Shown: one piece after another, positions 1-64,000 of the stretch
Layout of the letters: each line of letters opens with the position of its first letter
Numbering within the stretch: the stretch's first letter is position 1
NCBI RefSeq assembly: GCF_001693275.1
Contig: NZ_CP016477.1
Span: 1,364,001 to 1,428,000, forward strand
Origin: Picosynechococcus sp. PCC 7117
GTDB lineage: Bacteria > Cyanobacteriota > Cyanobacteriia > Cyanobacteriales > MRBY01
Reading direction: 5' to 3'
Length of the DNA: 64,000 nucleotides
Position numbers and translations under genes: made by a program
Notes under the pieces: model-generated
What the model was told of the DNA's origin: nothing
Seen by the model: only the letters and a program-made list of their open reading frames with translations
The model's database searches: none

Positions 1-2
1 CG

Positions 3-521
3 ACGATTATCGATTTTCCGGCACCCATTGGCAAAACAACGGTGTATTGGTTTGATGTGGCGGAAACTTTTACCTTTGCTGAGTCTTTTCCGGTAGAAAC
101 GGTGGTCACAAAATTTGGTTCTCTGCCCAATTTTTATAATCAGCTGACGCGGGCCATGACCCTATTGCCGGAATCATTACGCCAACATCCCCGCATCATT
201 CAAGGTCTCAGCAAAATTGGCTACGGTATGACCAAGCTCACGGATTCCTTTACGGGGGTTGGGGTGGCGATGCGAGCGATTGTTAGCGGCATAAAAGATG
301 CTACGCCCCAGCAGGTTACGGTGGATTTTGTTCATGAACACACGGCGATCGCCGCTGGCTTAGGGGTTGTTCTGGTGGCGGAGTTAGTTTTGAGTGAGCA
401 AATTAACCAGCCTGGTCTCTATCCCGTCGAGCAGATTATTCCCAGTGATTTGTTTTTGGCCTGGGCACGCCAGCATCAACTCCAACTTTCTTGGAACATT
501 CAACCTTCTGAAAAGAATTAG
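3..521 (+). CDS. Saccharopine dehydrogenase-like oxidoreductase, C-terminal part (5' end outside window)
   Basis: The reading frame is open from the first bases of the window to the stop at 519-521, so this is the end of a gene that starts upstream. The first possible start inside the window, a GTG at 42, is probably just an internal valine. About 172 residues are visible: a mixed alpha/beta region, a hydrophobic stretch rich in Ala, Gly and Val (AAGLGVVLVAELVL), and a tail with the pattern GLYPVEQIIP. This ending resembles the C-terminal domain of cyanobacterial saccharopine dehydrogenase-like proteins. The N-terminal NADP-binding fold that would confirm the family is not in view, so the name is tentative. 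It converges on the isi operon. Confidence 0.5.
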   Translation, partial: TIIDFPAPIGKTTVYWFDVAETFTFAESFPVETVVTKFGSLPNFYNQLTRAMTLLPESLRQHPRIIQGLSKIGYGMTKLTDSFTGVGVAMRAIVSGIKDATPQQVTVDFVHEHTAIAAGLGVVLVAELVLSEQINQPGLYPVEQIIPSDLFLAWARQHQLQLSWNIQPSEKN

Positions 522-564
522 GCGATCGCCAATTGAACATTCACTAGAAATCTGGTCACTATTT

Positions 565-1290
565 TTAAACTGTCGCTGTTAGGGCCGATTGCTTGAGTTG
601 CAGGAAAGTCGAAATTTTATGGGCCACTTTTTCAGGATAAAAATAATGGAAAAAGTATCGACCTTGGGGGCATTGCCACAGGGTATCCTCCGGCTTGAGC
701 CAAGGCTGCCAATCTGTTTGAAGTTTCTGATCAATCACCACATCATCACTGCTCCCACAAACCAACAAAGGCATTGAGACCGAGCGGGGCGGCAAAGATT
801 GATTCCGACAAAGGGTGTGGAGAGGCAGGGCCGTTTTGAGGTCGCTTTCGAGCACGTCCCGCAGTTGATAAACGGTGGCTGGCGGTTGAATCCCAAATAG
901 GTTGTAAACGGTCTGCTTTAGGAGAATACTTCTCGGACAAGGTAACAGGCGCAACTGGGCATAATAATGGGCCTGCCAATCCACCGCCGGATAAGCCCCT
1001 ACCGACAGCAAGGTCAGGGATTTCACCCGTTCTGGGTGGCGATCGCCGTAGAGCAATGCCACTAATCCGCCAGTGCCATGGCCCAGCAAATGGACGGGGC
1101 GATCGCACTGCTTGAGGTAATCATGAAGCAAGACTAAAACATCATCAAGGGAACGGGCTTCGTCCATCGATTGCTGATATTCCCAATAGTGAACTGAGTG
1201 TTTTTTTGCTAATACCTTCAGGAGAGGTATATCAAAGGATTTAAAAGCGGGATTAACGTTTAACCACAGCACATCATTGGTTTGGTACAT
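565..1290 (-). CDS. isiC: IsiC, alpha/beta-hydrolase-fold protein lacking the usual nucleophile
   Basis: The 241-residue product has an alpha/beta-hydrolase layout. It is the third gene after isiA and isiB on the same strand, the place where isiC is found in some cyanobacteria; its exact role in iron stress is not known to me. The nucleophile elbow, normally G-x-S-x-G, reads GHGTGG here, so Gly stands where the catalytic Ser would be. The codons were checked on the minus strand (GGC CAT GGC ACT GGC GGA, around 1070-1090). A candidate acid (CGSSDD) and a late His (FFHYFYP) remain. It may be a non-enzymatic or altered hydrolase. There is no visible signal peptide, so it is probably cytoplasmic. 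A 140-bp gap separates it from isiB. Confidence 0.75.
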   Translation of the reverse strand: MYQTNDVLWLNVNPAFKSFDIPLLKVLAKKHSVHYWEYQQSMDEARSLDDVLVLLHDYLKQCDRPVHLLGHGTGGLVALLYGDRHPERVKSLTLLSVGAYPAVDWQAHYYAQLRLLPCPRSILLKQTVYNLFGIQPPATVYQLRDVLESDLKTALPLHTLCRNQSLPPRSVSMPLLVCGSSDDVVIDQKLQTDWQPWLKPEDTLWQCPQGRYFFHYFYPEKVAHKISTFLQLKQSALTATV

Positions 1291-1430
1291 TTTTATTTTT
1301 AGAATAATTTTTTATTGTTGTTATTGATTAAAAAAATTTATTTGGAAAAATCCCTTTACCGAATTCCTTTTGATTCCACCAGAGGAAGAGTACAACAAGC
1401 TCCTCCCCTGAATGACATTAATCAAGCGTT

Positions 1431-1943
1431 CTACAGACCAAAGGCTGGTTTAAGTTGGGCAACCCAAGCTTGAATACGTTCTGCCGTCAATTCCGGTTGA
1501 TTATCTTCATCGATCGCCAAACCGATAAATTTACCGTCCCGTTCCGCTTTGGATTCGCTGTGGTCATAACCAGCGGTGGGCCATTGGCCTACGGTTTTCC
1601 CGCCAAGGCTGGTAATTTTTTCTTCTAAAATGCCCATGGCATCCTGAAAATTGTCGGCATAGCCCACTTGATCCCCAGCCCCAAAATAGGCAATGGTTTT
1701 TCCTGAAAAGTCTACGTCATCGAGATCATCATAGAGGGCTTCCCAGTCTGACTGTAGTTCTCCCACATTCCAGGTTGGACAACCAATGATCAGCTGATCA
1801 AAATCCCGTAGTGCTTCGATATCAACCTCAGCCACATCAAAAAGTTCGACAATGTCTGAACCACCAAAGGCCGCTTGGATCGCTTGGGCAAGTTCTTCTG
1901 TGTTGCCTGTTTGTGTGCCGAAAAATAAACCAATTTTTGACAT
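1431..1943 (-). CDS. isiB: Flavodoxin
   Basis: A long-chain flavodoxin of 170 residues. It carries FMN and replaces ferredoxin as an electron carrier from photosystem I when iron is scarce. Visible FMN-binding elements are the phosphate loop FGTQTGNT near residues 8-15, the first isoalloxazine loop PTWNVGELQSDW near 56-67, and the second loop with GDQVGYADNFQDA near 91-103. The length matches long-chain cyanobacterial flavodoxins. The ATG start at 1943 gives the standard MSKIGLFFGTQ opening. It follows isiA on the same strand after 167 bp, and a terminator-like hairpin in that gap would let only part of the isiA transcripts continue into isiB. It is probably co-induced with isiA by iron limitation. 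Confidence 0.96.
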   Translation of the reverse strand: MSKIGLFFGTQTGNTEELAQAIQAAFGGSDIVELFDVAEVDIEALRDFDQLIIGCPTWNVGELQSDWEALYDDLDDVDFSGKTIAYFGAGDQVGYADNFQDAMGILEEKITSLGGKTVGQWPTAGYDHSESKAERDGKFIGLAIDEDNQPELTAERIQAWVAQLKPAFGL

Positions 1944-2024
1944 GATTAAAACCGTAATCTTGCTTTAGAAAGTTGTTTGAATTGAAAAATCAATTACTCT
2001 AAAAAGAGTCGCGTTAGGAGAAAG

Positions 2025-2055
2025 AAAAAAGGTTCCAAATCACTGCATGGAACCC
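2025..2055 (-). terminator. Hairpin terminator or attenuator between isiA and isiB
   Basis: Read on the minus strand, GGTTCC and GGAACC (2049-2054 and 2031-2036) form a perfect 6-bp stem around a 12-base loop, followed at once by six T (2030-2025). This is the form of a Rho-independent terminator placed just downstream of isiA. Partial termination here would give much isiA-only RNA and less isiA-isiB RNA, the pattern known from other cyanobacteria. Efficiency cannot be judged from sequence. Confidence 0.7.
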
Positions 2056-2110
2056 GATTGTCTATGAGAGGAAAACTTTTACTAAGTTGATGTGTAGCGG
2101 TTAAAAAAAC

Positions 2111-3139
2111 CTAGGCATCCAGTGGATCGCTAAGGACTTTTTCGACTCGACGGAAATCAAAGCCCATGGCGCGGAGGGCGTGCCAGAGGTGCCCCTGGAG
2201 GAAGAAAAAGGCAAAGAAAAAATGGGCATTGGCTAACCAGGCACGGGAAGTGTGTTCGTTCATGGGGAGCTCGATGGTGTCGGCAAAGTAAGGCACAATG
2301 CTGAGTTTGACATCGAGAACAGGCCCATAAAATTCAACGGGATAGGCCGTGGTATTCACTGCGCAGAAGTAGGCGGCCACAAATCCCGCCAAGGCGATCG
2401 CCCCCAGGGAATAGGACAAAATCGCTTCCCCAGAGAACAGGAGCACCTTTTTTGCCCACTGGAGTGGCGGCACGAGAATGTGCCAAATTCCCCCAGCCAC
2501 AAGCAGCACACCCACATAAATATGGCCACCAACGATATCTTCGAGATTATCAACGGTGGCGAAGTGGGTTTGATACCCGTAGATCACCGCCGGATCGAGG
2601 GTCGGCTCTGTAACCAAGCGCACGGTTTGGGTCGCTGTGTCGTACAAACCGCCAAAGTACATCGCTTTCACTACGAGCAAGAAAGCACCCAGTCCCAGCA
2701 ACAGTAAGTGATGGCCCAAAATTAAACCCAATTGCTTCGGGTCTTCCCAATCAAAATGGAAACGACGGGCTGGGCCGGTGGCTGTTTTGAGATCTTGGGG
2801 GCCACGCAACACATGGAACAATCCCCCTGCCGCCAGTACCGCTGAAGAAATTAGGTGAATTGCACCAATGACAAAATAAGGCTCTGTATTGATCGCACCG
2901 TTTCCTTCGATGCCCAGGCCAAGGGTGGCTAAATGGGGCAAGAGGATTAAATTTTGCTCGCCCATGGGTAGGGTCGGGTCAAAGTAAGAAATTTCGAACA
3001 ACGTGAAGGCCCCTGCCCAGAAAACAATTAAGGCAGCATGGGCCACGTGGGCACCAATAAACTGACCGGAAAGGTCAGCAAACCGGGCATTGCCTGCCCA
3101 CCATTCGTATTTAACGTCTGGATTATCGTAGGTTTGCAT
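2111..3139 (-). CDS. isiA: Iron-stress chlorophyll-binding protein IsiA (CP43')
   Basis: The 342-residue protein belongs to the CP43/Pcb six-helix chlorophyll-binding antenna family. In iron-starved cells IsiA forms rings around photosystem I in the thylakoid membrane, adding light harvesting and quenching. The opening [20 protein letters not shown] is characteristic. Repeated membrane helices carry His residues that can bind chlorophyll ([63 protein letters not shown]). The large lumenal loop of true CP43 is absent, as expected for IsiA rather than PsbC. It is first gene of isiA-isiB-isiC, under a promoter with a Fur-like box. The ATG at 3139 is the only sensible start. Confidence 0.97.
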
Positions 3140-3220
3140 CGTGATTTTAAAAAGAGTGGTCGTTAAAACTAATCAGGCTAATCACTTATCGCATATATTT
3201 AGCAATAAAGGATTGGCTTT

Positions 3221-3248
3221 ATCCTACAATTATTCTCAGTAAAGTCAA
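3221..3248 (-). promoter_or_regulatory. isiA promoter with overlapping Fur-box-like sequence
   Basis: On the minus strand, TTGACT (3248-3243) and TAGGAT (3226-3221) are separated by 16 bases, a good -35/-10 pair about 80 bp before the isiA start codon. The spacer contains GAGAATAATTGTAG, which resembles half-sites of the Fur box (GATAATGATAATCATTATC). Fur repression of isiA is established in cyanobacteria; that this exact site is used is inference. Confidence 0.6.
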
Positions 3249-3540
3249 GTTAACTTTTGTAAAAAGTTGCCCTGGCCAATCACTCCATGAGACCAAAAAT
3301 CTTATCCCTGCAAAGAAAATAGGAGTTTTTACGAATTTCTCGCTCCACTTCTCGCCGCAACGATCACGTCTTTTTTGCTAATTAGTTTTGATATGAAGAA
3401 ACCCAATAATTATTTCAGACAAGTTTTATCACTATTAATTATCAGTTGGTGTTCATGCAATAAAAGGCGATCGCCTAGGTATCAGTCGGATTCCTGGCCG
3501 CAAACTACGCTAAATTAACTAAGTCCAATTCTCGAAGCCC
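3249..3540. other. Intergenic region between isiA promoter and xth
   Basis: This is an AT-rich divergent intergenic stretch. It must contain the xth promoter and possibly the upstream part of isiA control. One HIP1 octamer-like site sits near 3468. I see no open reading frame, RNA gene or strong hairpin in it. Confidence 0.5.
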
Positions 3541-4323
3541 ATGGAAATCGCAACCTGGAACGTGAACTCGGTGCGTTCTCGCCAAACCCACATCTGCCAA
3601 TGGTTAGAACAAACGGGGGTTGATCTGCTCTGTCTCCAAGAAACAAAGGTGGTAGATCCGGACTTTCCCCGGCAGCCCTTTGAAGCCCTGGGGTATCACA
3701 CCTCGATCTCTGGCCAAAAATCCTACAATGGCGTTGCTCTCCTCAGTCGGGAACCGCTCCAGGACGTGATTATTGGTTTTACGCCTGTGGTCGGGGCGGC
3801 GATCGCCCAGGATTTTGACGCGCAGAAACGGGTGATTTCTGGGGTGATTGGCGATGTGCGGGTGGTGAATCTCTATGTGCCTAATGGTTCCGCCGTCGGT
3901 AGCGAAAAATATGACTACAAGCTGGGCTGGTTTGAGGTTCTCAAGGCCTATTTAAAAGAATTGTGCAAAGACGATCGAGAGATTTTAATGTGCGGTGATT
4001 TTAATATTGCCCTCGAAGACCGCGATATTTATATGCCGAAAAAACCCGATCACATTATGGCTTCCCCCGCAGAACGGAAAACTTTAACAGACGTTTTGAA
4101 CCTTGGTTTTCAGGATGTCTTCCGCAAATTCAACCAAGAGGCAGATCAATTTAGCTGGTGGGATTATCGGACGCGGGGTTTTAGTCGGAATCGTGGCTGG
4201 CGCATTGACCACATTTACCTCACAGAACAACTTTACGGCCAGGCGAAACGCTGTTGGATCGACCGGGAGCCGCGCGGTTGGGAAAAACCCAGTGACCATA
4301 CCCCCGTGATTGTGGAGCTTTAA
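3541..4323 (+). CDS. xth: Exodeoxyribonuclease III (AP endonuclease family)
   Basis: The 260-residue enzyme removes nucleotides from 3' ends and cuts DNA at abasic sites in base excision repair. All signature motifs of the exonuclease III/APE1 fold are present: ATWNVNSVRSR at the N-terminus, LCLQETKV with the metal-binding Glu near residue 35, CGDFNIALEDRD near 151-162, WRIDHIYLT near 220-228, and the C-terminal SDHTPV with the catalytic Asp-His pair. Length and order are standard. The ATG at 3541 gives the canonical start. folP follows with its ATG only four bases after this stop, so the two genes are probably co-transcribed. Confidence 0.94.
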   Translation: MEIATWNVNSVRSRQTHICQWLEQTGVDLLCLQETKVVDPDFPRQPFEALGYHTSISGQKSYNGVALLSREPLQDVIIGFTPVVGAAIAQDFDAQKRVISGVIGDVRVVNLYVPNGSAVGSEKYDYKLGWFEVLKAYLKELCKDDREILMCGDFNIALEDRDIYMPKKPDHIMASPAERKTLTDVLNLGFQDVFRKFNQEADQFSWWDYRTRGFSRNRGWRIDHIYLTEQLYGQAKRCWIDREPRGWEKPSDHTPVIVEL

Positions 4324-4327
4324 ACCG

Positions 4328-5185
4328 ATGGAACCGCTTACCCTCCGGAATCAAACTTTTACCTGGGGCGATCGCACCTATGTGATGGGAATTCTCAACG
4401 TTACCCCCGACAGTTTTAGTGATGGCGGCCAGTTCAATTCCGTTGCTTCGGCCTTGGCCCAAGCGGACAAAATGGTGGCCGCAGGCATTGATATCCTTGA
4501 CATTGGTGGTCAATCGACCCGACCTGGTGCGGCACAAATTTCCCTCGCGGAAGAGTTAGACCGGACAATTCCTGTGATTCGAGCGCTTCGAGAAAAATTT
4601 CAAACGGTGATTTCCATCGACACCACCCGTGCAACCGTGGCAAAAGAGGCGATCGCCGCTGGGGCCGATATTGTTAATGATATTTCTGGGGCGACCTTTG
4701 ACGCGCAAATGCTGACGGTGGTGCGGGATTTAAACGTGCCAATTATTTTGATGCACATCCGGGGCACACCCGAAACCATGCAAAGTCTAACGGACTACCA
4801 AGATCTGATTGCCGATCTGAAAACTTTTTTCCAAGGGCGCATCGCTGCTGCCCTAGAATTGGGCATCCCGAAAAATCACCTGATCCTCGATCCGGGCATT
4901 GGTTTTGCGAAAACAGCCCTGCAAAATTACGATCTCATTCGCCAGCTCCAGGACTTTCGCGATCTGGGTTATCCGCTCCTGGTGGGGCCTTCCCGTAAAA
5001 GCTTTATTGGCCATATCCTCAACGAACCAGATCCCACGCAACGGGTGTGGGGGACAGCGGCGGCCTGTACTGGGGCGATCGCCTTTGGGGCCGATATCCT
5101 CCGGGTGCATGATGGCCCAGAAATGATCGATGTGGCGAAAATTGCCGATGCGATTTGGCGGCCTACAAAGAGCGCAGAAACTTAA
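4328..5185 (+). CDS. folP: Dihydropteroate synthase
   Basis: The enzyme joins p-aminobenzoate to the pterin diphosphate in folate synthesis. Family motifs appear in order: MGILNVTPDSFSDGG, DIGGQSTRPGA, SIDTTRATVA, VNDISG, LMHIRGTPETMQ, DPGIGFAKT and GPSRKSFIG, covering the pterin-binding TIM barrel. I chose ATG 4328 (285 residues) over a GTG at 4310 that would overlap xth. The 3' end overlaps the end of the convergent disulfide reductase gene by 23 bp. It probably forms a two-gene unit with xth. No irregularities are seen in the active-site motifs. Confidence 0.95.
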   Translation: MEPLTLRNQTFTWGDRTYVMGILNVTPDSFSDGGQFNSVASALAQADKMVAAGIDILDIGGQSTRPGAAQISLAEELDRTIPVIRALREKFQTVISIDTTRATVAKEAIAAGADIVNDISGATFDAQMLTVVRDLNVPIILMHIRGTPETMQSLTDYQDLIADLKTFFQGRIAAALELGIPKNHLILDPGIGFAKTALQNYDLIRQLQDFRDLGYPLLVGPSRKSFIGHILNEPDPTQRVWGTAAACTGAIAFGADILRVHDGPEMIDVAKIADAIWRPTKSAET

Positions 5186-6599
5186 AGAATTCAGTCAAGA
5201 AATTTTGAAGTTTTTCGTTATCGGCGTATTTTTTCTTGGAGAGTAACAGCGCCGTTTTACTATTAATTTCGCTCAGGGTCGGGTAAACATGAATCCCCGT
5301 TAAGGCCGAAACCGGTAAACGATAGGTCATCGCCAGAACAATTTCATGGATCAGCTCCCCTGCCATTGGCCCTACTAGATGTGCCCCCAGGATTTCGCCG
5401 TTATGACGCACAATCAATTTATTAAAGCCCACGGTAGAATCCTCCGCCTGGGCCCGATCCACTGACGCAAAGGGCACTTTCAAAATCAACACATCACCGT
5501 AGCGTTTTCGGGCTTGTTCCTCGGTCATGCCAACCCGTGCCACTTCCGGATCAGTAAAAGTCGCCCAGGGAATCACCCGATAATTGACGCTTTTGAGAAA
5601 TAGCTGCAGCGGATTCAGGGCATTTTGGAGCACAACAACGGCTTCGTAACCCGCCACATGGGTAAACTGATAGCCCCCAATCACATCGCCGCAAGCATAG
5701 ATCCGACCATTGGTCGTTTGGAGTTTCTCATTCACATGGATGCCTTGACTGTCGTAGTCCACTCCAGCGGCTTCTAGGTTGAGGGATTTGATATTGGGAG
5801 TGCGGCCCGTAGCCAAGAGAATTTCATCGGCGATCGCCGCCACCTGGGAATCATCCTCGGTGTAGAGGTGTTTTTTGCCCTTGACCACTGCTACCCGTTT
5901 TAACCGGGCATTTTTCAGAATGGTGATTCCTTCTTGGTTAAATTGTTGCTCCAGGACGGCGGCGGCGTCGGGGTCTTCTTTGGGCAAAAGGCGATCGCGG
6001 CTCGCAAACAGAGTCACTTCTGTCCCCAAACGGTGGAAGGCTTGCCCCAACTCACAACCAATCGGCCCCGACCCAATCACCGCAAGGGATGCTGGCTGCT
6101 CCGTGAGGGAAAACACCTGTTCATTGGTAATAAAGCCCGCTTCCTGGAGCCCTTCGACGGGGGGGACAGCAGGCCGTGACCCGGTGGCAATCACAAAGGC
6201 GCGGGCCGTTAGCTTGCGACCATTGACGAGAAAAGTTTTGCCGTCGAGAAACTGGCCATCGCCAAAAATCACCTCGACCCCAAGCCCCTCAAATCGTTCT
6301 GGAGAATCATGGGGTTCAATGGTGGCGATCGCCTTTTGTACATGGCCCATTGCTTCTGAAAAATTAATTTCTGGCGCTTTCGTATGAACGCCGACCCGTC
6401 CTGCGTGGCGCACTTGGTGGGCAACTTTTGCCGCATGGAGAAAAGATTTACTGGGAACGCAACCATACCAGAGGCAATCTCCCCCAAGGCGATTCTTTTC
6501 CACCAGAGCCACCTTTGCCTTTAACTGGGCCGCTGCACTGGCCACCACGAGGCCTCCAGAACCACCGCCGATGATGACAATATCGTAATCCACAGCCAC
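5163..6599 (-). CDS. MerA-like FAD/NAD(P)-disulfide oxidoreductase
   Basis: This 478-residue flavoenzyme is of the dihydrolipoamide dehydrogenase/mercuric reductase/glutathione reductase class. Seen are the FAD-binding IIGGGSGG near residue 10, the redox disulfide GGDCLWYGCVPSKS (C-x4-C) near 39-52, the NAD(P)-binding VIGSGPIGCELG near 175, the second FAD motif YACGDVIGGYQFTHVAGYEA, and the C-terminal HVYPTLSE that supplies the active-site His-Glu of the partner subunit. It has no N-terminal heavy-metal domain and no C-terminal Cys-Cys pair, so true mercuric reductase activity is doubtful despite the usual naming. Probably a cytoplasmic homodimer; substrate unknown. It converges on folP with overlapping 3' ends. 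Confidence 0.88.
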   Translation of the reverse strand: MAVDYDIVIIGGGSGGLVVASAAAQLKAKVALVEKNRLGGDCLWYGCVPSKSFLHAAKVAHQVRHAGRVGVHTKAPEINFSEAMGHVQKAIATIEPHDSPERFEGLGVEVIFGDGQFLDGKTFLVNGRKLTARAFVIATGSRPAVPPVEGLQEAGFITNEQVFSLTEQPASLAVIGSGPIGCELGQAFHRLGTEVTLFASRDRLLPKEDPDAAAVLEQQFNQEGITILKNARLKRVAVVKGKKHLYTEDDSQVAAIADEILLATGRTPNIKSLNLEAAGVDYDSQGIHVNEKLQTTNGRIYACGDVIGGYQFTHVAGYEAVVVLQNALNPLQLFLKSVNYRVIPWATFTDPEVARVGMTEEQARKRYGDVLILKVPFASVDRAQAEDSTVGFNKLIVRHNGEILGAHLVGPMAGELIHEIVLAMTYRLPVSALTGIHVYPTLSEINSKTALLLSKKKYADNEKLQNFLTEFFKFLRSL

Positions 6600-6796
6600 A
6601 GTTAAGTTTCTCCATTGGTGCAGTCAAGTGATTTTATTTTGCGCGAAAATTTCCCCTTTGTATCGCTAACGTTGGGATTTTCAGGAAATTTTTAACTCTT
6701 TTTCTGCTTAGCTTCAGTTTTGTCGCCCGCTTTCCCCAGGCCAAGGGGTGATTGTCTGAAACCACTACAATACGAGTTAATTAGTTGATTTACTCG

Positions 6797-7579
6797 ATGG
6801 GAACTCCTTTGAAAATGTTACGAAAACTCTTGTTTGGCCTAACGCTCATGGTGGGTGCTGGCTTCAGTATGCCGGCCCAGGCGGATGTTGTTGCCTATCC
6901 TTTGGTTTATAACATCGATGACCAACCCTTTGAGGGGTATGTTGCCCGCAACGAAGGCTTTGGGGATGATCAGCCGATTGTTTTACTCGTGCACGACTGG
7001 GATGGCCTCAATCGCTACGAGAAAATGCGCGCGAATATGCTCTCGACCCAAGGTTATACGGTACTTGCCCTTGATCTGTATGGTCAGGGGGTACGACCCG
7101 AAAATGTCGCTGAATCCCAAGCAGAAAGTGGCAAACTCTATGGCGATCGCCAACTGATGCGCGAAAGATTACAAGCAGGCTTAGAAGTCGCCAAGCAACT
7201 CGAAGGGGTTGACCCAGAAAAAGTTGCCATCATGGGCTACTGCTTTGGCGGTTCGGCAGTGCTAGAAATGGCCCGGTCAGGGGCAGATCTCGACGGCTTC
7301 ATTTCCTTCCACGGCGGCTTAGCCCTACCAGAAGGCCAAGATTACAGTGAAACCACAGGTTCCGTTTTAGTGCTCCATGGATCGGCTGATCCAGTCTCTC
7401 CCATCGCTGAAGTGGCCGCCCTCGCCACAGATTTAAACGAAGCGGGCGTGACCTACGACATGGAAATCTATGGGGGCGGCTTACACTCTTTTACCAAGTG
7501 GGATTCTAGCGATTATGACCCCCAAGCGGATCTCAAATCCTGGGATGAACTACTCGAATTTTTAAAAACAGTTTTTTAA
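6797..7579 (+). CDS. Exported dienelactone hydrolase family protein
   Basis: An alpha/beta hydrolase of about 260 residues with an N-terminal signal peptide ending at AQA|D (basic start MLRKLL, hydrophobic core, MPAQA). The dienelactone hydrolase triad is visible: nucleophile Cys in GYCFGGS, Asp in HGSADPVSP, and His in GGGLHSF. The VHDWDGLN segment early in the domain is also typical. Such enzymes hydrolyse esters or lactones; the substrate here is unknown. The export signal suggests a periplasmic or thylakoid lumen location. Starts at TTG 6785, ATG 6797 or ATG 6815 are possible; all keep the signal peptide. It stands alone between divergent and hypothetical neighbours. Confidence 0.85.
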   Translation: MGTPLKMLRKLLFGLTLMVGAGFSMPAQADVVAYPLVYNIDDQPFEGYVARNEGFGDDQPIVLLVHDWDGLNRYEKMRANMLSTQGYTVLALDLYGQGVRPENVAESQAESGKLYGDRQLMRERLQAGLEVAKQLEGVDPEKVAIMGYCFGGSAVLEMARSGADLDGFISFHGGLALPEGQDYSETTGSVLVLHGSADPVSPIAEVAALATDLNEAGVTYDMEIYGGGLHSFTKWDSSDYDPQADLKSWDELLEFLKTVF

Positions 7580-7801
7580 ACCAGATCAATTTTTCATTTC
7601 AGAAAAATTACAGTTCATTATCGGCAAGTTTTGGAAAAATATCATTCCAGGCTTGCTTTTTTGATGTTTTTCGCCACGGTAAAACAGCAATTAGTACAAA
7701 TTTTTACATCATTAATTTCACGCCCATTGGGAAACTTTTCCGTGGCTTAACCTGTCATGGATTTTTACACAAGGATTGAGTTAAGCAGGATATTTAGCAC
7801 C

Positions 7802-8395
7802 ATGAAACCCTTCACACGCCAATGGGTACTGCTGGGCCTTATTCCCCTCCTGACTTTGGGGTCACTACTGCCCATATTGCCCGCCGCCGCTGACCCCAGA
7901 AGAAACAACACCCCCGAAAATTCCTACGAATACTATAGATATCGTTGGGATTATGATGACGATGATGACTGGGATGATTATGACGATGACGACGATGATC
8001 GCTATCGATATCAATACCGTCGATACGACTGGCGAGATGAAATTTCTTCCTGGGATAGAATTTTTAATGACATTGATCGCAATTACAACAATCGTATTCC
8101 CCGCGAGCTTTTTTACTTTCTAAGACGCGACCAAAATCTGCGGCGGAGCCTGTTTCAAACCTTCGGTCTGCCTAGGGGAAATGACAATTTGATCCGTGAC
8201 ATTATTCTGGGTGTTCTTTTCGATCGTAACTACAACAATTACAATAACTACCGTTATCAGCGCGGGTTTGACTACGGCATCGATGCTAGTTGCTTACCAG
8301 CCCGGTGGCGACAGGAATATTATCGCGGCAACCCAGTGCCTCCCTATTTGTTACGGCAATGTGGTCGCGTGCGTTCGTATGATTACGATGATTAG
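7802..8395 (+). CDS. Exported acidic Asp/Tyr/Arg-rich hypothetical protein
   Basis: I do not recognise a family. From ATG 7802 the product has about 197 residues, beginning with a clear signal peptide (MKPFTRQW, then LLGLIPLLTLGSLLPILPAAA). The mature N-terminus contains almost uninterrupted Asp runs mixed with Tyr and Trp (YDDDDDWDDYDDDDDDRYRY), followed by a basic/Tyr-rich turn and a more ordinary C-terminal domain with Asn-Tyr repeats (NYNNYNNYRY) and two Cys near the end (DASCLPARW, LLRQCGRV) that could form a disulfide. An upstream in-frame ATG at 7757 would hide the signal peptide and is less likely. An Asp-rich exported protein beside an FTR1 permease could bind metal ions, but that is only a suggestion. 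Confidence 0.65.
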   Translation: MKPFTRQWVLLGLIPLLTLGSLLPILPAAADPRRNNTPENSYEYYRYRWDYDDDDDWDDYDDDDDDRYRYQYRRYDWRDEISSWDRIFNDIDRNYNNRIPRELFYFLRRDQNLRRSLFQTFGLPRGNDNLIRDIILGVLFDRNYNNYNNYRYQRGFDYGIDASCLPARWRQEYYRGNPVPPYLLRQCGRVRSYDYDD

Positions 8396-8409
8396 CTAAA
8401 ACGATTTCC

Positions 8410-9339
8410 CTAGGGTTGTTTCACTGAGGGGACATCGGGTCTACGGAACAAACCGAGGCTATAAAGATAGAGCGTCCCGACGGAACTGAGAAAGAGCACA
8501 TAGGCGATCGCCTGGGCCAGGTAAATTTTTTGGCGATAACCCAACAAAGATTTCAGCAGAATCCCCGGAAACTGCTTGTCGGGTAAAGTTTCTGACAAAT
8601 CCCAAAGCTGAATCCCTAGAACGCAGGCTGGGGCAGGGGAAATGCAGAGGGCTTGATATTGGGTTTGGATCTGGGCAAAAAGGGCGATCGCCGCATCGAT
8701 GTGCTTTAAAACACCGACCACCAGCCCCGCAATAATCAGCAGCAGAAAGATTCCCATCACCTGAAAAAATAACTTGATATTCAGCCGTACCCCCAGGGCA
8801 AAGAGGAGAAACCCTAGCACCGTTGCCACAGTCAAGCCAGCCATCGCCCCAAGACTCGGCGGCAGCCATCCCCCTTGGAATTGGGCCACAATAAAAATCA
8901 CCGTTTCAAATCCCTCCCGGAGTACCGCAATAAAAATCAGGGAAAATACCGCCCAGGCCGCCGTTTCTCTGTCCTGGAGTGCCGCTTGCAATGCCCCTTC
9001 GACATCGGACTTTAAAGATTTGGCCTGGCGGGTCATCCAAATGAGCATCCAACTCAACATGGCGATCGCCACAACCCCAAAACTCCCTTCGAGGATTTGT
9101 TTAAAAACTGGCGCATAGGCTCCATCCGTCGTCGCCACCTGTAACAGCAGCCCCCACAGACCCCAGCCCACCAGGACACTCGCCCCCAACCCGGCACCAA
9201 TGCCACCATAGACCCACTTTTGTAGGGACATCTGCTGCGCTTTCGCCAGACAAGCCAAGACAATGCCCACCACCAGGGCCGCTTCAAAGCCCTCCCGCAA
9301 CGTAATCACAAAGGCGGGTAATGCTGCACTAATTTCCAT
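8410..9339 (-). CDS. FTR1-family iron permease
   Basis: The product is a multi-span membrane protein of about 309 residues from the chosen ATG at 9339 (an in-frame upstream ATG at 9381 would add 14 polar residues). Two REG-x-E motifs, the iron-transport signature of FTR1/EfeU, are present: ITLREGFEAALVVG near the N-terminus and AVLREGFETVIFIV in the middle, each inside a hydrophobic helix. About seven membrane segments can be counted. The family imports iron across the inner membrane; no EfeO/EfeB partner lies in the window. Its 3' end lies 14 bp from the convergent acidic-protein gene. Confidence 0.87.
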   Translation of the reverse strand: MEISAALPAFVITLREGFEAALVVGIVLACLAKAQQMSLQKWVYGGIGAGLGASVLVGWGLWGLLLQVATTDGAYAPVFKQILEGSFGVVAIAMLSWMLIWMTRQAKSLKSDVEGALQAALQDRETAAWAVFSLIFIAVLREGFETVIFIVAQFQGGWLPPSLGAMAGLTVATVLGFLLFALGVRLNIKLFFQVMGIFLLLIIAGLVVGVLKHIDAAIALFAQIQTQYQALCISPAPACVLGIQLWDLSETLPDKQFPGILLKSLLGYRQKIYLAQAIAYVLFLSSVGTLYLYSLGLFRRPDVPSVKQP

Positions 9340-9784
9340 AACTGATCCCATCAATTTCGGTGACGTTTTTCGCTTGCGCAATGCTTTTTTGATCCTAAAG
9401 GATTTTCCTTAAGACCTAGGTGATCGCCAAAAGTCCCTTACTCTCACCATCGCTGCGATGAATATTTTGCATCCAAATTTTGCATAAAAGCGACAGCCAA
9501 TCACGATTAATACTTAACGGCTCTGACAAGGCATTTTTTATCTTGACTGAACGGTCAAAAATAAAGCAACCCAAAAATGCTCACAATGCATTTTCTGCAA
9601 CATTTTGCTCTCTATTGGTAACCACAGAAAGTCATTTTATTCACAAAGTCATATTATTCACAACTTTTGGTCAAGGACACCAGGAAGGAAAGGAATACAG
9701 ATAAACTCTTAGATAGTTGCCTTAGTGTGTGGCAGAGCATTGTCCATTGCAGCCGTCACCTAACATTTCATCGAATAACGCCAC
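9340..9784. other. Intergenic region before the STAND ATPase gene
   Basis: About 440 bp between two divergent genes. It contains a direct repeat ATTTTGCAT (9464-9472 and 9477-9485), an inverted repeat TTGAC-N6-GTCAA (9543-9558), and a direct repeat TTATTCACAA (9637-9646 and 9654-9663). A 74-codon frame (9480-9704) has no recognisable content and is probably not a gene. Confidence 0.5.
9543..9558. promoter_or_regulatory. Candidate operator, inverted repeat TTGAC-N6-GTCAA
   Basis: The sequence TTGACTGAACGGTCAA is a 5+5 inverted repeat of the form often bound by TetR/AcrR-type repressors, and its left half also looks like a -35 box. No TetR-type gene lies in the window. Its use as an operator is a guess from shape alone. 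Confidence 0.3.
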
Positions 9785-11413
9785 ATGACCAACCTTACGC
9801 TTCTTCAGCTTTGTATTTGGCTTAGTCACAAACACGGGGACCCCCTGGATGGACTGCGTCAAGAGCTATTATTGCGGGCGTTAGAAGGGTACAAATTAAA
9901 AGATATTCAGATCGATGGCTATTCCCACAGCTATGTAAAACGGGTTATTGCTCCGGATCTTTGGAAACGCCTCGGACGTTATTGTAACCAACGGGTGGGG
10001 ATTCGTTCACTCCAGTTGGCTTTGACTACTAAATATGAGCAGCTCTCGGAACAAGAAAAGGCAGCGGTCGATAAAATTGTACCCAACGGTATGGCCGCAA
10101 CGACGGAGTCCCAAGTGCCAGCCCCAACACCACCCCAGTACCAAGGGATTCCGAGAAACAAGAATCATTTTTATAACCAAGAGTCAACCCTGCGCACCCT
10201 AGGGCAACGGCTCCAACAAAGGGATATTTCATTAATCTTCGTGCTAGGGGGTGGCGGCCTGGGAAAGACCACCCTTGTCAGCGAAGTGCTCCGGCACCAC
10301 CCACCACTCCAGGAAAACACGCTCTGGTGTAACCTCAGCGATCGCCTCATGTTTGATCACAATTGGGCTTTGATTCAGCAGGAATGGGCTTTAGAAGAAC
10401 ACCCTGACGGGGCGATCGCCCAACTCCAGAATCATTTGCAACAGCAGCCGAAGATTTTAGTCTTTGACCACTGGGAACTGCTCTTTGCCACCGCTTGTCT
10501 GTCGGGGAACTATCAACCGCAACACGTAATGTATGTGGAATTTTTAGAGGCGATCGCCCACCAGAGTCTAGCTGGCACCGTTGTCGTGATTTCCCGGGAA
10601 CATTCCCCCGCCATCGAAGCCTTAGCCACGGATAACCCCAGGGTCACATTGATCACCGTCGAAGGCCTCAGTAATTTAGTCGCCCAGCAAATCCTCCAGG
10701 AATATAACCTCCAAGACCCAGAGCTTTGGGCTGATTTGGTCGAGACCTATCGCGGCAACCCCCTCAAGCTCCGGCTAATTGCCACGGGGATTCAAGAATG
10801 GTACGGCGGTTCTGTGGCGCAATTTCAAAACCAAGAAACAATTATCGGTGGCAATACCCTACGGGATATCCTCTACAATCTCACCTGCCGCATTAGCAAC
10901 TCCGAACAGGAAGTGCTCTACTGGCTGATGTTGTGGGGCAAATCCATTACCCTCGAACAACTGCAGGCTAACTTTCATGTAGAAATGCCCTTTGCCAGTG
11001 AAGTTTGGGATGCGGTGCGCTCCCTTGACCGACGTTTCCTCCTGGAGAAAAAAGAAAATCATCGCCCCTACTTTGGCCTGCAACCGTCTATCCAGCGTTA
11101 CCTCGCCCAGGAATTTACCCGGGAATGTTGCCAAGAAATTATCCAGGCGATCGCCACTCTCCCCCAAACCCACTTTAATCACCTCAAACATTTCCCCCTC
11201 ATGCCCCAGGGAGCCGATCCAAATATCCTGACTTCCCCCGTTATTTGCCCGATCCTGAAGGGACTGCAAAACCGTTATCGGGATTTTTCACAAATCCAAG
11301 CAAATTTGCGGCGACTTGCCCAAAACACGCCCCCTGCAAACTCCCTCCAGCACGACTATCGCCAAACCAATCTCACCCTTCTATATGAAACCTTAACGAC
11401 CTATTTTCTCTAG
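9785..11413 (+). CDS. STAND-type NTPase with N-terminal helix-turn-helix-like domain
   Basis: A 542-residue protein. The N-terminal ~100 residues resemble the HTH domain of cyanobacterial vWA-MoxR-associated proteins (LEGYKLKDIQ...YSHSYVKRVIAPDLWKRL). After a Pro/Gln-rich linker an NB-ARC/NACHT-like ATPase follows: Walker A GGGGLGKTT near residues 155-163 and Walker B ILVFDHW near 224-230. The C-terminal part is helical, with no WD40, TPR or LRR repeats, which STAND signal proteins usually carry as sensors. STAND proteins are switches in signalling, transcription control or phage defence. The function of this one is unknown. The ATG at 9785 is the only good start. It lies alone upstream of glpX. 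Confidence 0.75.
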   Translation: MTNLTLLQLCIWLSHKHGDPLDGLRQELLLRALEGYKLKDIQIDGYSHSYVKRVIAPDLWKRLGRYCNQRVGIRSLQLALTTKYEQLSEQEKAAVDKIVPNGMAATTESQVPAPTPPQYQGIPRNKNHFYNQESTLRTLGQRLQQRDISLIFVLGGGGLGKTTLVSEVLRHHPPLQENTLWCNLSDRLMFDHNWALIQQEWALEEHPDGAIAQLQNHLQQQPKILVFDHWELLFATACLSGNYQPQHVMYVEFLEAIAHQSLAGTVVVISREHSPAIEALATDNPRVTLITVEGLSNLVAQQILQEYNLQDPELWADLVETYRGNPLKLRLIATGIQEWYGGSVAQFQNQETIIGGNTLRDILYNLTCRISNSEQEVLYWLMLWGKSITLEQLQANFHVEMPFASEVWDAVRSLDRRFLLEKKENHRPYFGLQPSIQRYLAQEFTRECCQEIIQAIATLPQTHFNHLKHFPLMPQGADPNILTSPVICPILKGLQNRYRDFSQIQANLRRLAQNTPPANSLQHDYRQTNLTLLYETLTTYFL

Positions 11414-11556
11414 CCCATCCGGAGATATTTAAAGGAAAAACTTTTCTGGGAATCTTCTGAGGCGATCGCCCTTCTCTGATAGACTTTGGGGTGTTTACAA
11501 AAAAACTAAATGACTGGTGGTTTTGATCAACAGTCGCAGTCTGGAGGATAAAAAGC

Positions 11557-12594
11557 GTGGAAAGCACCCTCGGTTTAGAAATTATTGAAGTTGTCGAACA
11601 AGCGGCGATCGCCTCTGCCAAATGGATGGGGATGGGCGAAAAAGATACCGCCGACCAAGTGGCCGTTGAAGCCATGCGGGAACGGATGAATCAAATTCAT
11701 ATGCGCGGTCGCATCGTTATCGGTGAAGGGGAGCGGGATGATGCCCCCATGCTTTACATCGGTGAAGAAGTCGGTATTTGTACCCGTGAAGATGCAAAAA
11801 CCTATTGCAACCCCGATGAACTGATCGAAATTGACATCGCCGTTGACCCCTGCGAAGGCACCAACCTCGTCGCCAATGGTCAACCCGGTTCCATGGCAGT
11901 CCTCGCCATTTCCGAAAAAGGCGGTCTGTTCCATGCCCCCGACTACTACATGAAAAAATTGGCCGCGCCCCCAGCCGCCAAAGGGAAAGTTGACATTCGC
12001 AAGTCAGCCACCGAAAACATCAAAATTTTGTCTGAGTGCTTAAATCGTAGCCCAGAAGAATTAGTCATTATCGTGATGGATCGCCCCCGTCACAAAGATC
12101 TGATCAAAGAAATTCGGGCCACTGGCGCCCGGGTTCGTTTGATTAGCGATGGGGACGTTTCTGCGGCAATTTGTGCTGCCTTTGCTGGGACGAACATCCA
12201 TGCGCTGATGGGAATTGGGGCCGCTCCTGAAGGGGTGATCAGTGCCGCCGCGATGCGTTGTTTGGGTGGTCACTTCCAAGGACAACTGATTTACGATCCC
12301 GCCGATGTGAATACCCCCGAAAGTGCGGACTGGAATCGCGAAGAAAATATCAAACGCCTCAAGTCCATGGGTGTTGAAGATCCGGACAAGGTTTACGAAG
12401 CAGAAGAATTGGCTTCCGGTGAAACAGTTCTGTTCGCGGCCTGTGGGATTACCCCCGGCACCCTCATGGAAGGAGTTCGTCTGTTCCATGGTGGCGCACG
12501 CACCCAGTCTCTGGTTATTTCTAGCCAGTCCATGACGGCTCGCTTCGTCGATACCATTCACATGTGGGACAACCCCCAAAATATTCAACTCTAG
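11557..12594 (+). CDS. glpX: Class II fructose-1,6-/sedoheptulose-1,7-bisphosphatase
   Basis: This 345-residue GlpX-type bisphosphatase is the dual enzyme of the cyanobacterial Calvin cycle, removing the 1-phosphate from fructose and sedoheptulose bisphosphates. Motifs include [18 protein letters not shown] near residues 56-73, the metal-binding [15 protein letters not shown] near 96-110, [10 protein letters not shown], and [14 protein letters not shown]. Length equals that of cyanobacterial FBP/SBPases. The start codon is GTG at 11557, preceded by a GGAGG-like ribosome site; no upstream ATG fits. It is followed by a hairpin terminator, so it is probably a single-gene transcript. Expected to be soluble and tetrameric. 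Confidence 0.95.
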
Positions 12595-12638
12595 GATCGG
12601 GCTTGACGGCGATCATTGGAGTTTAATCTGTCTGCAAC

Positions 12639-12674
12639 AAAAGGGCGATCGCCAACGAGGGGTCGCCTTTTTTT
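12639..12674 (+). terminator. Rho-independent terminator after glpX
   Basis: AAAAG-GGCGA (12639-12648) pairs with TCGCC-TTTTT (12663-12672) to give a stem of about ten pairs with one G-T, followed by more T. It lies 45 bp after the glpX stop. Confidence 0.75.
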
Positions 12675-12733
12675 CGTGCGCTGTCAGCGATTAGGATGCC
12701 GTAAAGTTACATAAATTTTCTTTACAAAACCTT

Positions 12734-12761
12734 TTGTCCCTAAATGTTCGGAGACTACATT
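12734..12761 (+). promoter_or_regulatory. Candidate hemA promoter
   Basis: TTGTCC (12734-12739) and TACATT (12756-12761) are spaced by 16 bases, about 90 bp before the hemA ATG. The match is moderate and the site is predicted from sequence only. Confidence 0.4.
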
Positions 12762-12852
12762 GCATAGGAAGTTAAAAAAATCCTTTAATAGAACTCTGCG
12801 CTTCCCTTGGATGTTGGAGCCCTAGAGAGATAAAACCTTTAGAGAAAACCCC

Positions 12853-14130
12853 ATGAATATCGTTGTTGTTGGCCTGAGTCATAAAACAGCCCCCGTCGAA
12901 ATCCGCGAAAAACTCAGTATTCAAGAAGCGAAAATGGACGAGGCGATCGCCCACCTCAAATCCTACCCCCACGTAGAGGAAGTCGCCGTTATCAGTACCT
13001 GTAACCGCCTTGAAATCTATGCCGTCGTGCAGGAAACAGAACAGGGCGTGCGGGAAATTTGCCAATTTCTCGCGGAAACCGGACAACTCCAACTCAACCG
13101 CCTGCGCCGTTACCTCTTCACCCTGCTGCACCAAGATGCCATTCGTCATTTATTGCGAGTCGCTGCGGGCCTAGAAAGTCTCGTTCTCGGCGAAGGCCAA
13201 ATCCTCGCCCAGGTCAAAGCCGCCCACAAACTCGGTCAACAGCACAAAGGCCTAGGGCGCTTACTGGATCGGATGTTCAAACGGGCGATCACCGCCGGGA
13301 AGCGCGTCCGCAGCGAAACCAACATTGGCACCGGGGCCGTTTCCATTAGCTCCGCCGCCGTGGAATTGGCCCAGATGAAGGTCAAGGATCTTTCCGATCA
13401 AAAAATTGCGATTATCGGGGCCGGGAAAATGTCGCGTCTGTTGGTGCAACACCTCGTTTCTAAAGGGGCCGAAGACATCACTATCGTCAACCGTTCCGAA
13501 CGGGGAGCGCGGGATCTTGCGAAAAAATTCCCCGATGTGGATCTGCAATTAGAACTGTTGCCAGAGATGCTCAATGTCGTTGAACAGGCGGACATTGTCT
13601 TTACCAGTACCGGGGCGACAGAACCGATTCTTGACCGAGCGAAACTGGAAAATCTCGATCTTCACACCTTAATCTTGATCGATATTTCTGTGCCCCTTAA
13701 CGTTGCTGCCGATGTGGAAGAAATCGCCGGCGTTCGTTTATATAATGTAGACGCCCTCAAGGAAGTAGTGGCCCAAAACCAAGCATCCCGCCGCAAAATG
13801 GCCGAAGAAGCCGAAGCCCTTTTAGAAGAGGAAGTAGAAAACTATATCCAATGGTGGCAGTCCCTCGAAACCGTTCCGACCATTAGTTCCCTACGCAGCA
13901 AAGTCGAAAGCATTCGGGAGCAGGAGCTGGAAAAAGCCCTCTCTCGCCTCGGTGCAGAATTTGAAGAGAAGCACCAGGAAGTCATTGAAACATTGACGCG
14001 GGGGATCGTTAATAAAATTCTCCATGATCCGATGGTGCAACTGCGGGCCCAACAGGACATCGAAGCCCGTCGAGTTTGTCTACAATCGCTGCAAATGCTG
14101 TTTAACCTCGAAACGGAAGAGGCGATTTAG
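12853..14130 (+). CDS. hemA: Glutamyl-tRNA reductase
   Basis: This 425-residue enzyme reduces glutamyl-tRNA(Glu) to glutamate-1-semialdehyde, the first committed step of tetrapyrrole (chlorophyll, haem, bilin) synthesis. The N-terminal catalytic domain has [15 protein letters not shown], the nucleophilic Cys in [10 protein letters not shown] near residue 50, and [14 protein letters not shown] near 115. The NADPH domain has [13 protein letters not shown], and a helical dimerisation tail follows (residues ~310-425). All parts are standard for the family. The ATG at 12853 is the canonical start. The next gene downstream, cyanoP, is separated by 131 bp with an inverted repeat. Confidence 0.97.
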
Positions 14131-14171
14131 TAAGAGTCTAAGGCATTATTAAACCCAATAAATTTCGGTTT

Positions 14172-14235
14172 GAGCCGGTGTTTTCGCTAGGATGATGAAC
14201 GCGGAGACTCCGGCTCTGTAAGTTTATTTTTTAAT
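14172..14235 (+). terminator. Inverted repeat after hemA, possible terminator
   Basis: GAGCCGG (14172-14178) and CCGGCTC (14210-14216) form a perfect 7-bp stem around a 31-base loop, followed by an interrupted T-rich stretch (14222-14236). It could end hemA transcripts or shape the leader of the next gene. The long loop makes it a weak terminator. Confidence 0.4.
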
Positions 14236-14261
14236 TTCTTTTAAATTTCTGAGGTAAATAA

Positions 14262-14813
14262 ATGCGCCAAAATCGATGGAAAAAGGCGATCGCCAGTTTG
14301 TTGATCGTGATCAGTTGTACGTTGGCTGCTTGTGGTGGCGTCGGTAGCCTCCAGGGCTATAGCAATGGCACCTATGGCTATCAGTTTCTCTATCCCAATG
14401 GTTGGATTCCCGTTGACGTCAGCAAGAGTGATACTGGCGTAGATGTGGTGTTTCGGGATTTGGTGGAATATTCCGAAAATTTGAGCGTCATTATCAGTGA
14501 TGTTCCCGCCGACAAAGCCTTAGGTGACCTGGGAACTCCCACCGATGTTGGCTATCGGTTTATGAAAGAAGCAAGCCAAAATAGCGATCGCCAACCTGAA
14601 TTGATCCGGGCCGAAAGCCGCACCGACAAGGGCCAAACCTACTACACCCTCGAATATCGCGTCACCCTCCCTGAAGGTCAAATGCGCCATGACCTCGCCA
14701 CCGTTGCCGTCAAGCTAGGCAAACTCTATACCTTTAATCTCTCGACCCGCGAAAGCCGTTGGCCCCAAGTGGAGAAACTCTTTAACGCGATGGTCAATTC
14801 CTTTAAGGTCTAA
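14262..14813 (+). CDS. PsbP-like lipoprotein (CyanoP)
   Basis: The 183-residue product starts with a lipoprotein signal peptide: basic RQNRWKK, hydrophobic core, and lipobox LAAC with Cys near residue 24. The rest matches the PsbP fold: GYSNGTYGYQFLYPNGW early in the domain, a conserved central part with VVFRDLVEYSENLSVII, and the end VEKLFNAMVNSFKV. CyanoP is a lumen-facing thylakoid lipoprotein linked to early assembly of photosystem II. Length fits. The ATG at 14262 follows a GAGGT ribosome site. It lies between hemA and maf, all on the plus strand. Confidence 0.87.
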   Translation: MRQNRWKKAIASLLIVISCTLAACGGVGSLQGYSNGTYGYQFLYPNGWIPVDVSKSDTGVDVVFRDLVEYSENLSVIISDVPADKALGDLGTPTDVGYRFMKEASQNSDRQPELIRAESRTDKGQTYYTLEYRVTLPEGQMRHDLATVAVKLGKLYTFNLSTRESRWPQVEKLFNAMVNSFKV

Positions 14814-14919
14814 TTGATGAGCCATATTGAAGCAATATTTTTGACACCTTGATCCGCCAGTGTATCCACCTGGGTATGCTGTAATTGCCTTTGTTTGCGC
14901 CGCCTTACCTTAAAACACC

Positions 14920-15504
14920 ATGGAATTTGTCCTTGCGTCCGCTTCCCCAGCCCGTCGTCGTTTACTCCAAGGCATTGGGATCAACCCCATTGTCCACGTG
15001 AGTCACTTTGATGAATCCCAAATTCACCATGATGATCCGGCCCAGTTGGTCGAAGCCCTCGCTGCGGCCAAAGCAAAAACCGTGGCCCAACATCGTCAAG
15101 ATGCTTTAATCCTCGGCTGCGATTCGGTGCTCCATGTCCGGGGCGAAATCCTGGGGAAACCGGCCTCCCCTATTGAGGCGATCGCCCGGTGGCAAACCAT
15201 GCGGGGCCATTACGGTTTGCTCTACACAGGCCATGCCCTCGTGGATCAAACCCAAAACCAACTGCTCGTGCGCCACGGAGTTACAAAAGTCTATTTCGCG
15301 GCCATTGACGATGACACCATTGCGGCCTATGTGCGCAGCGGTGAACCCCTACAATGTGCGGGATGTTTTGCCCTTGAAGGAAAAGGGGGACTTTTTATCG
15401 AAAAAATTGAAGGCTGCCATAGTAATGTTATTGGCTTGAGCCTGCCGCTATTGCGGGAAATGTTGACCCACCTCGGCTATACCGTTCAGCACCTGTGGCC
15501 CTAG
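14920..15504 (+). CDS. maf: Maf-family nucleotide pyrophosphatase
   Basis: This 194-residue Maf/HAM1-like protein hydrolyses modified or canonical nucleoside triphosphates to monophosphates, a house-cleaning role, and was first noted as a septum inhibitor. Signature parts: [13 protein letters not shown] at the N-terminus, [16 protein letters not shown] in the middle with the catalytic Asp, and the late segment [13 protein letters not shown] followed by [15 protein letters not shown]. The start ATG at 14920 gives [13 protein letters not shown], the usual beginning. It follows cyanoP after about 100 bp. Confidence 0.92.
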
Positions 15505-15682
15505 GATCAGCGGCAATGTTCAACAAATAGGGCAATGTTACATTTACTGGCATTTTACCAACGACATTTTAGGGATGGGATATTCTGAGAAGAAATAACA
15601 TCCGCCCAGCCACCATCCCCAGGCTTTTATCCATACCGCGCCCCCATTTTTGCGCCAACCCAGTGACCAAGGAGATTCCACC

Positions 15683-18418
15683 ATGTCCTTAAGCGATGAA
15701 TTTAAGCAAGCTCTCCGCAGCGGCGACCTTTCCAAAGCCTTTACGATGGTGGCGAGTAAGGCAGCAACCCTAAATATTACGACTCGCATTGTCCGTCATC
15801 CTGACCAGGGTGAGCCCTACCCTCCCGATACGAGTCTCCATACCCAAGTCGATCTCATTAATGGCACCGTCGAAAATGATGTCGGCGAGGCCGTACTCAA
15901 TACTGCTCAGTACCAAAATCTCCAGCATTTTCACCAACAGCAAGTTGCCCTAGGTCACCGTAAAATTCAAGAAAACTTCCAGGGTTTGCAACAGCTATTT
16001 CAGTTGCTCGTGACTCTGCAGCAATATGACCGCTTGATGAATGCCGAGGAACCCCTAGATTTGAAGTTTCTTGAAATTCCTAACCAAACGCTCATGGCCG
16101 CCACGGTTAAGGTTGTTGAGCCTTTTTCGGAAACGCCGCCGGATAGTGACAAAATTCCCCCTCTGCCCCATAATCCCCTGCCAACGGTAGCCCCAGAGGC
16201 CCCGACCGAATCAGCTGCGGAACCTCAGCCCAGCCTTGTCGCAGAAAAGAACGAGGCGAAGGATCTAGCGGATGCTGATTCTCTCAACTTTTTAGATAAT
16301 TTTGCGGAAATTGCCCTGGATGAAACGCCAGAGGCATCTCTGACGATCCATGAGGCCCCAGAAATTGAAGATTGGGAAACCCCCGTTGATACCACGGCGG
16401 CAGAACGGGCTAACGGCGATCGCCCCGATGCCTATGTTCCCAATTTGGCAGATTTTGAAGTAGACAGCGATCCCTTCGGAGATGAGGCAGTAGACGATTT
16501 AGAATTAGAAGATTTACTCGAAGACCCCGAAACTCCCGTAGCAGAGACAGCGACATCGTTAGAAACCACGGATCTAGATGCGGTCGATGATGAGACTTTA
16601 TTTACATTTTTGAATCAGGATTGGCACAATCACCCAGGCGTCACAGAGATCAAGTCCCTCGATGGGCCGGAGACAGACCGATTGCCTTTACCTCCTCTTC
16701 CGGAAAATTGGTTGGAGCAGGAACTGGCCGCAGAAGCAGAGGCTTTACCCGATCTGGCAGAGTCCGAAGCTAATGATGGTGATAGTGAAGCAGATTTAGA
16801 GGACTTCAATGAAACCATCGCTGACTTTGGGGAGGATATTTTCATCGAGGATCTGGCCCTCGGCGGACTCCCGGAAGATGAACTTGGCGATCGCCTAAGC
16901 CAAGCCTTCCCGGATGTCACCACCGCCGATTTTGACAGTGACCCGGAAGCCTCATCAGGGTTGACGACAGATGAGGCCTTGCCCAGCGAGGAATTCAGCG
17001 AAGAAGAAGAATTAGACTTAACGGACTCTGATTTAGAACGTTTAGAGACTTTGGCCGCCGCTGACTTGGACGATCTTCTGGGGAGTAATGAAGAAACGCT
17101 CATTGAAACCACCGAAGCAGATGCGGCGATCGCCCCCGAAGAAACCATTGCAGATCACCAAGACCTACCCACGGATCTAGAGGATTTGGACGCCTTTGAT
17201 TTCAACCTCTTCCCCACAGATTTAGACGAAAATACCCTCGGCCCCTTAAATGCCCCAGACCTTGGCAGTTCAGACTTAGCCCTGGATCTAGAATTAGATG
17301 ACGACGAAGATCTAGACCTCGATCCCGATGCTTTTGATGCCGATTTTGAGCTTGGGGCGGATCCCTTGGCAACGGCAGATCCCCTAGCCGAGGAAGACTT
17401 CGATCTGCCCAGTGATTTTGAGCTTGATCTCGAATCCATTGATCATTCCAACAATATCAGTGATGATTCTGGGTCAGATACCGATTCCCTAGAAGCTCCA
17501 GAAGCTCTATCTGAAGAAGATTTCGAGCAATTTGACGATTTTGAGTTTGACCTCGATCAGATGGATCTCTCTGGGGAAATGGCCCTTGATCCCCTCGATG
17601 CATCCTTTGATTTAGATCTAGAACAACAAGACTTCACCGAGGATATTCACGTCGCCCCGGCTGATCCTGATGCCCCACCGGAATCCACGACGGATCCCGA
17701 CGCTTGGCTGTCAGAGGGAGCCGACCCAGAGGAAGAAGACGCTGATATCTTTAACCTAGGGGAACTCGATGAGGCAGCACTGCTTGACTTTGATCTCGAT
17801 CAAGACCATCTCTCCGAACTTGAAATCGAAGCCCTTGATCACCAGGAAAATTCCCACGACTTTGAGGCCAGTGAGTTCAGCAAAGAGACTGTGATTCAGG
17901 CAGATTTTCAACAGCCAGATGACCTTAGTCCGCAAGATGCTACAGCCCTGGGTTTTGACGACTTAGACCTTGACCTTGACCCCCAGACTTTGCCACCGGA
18001 GGCCATGGCCCTTTGGGATGATGATCTTGACCTTACAGCCGATCTCCCTTCCCTAGGAGATGAAAGCAACGGCACCAGCGAGGCCAATCATCACCATGAC
18101 GCAACAGCCGCCCCGACCAATGATTTCAGCGATGATAGTTGGTTAGAGGAACTTGATCTATCGGGTGAACTAGATCCTGATTTCGATCTTGCCCTTGATG
18201 ACGAAAATTCAGCGATAGATATCACCAGCCTCGATAATCTGGATCAAGACAGTGCCATTGATCTATCCGCCAGCGATGAGGCGATCGCCCCCGATGGGGA
18301 TCTAGATTTAGAAGAAGCGTTAGCAGATTTAGAAGAGCTGAGTGCCTTTGATAGCAAGGACTTTGATGATTTTGATTTTGGAGACGAGGCGCCTCTTTTT
18401 CTAGAAGAAGAGTCCTAG
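15683..18418 (+). CDS. Very acidic, largely disordered 911-residue protein
   Basis: I do not recognise the family. The ATG at 15683 is preceded by AAGGAG; an in-frame TTG at 15650 is less likely. The first ~130 residues look folded: MSLSDEFKQALRSGDL, mixed polar helices and a Gln/His-rich segment. From about residue 150 to the end the protein is dominated by Asp, Glu, Leu, Ala, Ser and Pro, with recurring patterns of the type L-D-L-D-D, DFDLD and EDFEFDLD. This composition predicts an intrinsically disordered polyanion. The end (DFDFGDEAPLFLEEES) keeps the pattern. It is first of three same-strand genes. Such polyanions may act as scaffolds or bind basic proteins; the role here is unknown. 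Confidence 0.75.
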   Translation: MSLSDEFKQALRSGDLSKAFTMVASKAATLNITTRIVRHPDQGEPYPPDTSLHTQVDLINGTVENDVGEAVLNTAQYQNLQHFHQQQVALGHRKIQENFQGLQQLFQLLVTLQQYDRLMNAEEPLDLKFLEIPNQTLMAATVKVVEPFSETPPDSDKIPPLPHNPLPTVAPEAPTESAAEPQPSLVAEKNEAKDLADADSLNFLDNFAEIALDETPEASLTIHEAPEIEDWETPVDTTAAERANGDRPDAYVPNLADFEVDSDPFGDEAVDDLELEDLLEDPETPVAETATSLETTDLDAVDDETLFTFLNQDWHNHPGVTEIKSLDGPETDRLPLPPLPENWLEQELAAEAEALPDLAESEANDGDSEADLEDFNETIADFGEDIFIEDLALGGLPEDELGDRLSQAFPDVTTADFDSDPEASSGLTTDEALPSEEFSEEEELDLTDSDLERLETLAAADLDDLLGSNEETLIETTEADAAIAPEETIADHQDLPTDLEDLDAFDFNLFPTDLDENTLGPLNAPDLGSSDLALDLELDDDEDLDLDPDAFDADFELGADPLATADPLAEEDFDLPSDFELDLESIDHSNNISDDSGSDTDSLEAPEALSEEDFEQFDDFEFDLDQMDLSGEMALDPLDASFDLDLEQQDFTEDIHVAPADPDAPPESTTDPDAWLSEGADPEEEDADIFNLGELDEAALLDFDLDQDHLSELEIEALDHQENSHDFEASEFSKETVIQADFQQPDDLSPQDATALGFDDLDLDLDPQTLPPEAMALWDDDLDLTADLPSLGDESNGTSEANHHHDATAAPTNDFSDDSWLEELDLSGELDPDFDLALDDENSAIDITSLDNLDQDSAIDLSASDEAIAPDGDLDLEEALADLEELSAFDSKDFDDFDFGDEAPLFLEEES

Positions 18419-18471
18419 GTGTTACTGCTAACGACGCTCCCAATTGTTTCATCCCACTTTTTTGGTCTCCC

Positions 18472-19236
18472 ATGAATCGTTCTGCTCCCGAAGCCAAATC
18501 CCCTCAGCTCCAGCCTGCTGCCATGGACCCATTTATCCAGGCTCTAAATCAGGTTTTTCTGGATGCAACCACCCTAGAGGTCAGTACGATGGTGGTCGAT
18601 GCCATTGATGGTCAGCGATTCATTCCCCAGGAGGTTTACCAAGATTTGTATTATCTCAGGGAGGATACGCTCAGCCAGCAGCATTACTCCCCCGATTTAC
18701 AGGCGGCCTACGGCAATTTGCGATCGCAACTGGCGCGACAATACCACGCCCTCCTCAGGGAACCGACACACCCTTTGTATCATGGTGAAAACTCCGGCCC
18801 TCTACCCCCACTCCCCAATCCCACGGGCGATGCCCAAGATCAGCGGCAAATTCAAAATCTGCTTGGCGATCGCCAATTTCTCTGTTGCCTACGCAAACTA
18901 GGAGAACTCAAAATTGCCCTTGACCAACGCAAACGACAGCACCAACAAGCGAAACAGCCCCTCCCAGAAGGCATTATTTACGCGAAAACAATCCTGCAAC
19001 TGGATGGCACCATTGCGAATACCTACACCGAAGCCCTGATGAGCCATCCCCACTGCACGACAGTCCTCCAGGCCCACCAGCACAATATCCAAACCAGCGA
19101 ACAGCAATGGCAGGGACTCTTAAGATTTTTTATCAGTCTCATTCAAGGCACGTTCAAACGACAACCCAAACCGAGTTCACAAACGTCCAAAGCCCGACCA
19201 AGCCTCCCCAGAGCGCCCCTTGCCAAGCCCCAATAG
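18472..19236 (+). CDS. Cyanobacterial hypothetical protein, 254 residues
   Basis: I cannot assign a function. The protein is soluble-looking and polar, without signal peptide or membrane segment. The central part (residues ~20-120) is helical with FIQALNQVFLDATTLEVSTMVVDAI and an SQ/YH-rich middle; the end (residues ~215-254) is basic and rich in Lys, Pro, Ser and Gln (FKRQPKPSSQTSKARPSLP), a likely flexible tail. Its start ATG 18472 lies 53 bp after the acidic protein and it is followed 36 bp later by a membrane protein gene, suggesting one operon. The basic tail could pair with the neighbouring polyanion, a speculation only. Confidence 0.65.
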   Translation: MNRSAPEAKSPQLQPAAMDPFIQALNQVFLDATTLEVSTMVVDAIDGQRFIPQEVYQDLYYLREDTLSQQHYSPDLQAAYGNLRSQLARQYHALLREPTHPLYHGENSGPLPPLPNPTGDAQDQRQIQNLLGDRQFLCCLRKLGELKIALDQRKRQHQQAKQPLPEGIIYAKTILQLDGTIANTYTEALMSHPHCTTVLQAHQHNIQTSEQQWQGLLRFFISLIQGTFKRQPKPSSQTSKARPSLPRAPLAKPQ

Positions 19237-19272
19237 TTTCCTCTGTCATTTAAGCTTTTTGCCCTTTCTCCC

Positions 19273-19950
19273 GTGACTGTTTCCGCCCACCCCTACATCC
19301 AACTGGATCAAGAACAGCTAACGCCGCCACCGCAGTCCACACTCTGCCACGGGGTTTTATTTGTGTTGGATCACGATGACCTTTTGCAGCTCCTAGCGCT
19401 CAAAAACCAAGGGCAAACCCTAACGTTTACCGATGAGTTCAACCTCGCTTGGCGAAAATATGTGCTTTTTCGGAAAGGTGATTGGCCCCAGGCGTCCCTC
19501 TCTTTTCTGTTGCGTTACGAAGGGATCAACGTTTTAAAGACCCAAATTGGACTTGATGGCGGTGTGTTGCACCAAGTGGTAGCGGATCTACTGCCGTCGC
19601 CTTCCCTCTATCAACAGCTAGCCGAAATTCAAGGGTGGTTTATTGGGCAATTATTGACGCAATTACCCTGGCGACAACGAAAGTATGGCTTCAGTTATCT
19701 TGCCTGGCCCTTGGCGATCGCCTTTGTATTCATCTCTGTGATCTTGGGTTGGTCAACGCTGATGACGCAACCCTTACTGTGGATCCTCGTTCCCATCGTC
19801 TTGGGTCTGCTCGGCTGGGGATTGCAGACCTTATTACGACAATGGCGATATCCCCTAAAACGCTGGTTGCTCTCCCAGGTACTTTATGGCCGCTTTGCCC
19901 AGCGCGATCGCCTTAGAAACTGGGGACTCCGCTGGCTCCATTTCCTTTGA
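19273..19950 (+). CDS. Hypothetical protein with two membrane helices
   Basis: A 225-residue protein from a GTG start at 19273. No family is recognised. The first ~140 residues are soluble, with the pattern TLCHGVLFVLDHDDLLQLLALK and FNLAWRKYVLFRKGDW. Two adjacent hydrophobic helices follow (residues ~150-195: WPLAIAFVFISVILGW and LWILVPIVLGLLGWGL), then a basic C-terminal tail (RQWRYPLKRWLL...RFAQRDRLRNW) that would face the cytoplasm. It is the last gene of the three-gene set starting with the acidic protein and lies 34 bp from the convergent rpaA. Confidence 0.65.
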   Translation: MTVSAHPYIQLDQEQLTPPPQSTLCHGVLFVLDHDDLLQLLALKNQGQTLTFTDEFNLAWRKYVLFRKGDWPQASLSFLLRYEGINVLKTQIGLDGGVLHQVVADLLPSPSLYQQLAEIQGWFIGQLLTQLPWRQRKYGFSYLAWPLAIAFVFISVILGWSTLMTQPLLWILVPIVLGLLGWGLQTLLRQWRYPLKRWLLSQVLYGRFAQRDRLRNWGLRWLHFL

Positions 19951-19984
19951 TCGTTGATCAATTAACGTTAAAGCAAACTTTGGC

Positions 19985-20734
19985 CTAGGAGTTCATTGGC
20001 TCCGAAACCTGAGTTGTCTCCCCGTGGTTTACCCGCGACGGCAACTCCAGGCAGTAACCCGCCCCATAAACCGTTTTGATGTACTGGGGACGACGGGGCT
20101 CCGGCTCTAACTTCGTGCGCAGGTGGCGAACGTGCACCCGGATGGTCTCAATATCATCGGAAGGATCATAACCCCACACTTCCTTGAGGATTTCGCTGGG
20201 AGAAATGGTCTGACCGTGACGTTGCAGGAGACAGTGGAGCAATTCAAATTCAAGGTGAGTCAACTTGATGGTCTGATCAAACCAAATCGCCTCGAATCGC
20301 TCTGGGATTAACGTTAACGGGCCGTAGTTTAAAATTTCTGTGTGTTTGGCGGCCTGGGGAATGCGATCGCTCCGTCGCAATAAAGCCCGCACCCGCACCA
20401 ACATTTCTTCGACTTCAAAGGGCTTCGTGAGGTAATCATCGGCCCCCGCATTAAAGCCATCCACCTTATCTTGGGTTTGCCCCAGGGCGGTTAACATCAA
20501 AATGGGGATATCTGCTGTGCGTTCTTCCCGCCGAATTCGTTGACAAACGGTAAACCCGTCTACTTTCGGCAACATCAGATCCAGCATGACCAAATCGGGT
20601 TGTAGCTGCACCGCCAATGCCTGACCTTTAATACCGTCTTCGGCACGACTGACGTCATAACCCGCCATTTCAAGGTTTATCGCAACCAATTCGGCGATCG
20701 CCGGATCATCATCAATAATTAAAATTCGAGGCAT
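19985..20734 (-). CDS. rpaA: OmpR-family response regulator RpaA
   Basis: The 249-residue regulator has a receiver domain with DDD near residues 8-10, the phosphorylated Asp in [16 protein letters not shown] near 53, the conserved Thr ([11 protein letters not shown]) and Lys ([12 protein letters not shown]), and a winged-helix DNA-binding domain ending [14 protein letters not shown]. The whole protein follows RpaA, the master output regulator of the KaiABC clock, phosphorylated by SasA, that controls daily gene expression and photosystem antenna coupling. RpaB differs clearly at the N-terminus. I chose the ATG at 20734 because it gives the standard [10 protein letters not shown]; three extra residues would come from an upstream start. 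It lies alone on the minus strand. Confidence 0.88.
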
Positions 20735-20970
20735 CACAACCAAGCTAAAGCAACTGCTTCTATCTTAAAAGGAAAATTCAAAAGGATTAAGGAATTTTCA
20801 CAAAATTTCCCGGTCATGACAATCAAAATTTATGGATAATCGGCCTTATTCTTTGATTTTCAAAGGTTTCACCCACTCGATCTATTTAGAAAGAACATTA
20901 CAGATTACCAAGCAATGTTAACTTTTGCGTAAATTTATCGGCACTCAGTCTCAAAAATCTAAAGAAAATC

Positions 20971-23025
20971 TTAAGGCGACAAGCGTGCTTTTTGGGCGCG
21001 ATTCTTATGGTACCAAGCTGCAATTTCTGGACACCAAGTTTCAAAGTGAACAAATAATAATTCACAAAGTTGTTGGGCTTCTAGTTGGGCGTCTTTTTTC
21101 CAACGCAAATCTAACAAATGCATCAGCGATCGCACATTGCAACTCATAACAAAGTGTTGCCGCGCATCAAAAGGAATCAAACTCCGAGCGTGCTCCTCGG
21201 CCAAGCCTTCTTCAATCCGTTGCCGATAGCGATCGCAGGCAGCCAGACACCATTCCTTATCCGCCTGGCGTTGTTCTTCTGAGTAAAAATATTTTTTCCC
21301 TTGACGATTGTCATACTTACCCACAGGCCGTAGGTAAAAGACCTCTTCTACGTCCCGCTTGCCTTCCGCAACATCAATAATCCGCTGTCCTGTATAGCGG
21401 AAAGAATTGTGCACAACAACACCATTTGCCACAAAATTATGCCAAGGCCCTTGTACTTCCAGATCGTAGGTGGGCTGGATCCCAAGATATTCCACGGCAA
21501 CCACCTTCACCGGATGTGCTTTTAAACGACGACCCTTAGATTTAGGTTTTGCCGCCCACATTTCAGGTTTTCGGATGGGGTGAAATCGTCTGGCAAAATC
21601 CTCTTCCAAGTGATTTTGATGTAGAGATTGATGGCAAGTCTGACAAAGAGAAACTAAATTCTCAAATTCGTAGGCAAGGGATTTATCCGCAAAAACGGGT
21701 ACGAGATGATGGGCATGTAATTGTTTACCTTGTTTGCCACAAGACTGACAAATATAGTCGAATTTTGCATGGACTTGTGGAGCAATTTGTCGTGTCCAGG
21801 CCCCAATCTGTTGCCGCTCTGTGGCAGTGCCGCCTCTCCAAAAATGAGAATCTGCACCACGTTTGGTGAAACGTTGCGCATTCCATCGCCGTGTTTCCAT
21901 AGCTGTCTCAGACAATGTAAGACGATAACCCGTTAAACCTTTATTCCAAGGTTGTTTGGTTCCAGGGGAGCGTTTATTGAGTTGGAGGCCATGATGGTAG
22001 CTCCACTTTTTCACAGATTCGATAGAGCAATTCGCTAAAGCAGCAATTTCATCGACATGTAACCCTCGTTCATGTTGCTGTTGTAGCCAAGCACGACTGC
22101 GATAACAGCCATTACCGACAACTGTTTTTAGCCCTCGCCGATGACCCGCAGGAAGTTTTAATTGAAATTTCTTGGCCCAATGGCGAATCACGTCTGGGGA
22201 ACAGTCACAAATAATAGCAATTTGCTGAGCTGTTAACCCTTGTTTTACCTGTGCGGCTAACCAAGATTGCTGACTGTAGAGAGCATCGGGACGGACAACG
22301 CCGTTGGTCATGACTTCACAGGTTTTTGTCACTGCTAGGACTTGATGATCTTCATCGGTCATTAAACCCAGGGCTTCTCCCATGCGTTGCCAGCCTTGGG
22401 TCGTGTAGAGACGATGATTAACGGTGCAGTCCAGGGTTTTTCCATCGGCTAAGGTCAGGCGATAAACGGGCTGCTCACCGCTACTCATTACATCTTGGAG
22501 ATGGCCAATTTCAAAATTACCAGTGTCCTCGTTCAGCACCCTTAGTGACATTTTTCGCAAGCGAGTTTTACAGTCGCGGCGGTAAAAGCCTGGTTGTTCA
22601 CCTTTGCGACCACGAATTTTGCGTTCCCGTATGGCTTTTTCTCCGTTGTGCCAGAGGTCATGGAGATCGCTAATTTTAATTTTGCGGAGAGATCCAGAGG
22701 CTTGGACAAAGGTGATTTCTGTATCTCCGGCGAGACACTGTACATCAAAGGAGACGCCCACGCGATGAGTCCGGATTTGCTGCATCATCGAGTGGGGAAA
22801 ATAGCCCACATTAAAAACAATCTGGGGATGTTCCAGGGGGCCATAGTGACCGCGACCACCCGCCAAAAGATGTTTGACAATTAACTCCCCTGCTTTTTGT
22901 TCATCTGGAAAATTACTCTGTTGTTCCCACACAAATTCCTCGCAGTAGTCCTGGTGCATGGCACTCCAGATGGTTTGTTGGGGGTTGGGGGTAGAGCGGA
23001 GCACTTCAACGCGAAATTTATCCAT
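20971..23025 (-). CDS. thyX: FAD-dependent thymidylate synthase ThyX interrupted by an intein
   Basis: The 684-residue frame codes for ThyX (240 residues after splicing) plus a 444-residue intein. ThyX makes dTMP from dUMP using FAD, NADPH and methylene-tetrahydrofolate. The N-extein (1-96) ends with RTHRVGVSFDVQ, and the C-extein (541-684) begins with SFRYTGQR, so the joined sequence restores the ThyX motif RHR-x7-S-x-RY. The intein sits inside this active-site signature, so splicing is required for activity. The C-extein also has the conserved FVMSCNVRSLMHLLDLR. Without the intein the length is normal. dcd lies just upstream on the same strand, 133 bp away; both enzymes serve dTTP synthesis. 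Confidence 0.95.
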   Translation of the reverse strand: MDKFRVEVLRSTPNPQQTIWSAMHQDYCEEFVWEQQSNFPDEQKAGELIVKHLLAGGRGHYGPLEHPQIVFNVGYFPHSMMQQIRTHRVGVSFDVQCLAGDTEITFVQASGSLRKIKISDLHDLWHNGEKAIRERKIRGRKGEQPGFYRRDCKTRLRKMSLRVLNEDTGNFEIGHLQDVMSSGEQPVYRLTLADGKTLDCTVNHRLYTTQGWQRMGEALGLMTDEDHQVLAVTKTCEVMTNGVVRPDALYSQQSWLAAQVKQGLTAQQIAIICDCSPDVIRHWAKKFQLKLPAGHRRGLKTVVGNGCYRSRAWLQQQHERGLHVDEIAALANCSIESVKKWSYHHGLQLNKRSPGTKQPWNKGLTGYRLTLSETAMETRRWNAQRFTKRGADSHFWRGGTATERQQIGAWTRQIAPQVHAKFDYICQSCGKQGKQLHAHHLVPVFADKSLAYEFENLVSLCQTCHQSLHQNHLEEDFARRFHPIRKPEMWAAKPKSKGRRLKAHPVKVVAVEYLGIQPTYDLEVQGPWHNFVANGVVVHNSFRYTGQRIIDVAEGKRDVEEVFYLRPVGKYDNRQGKKYFYSEEQRQADKEWCLAACDRYRQRIEEGLAEEHARSLIPFDARQHFVMSCNVRSLMHLLDLRWKKDAQLEAQQLCELLFVHFETWCPEIAAWYHKNRAQKARLSP
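21406..22737 (-). mobile_element. ThyX intein with HNH homing endonuclease domain
   Basis: Residues 97-540 of the frame form an intein. It begins with Cys (CLAGDTEITF, block A), has the block B TVNH near 201-204, and ends with block F/G residues (TYDLEVQGPWHNF, NGVVVHN) before a Ser +1. Inside are two copies of a helix-turn-helix-like unit (residues ~254-290 and ~312-350), a NUMOD3-like KQPWNKGLTG near 357-366, and a zinc-finger HNH nuclease (CQSCGK, LHAHHLVPVF, CQTCHQSLH; residues ~426-469). The boundary codons are TGT (22735-22737) and AAT (21406-21408). It can copy itself into intein-free thyX alleles in principle. No HIP1 site lies within it. Confidence 0.93.
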
Positions 23026-23158
23026 GACAATTCAAACTCAGGAGCAAATGGAGATGTAGGGAAAGAAAAGATTTGATTTCACCATAGACAAAAATAAGCG
23101 ATGTCCATGGGGGTTGTAATAAAAATTGGGGCGATCGCCAAACACATTCAGAATCTAT

Positions 23159-23755
23159 CTAGACCCTGGGCAAAGTGACTTTCCCGGCTTGGTTTTGGTA
23201 TTTGCCCCCCCGATCAGAATAGGTGGTATTGCAAGGATCACCTTCAAAGAAAAGTAGTTGCACAACCCCTTCATTGGCATAAATACGGCAGTCGGTACTA
23301 GAGGCATTGCTAAATTCAAGGGTGATTGCACCGCACCAGGAAGCCTCTAGGGGAGTTGTGTTCGCAATCAGACCGACACGGGCATAGGTGGACTTACCAA
23401 GACAGATCGCGGTGACGTTGGGGGGCATCTGAATTTTTTCGAGGGACACGCCCAAACCATAGGAATTAGCCGGAATAATAAAGTAGTCACCGTATTCATC
23501 GCGCTTGAGGTCAACCCGTTCAAGGTTTTCCGGGCTGAAGGCTTTGGGGTTTACAACGGTGCCAGGGATGTGGCGGAAAATGAGAAATTCTTCGGGGCTG
23601 AGGCGAATATCGTAGCCATAGCTAGACAGGCCGTAGCTGAGGGCCGGTACAGTTTGCTGGGGGGACAGTTGGATCTTGCGGATCAGTGAGGCTTCAAAGG
23701 GAGAAATCATCCCCTGTTGGGCTTGTTCGAGGATCCAAATATCGTTTTTCAGCAT
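23159..23755 (-). CDS. dcd: dCTP deaminase
   Basis: The 198-residue enzyme converts dCTP to dUTP, feeding dUMP to ThyX. The family core is clear: SSYGYDIRLSPEEFLIF near residues 43-59, the NSYGLGVSLEKI segment, and the active-site stretch GKSTYARVGLIANTTPLEASWCG with the conserved Arg, Ala and catalytic Glu region. The C-terminus GGKYQNQAGKVTLPRV is typical. The start at 23755 is an ATG giving MLKNDIWILEQA. It is upstream of thyX on the same strand, so the two may be co-transcribed. Confidence 0.93.
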   Translation of the reverse strand: MLKNDIWILEQAQQGMISPFEASLIRKIQLSPQQTVPALSYGLSSYGYDIRLSPEEFLIFRHIPGTVVNPKAFSPENLERVDLKRDEYGDYFIIPANSYGLGVSLEKIQMPPNVTAICLGKSTYARVGLIANTTPLEASWCGAITLEFSNASSTDCRIYANEGVVQLLFFEGDPCNTTYSDRGGKYQNQAGKVTLPRV

Positions 23756-23961
23756 GTTCCCTACGGCAAAAATCAGACATTATATATTCCCACAACTGCT
23801 TACAAATTTATAGGCCTACGGCCAGGCGATCGCCCCTGAAATATCCCAACCGCGCCCCCGGAATTCCCCAACCGCCAAAAAACACTCCCTGCTTTAAAAT
23901 ACCGTTTGTAGCCAAATCGCTTTAAAATCAAGCCATTATAACCAGACAAAGGAGTATTTCC

Positions 23962-24081
23962 ATGAGCGCAGAAAGTATGATGTTCAACGGCTTTATCATT
24001 GCCATCACCGCAGTTCTCTTTGGTGTAGCTTGGGGATTTTTGATCCTCAAAATCCAAAATAAAGCAGGCAAAGCCGAATAG
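23962..24081 (+). CDS. petM: Cytochrome b6f complex subunit PetM
   Basis: A 39-residue protein from ATG 23962 with the ribosome site AAGGAG ten bases upstream. It reads [12 protein letters not shown], then one membrane helix ([18 protein letters not shown]), then [10 protein letters not shown]. This matches PetM, the small single-helix subunit of the thylakoid cytochrome b6f complex, including the opening M-x-AESM and the AWGF motif. It is too short for ordinary ORF finders. It stands between dcd and the Psb28 gene, on the plus strand. Confidence 0.9.
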
Positions 24082-24154
24082 GTTCAGCACACGATTGTTA
24101 GGATAGGGGTATAGCCTTATATCCCTCCCTCACTGGCGATCGCCCTCTAAAATC

Positions 24155-24628
24155 ATGTTTAACTTCTTCAAAAATAAACAAACCGAACCAGCCGCCCCAC
24201 CCCAACCAAAAGACCCAACACCACGGATTGAATTTTTCAACGGCATCAGCGAAGAACTCAGCAACGTTAGCCTGCAGCGCAACCCCAAAACAGGGGTCAA
24301 ATCCGTCTCCATGACCTTTGCCCAACTCAATGCCCTCGACCGTTTTCAGAGCTTTACCGCTGGTTCTAATGGCATTGTCCGACTGATCGACGAAGAAGGA
24401 GACATCGCCGTTACCCCCTCCAGTTGCCGCATCGTCTTTGGTGGTGAAGAAGGAGACGAACTGCGGGGCGTCATTTGTCGCTTTGAAATTGATAATGCCG
24501 ACCACTGGGAAAGATTCATGCGTTTCATGCACCGCTACGCCGATGAACATGGCTTTGCCTATGGTGAAAGTGCTGAAACGTCCGATGAACCATCTCCATT
24601 AGCATCAGAAACAGATTCAGAAGCTTAG
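24155..24628 (+). CDS. Psb28-family photosystem II assembly protein (Psb28-2-like)
   Basis: The 157-residue product contains the Psb28 domain: PRIEFFNGISEELSNVSLQR near residues 23-42, LIDEEGDIAVTPSS, FGGEEGDEL, and the characteristic HWERFMRFMHRYADEHGF near 123-140. Psb28 proteins bind the cytoplasmic side of photosystem II assembly intermediates near CP47 and cytochrome b559. The opening differs from Psb28-1 and it has a Pro-rich start and an acidic Ser/Glu tail, so I lean to Psb28-2. The start ATG 24155 is clear. petM lies 73 bp upstream on the same strand. Confidence 0.82.
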   Translation: MFNFFKNKQTEPAAPPQPKDPTPRIEFFNGISEELSNVSLQRNPKTGVKSVSMTFAQLNALDRFQSFTAGSNGIVRLIDEEGDIAVTPSSCRIVFGGEEGDELRGVICRFEIDNADHWERFMRFMHRYADEHGFAYGESAETSDEPSPLASETDSEA

Positions 24629-24681
24629 GATGCAGGATTAAGCCCCTTGTCATCCCAAAAGCGCATCGATCCCCATAAAGA

Positions 24682-24695
24682 GTATCAGCGGTTAC
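24682..24695 (+). promoter_or_regulatory. NtcA binding site upstream of nrtP
   Basis: GTATCAGCGGTTAC matches the NtcA consensus GTA-N8-TAC exactly, about 260 bp before the nrtP start. A weak -10-like TGTGAT lies 20 bases downstream (24715-24720), the spacing seen in NtcA-activated promoters. This implies activation of nitrate transport under nitrogen limitation and a leader of roughly 230 bases. The start site itself is not known from sequence. Confidence 0.75.
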
Positions 24696-24954
24696 GAATT
24701 TAGCGAAGAAAGAATGTGATTCTTTATCACAACTTCTTGCGGTGGCGAGAGATTTTTAGGCCATTCGAACTATCAGCAGGAAAATAAACAATTGTCGGAA
24801 TCAAATAATATTGGTCTCCTCACAATGGGAAAGAATAATCCCCTCGTTTATTTTCTTGATATTCATAATTAATTGATTAGTTCGAACTCCCATAAGGTCG
24901 AAAATTGACAGTCTGACCTGCAGCTTGAGAATACTCTTTTTAGGATGGTAAACA
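24696..24954 (+). other. Long leader region of nrtP
   Basis: The stretch between the NtcA box and the nrtP ATG holds no frame of note and is AT-rich. It may be mostly untranslated leader, and could hold a site for the nitrite-responsive regulator NtcB, but no clear motif is seen. Confidence 0.4.
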
Positions 24955-26559
24955 ATGCTTGGAGAAATGTGGTCATTTAATGGCAGGTATAAGATCCTGC
25001 ACATGACCTGGTTTGCTTTTTTCCTGTCGTTCGTGGTGTGGTTTAATTTTCCACCTTTCGCAACCACCATCGCCCAGGACTTTGGCTTAGACAATGCTCA
25101 ACTAGGCACAATCGGGTTGTGTAATGTTGCTTTGACGGTGCCCGCACGGATCATTATTGGGATGCTGTTAGATAAATACGGCCCCCGGTTAACCTACTCA
25201 TTATTGTTGATCTACGCTGCGGTTCCTTGTTTGATTTTCGCGACGGCCCAGAGCTTTAATCAACTGGTATTAGGACGCCTCTTGATGGGGATTGTTGGGG
25301 CTGGTTTTGTGATCGGGATTCGGATGGTCGCAGAATGGTTTCCCCCCAAAGATGTGGGTACAGCAGAAGGCATTTACGGGGGCTGGGGCAACTTTGGCTC
25401 GGCATTTTCGGCCTTTACCATGGTGATTTTTGGGATCATTTTGGCTTTCCTCCCCGGTGCGTTTAATTTCGGCCAGCCGGAAAGTTTTAAGATTCTCTTT
25501 TTCCCGGAATTTAATACGGCTATTTTGAATTGGCGGGCGGCGATCGCCGGTACAGGGATTATCGCGGCTTTGTATGGGATGTTGTATTACTTCAGCGTAA
25601 GTGATACCCCCCCTGGGAAAACGTACCACCGCCCGAAGAGTGCCCGGGGCATGGAAGTCACCACCAAAAAGGATTTCTGGTTCCTGTTGGCCATGAATTT
25701 GCCTTTGACCCTGATTTTGATGGTGCTGGCGTGGCGTTTGCAAAAGGTGAATTTTTTAAATGGCACTGGCTTGGCGATCGCCATCCTGGCGCTAGTGGGC
25801 CTCTACCTGTTCCAGACCTACAACTGCTGGACTGTGAATAAGGACTTAATGACCGGGAAAAAACGCTATGCCCCGGAAGATCGCTATGACTTTAGCCAAG
25901 TGGCCATTTTAGAACTGACCTATATTGTGAATTTCGGTTCTGAGCTTGCGGTGGTGACCATGTTGCCGGCTTTCTTTGAAGGCACCTTTAGTTTAGACAA
26001 GGCAACGGCGGGAATTATTGCTTCTAGCTATGCGTTTATGAACTTGATGTCCCGCCCAGGGGGAGGCTTGATCTCCGATAAGATGGGCAGCCGGAAATGG
26101 ACAATGGTTGTCCTCACGGTGGGCATGGGGATTGGTTATCTCCTGATGAGTTCGGTAGCAGGTACTTGGCCCTTGGCGATCGCCGTTTTGTTAACGATGG
26201 CCTGTTCTTTCTTTGTGCAAGCCGCAGAGGGGTCAACCTTTGCGATTGTTCCCCTCGTCAAACGACGCATTACCGGGCAAATTGCTGGAAACGTTGGCGC
26301 CTACGGCAATGTGGGAGCAGTAGCCTATTTGACAGTGCTATTGTTGCTCACCGAAGCTTCGGCAGGGGCCAATGGGGGCGAACCCGTGATGGCAGCGGTG
26401 AATGCCGGTTTCTTCCAAGTGTTGGGGATTACAGGTTTAATTGTTGCTTTCCTCTGTGCCTTTTTCCTCAAAGAACCCAAGGGTTCCTTTGCTGAGTTCC
26501 ATGAAGGCGAAACAGAAATGACAGCGACTCCTCCCGTTGAGGAAGAAGCAACCTATTAG
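24955..26559 (+). CDS. nrtP: Nitrate/nitrite permease NrtP
   Basis: A 534-residue transporter of the major facilitator superfamily, nitrate/nitrite porter family, with about 12 membrane helices. The nitrate signature is present twice in form: GIRMVAEWFPPKDVGTAEG with GGWGNFGSAFS in the first half, and SRPGGGLISDKMGSRKW plus GNVGAYGNVGAVAY in the second. It has the enlarged central region usual in cyanobacterial NrtP. It is used in marine and brackish strains in place of the NrtABCD ABC transporter. narB follows 208 bp later with a terminator between them. The NtcA box upstream indicates nitrogen control. ATG 24955 is the start. Confidence 0.95.
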   Translation: MLGEMWSFNGRYKILHMTWFAFFLSFVVWFNFPPFATTIAQDFGLDNAQLGTIGLCNVALTVPARIIIGMLLDKYGPRLTYSLLLIYAAVPCLIFATAQSFNQLVLGRLLMGIVGAGFVIGIRMVAEWFPPKDVGTAEGIYGGWGNFGSAFSAFTMVIFGIILAFLPGAFNFGQPESFKILFFPEFNTAILNWRAAIAGTGIIAALYGMLYYFSVSDTPPGKTYHRPKSARGMEVTTKKDFWFLLAMNLPLTLILMVLAWRLQKVNFLNGTGLAIAILALVGLYLFQTYNCWTVNKDLMTGKKRYAPEDRYDFSQVAILELTYIVNFGSELAVVTMLPAFFEGTFSLDKATAGIIASSYAFMNLMSRPGGGLISDKMGSRKWTMVVLTVGMGIGYLLMSSVAGTWPLAIAVLLTMACSFFVQAAEGSTFAIVPLVKRRITGQIAGNVGAYGNVGAVAYLTVLLLLTEASAGANGGEPVMAAVNAGFFQVLGITGLIVAFLCAFFLKEPKGSFAEFHEGETEMTATPPVEEEATY

Positions 26560-26582
26560 GTTTTTGAGATTAGTTTAGGCAC

Positions 26583-26634
26583 AACCTGTAAAACAAAAGT
26601 CATGGCAAGTAATGGCGTTTTACAGGTTTTTTCT
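26583..26634 (+). terminator. Terminator hairpin between nrtP and narB
   Basis: AACCTGTAAAAC (26583-26594) and GTTTTACAGGTT (26617-26628) are perfect 12-bp inverted repeats around a 22-base loop, followed by TTTTCT. It could end part of the nrtP transcripts before narB, setting a lower level of reductase than permease. Confidence 0.75.
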
Positions 26635-26767
26635 ATATACGTGCTTTGGGGCCATGGTAAGTCTCTCTTGATCATCGCCCCAGGGGATTTTTTCCTTAAT
26701 GAATGCCATTTAATTTTCTGGCATTTTTTAACTCTATTATTGAAGTCTTAAAGTTAGCGGTTTAGCA

Positions 26768-28996
26768 ATGGATCAACGCAAAACGAAAACCCTTTGTCCC
26801 TATTGTGGTGTTGGTTGTGGCCTCGAAGTTTCTGAGGTGATCAAAAATGAACAACCCACCCTCAAAGTCATGGGCGATCGCCAACATCCATCCAGCCTCG
26901 GTAAAGTCTGTGTTAAGGGCGCGACCATTGCCGAATCCCTCGATCAAGACCGCTTACTTTACCCTATGTATCGGCGATCGCTACAGGATCAATTCCAGCG
27001 CATCAGTTGGGATGACGCCTTTGAGCTAATTGTAGAACAGATCAAAACGGTACAGGCAACCCTCGGTGTTGAAGGCATTGCCATGTATGGCTCCGGACAA
27101 CTCCAAACCGAAGACTATTACACCGCCCAAAAACTCCTCAAGGGCTGCCTCGGTACCAACAATTTCGATGCCAACTCCCGCCTTTGTATGTCCTCCGCCG
27201 TGGCGGGCTATATCCAGAGCTTTGGGGCCGATGGGCCGCCCCCCTGCTACGAAGACCTAGAATTAACCGACTGCGCCTTTATCATCGGCAGCAATACCGC
27301 CGAGTGTCACCCGATTGTGTTTAATCGCCTACGCGAACACCACAAACGCTCTAAAGCAAAATTAATTGTCGTTGATCCCCGCCGCACCAAAACTGCTGAA
27401 GTGGCCGATCTTCACCTGGCGATCAAACCCGGCACCGATATTGATTTACTCAACGGCATTGCGCATCTATTACTGAAATGGGGCAAAATCGATACCCTCT
27501 TCATCGATGAATGTACCAAGGGCTTTTCTAAATATGCGATGCTCATCCAGAGCTATACTCCCGAAACGGTGGCCCGACGCTGTGGGATTCGCATTGATCA
27601 CCTCGAACAAGCGGCCAAATATTGGGCCAATGCGGACAATGTTCTGTCCCTGTGGTCGATGGGGATGAACCAATCCGCAGAGGGCACAGCCAAGGTACGC
27701 ACCCTGATTAATTTGCACCTAATGACCGGGGAAATTGGCAAGCCGGGGGCCGGGCCTTTTTCCCTCACGGGTCAACCCAATGCCATGGGGGGCAGAGAAG
27801 CGGGGGGACTGGCCCATTTACTGCCGGGATATCGCCTCGTCAAAAATCCAGAGCACCGCGCCACCTTAGAAAAAGCCTGGCAATTACCCCCAGGAACTAT
27901 TTCACCACTACCCGGAAAAGATGCCTGGGCGATGATCGAGGGGCTAGATATGGGGACAGTGGGTTTGCTGTGGGTGGTGGCGACGAATCCAGCGGTGAGT
28001 ATGCCCGACTTGGAACGCACCAAGGCCGCACTGTTAAAATCTCCTTTCACCATTTGCCAGGATGCCTATTACCCCACGGAAACGTCTAACTACGCCCATC
28101 TCCTCTTGCCAGCGTTGCAGTGGGGCGAGAAAACAGGCGCAATGACCAATTCGGAGCGAGCTGTGACCTATTGTCCCCAGTTCCGCGATCGCCCCGGTGA
28201 AGCCTGGGCTGATTGGGAGATTTTCGCCGAGGTGGGACGCCGCCTTGGATTTCAGCAACAGTTCCGGGCGGTATCTTCAGCAGAGGTTTACGCAGAATTT
28301 GTGCAGCTCACGGGCGATCGCCCCTGTGATATGACGGGGCTAAGTCACCAACGTTTGGCCACCGAAGGGCCGATCCAATGGCCCTGTCCCGCTGGTGAGA
28401 CCAAGAGTGAACCAGAAACAACAGCCGACAACCGGGGTTTATTGCAAAAATTATTCCACCAGGACGAACCCCTCAAGGGCAAACGGCTTTACACCGACCG
28501 ACGGTTCCATACCCCCGATGGCCGGGCCAGATTTGCGGCGTACCACTCCCGGGGTCTGGCAGAGCCGCCAAACACCGACTATCCTTTTGTGCTGACCATT
28601 GGACGACTTTATGGCCATTGGCATACGATGACCCGCACGGGACGAATCAAAAAAATCCAAAAAATGCACCCAAATCCTTTCCTGGAAATTCACCCCCGCG
28701 ATGCAGACCGTCTCAGCATTACCGACGGGGAAATGGTGGAAGTGCGATCGCCGCGCGGTATGGCCCGATTTCCAGCGCTGATCACGAAAAATATTACCCC
28801 TGGCACCGTTTTTGCGCCGATGCACTGGGGCGCTTTGTGGGGAGAAGATACCGAAGCCAATGCCCTGAGCCACGCTGAAGCCTGTCCCGATTCATTGCAG
28901 CCGGAATTAAAAGCCTGTGCCGTGAATGTGCAAAAAATCACCGGCCCTGTTCCCCAGGAAAAAGCGACAGCCGAGCCTGTATTGCAGCAGCTTTAG
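26768..28996 (+). CDS. narB: Ferredoxin-nitrate reductase
   Basis: This 742-residue molybdopterin enzyme reduces nitrate to nitrite with electrons from ferredoxin. The N-terminal [4Fe-4S] site is visible as [12 protein letters not shown] with the fourth Cys in GKVCVKGA. A Cys that can bind molybdenum occurs in [15 protein letters not shown] near residue 144. Further motifs of the bis-MGD fold are [33 protein letters not shown] and, near the end, [13 protein letters not shown]. Length matches cyanobacterial NarB. The start ATG 26768 gives [14 protein letters not shown]. It is likely partly read through from nrtP. Confidence 0.95.
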
Positions 28997-29053
28997 GACG
29001 ATCCGAAACCTGGGTTATGATATCCCTTTTGAACGTGAGCAATTGGGGTTGGT

Positions 29054-30271
29054 ATGGCAGTGGACTACGACTTGGTGGTGATTGGGGCAACGGGGGCCGG
29101 CATTGCGACGGCAAAACGGACGATCGCCTCTGGCAAAAAAGTTGCTTTAGTGCAGCAAACAGGGGAGCCACTCCAGGATCAACAGGTACTCGCCCTCGAA
29201 AAAACCTTGCTACACCTGGCCGAACAGCTCCAACCAATGGATATTGCCGCCTGGGTTAAGGGAGCGATCGCCCCGAATGATTTCTATGAACCCTTGGCAC
29301 GCCTGGCAGAAGCGGGCGTTGATGTAATTCCAGAAATGGGTAGTTTTGTCTGGAAACCCAGCACCTGTTTTGTCACCGCAACCCGTCGCCTCCAAAGCAA
29401 ACATTATGCGATCGCCACAGGTACCACTTGGGCTACGCCTCCCCAGGATGTTTTTTTAAGCCCCACTGACCTCTTAAATCCAGAAATTTGGCGCACCCTG
29501 CCAGAAAAAATTGTCCTTGTCGGTCACGATCCCCATTGTCTTACCCTTGCCTACTGCCTCGCAAAATTGGGAAAAACAGTCACGTTAATTAGCGCAAAAA
29601 GCCTATTGCCCACGGAAGATCCTGACTGCGTCCAACGGTTACAGACTTGCCTCGAAGTGGCGGGGGTAACGCTCCAGTTTGGGATCATCCCAGACCTTTT
29701 TAACCAGGAAAATAAAGCCGTCATTTGGGCCAAAGAGCGCCGGGGTTTAACGACGCAACTGAATTTGCCCCCCGATTTTTGTCAGCCGCCCCAGATGTGG
29801 TTACGGGTTGACCCTGAGCTTAGAACTCCCCGCAGCAATATTTATGGGGGCGGGCCAGTGCTTGGTGGTTATGCTTTGCCGGAATTGGCGATCGCCGAAG
29901 CGACAACCCTCGTGAACAATATGGCCCAGCGCCGGAAAATGCCCTGTGTCTACGGCGAAATTCCCTATCGTTTGTTTGAACCGCTACCTTTTGATCATGT
30001 GGGTGCCCAAGGTCAAAATCTGCCCCCCGACGCAAAAATCCTGAGTAAGACTCTAATGATCGATCGCGTTGATCAACTGCAATTTCCCCAAGACTTAACG
30101 CTCAAATTGTGGCTCGATGGCCAGGATCAACTGTTGGGGGCCACCATCCTCGGCGATCGCTCCGGCAAACTGATTTACCATTGCCGTGATTTGATTCAAA
30201 CTAAAAAACCTTTCCAGACATGGGACAATCTCCTAGAAAATGCGGGCCTTTTGGCGGAGATGGTGTGGTGA
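29054..30271 (+). CDS. FAD-binding disulfide-oxidoreductase-like protein lacking the redox cysteines
   Basis: A 405-residue protein whose start (MAVDYDLVVIGATGAGIATAKR) and overall plan follow the dihydrolipoamide dehydrogenase family, like the gene at 5163-6599. The C-x4-C redox disulfide that should follow the FAD motif is replaced by QTGEPLQDQQ. Later parts remain recognisable: VLVGHDPHCLTLAYCLAKLG in the NAD-binding position and NIYGGGPVLGGYALPELAIAEA in the second FAD site; the C-terminal His-Glu pair is missing. It may be a non-catalytic or altered flavoprotein. It overlaps the next gene by one base (TGATG), so the pair is translationally linked. narB is 57 bp upstream on the same strand. 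Confidence 0.75.
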   Translation: MAVDYDLVVIGATGAGIATAKRTIASGKKVALVQQTGEPLQDQQVLALEKTLLHLAEQLQPMDIAAWVKGAIAPNDFYEPLARLAEAGVDVIPEMGSFVWKPSTCFVTATRRLQSKHYAIATGTTWATPPQDVFLSPTDLLNPEIWRTLPEKIVLVGHDPHCLTLAYCLAKLGKTVTLISAKSLLPTEDPDCVQRLQTCLEVAGVTLQFGIIPDLFNQENKAVIWAKERRGLTTQLNLPPDFCQPPQMWLRVDPELRTPRSNIYGGGPVLGGYALPELAIAEATTLVNNMAQRRKMPCVYGEIPYRLFEPLPFDHVGAQGQNLPPDAKILSKTLMIDRVDQLQFPQDLTLKLWLDGQDQLLGATILGDRSGKLIYHCRDLIQTKKPFQTWDNLLENAGLLAEMVW

Positions 30272-30930
30272 TGCAGCGTAAAACCCAGGCAAAATTTATC
30301 GTTTTTGAAGGGATTGACGGTTCCGGTAGTTCAACCCAAGCCGAGCTTTTGTACCAACATTTTCAGCGACAAAAGATCCCCGCCGTCCTCAGTCCCGAAC
30401 CCTCCAATGGCATTATCGGCAACCTCGTTCGAGAAACTCTGCGGCAACGGCTGCGCTTTACCACCGATCCAACCCAACTAAATCGGCAACTGGCCTATCT
30501 CTTCGCTGGCGATCGCCATGATCACCTTTACAACGAAATTGACGGCGTCTTCAAACAACTTGCCGCTGGGATCCAGGTGATTACGACCCGCTATTATTTT
30601 TCTTCCCTCGCCTACAACGCCAGCAATGCCGCCGAATACGAATTTATTTACCGTCTCAATCAAGATTTTCCCAATCCCGATCTGGTGTTTTACTTCGATC
30701 TTCCCGTGGAGGTGGCCCTAGAGCGCGTCCAAAGGCGATCGCACCAAGAAATCTACGAAACCAAAACCAAACTTACCCAAGTGCGCCAAAACTACCAACA
30801 AATTTTTCAAACCTATCCAGGGAATTGGCAACAACTCGACGCCACCCAACCCCCTGAAACCATCCACCAGCAAATTCTCCAAACTATTGCTGATTATTTT
30901 GTAACTGCTCCTGAATCTGGGTCGGACTAG
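30271..30930 (+). CDS. Thymidylate-kinase-like protein with unusual P-loop
   Basis: A 219-residue protein of the dTMP kinase fold. The start reads KFIVFEGIDGSGSSTQAE, where family members usually have G-x-G-K-S/T; Lys is replaced by Ser. Other features are as expected: LFAGDRHDHLYNEI (the DR motif), ITTRYYFSSLAYNA, FYFDLPVEVALERVQRR and the Gln/Tyr-rich C-terminal part. It might phosphorylate dTMP with a variant loop, or be a paralogue with another substrate. ATG 30271 overlaps the preceding stop (TGATG). The 3' end overlaps convergent exbD by 47 bp. Confidence is high for fold, moderate for activity. Confidence 0.75.
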   Translation: MQRKTQAKFIVFEGIDGSGSSTQAELLYQHFQRQKIPAVLSPEPSNGIIGNLVRETLRQRLRFTTDPTQLNRQLAYLFAGDRHDHLYNEIDGVFKQLAAGIQVITTRYYFSSLAYNASNAAEYEFIYRLNQDFPNPDLVFYFDLPVEVALERVQRRSHQEIYETKTKLTQVRQNYQQIFQTYPGNWQQLDATQPPETIHQQILQTIADYFVTAPESGSD

Positions 30931-31591
30931 GCGGTGTCCCAAATTCCTCCAGGGGCTGCAACTCCAAATCAAACCCATTCCCATTGGGCGGTGGTAGCGG
31001 CGTGCCACTATCGAGGGGCTCAAGCTGAAAATCATTATTCGGATTGACTCCCGGCACCTGGGGAATCGTCGGCGTGCTGGGATTCAGGCCCGGAGTTTGT
31101 TGACCCTCAAAGAAAGAATCGAGGGCTTGCTCTCCCTGGGTTCCTGCCCCTGTTCCCAAGGCTACCCGCTCCCCACCAATGGATTTGAGCCAATCTAAAA
31201 CCTGAATGACTTCCTGATAAGGACGCTTTTCCGACGCATTGAGAACGACAACACCATTAGGATTGCGCCCTAAATAATCCTCAACAATTTGTGAAAATTG
31301 AGCCTGGGTCTCAATCAGTTGTTTTTCCACATAGATTTGCCCAAAGTCCGTCAAACTCACAATGACCATATCGGGCATTTGGGTCGTTGCGCTCTCCGCC
31401 ACAGGTAAATTTAAGTTAATCGCTTGCTGTCGCGATAAATTCACTGCCGCCAGGATAAAAAAGGTCAGCACACAAAAAATCACATCGATCAGCGGAATAA
31501 TTTCGATGCGCAGATCCGGCGCAGAATTTTCTTGCCAGAGTTGGAACGGCCTTAAACCCAAAGTTTCTGGCTTAATTGGCTCACGCTTCAT
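30884..31591 (-). CDS. exbD: ExbD/TolR-family proton channel subunit with Pro-rich tail
   Basis: The 235-residue protein has one N-terminal membrane helix after a cytoplasmic segment, [20 protein letters not shown], with the conserved Asp of ExbD/TolR in the helix. The periplasmic domain follows ([25 protein letters not shown]). From about residue 150 on there is a Pro/Gln/Asn-rich extension ([30 protein letters not shown]), which normal ExbD (~140 residues) lacks. Its ATG at 31591 overlaps the exbB stop by 11 bp. With ExbB it would use the proton gradient to drive outer-membrane transport through TonB, often of iron complexes. An in-frame TTG at 31618 is less likely. Confidence 0.88.
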
Positions 31592-32267
31592 TTTGGTCTC
31601 CTTCAATGAGCATTGCATCTACATTGTCAACAGAAGCAGGTAATCCTTCGAGATAATTTTGGCGATAGAGCATTTCCAGTTCACTGCCTGCTTGACGGAA
31701 AAGGCGCACCTGATTGCTCGAAAGCGCTTGGAATAAACGGTAAAAAGCTAGGGCCACAATCGCGACGATCAAACCCATCGCCGTCGAAAAGAGCGACTCA
31801 CTGATCCCCAAGGTCACCCCCGTGGTCGAATCTGTACCTAAATCACTCAATTGGATTGATCCTAAGGAGTTGATTAAGCCCAAAACAGTTCCCAGGAGTC
31901 CCAACAAAGGTGAGAGGGCAATGACCGCTTCTAGGACTTTTTCACCGCGACGCATATTCGCCAATTCTTCATCAGCGGCCGCTTCGAGAGCCAAGTGAAA
32001 AATTTCTGGGTCGGTGGCCTGTTGCTTCAAAGGAGCATAGAGAAAGCGACCAAGGGGATGTTTTTGGCAGGTGCGGGCTATTTCACTCACCGCTTGCCAT
32101 TGGTAATGGGCCGCATCCAAAATTTTGTCCTGGACCCGCTGGCTTTGTTGGATCACTTTCCACCAAAACCACAGCCGCTCAATAATCGTACTCAGAGCCA
32201 TAATCGACAAGAGTACTAAGGGCCACATCGCTGGCCCCCCACGGTTTAGGATATCTAGAACATTCAC
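31581..32267 (-). CDS. exbB: ExbB/MotA/TolQ-family proton channel protein
   Basis: The 228-residue product has three membrane helices: [22 protein letters not shown] near the N-terminus, and the family-defining [24 protein letters not shown] and [21 protein letters not shown]. The [13 protein letters not shown] motif is the hallmark of MotA/TolQ/ExbB. It would form the pentameric channel around the ExbD helix in the cytoplasmic membrane. The genes overlap (exbB stop inside the start of exbD), so they are translated together. No tonB gene or receptor is in the window. Start ATG 32267. Confidence 0.9.
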
Positions 32268-32386
32268 CGAGGCACCTCACTCCGGTCACACCAAAAAAAA
32301 GACTGCTCCAATTCTAAGGTTTTTAATGGTGTTTTATTCGTCTGTTGGAGGGCAGAAATTTTTAGGGAAGTTTCTGGATTTTTTGA

Positions 32387-32689
32387 TTATTGGATCGGAT
32401 TGTGGATCGTTACCAGTTTCGTCCCGTCGGGAAAAGTCGCTTCTACCTGTACTTCATCCACCATTTCGGCGACCCCGACCATGACATCATCACGGGTTAG
32501 CCAAGTCTGTCCTTCGCTCATCAGTTCGGCGACCAGTTTACCTTCCCGTGCTCCTTCCAGGATTAAGCCTGAAATGTAGGCCACCGCTTCAGGATAGTTG
32601 AGCTTGAGTCCTTTATTTTTCCGGCGTTCCGCCACTAGAAAGGCCGTGAAAATGAGCAGCTTGTCTTTTTCCTGGGGCGAGAGTTGCAT
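32387..32689 (-). CDS. ureA: Urease gamma subunit
   Basis: A 100-residue protein matching UreA from end to end: [23 protein letters not shown] at the start, [20 protein letters not shown], the middle [21 protein letters not shown], and the end [14 protein letters not shown]. UreA is the small structural subunit of nickel urease, which splits urea. The ureB and ureC genes are not in the window, so the urease genes are scattered, as often seen in unicellular cyanobacteria. It lies 119 bp from exbB on the same strand and could be its own transcript. Confidence 0.95.
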
Positions 32690-32837
32690 GGTTTGGACTG
32701 ATACGCAGATGAATGTGATTTTAGTCTACCTTGACTCCCCTAAATTCAAACCCACTACCCCAGTAATCAGGTCGAGAACTTTTTATTTTTTCTGAGCTAA
32801 TCAGTAAAGTAATATGGATAAAAATGTGTAAAGCTAT

Positions 32838-33125
32838 ATGTACTCATCGTTTGAGTGGCATCATCAACGGAATATTAGTAACAAAGCAAAACATGGAGTT
32901 GATTTTGAAACGGCCCAATATGCTTTCTTCGATCCCCATCGTTTAATTGTCCATGATGCTCAGCATAGCGAGGTGGAAGAACGATGGTTCTGCATTGGTA
33001 AAGTAGAAGAGCGTATTCTGACGGTGCGGTTTACCTATCGCCATCAGGTTATTCGTATTTTTGGTGCTGCTGAATGGCGTAAATGGAGAAAATTTTATGA
33101 GCAATATCACGCCGGATCCCGCTAA
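32838..33125 (+). CDS. brnT: BrnT-family toxin
   Basis: A 95-residue protein with BrnT features: FEWHHQRNISNKAKHGVDFETAQYAF at the N-terminus (D/E-W-x2-x-K-x-NxxKHGVxF pattern), RWFCIGKVEERILTVRFTYR in the middle and IRIFGAAEWRKWRKFYE near the end. BrnT is a RelE-like ribonuclease that inhibits translation and is neutralised by BrnA. The start ATG at 32838 is clear. The downstream antitoxin frame begins inside its last codons, the usual operon plan. Activity is not proven from sequence. Confidence 0.88.
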   Translation: MYSSFEWHHQRNISNKAKHGVDFETAQYAFFDPHRLIVHDAQHSEVEERWFCIGKVEERILTVRFTYRHQVIRIFGAAEWRKWRKFYEQYHAGSR

Positions 33126-33327
33126 ACCGATTGGTGAAGTTACTGTGGTGAGAGATTTTTTACCGGCACCGGAGGAATTGATTCCCAAGAAAAACCATGT
33201 GCGGGTGACGATGGAATTTACCCAGGAAAGCATTGAATTTTTTAAACAAGAAGCAAAACGCCACAACGCTTCCTACCAAGCGATGATTCGTAATCTTGTG
33301 GATGCCTATGCGAGACAACACCAGTAA
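33097..33327 (+). CDS. brnA: BrnA-family antitoxin
   Basis: About 76 residues from ATG 33097, overlapping brnT by 29 bp in another frame. The C-terminal half has the ribbon-helix-helix pattern of BrnA: KNHVRVTMEFTQESIEFFKQEAKR and YQAMIRNLVDAYARQHQ, with the conserved tail for DNA binding and dimerisation. BrnA binds BrnT and represses the shared promoter. The longer frame from 33061 uses an unlikely start. The pair lies between ureA and chrA. Confidence 0.85.
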   Translation: MSNITPDPAKPIGEVTVVRDFLPAPEELIPKKNHVRVTMEFTQESIEFFKQEAKRHNASYQAMIRNLVDAYARQHQ

Positions 33328-33337
33328 GGTTTTGAAA

Positions 33338-34480
33338 CTATTGCGCCACGACAAAGGGGGCCAGTAACCCGATCGCCATTCCACCCAAGACCAGCCAGAG
33401 AGAATTGATTTTGTATTTGATCAAGAGAGATAATGCGGCGATCGCCACTCCAATGGTCAGAGGATCAACTAAAGAAGATTGCGCCAGAAACACGGTGACA
33501 ACGGTCATAAGACTCAGCGCACCAATATTCACCCCATCGAGAAAGGCCCGGAATGATTTGGCCTGGAGCAGTTTCGGCAAAATTGGATTGAGAATCACCA
33601 CAAACAAAAACGAAGGCAAGAACATCCCCAAGGTGGCAACCCCGGCCCCTGGTACTCCACCGAGCAAATAGCCGATAAACGTCGCCGTCGAAGATAAAGG
33701 CCCTGGGGTGATTTGACCAATGGCGATCGCATCGAGGAGTTGCTGATCCGTTAGCCAACCGAGGCGCTCCACAAAATCTGCCCGCAAAAAAGCCACGAGG
33801 ACGTAGCCACTGCCATAGAGCACCGCCCCCACCTTAAGAAACATTAAAAAAAGCCAGCCCAAACTGAAATTTGCAGGGGTGCCATTCAATAACAACAGCA
33901 ACGGAGCGGGAACAATGCTACGGGTTTGTTTTGTTTTTAGCCATTGGCCCCCTAGTTTTTTCCCTAGGCCAATGAAGCCACTCAGAAACAACAACCACAG
34001 TTCATGGAGGCCGACCAGGGATAGCACCACATTAAATACCGCTAAACCGATCCCAAATCTATCTTTAATTGCCTTTTTCCCAAGCTTCCATAGGGCCTGG
34101 GCAATAATGGCGATCGCCACTGGTTTGACCCCATAGAGCAGCCATGTCCCCTGGGGTGTTGTGCCAAACTGCTGATAGGCGATCGCACAGAGCAGCATTA
34201 AACCCACCGCCGGAGCCGTAAAACTAAGGCCCCCCATGAGCAAGCCCCACCAACCGGCGCGCTTAAAACTGAGGTGGATTGCCATTTCCGTGGAATTGGG
34301 GCCAGGAATTAAATTTGTTGCGCCGAGAATGTCGAGAAATTCCTGTTCCGTAAGCCAGTGGCGTTTTTTTACCACCTCGTCGTGCATCATCGCAATGTGA
34401 GCCACAGGGCCGCCAAACGCCGTAAAACCTAATCGCAAAAATAATCGAGAAATCTCCTGCAGTTCAGACCATTGCGCCAT
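33338..34480 (-). CDS. chrA: Chromate transporter family protein
   Basis: A 380-residue, roughly ten-helix membrane protein with two tandem CHR domains. The first has LGFTAFGGPVAHIAMMHDEVV and LIPGPNSTEMAIHLS; the second has GAVLYGSGYVLVAFL, DAIAIGQITPGPLSSTATFIGYLLGG and GVATLGMFLPSFLFV. This is the long-chain ChrA type that exports chromate in some bacteria; in others the ion is unknown. The gene is convergent with brnTA (10 bp apart) and divergent from flv3. Start ATG 34480. Confidence 0.9.
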   Translation of the reverse strand: MAQWSELQEISRLFLRLGFTAFGGPVAHIAMMHDEVVKKRHWLTEQEFLDILGATNLIPGPNSTEMAIHLSFKRAGWWGLLMGGLSFTAPAVGLMLLCAIAYQQFGTTPQGTWLLYGVKPVAIAIIAQALWKLGKKAIKDRFGIGLAVFNVVLSLVGLHELWLLFLSGFIGLGKKLGGQWLKTKQTRSIVPAPLLLLLNGTPANFSLGWLFLMFLKVGAVLYGSGYVLVAFLRADFVERLGWLTDQQLLDAIAIGQITPGPLSSTATFIGYLLGGVPGAGVATLGMFLPSFLFVVILNPILPKLLQAKSFRAFLDGVNIGALSLMTVVTVFLAQSSLVDPLTIGVAIAALSLLIKYKINSLWLVLGGMAIGLLAPFVVAQ

Positions 34481-34598
34481 GATGAATGTTATCGAAATGT
34501 TTAATCATTTCCCCCTCTGCCTAGGCCACAACCCCTAATAAATTCGTGCCACAATAAGTGAAAGATGACTATTGCATCACAGTGTAGGAGGGTTACCT

Positions 34599-36329
34599 AT
34601 GGTTGCTACGCCAATTAAAACCGAAAAGCGGTTAACGATCCAGACAGAAAAGGTTAACGACAACACCACAACGATTCGTTCACTGGACTGGGACCGCGAT
34701 CGCTTTGACATTGAATTCGGTTTGCAAAATGGCACCACCTACAATTCCTACATTATCCGGGGCGAAAAGATTGCCCTTGTGGATACCTCCCACGCGAAGT
34801 TTCGGCAGCTATACCTCGATGCGCTTACCGGCGAGATTGACCCAAAAACCATTGACTACATCATCATCAGCCACACAGAACCGGATCACAGTGGTCTAGT
34901 GAAAGATGTTTTAAAAATTGCCCCCCAAGCAGTGGTGGTCGGCGCAAAAATTGCGATTAAGTTCCTCAAGGATTTGGTACACGATCCGTTTGAATTTATC
35001 GAAGTGAAAAGTGGCGATCGCCTCGATTTAGGCAATGGTCACAACCTTGAATTTGTCAGTGCACCGAACCTCCACTGGCCCGACACGATTTTTACCTACG
35101 ATCCGGCAAGCGAAATTCTGTTTACCTGTGATGCCTTCGGGATGCACTATTGTTCTGATGCCACCTACGACGAGGATCTCCAGGCGATCACACCGGATTA
35201 CCGTTTTTACTACGAATGTTTGATGGCTCCCAACGCCCGCTCGGTACTGAGTGCAATGAAACGGGTGGACAAGCTCGACGGGGAAATCTCCTTAGTTGCC
35301 AATGGCCATGGCCCCCTGCTGAAGCACAACACTAAGGAAATGATGGAATGGTACCGCCAGTGGAGTGAGGCCCAAACCAAGGGCGATAAAATGGCGGCGG
35401 TATTCTATGTCTCCGATTATGGCTACAGTGACCGTATTTCCCAGGCGATCGCCAAAGGGATTACCAAAGCTGGAGTTGCCGTAGAAATGGTCGATCTCAA
35501 AGTCGCAGATCCCCAGGATGTCCACGAAATCGTTGGTCGCGCCGCAGGGCTAGTGATTGGCATGCCCCCCATCGACAGCGCCTACAACGCCGAATTAAGC
35601 AAAGCCGTGGGCACCATTCTCGCCGCATCAAAGGATAAACAAGTTGTGGGACTATTTGAATCCTACGGCGGCAACGACGAACCCATTGATCCGTTGCTGA
35701 TGCGCTTCCGGGATGCTGGCCTGATCAAAGCTTTTGATTCGATCCGCGTCAAGGATGAACCCAGCGAAGGTCTTTATCAGCTCTGTGAAGAATCTGGTAC
35801 TGACCTCGGCCAATTGCTTACCCAAAAAGAAAAGCTCAAACAACGGAAAAATATCGATACTGAACTCGATAAAGCGATGGGACGCATCAGTGGCGGTCTG
35901 TATATTATCACCGCCCAGAAAGGCGACATGAAAGGGGCAATGGTCGCCTCCTGGGTGACCCAAGCCAGTTTTGAACCCCCCGGTTTTACGGTAGCCGTAG
36001 CAAAAGACCGAGCGATTGAATCCCTGATGCAAGTGGGCGATCGCTTTGTGTTGAATATCCTCGAGGAAGGGAAATACCAACCTTTGATGAAACATTTCCT
36101 CAAGCGTTTTCCCCCCGGCGCAGACCGATTTGAAGGGGTAAAAGTGCAAACCGCGAAAAATGGTTCCCCGATTTTGAATGATGCCCTGGCCTACCTCGAA
36201 TGCGAAGTGGTCAGTCGGATGGAATGTAGCGATCACTGGATTGTGTATAGCAAAGTCGCTGCGGGTCGCGTCTCCAACCCCGATGGTTTAACTGCTGTTC
36301 ACCACCGCAAAGTGGGTAATTACTACTAA
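34599..36329 (+). CDS. flv3: Flavodiiron protein Flv3
   Basis: A 576-residue A-type flavodiiron protein that reduces O2 to water behind photosystem I, protecting it in changing light. It has the beta-lactamase-like diiron domain with intact ligands (SHTEPDHSG near residues 84-92; FGMHYCSDATYDED; NGHGPLLKHN), a flavodoxin domain (FYVSDYGYSDRISQ; GLFESYGGNDEP) and the C-terminal flavin reductase domain of oxygenic phototrophs (GAMVASWVTQASFEPPGF). The canonical HxExDH set favours Flv3 over Flv1, which has changed ligands. AGGAGG at 34586-34591 fixes the start at ATG 34599. A possible terminator follows. No second flv gene is in the window. Confidence 0.93.
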   Translation: MVATPIKTEKRLTIQTEKVNDNTTTIRSLDWDRDRFDIEFGLQNGTTYNSYIIRGEKIALVDTSHAKFRQLYLDALTGEIDPKTIDYIIISHTEPDHSGLVKDVLKIAPQAVVVGAKIAIKFLKDLVHDPFEFIEVKSGDRLDLGNGHNLEFVSAPNLHWPDTIFTYDPASEILFTCDAFGMHYCSDATYDEDLQAITPDYRFYYECLMAPNARSVLSAMKRVDKLDGEISLVANGHGPLLKHNTKEMMEWYRQWSEAQTKGDKMAAVFYVSDYGYSDRISQAIAKGITKAGVAVEMVDLKVADPQDVHEIVGRAAGLVIGMPPIDSAYNAELSKAVGTILAASKDKQVVGLFESYGGNDEPIDPLLMRFRDAGLIKAFDSIRVKDEPSEGLYQLCEESGTDLGQLLTQKEKLKQRKNIDTELDKAMGRISGGLYIITAQKGDMKGAMVASWVTQASFEPPGFTVAVAKDRAIESLMQVGDRFVLNILEEGKYQPLMKHFLKRFPPGADRFEGVKVQTAKNGSPILNDALAYLECEVVSRMECSDHWIVYSKVAAGRVSNPDGLTAVHHRKVGNYY

Positions 36330-36356
36330 CTAAATAACTTGAATTTTTAGCTTTCA

Positions 36357-36391
36357 CAGGGGAGTATTCATTATTGAGTACTTCTTTTTTT
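36357..36391 (+). terminator. Possible weak terminator after flv3
   Basis: GGAGTA (36361-36366) can pair with TACTTC (36379-36384) with one G-T pair, followed by seven T. The stem is short, so this is a tentative call. Confidence 0.4.
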
Positions 36392-36432
36392 CTTGGATTA
36401 AAATAAAACAGTAAACATTGCAGGCGATCGCC

Positions 36433-36756
36433 ATGGTTCATCCCGCTCTTAGTGCTATTCTTGAACGACTGCGAGACTCTCTCAAAAGAATCTATGGGCC
36501 AGAACTCAAAGACTTAATCCTATTCGGGTCACAGGCGAAAAATACGGCAAAAGAAGACTCAGACATTGACATTGCCATTGTTTTAAAACACAATTTTGAT
36601 TTGGATCAAGAATTAGAAAAAACCAGCGCCATAATTGCTGATATCTGCTTGGAATATGACATTTTAATCAACCGCATTTTTATGGACAATGAATATTTTG
36701 AAAAACACCGGAGTGCTCTAATTCGAAATATTCAGCGAGAAGGTATTTATTTGTGA
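36433..36756 (+). CDS. MNT-type nucleotidyltransferase (antitoxin MntA-like)
   Basis: About 107 residues from ATG 36433. The nucleotidyltransferase motif is intact: LILFGSQAKNTAKEDSDIDIAIV near residues 31-53, the GS-x10-D-x-D pattern. The remaining small alpha/beta fold (DICLEYDILINRIF) and end fit minimal nucleotidyltransferases. In MNT/HEPN modules such a protein modifies or neutralises the partner HEPN ribonuclease. Four bases overlap with the next gene (GTGA), so the pair is translationally coupled. An upstream TTG at 36418 is possible but less likely. Confidence 0.85.
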   Translation: MVHPALSAILERLRDSLKRIYGPELKDLILFGSQAKNTAKEDSDIDIAIVLKHNFDLDQELEKTSAIIADICLEYDILINRIFMDNEYFEKHRSALIRNIQREGIYL

Positions 36757-37133
36757 ATTGCCAGCAGCAAAACTTAATGAGTAAGGCAACTGAAAGTTTA
36801 GAAGCAGCCAAATTATTACGAGATAATCAATACTTTGATTATTCGGTTTCGCGAGCTTACTACACAATGTTTTACTTAGCCGAAGCTTTTTTAGAAGGAG
36901 AAGCAAAAACTTTTTCGAGTCATGCTGCTGTAATTTCTGCTTTTGGTCGAGATTTTGCTAAATTAGGTAAAGTGCCGCGGGAATTCCATCGTTTCCTTAT
37001 TGATGCCCAGTCTCTTCGACAGACAGGTGACTATGGAAAGTTCCAGGCAATTTCTGAATATCAAGCGAATCAACAGATTGAAAATGCTACAAAATTTCTT
37101 ACTTTTGCTAGGGATTATTTCAAAGAATTTTAA
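36753..37133 (+). CDS. HEPN-domain protein, partner of the MNT gene
   Basis: A 126-residue helical protein. Residues ~10-45 match the UPF0332/HEPN signature: MSKATESLEAAKLLRDNQYFDYSVSRAYYTMFYLAEAFL, with conserved S-R-A-Y-Y. The usual HEPN RNase motif R-x4-6-H is not found; only REFH and a QTGDYG-type segment are seen. So this may be a HEPN toxin with a divergent site or a non-nuclease accessory of the MNT protein. Start is GTG 36753, overlapping the MNT stop codon. The short pair is less GC-rich and less codon-typical than the flanking genes. Confidence 0.78.
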   Translation: MNCQQQNLMSKATESLEAAKLLRDNQYFDYSVSRAYYTMFYLAEAFLEGEAKTFSSHAAVISAFGRDFAKLGKVPREFHRFLIDAQSLRQTGDYGKFQAISEYQANQQIENATKFLTFARDYFKEF

Positions 37134-37217
37134 GAATTATGTTGCCTAGAAAGCGATCGCCAAAGGGACTTTTACACTGCAACTATCGTCTTTTAATAAA
37201 AGTGAGTTCCGTTCGCT

Positions 37218-37694
37218 GTGAAACCCCATTATTTTCTTTCTTCATTCCTGCTCTGTAGCTGTTTTTCTGTCTCCCCAGCGGCCCTAGCTGAATCAGAATC
37301 CAAAAATCAATATACCCAAACCGTCACTCGCACTGTTCTAGCTGAAGGGTTGCCGGAAGCGGCCCCCAATCAAATTTTGGAGTTGGTGCGTTATGAAATT
37401 CCCCCCTTTGCGACCCTGCCACCCCACATCCATCCTGGCTTGCAAATCGCCCGGGTGGAATTTGGCTTGTTGACCTATGCAGTGATCGAAGGCACGGCAC
37501 TCATCACCCGCACAGATGGCACAAAAGAAACCTTAACTGCGGGACAAAAAACCCTCCTCAAACCTGGGGATGCGGTAACAGAATCCGAGGGAATGGTACA
37601 TTTTGGCCAAAATGAAACCCCTGACCCAGTTATTTTGCTCGCCACTTCTCTGTTGACCGTCGGGGAACCAAAAGCAATCCTCATGGAAGAATAG
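37218..37694 (+). CDS. Exported cupin-domain protein
   Basis: A 158-residue protein with a signal peptide (MKPHYFLSSFLLCSCFSVSPAALA|ES) followed by a small beta-barrel. The cupin metal motif begins with LPPHIHPGLQIARVEFG, with His at the metal site, and continues with LTAGQKTLLKPGDAVTESEGMVHFGQN, the second part with a further His. It probably binds a metal or small ligand in the periplasm; function unknown. GTG 37218 is the likely start. It ends one base before the convergent DHH-CBS gene. Confidence 0.78.
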   Translation: MKPHYFLSSFLLCSCFSVSPAALAESESKNQYTQTVTRTVLAEGLPEAAPNQILELVRYEIPPFATLPPHIHPGLQIARVEFGLLTYAVIEGTALITRTDGTKETLTAGQKTLLKPGDAVTESEGMVHFGQNETPDPVILLATSLLTVGEPKAILMEE

Positions 37695-40397
37695 TTAATT
37701 GAGAGGATAGTGGGTTTCTAAATAAGTTAAAGCAGAGGGGCGATCGCCAATGTTTTGGTCGAGGGTTTGTTTGAGAAGATCTGATAAAATATCGCGAAAT
37801 TGTGGCCCCGGTTTATAGCCTAATTCTTTTAAATCAAAACCATTAATGGGTGCTTGGATAAATTGCCAGCGGCGGAGATAATGCCATAAATCGTGACGCA
37901 TTTTTTTCGGGATGATGGCAGCTAGCAAGATAATTTCTGGCAAGGATAAATGCTTAAGGGCAAAGACTTTTTCACTCAGTTTTGTGGCCTGGAAAAGTTT
38001 GGGCAAAATTTGCGCTTCATGCTGGGAAATTGTCTCTAACCGTTGCAAACTATCCTTTGGTAATTGCAGGCGATCGCCCACTTTTAAGCGTTCTGCTGTG
38101 GTCAAATTTAACAACAAAGCTTCCAGGCGAAGACGCCAATGTTCCAATTCATAATCGGGGTCATGATAGCGTAACCAACGATCCACACAGCGAATTTGCC
38201 ACCAAACCGCATCTGTTAAAGCCAGATTTTTATGGATGCATTTCAACGCGCCCAGATCGTCTAACAATTGTAATGCGGGCTTCCAATATTTTGCTGTTAA
38301 AAGATATTTTAATTCCGCCCTTAATCGCGTCGTGAGTGCTGGGGCCTGGGGTTTTTCGTGGTGCAATTTGTCGTAAATGCCAGAGGCGATCGCATAGCGA
38401 ATATATTCCTCCGTCTGCACTTCTAGCTGAAAATTTAACCGCACCGCAAACCGCACCGCCCGATAGATGCGCGTCGGGTCTTCGATGAAACTGTTGGCAT
38501 GGAGCACCCGAATTTGCCGTTTTTTGAGATCCCAAAGCCCCCCGAAAAAATCGAGCAATTCCCCCGATCGGGGTTCCGTCAGGCGCAAACAGAGGGCATT
38601 GATCGAAAAATCGCGCCGATACAAATCCTGTCGAATCGAACTCGCTTCCACTTCTGGATTCGCCGCTGGATAGGGATAAAACTCCGTTCGGGCCGTGGCA
38701 ATGTCCAGCCACAGGGAACCCAACACCGGATCTTTGTGCCACAAAATCGCCGCCGTTTGGAATTCCCCATGCACCGATAACCGCGCGTTGGGTTGGCGCT
38801 CGCAAATGTAATTCGCCAAAGTCACCCCTGCTCCCACATCCGCCGCCGTATGGAAACCATCTACCACCAGATCAATATCCTGGAGCAGTAATTCTTCGTC
38901 GGAATCTGAAAGCAATACGTCCCGCACCGCCCCACCGACGAGGTACAAATGCCAGCCCCGTTTTTCGGCTTCCGTTGCCACCCCTTGCAATAACTGCCAC
39001 AGGGAAGGGGCCAGCCGTTCCGCAAAAATTTCCCGCAAAGGATAGCGATTTTTGTCATCCTTGGGAGTGGGTAACAGATCAAGAGGCTGCTCGTCCTGGT
39101 GATGTTGTCGCAAAACATCCGTCCGCGTCACAATGCCCAAAAGTTGATCACCCTCGATCACTGGTAATCGCCCCACATCGTCCGTCACCATAATCGTTTC
39201 AATGTCGCGCATGGTCGTGTCCGGCTGGATCGTGCGCACTTCTCGACTCATATAACCCTTAACGGGGGCATGGTGAAAGCCATGGTGAATCGCCAAATCT
39301 AGATCCCGCCGCGAAATGACCCCAACCAGTTGTTGCCGATCATCCACCACCACTAACCCGGAATGGCCGTAGCGAAACAACACCCGCTGGGCTTCCTCGA
39401 TGGAAGTTTGGGGCAAAATCGTACGCACGGGGGCCGTCATTAAATCCCGCGCCGTCAGGGCAGGGGGCACCTGGGCAATGAATTCGGCATAAATTTTGTG
39501 TAACATTGCCTCTGGTTTGTTGAGGCGCAAGCTTAGGGATGCGGCTTGATCGTGACCACCGCCACCATAGGGCGTAAACAGTCGATTGAGACTTGTTCCC
39601 ACAATTCGCGATCGCCCGATGATCACCATTTTCCCTTCCGCATCGGTCTGATGATAAAAATGCCCCAGTAACAGCGCATCGAGGTCGGTCATTTGCATCA
39701 TCTGCTCGACGAGATTCGACAGTCCCGGCACAAAACTCGCTGTTTTTAGCAAGACTCGCGCTACCCGATGGCCATCAACATTTTCCCGCTCCAGGTTGGC
39801 GATCGCCTCCGAAAATAAATGTTGCACCAAAGGCGAAAAACCGGGTTCAGCATACTCCGCAATAATTTTCACCATGGCACCCTGACCCATTAGCCACGTC
39901 AAAGCCTGGGCATCCCGTACCGTTGTTTGGTCAAAGGTGAGTGACCCGGTATCCACATGAATCCCCAAGGCCATCACCGTCGCCGTATAGGGATCGAGTT
40001 CTACCCCCCGCGCCTGCAATTTTTCTGCAATGATCGTCGTTGTCGCCCCCACATCTTCAATTTCCACGTAGGTCGCCGGAATGTCTCGCTCCTGATCAAG
40101 GTGATGATCATAAACTTCGATCTGCTTCACCTGGGGTCGATCTAGCCATTCCTGGGCCTTACCCAGCCGTTGTCGCTGCTGATTGTCCACCACCATAATC
40201 GTCCGCAACTGCTCCGGGTGCACCGAGCGCATCTCAATAAACGGAAACTCCCCCCGATAGAGTGCGAGAAACCGCTTTACCCCTGGATGTGCGCCGCCAG
40301 TCAGCACGACCCGCGCCCCAACCCGCAAATATGCCAAGCCAATCGCTGCTCCCAGGGCATCAAAATCAACGGTTTGGTGACAGAGAATTACATCCAT
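37695..40397 (-). CDS. DHH-CBS-tRNA nucleotidyltransferase fusion
   Basis: A 900-residue three-part protein from ATG 40397. Part one (residues ~1-315) is a DHH/DHHA1 phosphoesterase: HQTVDFDALGAAIGLAYL, VVDNQQRQRLGK, VYDHHLDQ, and YGGGGHDQAASL. Part two (~320-440) is a CBS pair, DLMTAPVRTILPQTS and YMSREVRTIQPDTTMR. Part three (~465-900) is a class II nucleotidyltransferase: LYLVGGAVRDVLL, LQDIDLVVDG, YRRDFSINAL and RIYRAVRFAVRLNF. Relatives add CCA, or A, to tRNA ends or make poly(A). The fusion to a DHH nuclease puts RNA end removal and addition in one chain. It is known in cyanobacteria and some deep-branching bacteria. Confidence 0.88.
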   Translation of the reverse strand: MDVILCHQTVDFDALGAAIGLAYLRVGARVVLTGGAHPGVKRFLALYRGEFPFIEMRSVHPEQLRTIMVVDNQQRQRLGKAQEWLDRPQVKQIEVYDHHLDQERDIPATYVEIEDVGATTTIIAEKLQARGVELDPYTATVMALGIHVDTGSLTFDQTTVRDAQALTWLMGQGAMVKIIAEYAEPGFSPLVQHLFSEAIANLERENVDGHRVARVLLKTASFVPGLSNLVEQMMQMTDLDALLLGHFYHQTDAEGKMVIIGRSRIVGTSLNRLFTPYGGGGHDQAASLSLRLNKPEAMLHKIYAEFIAQVPPALTARDLMTAPVRTILPQTSIEEAQRVLFRYGHSGLVVVDDRQQLVGVISRRDLDLAIHHGFHHAPVKGYMSREVRTIQPDTTMRDIETIMVTDDVGRLPVIEGDQLLGIVTRTDVLRQHHQDEQPLDLLPTPKDDKNRYPLREIFAERLAPSLWQLLQGVATEAEKRGWHLYLVGGAVRDVLLSDSDEELLLQDIDLVVDGFHTAADVGAGVTLANYICERQPNARLSVHGEFQTAAILWHKDPVLGSLWLDIATARTEFYPYPAANPEVEASSIRQDLYRRDFSINALCLRLTEPRSGELLDFFGGLWDLKKRQIRVLHANSFIEDPTRIYRAVRFAVRLNFQLEVQTEEYIRYAIASGIYDKLHHEKPQAPALTTRLRAELKYLLTAKYWKPALQLLDDLGALKCIHKNLALTDAVWWQIRCVDRWLRYHDPDYELEHWRLRLEALLLNLTTAERLKVGDRLQLPKDSLQRLETISQHEAQILPKLFQATKLSEKVFALKHLSLPEIILLAAIIPKKMRHDLWHYLRRWQFIQAPINGFDLKELGYKPGPQFRDILSDLLKQTLDQNIGDRPSALTYLETHYPLN

Positions 40398-40652
40398 AAA
40401 AAAGACAATCGACAAAAATTCAATACTTAATATTTATTTAATCCAAAAGAGTTTTGGTAGTCACCAATTAGAAAATCTATCATTGCAATTAATAAAGATG
40501 ATTCAAAAGAAGCTCAATAAAAAAGAGGGAAATACTAGTCATAATTAGAGCTGGTCAACTAAAATTATGCGTACTTAATTTTTGGTATTTCTTAGGCAAC
40601 CAGATAACTCAATCCCCAGAAATAGCACACTTGTTCTCAAAACAAGATTCAT

Positions 40653-41045
40653 TTAAGACTTCCAAATAACTAAAATCACACCAGCAGTAATTAGCCCCGA
40701 ACCAACTATCCTGCTTATAGGAATGTTTTCACCGAATAAAAAATAACCAATAAATATCGAAAAAATGTAAGTAACAGATAATGCTGGTGCGGCAATGCTT
40801 AAATTCACTCTAGCCAATAAGAAGATATACGCCCAAGTTCCCAGACTGTAAAAGAGCAATCCGCCAACTAACTCTGGAATCAATAAAATTTCAATTATAC
40901 GATAGACAATATTTTCAGAGACAATTTCATTTATTTTTAAAGCTCCTGTTTTCAAAAAAAATTGGCCGCCAATACTTGTTATGATATAAATAGAAAGTAA
41001 AATCAACTCATACAATCCCAAAACACTCAAGCCTCTAATTTTCAA
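40653..41045 (-). CDS. Small EmrE/EamA-like membrane transporter
   Basis: A 130-residue protein with four predicted membrane helices: LILLSIYIITSIGGQFFL, GGLLFYSLGTWAYIFLLARV, IAAPALSVTYIFSIFIGYFLF and IVGSGLITAGVILVIW. The helix pattern and the ending LFGENIPISRIVGSGLITAGVILV follow small multidrug resistance/EamA half-size transporters. The SMR-type conserved Glu in the first helix is not evident. The start is a TTG at 41045; no early ATG exists. It is the fourth gene of the minus-strand set, 61 bp after the acyltransferase-like gene. It could flip a lipid or small molecule across the membrane. Confidence 0.65.
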   Translation of the reverse strand: MKIRGLSVLGLYELILLSIYIITSIGGQFFLKTGALKINEIVSENIVYRIIEILLIPELVGGLLFYSLGTWAYIFLLARVNLSIAAPALSVTYIFSIFIGYFLFGENIPISRIVGSGLITAGVILVIWKS

Positions 41046-41106
41046 GTTATATGTAAGCTTGTATAATAAAAAACATCGACAACAAAACCCAGTACAAATA
41101 CATTAT

Positions 41107-41724
41107 TTATTTTTGATAACTTAACCTATTCTTAGGATAAATTTGCTGGGCAAATGGTATGTATTCATTATCTGGAATTTTAGAACCCGCACCAATACTG
41201 GAACGAGCTCCTAAAAAGACATTGTTGCCAATTTCAATAGTTTTAACATAAAGCAACAAATTATTACGCCTAGGTTTAATTATATGTGAACATATAGTAA
41301 CTTGGCCGCCAAAGATAACATTGTCACCAACAATTAAAAGACTACGATCAACTACCTGAATACCAGAAGTCCAATATATATTTTTGCCAATTTTCGCTCC
41401 CCATAATCTTAACCACAAAGAAAATGCCCCTGGGAAAAACAACAGTAGCTGTTCAAACATAGGGAAAGTACTATAGAAAACTTGTAACTGATGGCTTCCC
41501 CACCAAGGACTATACTCGGAACCAACTAAATAACTGATACCTTCTTCAATAGGATAAAAGTATTGATGTATGCGATGAATAATTGGCGGAAATATGTATA
41601 TTATAAAAAATAATAACAAAAGAATACTTATGCTAGGTTTGTAAGACAGCATAATCAAGCATAACAATATGCACGTAATTAATAGAGCTGGAAAAAAAGC
41701 AATGCTTCTACCTAAAAAACTCAT
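41107..41724 (-). CDS. Membrane-anchored left-handed beta-helix acyltransferase-like protein
   Basis: A 205-residue protein. The first ~60 residues hold two hydrophobic helices (ALLITCILLCLIMLSY, ISILLLLFFIIYIFPP). The rest forms hexapeptide-repeat-like units: IGKNIYWTSGIQVVDRSLLIVGDNVIFGGQVTI, IEIGNNVFLGARSSIGAGSKIPDN. This is the trimeric acetyl/acyltransferase (LbH) fold. The catalytic His can be placed in VTICSHII, but this is uncertain. It would act at the cytoplasmic side of a membrane, perhaps transferring an acyl group to the product exported by the neighbouring ABC system. ATG 41724. Sixty-two bp separate it from the ferritin-like gene upstream. Confidence 0.68.
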   Translation of the reverse strand: MSFLGRSIAFFPALLITCILLCLIMLSYKPSISILLLLFFIIYIFPPIIHRIHQYFYPIEEGISYLVGSEYSPWWGSHQLQVFYSTFPMFEQLLLFFPGAFSLWLRLWGAKIGKNIYWTSGIQVVDRSLLIVGDNVIFGGQVTICSHIIKPRRNNLLLYVKTIEIGNNVFLGARSSIGAGSKIPDNEYIPFAQQIYPKNRLSYQK

Positions 41725-41786
41725 GTTTTCACTATTTTAGCTAAATTAAATTATCAAATTCAAATACCTTCAATTTCAATTTTAAA

Positions 41787-42689
41787 CTATACACATTGCT
41801 GAGCAGAAAAAGGCTTAAAAGAATCTTGCTCATCTAACCTTTGAAGTACACTAGGAGGAAGACTATCAGTCATCATAAAACGCAGCAAATCTAATCTTTG
41901 TTGACTATAGATTTCTGTTTGTAACTCCTCAAGAATCTGAACTTTATTAGTTCGCGAAAGATAGCCTTTACCTTGCTCTATGGCATTGAGTAGACGCTGA
42001 GGACCATACTGAACCATTTGCAAAAATTCTGTGAGTGCATAGTAAATACTTTCTAGGCTTTCAGGAGTATAGTCCCATTCCTGAAGTGTCACCACTCCTG
42101 CTGCATGATGGCGCGATTCAGCTTCGAGAAATCCTCTTAAAGTAGTTGCCATATTCTGTTGTAAACATCCTTTCGCCAAAGAACGATAGTGACTAAAGCC
42201 CCAACCTTCAAGAACAAGCTGTACTAAAGTCATCAAAAGTGCCTTATCAAAAGATTCAACAATTTCCCCCATAAATGCCAAGAAAGTGTCTCCGTTAAAG
42301 ATGGGGGGTTTGTCTAAAAAAGTTTGAATTTGACTGAGATGAGTTGCTTCATCTGCGGCAAACAGACTATAAAGCATACGCTCTTCTCTGGAATCAGCCA
42401 ACAATAACATTTTAGACATATATCCTACCCCTGCATGCTCAACCCAATAAATTTCTTCTAACAAATCTCGATTTGCCTTTTGAAGAATAATAAATTGTTC
42501 AGACTGGTTTGCTTCCTGAAAAATACTTACTTGATCTAGTCCTAAAAAGGAAGCATCCCAATATAAAACTTCATTTAATGGGCTAGTGTTATGGTTGGAA
42601 TCTTTTAATGCTCCTTTTAGAATTTTTTTTAAAGGAGTAAAATTGGAAGAAAATGGTAAATTATATGAACTAAAATTCAATGAATTCAT
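41787..42689 (-). CDS. Ferritin-like diiron protein
   Basis: A 300-residue, mostly helical protein from ATG 42689. The diiron ligand pattern of the ferritin-like superfamily is visible as two repeats of Glu ... Glu-x-x-His: LLEEIYWVEHAG then AADEATHLSQI (ExxH), and LVLEGWGFSHYR then EAESRHHAAG (ExxH). Spacing between the four helices fits. The superfamily includes oxidases, oxygenases, desaturases and deformylases. I cannot name this one. Gene position between an acetyltransferase-like and an acyltransferase-like gene suggests a tailoring oxidation of a small molecule or fatty chain. Termini (first ~50 and last ~20 residues) lack family match. AT-rich codon use. Confidence 0.7.
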   Translation of the reverse strand: MNSLNFSSYNLPFSSNFTPLKKILKGALKDSNHNTSPLNEVLYWDASFLGLDQVSIFQEANQSEQFIILQKANRDLLEEIYWVEHAGVGYMSKMLLLADSREERMLYSLFAADEATHLSQIQTFLDKPPIFNGDTFLAFMGEIVESFDKALLMTLVQLVLEGWGFSHYRSLAKGCLQQNMATTLRGFLEAESRHHAAGVVTLQEWDYTPESLESIYYALTEFLQMVQYGPQRLLNAIEQGKGYLSRTNKVQILEELQTEIYSQQRLDLLRFMMTDSLPPSVLQRLDEQDSFKPFSAQQCV

Positions 42690-42752
42690 GATTGTCAATT
42701 GTCATTATATAATCTTGATGTCGAAACGAAGTAATTGGCTTTCGTCAATTTA

Positions 42753-43490
42753 TCATCCTGCTAGTTTAGACACAGGTTCCGGCAATTCTCCTGTAGCTAC
42801 CATACGCAAGCCTGCTTTCGTCATATTAGTTTCTGATAAATCAGTGAGGCAAACCAATTCATCACCATCGGAATGACCTGGATTTGATTTTTCAAAAAAT
42901 GATATATGCGGGTTTTTACGTCTATTTTCGGGTATTATTTTTAGCTCTGGACTAAGAATTTGAGGATTAGGAAATCTAACAACACCATGATCGGAATCAT
43001 ACAAATCTCCGAACTGATGATCCGCTAATTCCTTCATAAAGATTTCAAAATGCTCTGGAGTCTTAATATCATAACGTGGATAAAAGTCTCGAAAAAAGGT
43101 ACAGAGCAAGCGATAAGTTCGATAACCTGAAGAAATAAGTAGCCAGTATAATTTTTGGGAGGAAAGGCCATGAATACTTTTGACAGCTTTAATCCAAGCC
43201 TGAGAAAGGATAGGAGATGACCACATTGAAGGGTCAGTGATTGTGTCACCAGAATAAACAATTTTTACTAATTCATTTTGAAACTTAGTTTCGTAAAATA
43301 AGATTGTGGAAAAGCCTTTCAATTCTTTCGTCTCAATTGAATATAATAAAATCGCCCAGTCCTTTTGTGATAAATCTTCTATAAAATCATCCCAGCGCCT
43401 ACCGGGAAAGTGTGTCTCATGCAAAGCAAACATTTGCTTTCTTTGAGCGACAGATAATTCTTTAATGGCTATTAGATATGAGTGTATCAT
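42753..43490 (-). CDS. GNAT-like acyl/acetyltransferase-like protein
   Basis: A 245-residue protein from ATG 43490 (TTG 43508 possible). I read it as a GNAT-like fold by pattern: HSYLIAIKELSVAQRKQMFALHETHFPGRRWDDFIEDL at the start, then LKGFSTILFYETKFQNELVKIVYSGDTIT in the acyl-CoA site region, and YWLLISSGYRTYRLLCTFFRDFYPRYD in the second half. The last ~80 residues (IPENRRKNPHISFFEKSNPGHSDGDELV) form an extra tail. It is first of the minus-strand set and faces devB across a 247-bp gap. Similar genes accompany lipid or natural product loci, but I cannot name the substrate. Confidence 0.6.
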   Translation of the reverse strand: MIHSYLIAIKELSVAQRKQMFALHETHFPGRRWDDFIEDLSQKDWAILLYSIETKELKGFSTILFYETKFQNELVKIVYSGDTITDPSMWSSPILSQAWIKAVKSIHGLSSQKLYWLLISSGYRTYRLLCTFFRDFYPRYDIKTPEHFEIFMKELADHQFGDLYDSDHGVVRFPNPQILSPELKIIPENRRKNPHISFFEKSNPGHSDGDELVCLTDLSETNMTKAGLRMVATGELPEPVSKLAG

Positions 43491-43737
43491 TTTATACTTT
43501 TTTAACAAAAAAACCTAGTTAATGATCATCTTAGTAGTGAATCATAAAATAGTTCTAAAAATATAATAATAGATCAAGAAACTTTAGATAGGCAATGCTT
43601 ATAAAGGTATGTTTATACTAACATCTTAGCTGTTATGATTGCGTTGTGATAAGTCCCTAATAATCTTCTGTTTTGGTTTGTTAGGATTAAATAGGATTAA
43701 AGCGGATCCACAGTTTGTTGTGTTGTGTAGGTAAAAA
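43491..43737. promoter_or_regulatory. Divergent promoter region of the export locus
   Basis: An AT-rich 247-bp gap drives both gene sets. On the plus strand TTGCGT (43639-43644) and TAATCT (43661-43666) with 16-base spacing is a possible devB promoter. I see no clear operator. The shared gap suggests coordinated control of the two sets. Confidence 0.4.
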
Positions 43738-44862
43738 ATGAAAACTAATGCAAGTCTACTGTTCGGGTGTTTGATAGGAATCTCTCTTTTGGGATATCTG
43801 AGTTTTCGTTACAAATCTTCAGATACACAATCAGAGTTAATGGCCCAAGAAATCGTTCCGGAGCAGTCACATATTTTTGCGGTAGGTCGCCTAGAACCAA
43901 AAGGCGAAATTTTAACTATTTCTGGACTACTTGGGAGTAGAGTGGCAGAAATAACTGTACAAGAAGGAAATTGGGTCGAAAAAGGGCAAATTCTTGCTTT
44001 TCTTAGTGATTACCAAGTACAGTTATCTCGGCGTAATTTTGCTGCCAGTCGAGTAAGAGAGCTCTTTGCACAGTTTCAAGCCGAAACAAATGCAGCCAAG
44101 ATCCAAGTTCAAGAATCGCAAGCCCAATTAAGATTAATAGATCAACCCCAAGCATCAGAAATAGAAGCTCAACAAGCTGTCCTAGAAGGGGCAAAGGTAG
44201 AATTGGAAAACTCTACGATAAGATATGAGCGTTATCGACAATTACGAGATAATGGTGCGATTTCTGATCAAGCCTTAGAAGATCAACGATTACTAGTAGA
44301 ACAAGCTCAAACAAAAGTTGAACAAGCTCAAGCAACCTTTGATCGATTAACATATTCTCGTTTGAGTAGCCTTCAAAAAGCCAATATAACCGTAAATTAT
44401 TCTCAAGCAAACCTCGAACAAATCAAGAATCGGATCCCCTTGGAATCAGCTCAGCGAGAACTGGAGCTTGCTGAGGCGCAACTTGAGCAGACAATTATTC
44501 GTGCACCTGAATCAGGGAGAATTCTTAAAGTTTTCACTCATCCTGGTGAAGCTTTAGATTCACGAGGGCTTCTAGAACTCGGTGACACCCGTAATATGTA
44601 TGCAATAGCAGAAGTATATGAAACAGACATCACAAGGGTTAAAGTTGGTCAAGTTGCAAAAATTCATAGCCCTGTTTTCGATAAACCTATTCTGGGGTAT
44701 GTAGAAAAAATTGGACAATCTGTTTATAAAAATCGCTTAATTAGTGACGATCCTGGAGCGCGTGTAGATTCAAGGATTATTGAAGTTGCTATCAGACTAA
44801 AATCAAGTGATGAGGCCGCAAGCCTGAGTCGCTTGCAAGTAGATGTAGAAATTGATTTATAA
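43738..44862 (+). CDS. DevB-like membrane fusion protein of an ABC exporter
   Basis: A 374-residue periplasmic adaptor of the HlyD/DevB family. One N-terminal membrane segment (LFGCLIGISLLGYLSF) anchors it. A lipoyl half-motif follows (LGSRVAEITVQEGNWVEKGQILAFL), then a long Gln/Ala/Glu-rich coiled-coil (residues ~95-250) and a second lipoyl half with IIRAPESGRILKVFTHPGEALDSRGLLELG. The end forms a beta-barrel. DevB links the inner membrane ABC part to the outer membrane export pore; in heterocystous species DevBCA exports glycolipids. No heterocysts are expected in a unicellular host, so the cargo differs. ATG 43738. Confidence 0.87.
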   Translation: MKTNASLLFGCLIGISLLGYLSFRYKSSDTQSELMAQEIVPEQSHIFAVGRLEPKGEILTISGLLGSRVAEITVQEGNWVEKGQILAFLSDYQVQLSRRNFAASRVRELFAQFQAETNAAKIQVQESQAQLRLIDQPQASEIEAQQAVLEGAKVELENSTIRYERYRQLRDNGAISDQALEDQRLLVEQAQTKVEQAQATFDRLTYSRLSSLQKANITVNYSQANLEQIKNRIPLESAQRELELAEAQLEQTIIRAPESGRILKVFTHPGEALDSRGLLELGDTRNMYAIAEVYETDITRVKVGQVAKIHSPVFDKPILGYVEKIGQSVYKNRLISDDPGARVDSRIIEVAIRLKSSDEAASLSRLQVDVEIDL

Positions 44863-44874
44863 CTCTGATTTTTT

Positions 44875-46035
44875 ATGTTGAATAAAAAAGTATGGAGTAG
44901 TCTTCTACTAGCCTGGTCTAATCTTACCTATTCTCCAGGGGGCTCTTTCTTGGCAATTATAGGCAGTGGCTTTGCTGTTTTACTAGCCTTTGTTCAAATA
45001 GGGATCTTGGGATCTGTCCTAAGTAGTGCTGTATTGATTTATGAACAGCTTGATTTTGATCTTATTTTAATTTCTAATAAATCGTTAGAATTCAGTTTTA
45101 CGCAGCCTTTTTCGCAGCAACAACTGTATCGCATTCAAGGTTTAGAAGAAGTAGATAGTACTGCCTCTATCTATCTGTCGTTTGCAGACTGGAAAAATCC
45201 TGATACAAGGGAACCCAATACAATTTTTGTATTAGGTTATGAGCCAGAAAAGTACCCTTTTCAAGCACCTGACATTAATCACAAGACAGAAATAGTAAAA
45301 CAGCAAAAAACAGTACTTTTTAACGAAAAGAGTGATTTCGATGATTTTGGTGCAAGTTCATTTGAAGTTGGAACGATGACAGAAATAAAAGAAAGAGAAG
45401 TCAAAGTTGGTGGCTTTTTTTCTATGAGTAATAGTTTTAGATTTAATGGCTCTATTTTGATGAGTGCAGATAATTTTACTCAATATTTCCCACAGCGTTC
45501 TTTAGATGATGTGAGCTTGGGCTTGATAAAGTTAAAATCCAGTGTAAATCATAAACTTATCGCCCAAAAAATTCAAGAAATAATACCGGATAATATCAGC
45601 GTTTTTAGCCGCCAAGAAATCAAGAAAAAGGATCAGTATTATTGGCTGACATCCACAGCAATAGGAACAGTAATACTATTTGGAACTATTAGTTCTTTTC
45701 TGATTGGAGCTATTATTATTTATCAAATTTTAAGTGTTGACGTAACTGAGCGTATACCTGAATATGGCGCCCTAAAAGCAATAGGATATAGTAATCGCGA
45801 AATTATTAATGCTATCATTAATCAATCTAGTATATTAGGATTTTCAGGATTCCTTGTTGGCTGGGTATTATCTTGGCCAATGTATAGTTTCATGCGCTCA
45901 GAGACAGCACTTAGTATTTACATAGATCCAGTAACAGTAGTTTTCGTTTTATTTCTTACAATATGTACATGTAATATTTCAGCAATTCTAGCATCTCAAA
46001 ACATCATGAAATTTGACCCCGCTGATATTTTTTAA
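44875..46035 (+). CDS. DevC-like ABC transporter permease, first copy
   Basis: A 386-residue permease of the DevC/MacB/FtsX type. One membrane helix at the N-terminus (FLAIIGSGFAVLLAFVQIGIL) is followed by a large extracytoplasmic domain (residues ~50-255, with DLILISNKSLEF and FNGSILMSADNF), then three C-terminal helices (GTVILFGTISSFLIGAIII, ILGFSGFLVGWVLSWPMY, VVFVLFLTICTCNISAIL). The conserved IPEYGALKAIGYSNREI and tail KFDPADIF are typical. Twelve bp lie between devB and this gene; 16 bp to the next. It should pair with the second copy in a heterodimer or with itself. Confidence 0.87.
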   Translation: MLNKKVWSSLLLAWSNLTYSPGGSFLAIIGSGFAVLLAFVQIGILGSVLSSAVLIYEQLDFDLILISNKSLEFSFTQPFSQQQLYRIQGLEEVDSTASIYLSFADWKNPDTREPNTIFVLGYEPEKYPFQAPDINHKTEIVKQQKTVLFNEKSDFDDFGASSFEVGTMTEIKEREVKVGGFFSMSNSFRFNGSILMSADNFTQYFPQRSLDDVSLGLIKLKSSVNHKLIAQKIQEIIPDNISVFSRQEIKKKDQYYWLTSTAIGTVILFGTISSFLIGAIIIYQILSVDVTERIPEYGALKAIGYSNREIINAIINQSSILGFSGFLVGWVLSWPMYSFMRSETALSIYIDPVTVVFVLFLTICTCNISAILASQNIMKFDPADIF

Positions 46036-46051
46036 AAAAAACTAGAATTAT

Positions 46052-47254
46052 ATGATTCACCAGATCAAAATTCATATTTTATTATTTGAATTTTCTCTTG
46101 CTTGGCGTAATCTAACTTATAACTTTAAGCAGTTCATAGTTAGTATTATTGCCGTAAGCTTTGCTGTGGTTTTAATGCTAACTCAAATTGCTTTTCGTGA
46201 GGGTATGATTGAGAGTAATGTTGCATTTTTAAAAAAACTAGATGCCGATATCATATTAGTCGACTCAGAGCGTAACTTTACTTCATTAGAGCGGACATTT
46301 GATAAATATAGACTGTATCAAGCTAAATCACTAACAGAAATTATTTCTGCTGAACCACTATATTTAACACTAGCCACATGGAAAAATTTTTCAAATAATA
46401 CTGAACGTATTATTCGTGTTTTTGCATTTGATATTGAAGAACCTGTCTTTTTATTTCAGAATATTCAAAACTATCTTCCTAATTTAAGCCATGAAAATAC
46501 TGTTCTTGCGGATACAGCTTCCCGAAATGTATATGGACCACTCACAATTGGTACACAGACAGAATTGTCTGGACAAAGAATCAAGGTGGTTGGAAATTTT
46601 CAATTAGGATCGGACTTTGTAGCAGATGGAAACATTCTTATGAGTGATGAAAACTTTTTAAGAATTTTTGGAAGCAGACCTTCCGGATTTTCAGGTGACT
46701 TCAGAAAAACTCTTAATAATGTTGACCTAGGTCTTATAAAAGTCCAAGATCAATCGTCGATTGAGCAGGTAATTTCAAACTTAAAAAGAATTCTACCCAA
46801 AGATGTCGCTATTTTTACTAAACTAAATTATGTTGAACGAGAAAAAAACTTTTATAGCGAAGTTACTCTTGGGTTTATTTTTAAGTTTGGTGCAATTACA
46901 GGCTTTTTTATTGGTATATTCATAACATATAATATTGTTAGTGCAGACATCAGGAAAAATATGCCTCAATACGCAACATTAAAGGCAATAGGTCACTCCC
47001 AAAAATTCCTCTTGAATGTGGTTTTATTTCAGGTGATTCTAATAGCCATTTTAGGTTTTATACCAGGATTGTGCCTAAGTCAGATGTTATGTGATTTTAT
47101 CAGCCAAATAACAGGTCTTTTGATTCCAATAACCTATCAATCAATGCGATTAATTTTCTTTGCAAATATCTCAATGTGTCTGACAGCAGGAGTATTTTCT
47201 GCCCAAAAATTGAATTCAATCGATCCTGTAGATATTTATAGTAGAAAATTTTAG
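46052..47254 (+). CDS. DevC-like ABC transporter permease, second copy
   Basis: A 400-residue protein of the same layout as the preceding gene: N-terminal helix (FIVSIIAVSFAVVLMLTQIAF), a large extracytoplasmic domain, three C-terminal helices, the MPQYATLKAIGHSQKFLLNVV loop, and the tail SIDPVDIYSRKF. The two copies differ at most positions, so they are old paralogues, not a recent duplication. Typical DevBCA systems have one DevC, which forms a homodimer. Two adjacent, different permeases suggest an asymmetric pore, as in heterodimeric exporters. Second half has a GLCLSQMLCDF helix. Start ATG 46052. Confidence 0.85.
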   Translation: MIHQIKIHILLFEFSLAWRNLTYNFKQFIVSIIAVSFAVVLMLTQIAFREGMIESNVAFLKKLDADIILVDSERNFTSLERTFDKYRLYQAKSLTEIISAEPLYLTLATWKNFSNNTERIIRVFAFDIEEPVFLFQNIQNYLPNLSHENTVLADTASRNVYGPLTIGTQTELSGQRIKVVGNFQLGSDFVADGNILMSDENFLRIFGSRPSGFSGDFRKTLNNVDLGLIKVQDQSSIEQVISNLKRILPKDVAIFTKLNYVEREKNFYSEVTLGFIFKFGAITGFFIGIFITYNIVSADIRKNMPQYATLKAIGHSQKFLLNVVLFQVILIAILGFIPGLCLSQMLCDFISQITGLLIPITYQSMRLIFFANISMCLTAGVFSAQKLNSIDPVDIYSRKF

Positions 47255-47291
47255 TTTGAGTTAAACTTTTCTCGCAAAAATATTTCAGAAT

Positions 47292-47969
47292 ATGATTCAA
47301 ATCAAAAACATCAACCATTACTATGGAAAAGGACACTTTAAAAAGCAAGTCTTATTCAATATATCCCTCGATATTCAGCCTGGTGAAATTGTGCTTATGA
47401 CAGGGCCTTCTGGTTCAGGGAAAACAACTCTTTTGACTTTAATTGGAGGGTTAAGATCTGTACAAGAAGGAAGCTTAAAAGTTTTTAAAACAGAATTATT
47501 TAAACAGAGAAAAAAATCTCTAGAAAATATACGAAAAAAAATTGGGTTTATTTTTCAAAGCCATAATCTTTTGAGTTCATTGACTGCCTTGCAAAATGTG
47601 CAAATTGCAAATATATTGAGCGATGTTTCTTCTGTACAAGAGTCTAAAAATCAAGCAGAAAAAATACTCAAAGCAGTGGGATTAGAAACGCATTTAGATG
47701 CTTATCCCTCTCAGCTTTCTGGTGGCCAAAAACAACGTGTAGCTATAGCTAGAGCTCTCGTAAATAAACCAAAGCTTATATTGGCAGATGAACCAACTGC
47801 TTCACTCGATAAACTCAATAGAGAAGATGTTTTAAGATTGCTTCATCAATTGGCTAAGGAGCAAAATTGTACAGTTCTATTTGTGACCCATGATACACGA
47901 GTATTGGGAATCGCTGATCGAATAATCAACCTAGAAGACGGAAAAATAACTAATTCATTAGAGTGCTGA
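47292..47969 (+). CDS. DevA-like ABC transporter ATPase
   Basis: A 225-residue ATPase. The Walker A motif is [11 protein letters not shown] near residues 38-48, the signature is [15 protein letters not shown] near 140-154, and Walker B is [10 protein letters not shown] near 162-171, with H-loop in [10 protein letters not shown]. This matches the MacB/LolD/DevA export family. It energises the DevB-DevC exporter of the three genes before it; order here is B-C-C-A. The start ATG 47292 is 37 bp after the second permease. It is the last gene of the set; 154 bp of AT-rich DNA follow before the ParA gene, with no clear terminator. Confidence 0.9.
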
Positions 47970-48123
47970 GATTGTCATTCCATTAGATATGAATTAAAGT
48001 TTGAGAATCAATAAATCAATTGGACATTAATATTAATTAGTCTCATATTACGTAACTTACAATATTAATATTCTCTACAAGAAATGTTGCATTTATTCAG
48101 GAAATGGAAACAAAGCAGCTATA

Positions 48124-48804
48124 ATGACTCACCATAAATTCAAGGCCAGTGAGCAAAAAAAATCTATTGTGGTATCCCAGCGGATTTTAGCAGTTGTGAA
48201 TGGTAAAGGAGGCGTTGGTAAAACAACAACCGCCGTTAACCTTGCGGCCATTTTTGCCGAAAAACAGCAGGTTCTCTTGGTGGATAGCGATCCCCAGGGA
48301 TCGGCCTCTTGGTGGGTAGACCGTAACCCCGATGAATGGCAACTGGATGTCAGTAGAGAACATCAACCAGATTTACTTCAAAATCTCCGACAGATTAAAG
48401 GCTATGACTTGATCGTGGTGGATACCCCTCCGGCCTTGCGATCGCAGGCCCTCAAGACCGTCCTCCGGATTGCGGATTATGTGATCTTGCCGACACCACC
48501 AGCGCCGATGGACTTAAGCGCCTTAATTGAAACGGTGCAAACGGCCATTAATCCCGTTGAAATTAGTCACCGAGTGCTCCTGACAAAAGTCGATAGTCGC
48601 AGCCTCCGGGAGAGCATTGATGCCCAAAATACCTTGATTGAGTTGGGGATTCCGGTGTGCCATGCCTTTGTGCGCAGTTATAAAGCCCACGAGCAAGCTG
48701 TCCTCGCAGGCGTTCCCATGACCCAAATGCGTGGTAAAAAGGCTAAGGATGCGGAAACGGATTATCGTCGTGTCGCGGATGAACTGCAACGAGATTGGAC
48801 TTAA
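48124..48804 (+). CDS. ParA-family ATPase
   Basis: The 226-residue ATPase has a deviant Walker A ([16 protein letters not shown] near residues 27-42), switch I-like [14 protein letters not shown] and Walker [11 protein letters not shown]. ParA/MinD-type ATPases bind DNA non-specifically as ATP dimers and move cargo such as plasmids, chromosomes or carboxysomes. The downstream coiled-coil gene begins six bases after the stop and may be the cargo adaptor. HIP1 sites return from this gene onwards, so it belongs to the core chromosome. ATG 48124. An McdA role (carboxysome spacing) is possible, of the type that keeps the signature Lys. Confidence 0.85.
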
Positions 48805-48809
48805 CGGTT

Positions 48810-49385
48810 ATGGCTAGCAGCAAACAAAATTTATCGGATTTATTACGGCAGGAGGCAAAGCAGGACAAAACCAAGGCTGCTGCCCCCGAAACGGCGGTTA
48901 ATGATACACCGGAGAAACCTTCACCAACGGCCCTTTCCCGGATGACGAAGGCGCAATTACTGGCCCACATTGAAACCCTCTACGCCCAACAGGAAACGGT
49001 CGCGACAGATTCTGTTGATCAAACATTGCTCACGGAGAAGGAAACCTTGGCGAGGGAAGTAAAAGCCCTGGAAGAAAAAATTGCCGCCCAACAAAAGGCG
49101 ATCGCCAACGCGGAGAAAACCATTAAGACCCTCGAAGCGGATTCTTCTGAAAAGACAAAGCTCGAACAAGAGTTAGACGCACAACGGGGCCTCGTCGAAA
49201 AGTTATACGGTCAAATCCAAAGCCTCGAAGCGCAACAGACGGAAAAAGAAGCCGCCATAGAACGCACCGTTGAGGAAGACCGCGCCCTTGTACTGGCCCG
49301 CATTGCCAGTTACCAAGCAAATTTGCAATTTCCCGATCAGCCCCCCTCCAGTATCCCCGATGAGGAAATCGGTTGGTTTGATTAG
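48810..49385 (+). CDS. Coiled-coil partner of the ParA protein (McdB-like candidate)
   Basis: About 191 residues from ATG 48810, six bases after the parA stop. The first ~45 residues are charged and Ala/Pro-rich (SDLLRQEAKQDKTKAAAPE), followed by a long coiled-coil (residues ~55-155: LAREVKALEEKIAAQQKAI, KLEQELDAQRGLVEKLYGQI). The C-terminus ends IPDEEIGWFD, with Trp three residues from the end. McdB proteins share a charged N-terminus, coiled-coil and a single C-terminal Trp, so this is a candidate for the carboxysome adaptor. It could instead serve another ParA system. The TTG at 48795 is an unlikely start. Confidence 0.7.
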   Translation: MASSKQNLSDLLRQEAKQDKTKAAAPETAVNDTPEKPSPTALSRMTKAQLLAHIETLYAQQETVATDSVDQTLLTEKETLAREVKALEEKIAAQQKAIANAEKTIKTLEADSSEKTKLEQELDAQRGLVEKLYGQIQSLEAQQTEKEAAIERTVEEDRALVLARIASYQANLQFPDQPPSSIPDEEIGWFD

Positions 49386-49469
49386 GGGAAAAACCGCCAA
49401 TGCTCGGAATTCTGGGGCTTGATAGAATAGATCTCAGGATTTTTACGCAGCACATTTAACAACTCAATC

Positions 49470-50411
49470 ATGATTAAACGGTTTTTTTATGGGGCGATCG
49501 CCATTGTCTTGGCTTTTACCCTGATCTTTACCCCAGCGGATAATGCTTGGGCGGCCCGCAGTGGAGGACGTATTGGTGGCGGTTCCTTCCGCAGTGCCCC
49601 TAGCCGCAGTTTTTCCCCTGGCCCAGCACGACGGGCTCCCGTTGGGGGTGGCTATGGCTACGGATTTGGGGGTGGATTTGGGTTCCCCTTCCTGCTGCCT
49701 TTCTTCGGATTCGGTGGTTTTAGCGGCATTTTTGGTCTTTTCATTATGTTGGCGATCGCCGGCTTCCTTGTCCGCACCTTCCAGAATGTGATGGGGGGTG
49801 GCATGAATGAGGGCGACAGTCTCGGTTACTCTGCCCCCAGTAGCAAAATTTCCGTCGCCAAAGTACAGGTGGGGCTGTTGGCCCAAGCGCGGGATCTCCA
49901 GCAGGATCTAAATCGCCTGGCGAGCACCGCTGATACTGGCACCCCAGCCGGACGCGCCAAGGTTCTACAGGAATCGACTCTGGCCCTGTTGCGCCACCCA
50001 GAATATTGGGTCTATGGTGCGAGCGAATCCCTCGAAGCTGGGGTTGATGCTGCCGAAGCCAAGTTTAATCAATTGGCCCTGAACGAACGGAGTAAATTTA
50101 CCGCCGAGACCCTCAGCAACGTTGACAACGAACGGGATGTGGCTGGGAAGCGTGCAAGTGCTGATTTGGTCAAAAGTGACGGCACACCAAACGAATACAT
50201 CATGGTAACAATCATCGCTGGGGCCATGGGAAAAGTGGATTTACCGAAAGTGACAGATTCCCAATCTCTCGAACAAGCGATCCGGCAAATTGGTGCCCTC
50301 GGTGGCGATCGCCTTTTGGCCCTCGAAGTTTTATGGACGCCCCAAGCGATTGGTGACACCCTCAGCACCGACGATATTTTGACTTACTACCCCGACATCA
50401 ATCTCGTTTAA
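49470..50411 (+). CDS. DUF1517 membrane protein
   Basis: A 313-residue protein with a signal-like first helix (FFYGAIAIVLAFTLIFTPADNAWA), a Gly/Arg/Ser-rich basic linker (GGRIGGGSFRSAPSRSFSPG), a second hydrophobic block (FGGFSGIFGLFIMLAIAGFLVRTF) and a soluble C-terminal domain with VQVGLLAQARDLQQDLNRLA and LLRHPEYWVYGASESLEAG. This is the DUF1517 plan shared with plant chloroplast FLAP1, which affects acclimation to fluctuating light. A photosynthesis role is possible but not shown. ATG 49470. A strong terminator follows. Confidence 0.85.
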   Translation: MIKRFFYGAIAIVLAFTLIFTPADNAWAARSGGRIGGGSFRSAPSRSFSPGPARRAPVGGGYGYGFGGGFGFPFLLPFFGFGGFSGIFGLFIMLAIAGFLVRTFQNVMGGGMNEGDSLGYSAPSSKISVAKVQVGLLAQARDLQQDLNRLASTADTGTPAGRAKVLQESTLALLRHPEYWVYGASESLEAGVDAAEAKFNQLALNERSKFTAETLSNVDNERDVAGKRASADLVKSDGTPNEYIMVTIIAGAMGKVDLPKVTDSQSLEQAIRQIGALGGDRLLALEVLWTPQAIGDTLSTDDILTYYPDINLV

Positions 50412-50459
50412 TTAGGTTCAACGCTAAAGCAATTCAACGCAAATCATGACGATTTAAAG

Positions 50460-50487
50460 AATCCCCTCAATATAGGGGATTTTTTTT
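50460..50487 (+). terminator. Rho-independent terminator after the DUF1517 gene
   Basis: AATCCCCT (50460-50467) and AGGGGATT (50474-50481) form an 8-bp stem with a 6-base loop, followed by a T run to 50487. It also works as an A-flanked hairpin for the convergent methyltransferase gene on the other strand. Confidence 0.9.
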
Positions 50488-50536
50488 GATTTCTATAGAA
50501 ATTTGCCCTAGCAATCTCCTCCTGATTGAATTGTTG

Positions 50537-51556
50537 TTAAGCTTTACAGGCTTCAATGACGCAAATTTCCTCGGCGGTTCTAACAATGCGCGTCAGTTTT
50601 AAGTCTGCCGCCGCCAACAGGGTTTCAAACTCAGCGGCGGTGCGTTCTTTGCCACCGGGACACATCACCAGCATATTGATATCGAGCATTTTTGCGCCAC
50701 TAGGTTGATTTCCCTCTGGAACCACCGCTTCACAGATCAAGATTTTGCCGTCATCCGGCAGTACAGCGCGACAATTTTGCAAAATGGCGATCGCCTGGTC
50801 ATCGCCCCAATCGTGAATAATGTGTTTGAGCAAATAGGCATCGCCCCCCGCCGGAATTGTTCTAAAGAAACTGCCGCCAATCCGTTGACAGCGATCGCCG
50901 ACCCCATGGCGGTTTAACGTTGGTGCCGCATTATCCACTACATAATCTTCATCGAACAAAATACCTTGTAATTGGGGATATTTCGCCAAAATGCTGCCGA
51001 GCAATTCCCCGTAGCCCCCACCCACATCAACGATGGTTGAGAAAGCCGAAAAATCATAATGGGCCAAAATTTCCGGCTCTTCATTCCTGGAGAAACTGTT
51101 CATCGCCTCTTCAAAAATGGCAGCCGCTTCTGGATGATTGCCGAAATATTCAAACACCCCCTGGCCATAGCGATGGTCAAAGGCAGGTTCACCGGTTTTA
51201 ACGCTGTGGAGAATATTACTCCAGGCTTCGTAATGCTCTGGTTCGCCCAACATCACCACAGAACCTCGCATGGATCGGGGATGATCACTGCGGAGAAAAT
51301 CGGCAAGGGGCGTCAGGGCAAAGGTTTGGGGGGCCGTTTCTTGGAAAATGCCCACACTGGCCAAGGCCCGGAGAATGCGATACAAAGCTGTTTCGTCTGT
51401 TTCGGTGAGATGGGCTAACGCACGGCAAGGTTGTTCTCCGGCTTTGAGGTGATCGGCGATCGCCAATTTTGCCGCCACATAAATGCACTGGGAAAGCCAA
51501 TAACCGGAGGCCATTTGGAGCAATTGGGTATGGAGAGGGAGGGTTGGCGGTTCCAT
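50537..51556 (-). CDS. SAM-dependent O-methyltransferase
   Basis: A 339-residue methyltransferase of the plant-type O-methyltransferase group (family 2), which includes hydroxyneurosporene O-methyltransferase. The N-terminal dimerisation/winged-helix part contains ETDETALYRILRALASVGIF; the SAM-binding motif is TIVDVGGGYGELLG near residues 175-188, followed by LKHIIHDWGDDQAIAILQNC with the usual catalytic His. C-terminal part has ILICEAVVPEGN. Substrate unknown; candidates are quinones, carotenoids or phenolics. ATG 51556 is the start. It is convergent with DUF1517 and lies downstream of the aminotransferase on the same strand. Confidence 0.85.
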   Translation of the reverse strand: MEPPTLPLHTQLLQMASGYWLSQCIYVAAKLAIADHLKAGEQPCRALAHLTETDETALYRILRALASVGIFQETAPQTFALTPLADFLRSDHPRSMRGSVVMLGEPEHYEAWSNILHSVKTGEPAFDHRYGQGVFEYFGNHPEAAAIFEEAMNSFSRNEEPEILAHYDFSAFSTIVDVGGGYGELLGSILAKYPQLQGILFDEDYVVDNAAPTLNRHGVGDRCQRIGGSFFRTIPAGGDAYLLKHIIHDWGDDQAIAILQNCRAVLPDDGKILICEAVVPEGNQPSGAKMLDINMLVMCPGGKERTAAEFETLLAAADLKLTRIVRTAEEICVIEACKA

Positions 51557-51731
51557 AGCGTGAAAAATCCTGATTTAAGTAAGGAAATCACTGCAATTTT
51601 AGAAATTCTGCCCCTGTCCCTAGCCACCCTGTAGGATTTATTCACGAAACGGGATCTTGCCAAAAAATTCGCCCCCAGCACTACAGACCAGAGACGAAAA
51701 TTTCAGTGTGAAGTTTAGAAAGTTAATCGTT

Positions 51732-52883
51732 CTAGGCGTTTTGGAACACCGCAGCGGCCGCTTTCACCCCAGCCCCAGACTCAAAATCACCGTGACCCAA
51801 CCCTTGGAGAGTTGCTTCGAGGGCGGCGATCGCCGTAATCACATCCCGGTCATGGACAAAGCCCAGGTGACCAATCCGGAAGATTTTTCCTTTGTAATCA
51901 TCCTGGCCGCCAGCGAGGGCAATATCAAAGTTTGTCCGCATCGCCTTGCGGATATCTTCTGCGCCAATGGGGGCAGGATCAACGGCAGTAACCGCTGTGC
52001 TGGCATTACCATCGGGGGCAAAGGTCTTTAGGCCCAAAGCCTTGACTGCGGCCCGGGTAGCATCGGTTAAGCGTTGGTGGCGAGCAAAAATATTCTCTAA
52101 GCCTTCCCGTTGCATCATTCCCAGGGCTGCCTGGAGCGCAAAGATCAGATTCACCGGAGGTGTAAAGGGGGTGGTGTTTTTCGCTAAATTCTTTTTCGCA
52201 GCCTTGAGATCAAAGTAGAAACGGGGAATTTTTGCATTTTCGTAGGCCGCCCAAGCCTTTTCGCTGACGGAAACAAAGCCCAAGCCCGGCGGAATCATAA
52301 AGCCTTTCTGGGAACCGGAGGCGACCACATCAAGGCCCCATTCATCGGTGGGAACATTGCAGGCCCCTAGGCTAGTCACCGCATCGACGATCATCAAGGC
52401 CCCGTGGGCTTTGACGTAACGGCTGATGGTTTCGAGGTCGTTAAGGACGCCAGTAGAAGTTTCTGAGTGGGTGACGACAACGGCTTTGATTTCTTTGGCG
52501 GTATCGGCTTCGAGTTTGGCGCGGAAAACTTCGGGATCCAGTGCTTCACCCCAGGGGGCTTTGACCCGTTCTACGTCCATGCCGTAGGTTTCACAGACGA
52601 TCGCCCAACGTTCACCAAATTTACCGTTATCGCCGACGAGGACTTTATCGCCCGCATTAATAAAGTTGATCAAACCCGCTTCCATCGCGCCGGTACCGCT
52701 AGCGGCGAGGCAATACACATCGTTCTGAGTTTGGAAGAGCCATTTGAGTTGCGCAGTGACCTCGGCCATGATTTCGCTAAACTGGGCGCTCCGGTGACCG
52801 ATGGGGTGTTTGGCCATTGCTAGCAAAACCTGCTCCGGCACAGGGGTCGGGCCGGGAATCATCAGCATATGTTTGTCTTCCAT
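51732..52883 (-). CDS. Alanine-glyoxylate-type class V aminotransferase
   Basis: A 383-residue PLP enzyme of the serine-pyruvate/alanine-glyoxylate aminotransferase group (also annotated as soluble hydrogenase small subunit in older work). Typical parts: MLMIPGPTPVPEQVLLAM at the start, LAASGTGAMEAGLIN near residue 60, LMIVDAVTSLGACNVPTDEWGLDVVASGSQKGFMIPPGLGF around 165-205, with the PLP-binding Lys in SQKG. It probably converts glyoxylate from photorespiration to glycine. The last ~20 residues add an Ala/Gly tail. ATG 52883. The 319 bp upstream hold the divergent promoters with no other visible element. Confidence 0.9.
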   Translation of the reverse strand: MEDKHMLMIPGPTPVPEQVLLAMAKHPIGHRSAQFSEIMAEVTAQLKWLFQTQNDVYCLAASGTGAMEAGLINFINAGDKVLVGDNGKFGERWAIVCETYGMDVERVKAPWGEALDPEVFRAKLEADTAKEIKAVVVTHSETSTGVLNDLETISRYVKAHGALMIVDAVTSLGACNVPTDEWGLDVVASGSQKGFMIPPGLGFVSVSEKAWAAYENAKIPRFYFDLKAAKKNLAKNTTPFTPPVNLIFALQAALGMMQREGLENIFARHQRLTDATRAAVKALGLKTFAPDGNASTAVTAVDPAPIGAEDIRKAMRTNFDIALAGGQDDYKGKIFRIGHLGFVHDRDVITAIAALEATLQGLGHGDFESGAGVKAAAAVFQNA

Positions 52884-53202
52884 GGTGTGTTTGTCCTTCG
52901 CTTAGACCGTGATTGAAAATGCCGTTAATCCCCAAAAGTCTAGGGACGTTCCGCAAAAGCTAAATCCTATCCTATGCGATCGCCCAGATCAAGCCACTGA
53001 GATGCTGTCTATTTGTTCACGAAAAGCAAAAGTTTCGCAGAGCAGCAACGGAAAACGTTAAGGATGATTGAGAAGCGTCACAAAGTCCAAAAAAACGAGG
53101 CTCAAGTTATATCCTGAAAGCACCTTAATTCACCGATTAACCGAAAGCTTTCCCTCGGCTGAGGTGGATAGAAAGGCAATGTTTTGTACTGTTCCAAAGC
53201 CA
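52884..53202. other. Divergent intergenic region
   Basis: This stretch lies between the aminotransferase gene and the TMEM43-like gene. The frame of the latter stays open back to 53068, but the residues there lack family likeness. One HIP1-like site is present near 52977. No RNA gene or hairpin is seen. Confidence 0.4.
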
Positions 53203-54327
53203 ATGAGTGACCAATTTGTTGAACAAAAAACAACGGGGTATTTTCAGCGCCTCGGCAATTCGCTTGTGGGAATTTTCCTAGGGGTTGTTCTCTTTTTAGC
53301 GTCCTTTGGGGTGCTCTACTGGAATGAAGGCCGGGTAGACCTCTCGAAAATTGCGGCCACAGCCACCGAAATTCCCGCCACCGGCACCACCACGATAAAA
53401 GCCAATAGTTTTGTATCAATTACGGGTAACCTAAGCAGCCCAGAAACCCTCGGCGATCGCCCCTATTTAGAACCCGGTGAATACATCGCCCTCCGGCGCA
53501 AAACAGAAATGTATGCCTGGGAAGAAAATAGCCGCACCACCACCCAGAAAAATGCCGGGGGTTCAGAAACGAAAACGACAACTTATACCTACGCCAAGGA
53601 GTGGGCCGAAAATCCGGATGATTCTTCTCGTTTTAAGAATCCAACGGGCCATAATAATCCAGCCAAAAGCATCGAAAGTCAGGAACTACGGGTTTCCCAG
53701 GCCCAGGTGGGTGATTATCAACTGGATGTAAATCAATTGCAGTTTCCCATCAACCAACCCGTTAATTTAACGGCGGCCCAGATCCCGGCAGAATCAAAAA
53801 ACAAACTCAACGGCAGTTATTTATTTTTTGGGACAGGTAGCCTCAGCAGTCCAGAAATTGGCGATCTGCGCCTCAGTTATCAAGCCCTAAACAAAAATAT
53901 TCAAGCGACGGTCTTCGGTGATTTGGGCAATGGTAACCAACTCACGCCCCACCAAGGCCGGAAAAATGTGACTTTTTATCGACTCTTTCCCGGTACCCGT
54001 GACCAGGCGATCGCCAACCTAGCAAACCGACATAAGTTGATCACCTGGGGCCTACGGTTTGGGGGCTTTTTGCTAATGTGGATTGGCTTAAATTTAGTGG
54101 TAGAACCTCTCGGTGTTGTTCTAGATATCATTCCCTTTTTAGGAGATTTAACCCGCACCGCCACAGGTTTTGCCACGTTTATTGTGGCAGCGATTTTGTC
54201 TGGGTTAACGATCATTGTGTCGATTATTCTTCACAGCCCGGTCATGATTTTCCTCGCCCTCGGTCTCTGTGGCTTCATTGTCTACCGCTGGACAAAACGT
54301 AAAAAAACCAAGGATCAACTGGCTTAG
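53203..54327 (+). CDS. TMEM43-family membrane protein
   Basis: About 374 residues from ATG 53203. One membrane helix at the start (GIFLGVVLFLASFGVLYWNEGR), a large soluble domain (residues ~50-280) with RPYLEPGEYIALRRKTEMYAWEE, RTTTQKNAGGSETKTTTYTYAKEW and GDYQLDVNQLQFP, then three C-terminal helices (FLLMWIGLNLVVEPLGVVLDIIPFLG, TATGFATFIVAAILSGLTIIV, HSPVMIFLALGLCGFIVY) and a basic Lys-rich tail. This arrangement and the motif YWNEGR fit TMEM43 (LUMA), known from animal nuclear membranes and from bacteria. Bacterial function is unknown. A terminator follows. Confidence 0.8.
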   Translation: MSDQFVEQKTTGYFQRLGNSLVGIFLGVVLFLASFGVLYWNEGRVDLSKIAATATEIPATGTTTIKANSFVSITGNLSSPETLGDRPYLEPGEYIALRRKTEMYAWEENSRTTTQKNAGGSETKTTTYTYAKEWAENPDDSSRFKNPTGHNNPAKSIESQELRVSQAQVGDYQLDVNQLQFPINQPVNLTAAQIPAESKNKLNGSYLFFGTGSLSSPEIGDLRLSYQALNKNIQATVFGDLGNGNQLTPHQGRKNVTFYRLFPGTRDQAIANLANRHKLITWGLRFGGFLLMWIGLNLVVEPLGVVLDIIPFLGDLTRTATGFATFIVAAILSGLTIIVSIILHSPVMIFLALGLCGFIVYRWTKRKKTKDQLA

Positions 54328-54363
54328 GTTCTCCCTGGTCAAGCAAGAATTTAAAAAGATTTG

Positions 54364-54387
54364 GGAACGGCGGTCGTTCCTTTTTTT
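54364..54387 (+). terminator. Rho-independent terminator after the TMEM43-like gene
   Basis: GGAACG (54364-54369) and CGTTCC (54375-54380) form a 6-bp stem with a 5-base loop, followed by seven T. It ends the plus-strand gene and lies just beyond the 3' end of the convergent ABC permease. Confidence 0.85.
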
Positions 54388-54394
54388 GTAGCAA

Positions 54395-55276
54395 TTAGCC
54401 CAAACGACGCTTGAGGAGCGGTTGAATGGTCGCCAAGGCAATCGCCCCAAACCCCGTCAAAATTCCGAGCACAGCCCCAAAGTTTAAATTTCCCCAGGGA
54501 GCGCTGAAGACCACACTCTGGAATGTCCAATCACTGTGCATATACAAATAGCGAATCGGCTCAATGGCATAGGTCAAAGGGTTTAAGCTCGCGACAAGCT
54601 GTAACCAGTTCGCCATGAAATCCAAGGGCGCTAGAGCGGTACTGGCAAACAGTAGGGGTAAATTCACCACAAAAATCACCGCAATCAGTTCAATATGTCC
54701 CGGCAGCGCAAAGGCTAAACCCAAGCTCAAAGCTGTTACCGCCAAGACGATTAAAAACACCACTAAGGCGATCGCCCCCAGACCCAAGGCACTGGGTAAA
54801 CCGGCCCCCAATAAAGCACTGGCCCCAACGATCACCGCCGTTTGAATCAAGGTCAGGCCCATGATGTAAATCGTTGAAGCCGCCACGATGGAATAGCGCG
54901 TCGCTAAAGGAGCCACCAAAAGCCGGTTTAAAAAGCCAAATTCCCGGTCAAACATCACGGGTAAACCTGCATTCAATGCCCCGGAAAAGGCCGTAAACAC
55001 GATAATCCCTGGGGCGAGAAATTGGGCATAGTTGATGTCGTTGCCAAACAGTCCCTGGGGCGCTTTATAAAACAAGGCCCCAAACAAAATCAGCCACATA
55101 AACGGTTGAATAATCCCTGCCACCAAGGTCGTCGGTCGCCGTTGCAGTTGAATCACCAGCCGTTGGGTGAGGGCTACCGTTTCCTGAAAAAAATCCTGCC
55201 AGCCATTGCTCTCAGAGACATTGACCTTAGCGGTGGGGGACAGAATCGAGTTGGGCGTAAAGATAGATTGACTCAT
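54395..55276 (-). CDS. ABC-2 type transporter permease
   Basis: A 293-residue inner-membrane protein of the ABC-2/DrrB type with about six helices. It has an N-terminal amphipathic part (WQDFFQETVALTQRLVIQLQRRP), the first helix TTLVAGIIQPFMWLILFGALFY, and the family segment FAPGI-like AQFLAPGIIVFTAFSGALNAGLPVMFDREFGFLNRLLVAPL, followed by three further helices and SLNPLTYAIEPIRYLYMH near the end. No ATPase lies next to it; it would need one encoded elsewhere. Substrate could be a lipid, polysaccharide or drug. Start ATG 55276. Confidence 0.87.
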   Translation of the reverse strand: MSQSIFTPNSILSPTAKVNVSESNGWQDFFQETVALTQRLVIQLQRRPTTLVAGIIQPFMWLILFGALFYKAPQGLFGNDINYAQFLAPGIIVFTAFSGALNAGLPVMFDREFGFLNRLLVAPLATRYSIVAASTIYIMGLTLIQTAVIVGASALLGAGLPSALGLGAIALVVFLIVLAVTALSLGLAFALPGHIELIAVIFVVNLPLLFASTALAPLDFMANWLQLVASLNPLTYAIEPIRYLYMHSDWTFQSVVFSAPWGNLNFGAVLGILTGFGAIALATIQPLLKRRLG

Positions 55277-55474
55277 AACGGTTGTTTCGCGTCACCAAAT
55301 AGGCGCAGATTTTGGCTCTTTTCTCAGGACTAGATTAACGTATTTCACCCCAAATCATGGCCTTCATCGCCGTTAGGACGCGCCTTGTCGGGTGGGAAAA
55401 TTCCCTCTAAAATCAGTGGGGCTTAACGAAAGCTAAACCTTTACTCCCTGTCGTTTTTAAACGCGATCGCCTTT

Positions 55475-56512
55475 ATGACCAGCTTGACCGACATTTCAAC
55501 GGCAGACCTTGCCGCCGCCTTGACCACTGACGTTGACTTTAACTTGGAGCTGCCCGATCCAGAGGATGATCAACTCCACGACGCGGAATTTGATACCCAG
55601 ATCGAGCGGGTCTGGCAAATTTGCGATCGCTTTGATTTGCAAACAGACATTTGGCGGGGCCGGATTATGCGGGCCGTGCGAGATCGGGAGAAACGTGGCG
55701 GTGATGGGCGCGGGACAGGCTTTTTAAACTGGCTCAAACAGCGGGAAATTAGCAAGAGTCAAGCCTACGGCCTCATCGAACTGGCCAACAGTGCTGATAC
55801 TCTCCTCGCCGAGGGGCAACTAGACCCCAACAGTATTAATAATTTCAGTAAAAATGCTTTCGTCGAAACGGCGAAATCGGCCCCCGAAATTCAAAAACTC
55901 GTCGCCGATGCCGCCCAAAAAGGCGATCGCATTACTCGACGGGAAGTAAAACAACTGGCCGACGAATGGACGAGCATGAGTTCGGAGCTGCTCCCCGATG
56001 AAGTAAAAGAACAGGCCGCCAGCGGTGCCCTCCCCAGTCGGTTTCTCTCGCCTTTGGTAAAAGAATTAGAAAAGCTGCCAGAAACCCACGTCACAGCGAT
56101 CCAAGAAGAAATCCGCGAAGCCCCCAACACCGACACCGTCAAAGCGATGACCCGTGAAGCGAAGAGTTTGGCGAAATATATCGATGCCGCCGCCCAGGTG
56201 CAGACCCTCCGTAAGGCGAATATTGACCTGGAAATGGCCCTCGAAGAAGCGCTGCGTTTGGATTGTCTGGGTACTGCCGCCGATCTGGTGAAACAGGCCA
56301 CCCAGATGGAGCAATGTGTGGTGAAGCTCTTTACCACCTGGAAGCGCCTAGGAAAATTAGCCGATCGCCTTTATGTGGATACGGGGGCGAGCAATCCCTA
56401 TTTACGGTCGATGTTGGGCACCCTAGAAGCCCTGAGTAGCGAGGTTTTGGAAGTTGATTTAGATGATTCCGGCGAGAGTAGTGTGCGGATTCGGATTTTG
56501 GGAGAAGAGTAA
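55475..56512 (+). CDS. Cyanobacterial hypothetical protein with HTH-like and helical regions
   Basis: A 345-residue protein without membrane segments. The N-terminus is acidic (NLELPDPEDDQLHDAEF). Near residues 85-105 the sequence FLNWLKQREISKSQAYGLIELA has the spacing of a helix-turn-helix, as in ParB/DUF3102-type proteins. The middle is helical (KSAPEIQKLVADAAQKGDRITRREVKQLADEW), and the last ~110 residues contain a coiled-coil (TLRKANIDLEMALEEALRL) and an Asp/Glu/Ser-rich tail. I do not know its function. It might bind DNA. Start ATG 55475. Forty bp lie between it and the next gene, so they may be co-transcribed. Confidence 0.65.
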   Translation: MTSLTDISTADLAAALTTDVDFNLELPDPEDDQLHDAEFDTQIERVWQICDRFDLQTDIWRGRIMRAVRDREKRGGDGRGTGFLNWLKQREISKSQAYGLIELANSADTLLAEGQLDPNSINNFSKNAFVETAKSAPEIQKLVADAAQKGDRITRREVKQLADEWTSMSSELLPDEVKEQAASGALPSRFLSPLVKELEKLPETHVTAIQEEIREAPNTDTVKAMTREAKSLAKYIDAAAQVQTLRKANIDLEMALEEALRLDCLGTAADLVKQATQMEQCVVKLFTTWKRLGKLADRLYVDTGASNPYLRSMLGTLEALSSEVLEVDLDDSGESSVRIRILGEE

Positions 56513-56551
56513 AATAGCGGGTAACAGTTTCAGTTAGGAGTAAAGGATCCG

Positions 56552-56950
56552 ATGGGTAGATGGTTCGGGGCGATCGCCTTGGTACTGGCTTTAGTTTTCG
56601 GTTTGGGACAAGGGCCGAGTTTTGCTGAAGGTACAACAGATGAGCCTGTGGTGGAATGGCTGACCTTTGACGTGCCCCAGGCCGACCAAGCAAAATTTAT
56701 CGAAAAAGAACTAGAAATCTGGAATCCTATCGATCGGCGATCGCCTGCCTTTGTGCGCAAAGAAATCTGGCAAGATGCCGACCACCCGGATCAGCTCACC
56801 GTTGTTGTTTCCTGGTCAAGCCAAGCCCTACGGAAAGTCGTTTCCCCAGAGGCCGTTAATGCCGCTGAGAAAGCCTTTGATGAAGCCATGGGCAAAAGTT
56901 ACCCGATCCTTGAAAAGAAAGAATTCCGCAATCTTTCTACGACTAATTGA
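56552..56950 (+). CDS. Exported TIGR03792-type hypothetical protein
   Basis: A 132-residue protein with a signal peptide (MGRWFGAIALVLALVFGLGQGPSFA|EG) and one small domain: VEWLTFDVPQADQAKFIEKELEIWN, then FVRKEIWQDADHPDQLTVVVSW. This fits the cyanobacterial TIGR03792 group, with likeness to the antibiotic biosynthesis monooxygenase (ABM) fold by pattern only. It is predicted to be periplasmic or in the thylakoid lumen. ATG 56552. Function unknown. Confidence 0.75.
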   Translation: MGRWFGAIALVLALVFGLGQGPSFAEGTTDEPVVEWLTFDVPQADQAKFIEKELEIWNPIDRRSPAFVRKEIWQDADHPDQLTVVVSWSSQALRKVVSPEAVNAAEKAFDEAMGKSYPILEKKEFRNLSTTN

Positions 56951-57013
56951 CATTGAAAGAAACAGAGGCGATCGCCTCACTAAATTTTTGTCACATTAAT
57001 ATTCATAAAAAAC

Positions 57014-57340
57014 ATGATTCTAAGCACCACCAACACCATCGAAGGAGCAACCATCACCAGTTATCAGGGGGTCGTCACCGCTGAAGTGGTCTATGGCACC
57101 AACGCCCTCCGGGATTTTTTTGCGGGCATCCGAGACATGATCGGCGGTCGCACCGCTAGTTACGAGCGCATCTTTGAAAAAGGCCACCAGGAAGCGCTGC
57201 GGGAACTAGAAAGCAATGCTAAAAAGTGTGGAGCTGATGCCGTAATTGGCATTAGCATGGACACAGGCACGATCAATATCGACGATAAAGGCGTTCTGCT
57301 GCTGATCACAGCCACTGGAACCGCCGTAAAACTGGGGTAG
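57014..57340 (+). CDS. YbjQ/UPF0145-family protein
   Basis: A 108-residue protein. The pattern ILSTTNTIEGATITSYQGVVTAEVVYG at the start, FFAGIRDMIGGRTASYERIF in the middle, and CGADAVIGISMDTGTI near the end match YbjQ/UPF0145, small pentameric proteins sometimes called heavy-metal-binding domains. The role is unknown. The gene starts 63 bp after its neighbour with ATG 57014 and lies before the tRNA gene, which is on the opposite strand. Confidence 0.9.
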   Translation: MILSTTNTIEGATITSYQGVVTAEVVYGTNALRDFFAGIRDMIGGRTASYERIFEKGHQEALRELESNAKKCGADAVIGISMDTGTINIDDKGVLLLITATGTAVKLG

Positions 57341-57442
57341 GAGTTCTGCCCCCAATTCCCGAACAAAACTCTCTAAAACAAAACGGGCTAGTAACGTTGG
57401 AAGCCCGAAAGTCTTGGGGTTATTCAAAACCGATAATTTTAA

Positions 57443-57514
57443 CTGGGGTGCCAGGATTCGAACCTGGGAATGTCGGAACCAAAATCCGATGCCTTACCGC
57501 TTGGCGACACCCCA
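57443..57514 (-). tRNA. tRNA-Gln (anticodon UUG)
   Basis: The minus strand reads TGGGGTGTCGCCAAGCGG at the 5' end and ends CCTGGCACCCCAG, giving a 7-bp acceptor stem (TGGGGTG with CACCCCA) and discriminator G. The anticodon arm is CGGA-TTTTGGT-TCCG, with TTG in the loop, and the T arm is CCCAG-GTTCGAA-CCTGG-like. Length is 72 bases without encoded CCA. This is glutamine tRNA, which in cyanobacteria is charged with Glu first and then amidated by GatCAB. Confidence 0.95.
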
Positions 57515-57662
57515 TTGCGTTTAAGCCTTTAGAAATATAACACCAATTTTTCGGAAGCGTCAACAGTCTCATCAAATCTTTTTTGGGTGGCCCTGGATAA
57601 TTGTCAAAAACCCAAAAATCCAGTAAACCTTAACCGTTGCCCTTAAACCTCATTATTTTTTG

Positions 57663-57965
57663 ATGTCAGATTTGATTAAACAACTCCAGTCCAGTTTTGG
57701 CGACAGTGAGTGGCATGACCTCGCGCCCCATGCGGCCCGTGATGCGCTGATTGTGGTACACCCTTCCCTGGATTTATTGCAGGTGGGAGAGGCGATCGCC
57801 ACGGATAATGCGGCCCTAGTGGGCAAATGGATGAGCGGTGGCCTAGTGCGTAAGCCCACAAAAGAAGAACTAGAACGCTGGAACCAAGCAACCCAGACCC
57901 TCGTATTTGCGACATTAATTGTGCAGCCCTTTGTGTTGATCAGTGGCGACCGCCCAGAAATTTAA
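57663..57965 (+). CDS. DUF2288 hypothetical protein
   Basis: About 100 residues from ATG 57663. The pattern EWHDLAPHAARDALIVVHPSLDLLQVGEAIATDN near residues 17-50 and VGKWMSGGLVRKPTKEELERWN near 52-73 match DUF2288, a small soluble protein of cyanobacteria and some proteobacteria with unknown role. It overlaps the 3' end of a possible minus-strand small gene by 26 bp. It lies 149 bp from the tRNA gene. Confidence 0.85.
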   Translation: MSDLIKQLQSSFGDSEWHDLAPHAARDALIVVHPSLDLLQVGEAIATDNAALVGKWMSGGLVRKPTKEELERWNQATQTLVFATLIVQPFVLISGDRPEI

Positions 57966-58191
57966 GGGGCGATCGCCCGGAATTTTTTCGCTGGGACGAC
58001 GGGTCTTGTGGGGTAAACTGATTGAGAACAATCCATTGCCCTGGTGTGAGGCCCCTAATCATCGCGTATGATCGGGTTTGAGCCTCATTGATGGTCTGGC
58101 GATAGATAGCAATCATCTCCCGTCGTGGGTTTGCAGCGAACCAAGCTTGTTTTTCTGAGAGTATGAATGATTCTGTGAGCGTAATGCCCAA
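57940..58191 (-). CDS. Possible small hypothetical protein, 83 residues or fewer
   Basis: This frame has protein-like composition, with the central part SEKQAWFAANPRREMIAIYR and GLTPGQWIVLNQFTPQD. Its start is uncertain: only TTG at 58191 or internal codons are available, and it overlaps the start of the divergent DUF3038 gene (58163) and the end of DUF2288. I list it as doubtful because the residue pattern looks real, but there is no clear ribosome site. Confidence 0.4.
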   Translation of the reverse strand: MGITLTESFILSEKQAWFAANPRREMIAIYRQTINEAQTRSYAMIRGLTPGQWIVLNQFTPQDPSSQRKNSGRSPLKFLGGRH

Positions 58192-58798
58192 TCCTAGTTC
58201 CCCATCGGTATCCCCAGGACAACCCTACCTGTTGCAAAATCTGCCGGATCTGTTGCCGGAGGGAAAAGTGTTCCCGCGCCGGGCACAACAGCAAATTGAC
58301 CTGCTCCTCTTGGCCCTAGAAGCGCTGGAGTTGGGCGGCTCAGAGCTAATGCTGCGCTCTGCCCAAAAACTAGAATTGACAGAAATTATCCCGAATCGGG
58401 TCGTCCTCTGGCGATTGCGGCGCACCAACCCCTGGCGACGTTCCCACACCCACGGCCACCTGACCCCCACAGAAGCAAAGGCGTTGGTATTGATCATTGG
58501 CGATCGCGCCAAGAATTTACTGGCTTTATTGCGACAACTTTTACCCGCCGCCCAGCACCTCCGGGAACGCAATCTCCCCCTGGACAGTCATTTCCGCCTT
58601 TCGGAATACCTAGAGCGGTTTCGGGCCCACTTCCGGAGTCGGATGAATCCCCGGCGCGTCCGTGTCACCCTCTACAACCAGTCAAAACAAGATTTAAACG
58701 AACTGGCGATCGCCCTCCTCGAAAAACTGCTGTTTTGCACAGGCACCGTTGGCACCCAACGGCTATGGGTCAGCCTCTTTGATGGAGAAGTGAGCTAA
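58163..58798 (+). CDS. DUF3038 protein
   Basis: A 211-residue soluble protein. I recognise DUF3038 from LPDLLPEGKVFPRRAQQQIDLLLLALEALELGGSE at residues ~27-62, and from the basic HLRERNLPLDSHFRLSEYLERFRAHFRSRMN region. The family is restricted to cyanobacteria and unknown in function. It is followed ten bases later by the DUF4335 gene, a pairing seen across cyanobacteria, so the two proteins probably work together. Start ATG 58163. Confidence 0.85.
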   Translation: MNDSVSVMPNPSSPSVSPGQPYLLQNLPDLLPEGKVFPRRAQQQIDLLLLALEALELGGSELMLRSAQKLELTEIIPNRVVLWRLRRTNPWRRSHTHGHLTPTEAKALVLIIGDRAKNLLALLRQLLPAAQHLRERNLPLDSHFRLSEYLERFRAHFRSRMNPRRVRVTLYNQSKQDLNELAIALLEKLLFCTGTVGTQRLWVSLFDGEVS

Positions 58799-58807
58799 AC
58801 AATTACC

Positions 58808-60148
58808 ATGAATATTCGTCGCCAATATAACCTCCCCAACTGCACCCTCACCCTTGAAGGATTCGATGATGGGAGCGGCAAACTCCTCGACACCCTGACC
58901 ATCCTTTCCAATGTGGAATGTCGTTTTACTACCTCCCAGAAAGTGCTCAGCGGTGGGAAAATTTTCTTTGATCACCTCGTCCAAGCCGTGAGTGAATATG
59001 CCCAGGGTATTTTAAGCGGTCTCCAACGCCCCCCCGAAATCCTCGATGCAAAAGGCCAAGTTCGCTTAGAAACAGCCACGGCAACCTATACCCATCATCT
59101 CCATTGGCAACAACCCGATGGCAGCGCCGCCGAAACCCTCGAATTAACCACGGCGGAGTTGTTTGATTTAACCGAAGCCATTGATCAATTCCTGGCCGAT
59201 GGTTTGACCCTCCCGGATTTTGTTTTGCCCCTAACGCCCCTGAGTCGTCGCCATTGCGTACCAGAAGAATCCTTTGCGGATCGAGCAGTGCCGCCCCTGG
59301 TTGGCGTCAGTGGGTTAGCCTTAACAGCTTTTGCACTGTTCTTTGTCCCAGCGCCGGAAACAACACGTACCGACAGTGAACAAGTTAGCTCTGGGGAAGA
59401 AACGGAACAACTCGCCAGCGCAACTTTACCGGATACGGCCCTCTGGACGGAAGCTGATTTTGATCGCCTTGGTGAAACCTTACCCACCATTGCCACAGAC
59501 CGCGATCTTCAGTTAATGCAAGCTTATCTCTATGGCACTTTGGATTCGGCCTGGACGGAGCGCGATACCACAGAGAATGCTTCCTATCGCTTGGCCCTGG
59601 GAACCGATGGTCGTCTTTTGGGGGTGCAACCCTTAGCTGATGCTGCGGTAACAGCGGGAACAACGGCCTTGGGTGAGTTGGGTCATACTCCAGAAGTGGC
59701 GGCGATCGCCAACGAACAAGCCATGGCTCAATTTCGGGTGAATTTTGCAGAAAATGTCCTGGAAGTAAGCCCCTGGGATGGCTTTCAAAGTTCTAGCGAA
59801 TTGGATTTTGACTCCCGCGAAGTAGAAGGAGAAACGCTCCGACAATTGATCCAACAGGTCAAAGACACCATCGCCGCTGAGTTTGACCGAGAAAATGCCA
59901 CCATCCCCCAAACCCTGGCCTATACCCTAGGGGTGACCAACGAGGGGGCGATCGCCATTGTCGTCGCCGATAATAACGCTGCGAAAACAGCCCTTGATCA
60001 GACCCCCCTCCCGGCCTTGGTCGAACCAGCAGCAGCGGGCATTGTCCCTGGCGAAACCATCTTGCCCACGGAACCGCTGACCCAGGTGAATGTGGTTTTT
60101 CAACCCAACGGTGTGATCGAAGTGAGTCCCTGGGCAGGTTATCGTTAA
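58808..60148 (+). CDS. DUF4335 protein with one membrane helix
   Basis: A 446-residue protein. The N-terminal part (MNIRRQYNLPNCTLTLEGF, FFDHLVQAVSEYAQGILSG, TATYTHHLHW) is the DUF4335 domain; one helix (PPLVGVSGLALTAFALFFVP) lies near residue 170, followed by an acidic Glu/Thr-rich linker and a C-terminal part in which a motif of the type N-V-[LV]-EVSPW occurs twice (NVLEVSPWDGF, GVIEVSPWAGY), with an A-Y-LYGTLD-like element between. It probably interacts with the DUF3038 partner. No function known. Start ATG 58808. Confidence 0.83.
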   Translation: MNIRRQYNLPNCTLTLEGFDDGSGKLLDTLTILSNVECRFTTSQKVLSGGKIFFDHLVQAVSEYAQGILSGLQRPPEILDAKGQVRLETATATYTHHLHWQQPDGSAAETLELTTAELFDLTEAIDQFLADGLTLPDFVLPLTPLSRRHCVPEESFADRAVPPLVGVSGLALTAFALFFVPAPETTRTDSEQVSSGEETEQLASATLPDTALWTEADFDRLGETLPTIATDRDLQLMQAYLYGTLDSAWTERDTTENASYRLALGTDGRLLGVQPLADAAVTAGTTALGELGHTPEVAAIANEQAMAQFRVNFAENVLEVSPWDGFQSSSELDFDSREVEGETLRQLIQQVKDTIAAEFDRENATIPQTLAYTLGVTNEGAIAIVVADNNAAKTALDQTPLPALVEPAAAGIVPGETILPTEPLTQVNVVFQPNGVIEVSPWAGYR

Positions 60149-60171
60149 AAGAAAGCGACCACCTGAAAGCC

Positions 60172-60765
60172 ATGGTCTACAGCACCCAAGATTTAATTGA
60201 AATCCTCAACCAAGAATTAAAGGCAACCCTCCGGGGCGATCGCCTTTTGCTCTCCCCCGATGCGCGGGTGGGGGTACCAATCGTGACCATGGCCCTCGAT
60301 CAAGACCAACTGGGAAAAGTGTTTGCCTGTCAGGACTTTACCCAACAGATTCATCAATACCAACGGGAAAATCATGTTTCCGGCATCGTTTGGCGGGAAA
60401 TCAGCGTCGGCGATCGCCAACTGCGCCTGCCGGAAATTCACCAACAACTCATTGCCATCGACAGCGACAAAGCAATTCTCCGGGCAGCGAAACAAAATGT
60501 CCTCGACTTTTGGCACCACATCACCACTGGCTTAAACCTCTGGCAGTTAGTCGATCATCAACTTTCTCCCTTGACTTTTACGGAGCTAGAGCGGGCCAGT
60601 CGACTCGCTGAATGGGCGGAATTAGACGTGGGCCACGGTGAATTTTACCTCGCCCTCTGCTGGGGCAACCCGAAGGAATGTCACTATCGCTGGGCCGCCC
60701 CCAAATCTGGGTGCGATCGCCTCATTGCCGCCGCCGAACAACCCCAACATCTCAACATCTTCTAG
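60172..60765 (+). CDS. Cyanobacterial hypothetical protein, 197 residues
   Basis: I cannot assign this gene to a known family. The protein is soluble, with Trp-rich patches (WHHITTGLNLWQLVDHQLSPLTF; WGNPKECHYRWAAPKSGCD), a possible N-terminal helix (MVYSTQDLIEILNQELKATLRG) and no signal peptide. It starts 23 bp after the DUF4335 stop on the same strand and may be the third gene of that operon. The order DUF3038-DUF4335-this gene before gyrB is all that context offers. Confidence 0.65.
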   Translation: MVYSTQDLIEILNQELKATLRGDRLLLSPDARVGVPIVTMALDQDQLGKVFACQDFTQQIHQYQRENHVSGIVWREISVGDRQLRLPEIHQQLIAIDSDKAILRAAKQNVLDFWHHITTGLNLWQLVDHQLSPLTFTELERASRLAEWAELDVGHGEFYLALCWGNPKECHYRWAAPKSGCDRLIAAAEQPQHLNIF

Positions 60766-60980
60766 CTCCTAAACATTTTTTCTGATCCCTCGCCCCTGCG
60801 CTAAAATTGTGAAATAGACGTACTAATTTCTTCCCGCTTCATTGAGTCTTTATTATGGCGATCGCCCCGAGTTTATTTTTTGCTTAATTTCCATATATTT
60901 TTTTGGGCCGCAAAATCTCCGCTCCACCCCCTTGGTAAATCTTGCCGCAGATTCAGCCCACTCCTCCCAGAAGCCTTTTA

Positions 60981-60989
60981 TGGTATAAT
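60981..60989 (+). promoter_or_regulatory. Extended -10 element upstream of gyrB
   Basis: TGGTATAAT is a perfect -10 hexamer (TATAAT, 60984-60989) preceded by the extended TG, 65 bp before the gyrB start. No good -35 box is at the right distance. This is a plausible gyrB promoter. Confidence 0.55.
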
Positions 60990-60999
60990 TTTTGCCTGA

Positions 61000-62976
<1,977 letters not shown>

Positions 62977-62996
62977 TTGACATTTTCAAAACCAGA

Positions 62997-63039
62997 CAAA
63001 AAGCCTCCTAATCGCAACGAAAAGGAGGTTTTGTTTTTT
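62997..63039 (+). terminator. Rho-independent terminator after gyrB
   Basis: CCTCCT (63004-63009) pairs with AGGAGG (63023-63028), extended by a G-T and A-T pairs on the outside, followed by TTTTGTTTTTTC. It lies 28 bp after the gyrB stop and is close to the end of the convergent sat gene. Confidence 0.85.
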
Positions 63040-63063
63040 CTTAAAAAATTAGCAATTCAGCAA

Positions 63064-64000
63064 TTAATCATGCATTGCTTTCGCGAGTTCAGCCGCAACG
63101 AGGGGACGGGAAAACTGTGGCGGTGGTAATTCTCCACGACGGAGCATTTCCCGAACCTTCGTGCCAGAGAGGTGAATCCGATCTTCAGGGCCACTGGGAC
63201 TGGTTTTCGAGGTCGCCATCTGTTCTGTTTTCTTACAGAAGAAGGCGTGTTCAAATTTCATCGGGGTGATGCCAAGGGCTTGGGGATCAAACTCATCAAA
63301 AATCTTCTGGGCATCGTAGGTGCCGTAGTAATCGCCAACACCGGCATGGTCACGACCAACGATGAAGTGGGTACAACCGTAGTTTTTCCGGATTAGGGCG
63401 TGGAAAATCGCTTCACGGGGGCCAGCGTAACGCATCGCTGAAGGATTAATCGCTAAAATCACGCGCTCTTGGGGGAAATAGTTTTCCAGCATAATTTCAT
63501 AGCAACGCATCCGCACATCAGCCGGGATATCATCGCTCTTGGTTGCGCCAACGAGGGGATGGAGGAATAGACCATCGACGGTTTCGAGGGCACATTTAAT
63601 GATGTATTCGTGGGCACGGTGGATCGGGTTCCGGGTTTGGAAGCCAACCACGGTTTTCCAGCCGCGCGCTTGGAAAGCGGCCCGGGAGGCGGCGGGATCA
63701 ATTTGATATTTGGGGAAAAGGGGGTGATCATCCCGTTCGAGTAACCAGACGGGGCCAGCGAGATTTACAGCACCCTGTTCGTAGACGACCTTGACGCCAG
63801 GATGTTTTTCTTCGTCGGTGCGATAGACGTTGATCGCTTCGTGGGCTTTATTGTAGTGGTATTTTTCGGTCAGTTCGAGGACACCAATAAAGCGACCGTT
63901 GGGACCATCAAGGCGTACCCAATTGCCTTCTTTGAGGGGATCAGCAATTTCTTCGGAAACGGAGAGGGTGACAGGCACAGACCAGGGCAGGCCATTGCTG
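63064..64000 (-). CDS. sat: Sulfate adenylyltransferase, C-terminal part (5' end outside window)
   Basis: The frame is open to the window edge (64000) and reads [13 protein letters not shown], so the gene begins beyond the window. About 312 residues are seen. Sat activates sulfate with ATP to adenosine 5'-phosphosulfate. Motifs: the ATP/sulfate site [15 protein letters not shown] (Q-x-R-N-P), [57 protein letters not shown], and the last part [24 protein letters not shown]. The missing N-terminus is expected to be about 80 residues. It converges on gyrB. Confidence 0.95.

Follow-up and report, generated by a model that had tools for sequence, protein, structure and literature searches.

A divergent eight-gene locus of Picosynechococcus sp. 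PCC 7117 as a candidate exporter-coupled relative of the 'Rieske-containing' CylC-homologue clusters

In this study, a 64,000-nucleotide stretch of the Picosynechococcus sp. PCC 7117 genome, hereafter the window, was investigated, and an eight-gene locus was observed in which an enzyme arm (GNAT-like, ferritin-like and LbH proteins with an EamA half-domain protein) faces a DevB-DevC1-DevC2-DevA exporter arm. The two-permease DevBCA clade to which this exporter belongs has so far been seen only beside these enzymes. The reading that we favour, and hold to be slightly on the probable side, is that of a trimmed relative of the 'Rieske-containing' CylC-homologue cluster coupled to an exporter, a locus that would acylate and oxidise a small amphiphile and pump it out.

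Architecture and composition of the locus

The features of the locus and of its two flanks are collected in Table 1. The initial annotation had described two divergent gene sets sharing one AT-rich gap of 247 bp, and this length holds when GNAT is taken to begin at 43,490, the ATG used by most of its relatives; the seven proteins counted there were a slip, as the locus comprises eight genes. The DNA had also been called compositionally foreign, which was confirmed both by composition and by comparison with congeners. The GC content of the segment is 34.2%, against 49.5% in the flanks (about 10 kb per side), and any equally long part of the window that lies clear of the locus has at least 46.8%. 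GC3 is 0.24-0.30 in the locus genes, whereas the gene on either flank has 0.50-0.54. In two congeners, homology ends at about 40,401 and restarts at about 48,078, marking the segment edges, and the same site is occupied by about 1.06 kb with an AbiEi/AbiEii toxin-antitoxin pair. The eight-gene block was apparently imported into the cyanobacterial genome. No repeat pair joining both segment ends was noticed among the repeats listed (20 of the 34 direct and 25 of the 43 inverted), and no Rfam match at gathering score was obtained between 36,000 and 50,000.

Table 1. Features of the divergent locus and its flanks (positions in the window)
Feature	Position	Strand	Remarks
DHH-CBS-poly(A)-polymerase gene	37695-40415	-	flank of foreign segment
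Foreign segment	40402-48077	none	7.68 kb, AT-rich, sharp edges
EamA-half gene	40653-41045	-	open frame, 130 aa
LbH gene	41107-41724	-	open frame, 205 aa
Ferritin-like (Fer) gene	41787-42698	-	open frame, 303 aa
GNAT-like gene	42753-43508	-	open frame; start more likely ATG at 43490
Divergent gap, AT-rich	43491-43737	none	247 bp with GNAT start at 43490
DevB gene	43738-44862	+	open frame
DevC1 gene	44875-46035	+	open frame
DevC2 gene	46052-47254	+	open frame
DevA gene	47292-47969	+	open frame, 225 aa
ParA-family gene	48124-48804	+	other flank of foreign segment

The enzyme arm and the nine-gene cyanobacterial cluster

Despite the lack of any Pfam or NCBIfam match up to an E value of 1, the acetyltransferase-like call made for the GNAT-like protein was borne out at the level of fold. 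Its AlphaFold model (mean pLDDT 92) is predicted to take the GNAT fold (best Z 12.2), and of 153 Foldseek matches at E <= 0.001, the 50 listed are nearly all named acetyltransferases, so that by its predicted fold the protein probably belongs to the GNAT superfamily and is N-acyltransferase-like. Likewise, the ferritin-like call for Fer stands, though its Pfam match (E 4e-4) is weak and below cut-off: the predicted fold is that of diiron-carboxylate proteins (best Z 16.9; best Foldseek E 5e-3), and residues E82, E117, H120, E164, E194 and H197 are invariant in all 45 aligned sequences. Model and conservation together point to a four-helix bundle with Glu/His diiron ligands. The fold and the invariant set of two His and four Glu are common to aldehyde-deformylating oxygenase, AurF/CmlI and other diiron-carboxylate proteins, to which Fer is 9-15% identical among the matches listed. 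In the fold match lists of both GNAT and Fer, the absence of a family proves nothing. Searches for mobile relatives gave 11 pattern matches to GNAT in viral contigs, 0 of them confirmed, and zero matches to Fer in plasmids; PADLOC returned zero matches to GNAT, Fer or LbH.

The LbH protein, with a Pfam Hexapep match (1.7e-4) below cut-off, is a left-handed beta-helix (hexapeptide) acyltransferase-like protein with a hydrophobic N-terminal stretch (residues 1-53), and shares 38-50% identity with its relatives in an alignment of 14. The last protein of the arm had been labelled EmrE-like, which is a loose label, as it is an EamA half-domain protein of four hydrophobic stretches (four TM) that matches Pfam EamA at exactly the cut-off (2.7e-6, 28.2 bits) and has weak similarity to the aminoarabinose-lipid flippase ArnF/ArnE (NCBIfam ArnF 1.2e-5, 26 bits against a cut-off of 99). 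Judging from its sequence, it is possibly a small flippase. At E < 0.1, the loci of the cluster relatives yielded no EamA relative but itself.

We observed that homologues of the three enzymes lie in a nine-gene cluster that consists of genes for GNAT, Rieske, ferritin-like, CylC-like halogenase, ferredoxin, a further Rieske, fatty-acid hydroxylase, LbH and GH3 proteins. Across 80 ferritin-like loci, some ending at contig ends, GNAT was present in 70/80, Fer in 79/80 and LbH in 57/80; at least five further gene families recur in five or more of the 80 neighbourhoods. The motifs given for CylC homologues in the parts consulted of PMC12871659 and PMC12101540, ExxQExxH and HxxDExxH, are carried by 75/75 and 74/75, respectively, of the AurF-like (CylC-like) proteins of the relatives; a profile built from five such proteins had no match among PDB sequences up to E 1. 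Fer itself was considered as a CylC-type dimetal halogenase and rejected, as both motifs are absent from the window protein (alignment, by eye) and none of its 79 relatives has the two.

The nine-gene cluster fits the product-less 'Rieske-containing' class, defined by two to four Rieske proteins and a CylC homologue, which in the consulted part of Eusebio et al. 2021 (PMC8406957) is the most abundant type with 36 of 95 CylC-homologue clusters. The window's GNAT, Fer and LbH are homologous to genes of that class, with GNAT and LbH membership taken from the 80 loci of this study, so that the earlier statement that no system with this set had been described is not supported, the enzymes being part of the set found in an orphan class of clusters already in print; the reading of a locus unlike anything described was dropped on the same ground. 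Unlike the full cluster, the window locus is without the CylC homologue, both Rieske proteins, ferredoxin, fatty-acid hydroxylase and GH3, and adds the DevB-C1-C2-A exporter and the EamA half-transporter. Neither a Rieske gene or convincing remnant of one nor a CylC homologue was found in the locus or window, and no remnants of the six missing genes were seen at the locus. A shortened set is also found in the PriA-type Synechocystis cluster, of which loci L025 and L124 are presumed examples; their GNAT and Fer sit inside the window's eight-row clade, yet they keep Rieske and CylC-like genes and show no exporter beside them, unlike the window.

The exporter and its pairing with the enzymes

The complete exporter with two different permeases, as first annotated, was supported. 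DevB, a periplasmic adaptor (membrane fusion protein), exceeds the TIGR02971 cut-off (283 vs 129 bits) and has a putative MacA as its nearest PDB sequence (3.6e-6), while DevA exceeds that of TIGR02982 (338.6 vs 295.8 bits) and displays Walker A, LSGGQ, Walker B and H-loop motifs; it is without the C-terminal GAF domain that the Limnothrix relative has. DevC1 and DevC2 are FtsX/MacB-type permeases with FtsX domain matches, both under the TIGR01185 equivalog cut-off of 290.35 (268.4 and 261.5 bits), are 29% identical and fall into separate C1 and C2 clades. A clear TolC-like frame, 592 aa long and carrying two OEP repeats, is present in the window genome, together with a marginal third OEP match on contig 5.

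The DevB and DevA families, DevC-type permeases and a TolC-type protein are common to the window genome and to the DevBCA-HgdD heterocyst glycolipid exporter and its paralogues in Anabaena PCC 7120 (PMC6161253, PMC8277102, each consulted in part). Different from that system, the window has two divergent permeases rather than one DevC, in clades apart from the 20 single-DevC rows, and its gap has no NtcA site. The exporter family is not tied to heterocysts: 227 of the 386 genomes of cyanobacteria searched have DevC2 matches at E <= 0.001, although many of these matches are weak. A heterocyst glycolipid locus was rejected in view of these widespread permeases, the gap without an NtcA box and the segment, in which no glycolipid-synthesis gene was recognised. 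The box GTA-N8-TAC was missing from all three gaps inspected, those of the window, Limnothrix and Calothrix loci; promoter-like matches stood at chance (33 found vs 30.5 expected, 40,380-48,200), and so did the terminator scan of the locus. DevB/DevC genes at one end of tolyporphin clusters are a precedent for such genes in a cyanobacterial biosynthetic cluster; that pathway is a tetrapyrrole one, and the main text of PMC8401325, as far as consulted, does not name ferritin, GNAT or Rieske. The main text of PMC8406957 contains neither the term 'ABC transporter' nor 'DevB', and no exporter tied to 'Rieske-containing' clusters was named in the titles and opening lines of abstracts searched, which covered few subscription journals.

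The two arms belong together because the pairing recurs, the permeases share a clade, and DevC2 above 50% identity was detected only in Limnothrix. The same DevB-C1-C2-A exporter, with DevB head-to-head with GNAT, was found in Limnothrix RL_2_0 and Calothrix NIES-4101, in accordance with the link claimed initially; GNAT, Fer, LbH, DevB, C1, C2 and DevA are present at each of the three loci, with breaks in some of these genes in both relatives, and the Limnothrix locus has all nine cluster genes as well. The permease tree places these three loci together in a single clade for each permease (C1, 100/100; C2, 100/99), and the two clades branch alike. The identities between window and Limnothrix (GNAT 56%, Fer 62%, DevB 56%, C1 52%, C2 56%, DevA 64%) show that both arms have diverged alike. 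The window strain and Limnothrix belong to a single genus, leaving Calothrix as the sole distant support, and there the DevA start is missing and a transposase adjoins. The initial annotation held that the link would fail if the two sets almost never occurred together. At the family level this is the case, the exporter not being seen at 78/80 Fer loci in the stretch around each (some cut at contig ends) and the enzymes lying beside 0/11 other DevB-C-C-A cassettes, with one weak LbH-like match (30%) at L117; at the clade level, however, the only one of 387 other genomes of the order with a DevC2 above 50% identity, Limnothrix, carries the enzymes. By contrast, the paired loci do not group by themselves in the GNAT+Fer tree, where they share an eight-row clade with five loci that show no exporter, a pattern that requires the exporter to have been gained or lost. 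A test for a single origin of the exporter-paired GNAT+Fer loci did not recover one: the tree needs three changes, which is not fewer than with labels shuffled, and just three rows carry the label.

Proposed pathway, alternatives and implications

The make-and-export logic first suggested is supported, as are the acyl-transfer and diiron folds. In the route we propose, GNAT would acylate an amine with a group taken from a host thioester, the Fer diiron protein would oxidise the acyl chain or nitrogen with O2, and the membrane-anchored LbH would add a second (O-)acyl group, after which the EamA half-transporter perhaps assists flipping of the amphiphile; both the sequence of these steps and the part given to EamA are guesswork. 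The product would then be delivered to a host TolC-type channel by a DevB ring and a heterodimer of DevC1 and DevC2 working with two DevA subunits, and the common gap would let maker and pump genes be turned on jointly. Some sister cassettes (L114, L120, L223) adjoin acyl-AMP ligase or PKS genes, indicating a fatty-acyl-derived cargo. The product may be a simpler, chlorine-free cousin of that of the full cluster.

The main rival, which we consider unlikely, is that the enzyme arm is the decaying, product-less remainder of a full cluster and that the pump alone is used, if anything. It draws on the absence, without visible remnants, of six of the nine core genes, on a genome with zero GH3 matches and no CylC-like match (the latter search had no positive control), and on the near-invariant positions, of which the window Fer keeps 68/75, the lowest of 45, and LbH 39/45, the third lowest of 14. 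Genes are also broken in both other paired loci: the Limnothrix draft has an in-frame stop in GNAT, which moved our estimate for decay slightly up and that for the favoured reading slightly down, and frameshifts in LbH and DevB, though a core gene is split into three frames in the same draft, so sequencing error is possible behind its broken genes. Against decay, all eight window frames are open with enzyme-arm spacers of 54-62 bp, the six diiron ligands and the invariant His147 of LbH are kept, and GNAT retains 66/69 near-invariant positions.

The full-cluster product could instead be made with unlinked host enzymes filling the missing steps, in line with the additional functions dispersed through the genomes of PriA-type strains (PMC8406957, in the part consulted) and with the other Rieske and fatty-acid hydroxylase proteins of the window genome. 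This is quite improbable, as no close stand-ins for the six enzymes were found elsewhere in that genome: none of its Rieske proteins exceeds 36% identity to those of the cluster, over partial stretches, its best fatty-acid hydroxylase match reaches 28%, and GH3 and CylC-like proteins are missing as above. An improbable alternative, too, is a general MacAB-like pump for efflux or self-protection, with enzymes that serve an unrelated, non-exported membrane lipid and a gap that is incidental; DevBCA is MacAB-like, its Anabaena paralogues have reported roles in drug resistance and iron metabolism (PMC8277102, in part), and 78 of the 80 enzyme loci show no such pump in the stretch around each. The clade-specific pairing at three loci in identical head-to-head order speaks against it, as does the failure to find a close DevC2 elsewhere in the genomes searched.

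A bolder reading may be put forward tentatively, though we doubt it: GNAT, Fer and LbH could be the irreducible core of an orphan pathway across dozens of cyanobacterial genera, and the window locus a minimal form without halogenase, equipped with a two-permease exporter of its own, that makes and secretes a new class of doubly acylated, oxidised small amphiphiles. The trimmed, exporter-paired version would make the product of a product-less cluster easier to hunt, since eight genes in a 3.4-Mb genome are a short knock-out list and direct the search to the medium. A candidate class of cargo would thereby also be at hand for the DevBCA pumps with two permeases, which form a branch of their own within the family.

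Locus, composition and insertion site

The window covers bases 1364001-1428000 of contig 1 in a 3.43 Mb genome, and Picosynechococcus is unicellular. All eight frames of the two divergent arms (an enzyme arm of EamA half-domain, LbH, ferritin-like Fer and GNAT genes, and an exporter arm of DevB, DevC1, DevC2 and DevA) are open and arranged as the initial annotation described. The compositionally foreign DNA that it reported was also borne out, with a GC content of 34.2% in the locus against 49.5% in the flanks, the lowest value for any equally long stretch of the window clear of the locus being 46.8%. Two congeners (G081 and G387) are homologous to the window as far as about 40401, where the DHH-CBS-poly(A)-polymerase gene starts, and again from about 48078, just upstream of a ParA-family gene; in place of the locus, both have about 1,063 bases. 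A family search of the G081 copy identified these bases as genes for AbiEii (Pfam, 1.9e-17) and its small partner AbiEi, so that at this fixed site either the locus has taken the place of a toxin-antitoxin pair or the pair that of the locus. The gap ahead of the DHH gene has the look of a swap site. The annotated genes include no recognised integrase, and the repeats listed no terminal repeats of the segment. By eye, Limnothrix RL_2_0 seems to carry a nucleotidyltransferase-like gene and a partner at the same gap. The NTP_transf_2 and HEPN pair in the window is likely a toxin-antitoxin module.

Coordinates and neighbours of the features discussed (L-numbers are relative loci)
Feature	Source	Position	Remark
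Swap-site segment	Window	40402-48077	
Swap-site segment	L108	14030-15045	
Swap-site segment	L109	13893-14863	
Swap-site segment	L112	3952-4568	
NTP_transf_2 nucleotidyltransferase and HEPN gene pair	Window	36418-37133	about 3.3 kb from segment
DevA with C-terminal GAF	L123	2824-4206	
DevA with C-terminal GAF	L223	8109-9461	
DevA with C-terminal GAF	L224	10946-12283	
DevA with C-terminal GAF	L114	10844-12241	
Damaged genes, Limnothrix RL_2_0	L123	8050-8832; 6704-7847	also L212/L213
DDE transposase ORF, Calothrix NIES-4101	L129	3416-5179	between DevC2 and start-less DevA
980-aa protein	L114	5646-8588	DevB behind Pyr_redox_2/NDH2-type and cyclic-nucleotide-binding domains
Equal in length and DevB match to the L114 protein	L115	3449-6391	
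cNMP-binding proteins	L224		within and after DevB-C-C-A cassette
Single 902-aa ORF in PKS-adjoining cassette	L120	11247-13955	MFS transporter, DevA-type ATPase, response-regulator receiver
Cassette neighbour	L114		stand-alone acyl-AMP ligase
Cassette neighbours	L223		AMP ligase-ACP-thioesterase protein; ketosynthase
Cassette neighbour	L120		PKS
Cassette neighbours	L113		FMN oxidoreductase; aldehyde dehydrogenase
Cassette neighbour	L116		mechanosensitive channel; uninformative on lipids
Cassette neighbour	L117		DNA polymerase subunit; uninformative on lipids

The enzymes and their usual clusters

The GNAT-like protein had no match in Pfam or NCBIfam; despite this, its model (49 sequences, mean pLDDT 92) aligned with GNAT structures at Z scores of up to 12.2, which upholds the earlier call. 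The Fer model (45 sequences, mean pLDDT 88.5) had aldehyde-deformylating oxygenase as its closest structure (Z 16.9, rmsd 3.3-3.4 over 202-206 residues), followed closely by methane monooxygenase, R2 and CmlI, but this value does not fix the nearest family, since Foldseek gave no match under E 0.001 and a best Z of about 14 is attained even by mostly helical models lacking clear relatives. The predicted diiron class is carried instead by conserved ligands (Glu82, Glu117, His120, Glu164, Glu194 and His197, invariant in 45/45 sequences). LbH keeps the invariant His147 and has a hydrophobic stretch at its N-terminus. Near-invariant positions were kept at 66/69 in the window GNAT (tenth lowest of 49), 68/75 in Fer (lowest of 45) and 39/45 in LbH (third lowest of 14), a pattern compatible with relaxed constraint as well as with a change of substrate.

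Fer was present in 24 of 386 cyanobacterial genomes, and within the genus in two of six, the window's and that of Limnothrix RL_2_0. From the 104 relatives that a scan of GTDB contigs yielded, the 80 best, all cyanobacterial by name, were annotated. Among these best 80 of 104 loci, including those cut at contig ends, we observed Fer in 79, a first Rieske protein in 78, a CylC-like protein in 75, GNAT in 70, ferredoxin in 68, a VanA-type Rieske protein in 64, a fatty-acid hydroxylase in 61, a third Rieske protein in 60, LbH in 57 and GH3 in 52; among the 56 loci that reach 20.5 kb, 34 hold the complete nine-gene core. The gene names are backed by Pfam on one locus (L036), and for GH3 additionally on L214. 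The AurF-like protein displays the two halogenase motifs given in PMC12871659 and PMC12101540 in 75/75 and 74/75 cases. A matching architecture is that of the 'Rieske-containing' CylC clusters described by Eusebio et al. (PMC8406957), with which the nine-gene cluster is probably identical; they account for 36 of the 95 clusters in that paper, contain two to four Rieske proteins and in most cases a sterol-desaturase-family protein, and have no known product. The paper also describes a 'PriA' type in Synechocystis (diguanylate cyclase/phosphodiesterase, ring-hydroxylating dioxygenase and ferritin-like protein), which L025 and L124 fit. In L044 and L046, from genomes of another class of the phylum, distant GNAT and Fer relatives (about 30% identical) directly adjoin each other, so that the two together may be the most ancient unit.

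The exporter and its pairing with the enzymes

DevB and DevA scored above their family cut-offs; DevC1 and DevC2, 29% identical to each other, both match the DevC model below its equivalog cut-off. In a 45-row permease tree, midpoint-rooted for drawing only, the first permeases of two-permease cassettes formed one group (12 rows, support 100/99) and the second permeases a separate one (13 rows including one lone DevC, support 100/97), both standing apart from 20 single DevC rows. This indicates that the two permeases are old paralogues that have been maintained together, in the simplest case as a heterodimer. A DevC2 search of the window genome hit two places, DevC2 itself and presumably DevC1, and the genome has a single clear TolC-like frame, plus one marginal match. 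Four relatives carry a C-terminal GAF domain that the window DevA does not have. The DevB fusion in L114 and the cNMP-binding proteins in L224 suggest redox or cyclic-nucleotide control of such pumps, and the 902-aa ORF of L120 could be a genuine fusion or an assembly effect.

The initial annotation had joined both arms in one make-and-export system. At the family level they are mostly not together: 78 of the best 80 of 104 enzyme loci have no such exporter in the stretch examined, and none of the enzymes adjoins any of the 11 other DevB-C-C-A cassettes, bar one weak LbH-like match, their neighbours being identified in part. The claim holds for three head-to-head loci, as DevB faces GNAT in Limnothrix RL_2_0 and Calothrix NIES-4101 (the two exporter-bearing loci of the 80) just as in the window. 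In Limnothrix RL_2_0 the exporter sits amid the complete set of nine cluster genes, and Calothrix NIES-4101 has GNAT, Fer, one Rieske protein, LbH and GH3. The permeases of these three loci form one clade in each paralogue set of the 45-row tree, with identical branching. Independently of the enzymes, a search of 388 genomes of the order found DevC2 in seven (E <= 1e-85); besides the window's, the sole one more than 50% identical was that of Limnothrix RL_2_0 (G388, 56%), the remaining five being 39-43% identical, while Calothrix NIES-4101 is known from the enzyme search.

Two findings speak against a simple history. Limnothrix RL_2_0 belongs to the window's genus, but its cluster lies at a different site and the DHH gene neighbours differ. 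In a GNAT and Fer tree of 32 rows (built from the window plus 31 loci of the 80), no clade unites the three paired loci; they fall within an eight-row clade (support 100/100) whose other members, which show no exporter, are Synechocystis salina, Nostoc calcicola, two Crocosphaera and Desmonostoc (whose locus is truncated on its upstream side by the contig end). The pairing was thus either gained once and then lost, or moved. Damage was also noticed: in Calothrix NIES-4101 a transposase stands beside a DevA with its start missing, so the pump may be broken, and the Limnothrix RL_2_0 draft shows an in-frame stop in GNAT and frameshifts in LbH and DevB, for which error and decay are not separable as the draft also splits the core DHH gene into three frames.

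Proposed working of the window version

Neither the locus nor the rest of the 64-kb window holds a convincing remnant of any of the six missing cluster genes. In the window genome, GH3 had no match (control positive in 1/14 genomes), nor did the CylC-like protein (search without positive control); the genome's Rieske proteins are at most 36% identical to those of the cluster over partial stretches, and the best fatty-acid hydroxylase match is 28%. GH3 matches OlsH, whose role is treated in PMC12493201, weakly (24 bits, cut-off 620), and is likely the ligase of the full cluster.

The simplest reading of three enzymes beside a lipid-type tripartite pump would be synthesis and export: the remaining N-acyltransferase-like, diiron oxidase-like and membrane acyltransferase-like proteins would use acyl thioesters of the host to build an amphiphile, acylated and oxidised, that would leave through DevB-C1C2-A and TolC. 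We consider the evolutionary part of this reading quite probable and the chemical part an even chance; the broken frames of the other two paired loci lowered confidence in the whole slightly, from modestly to barely better than even. As GH3 and the CylC-like enzyme are absent, the product of the window version should lack the ligase step and should be chlorine-free.
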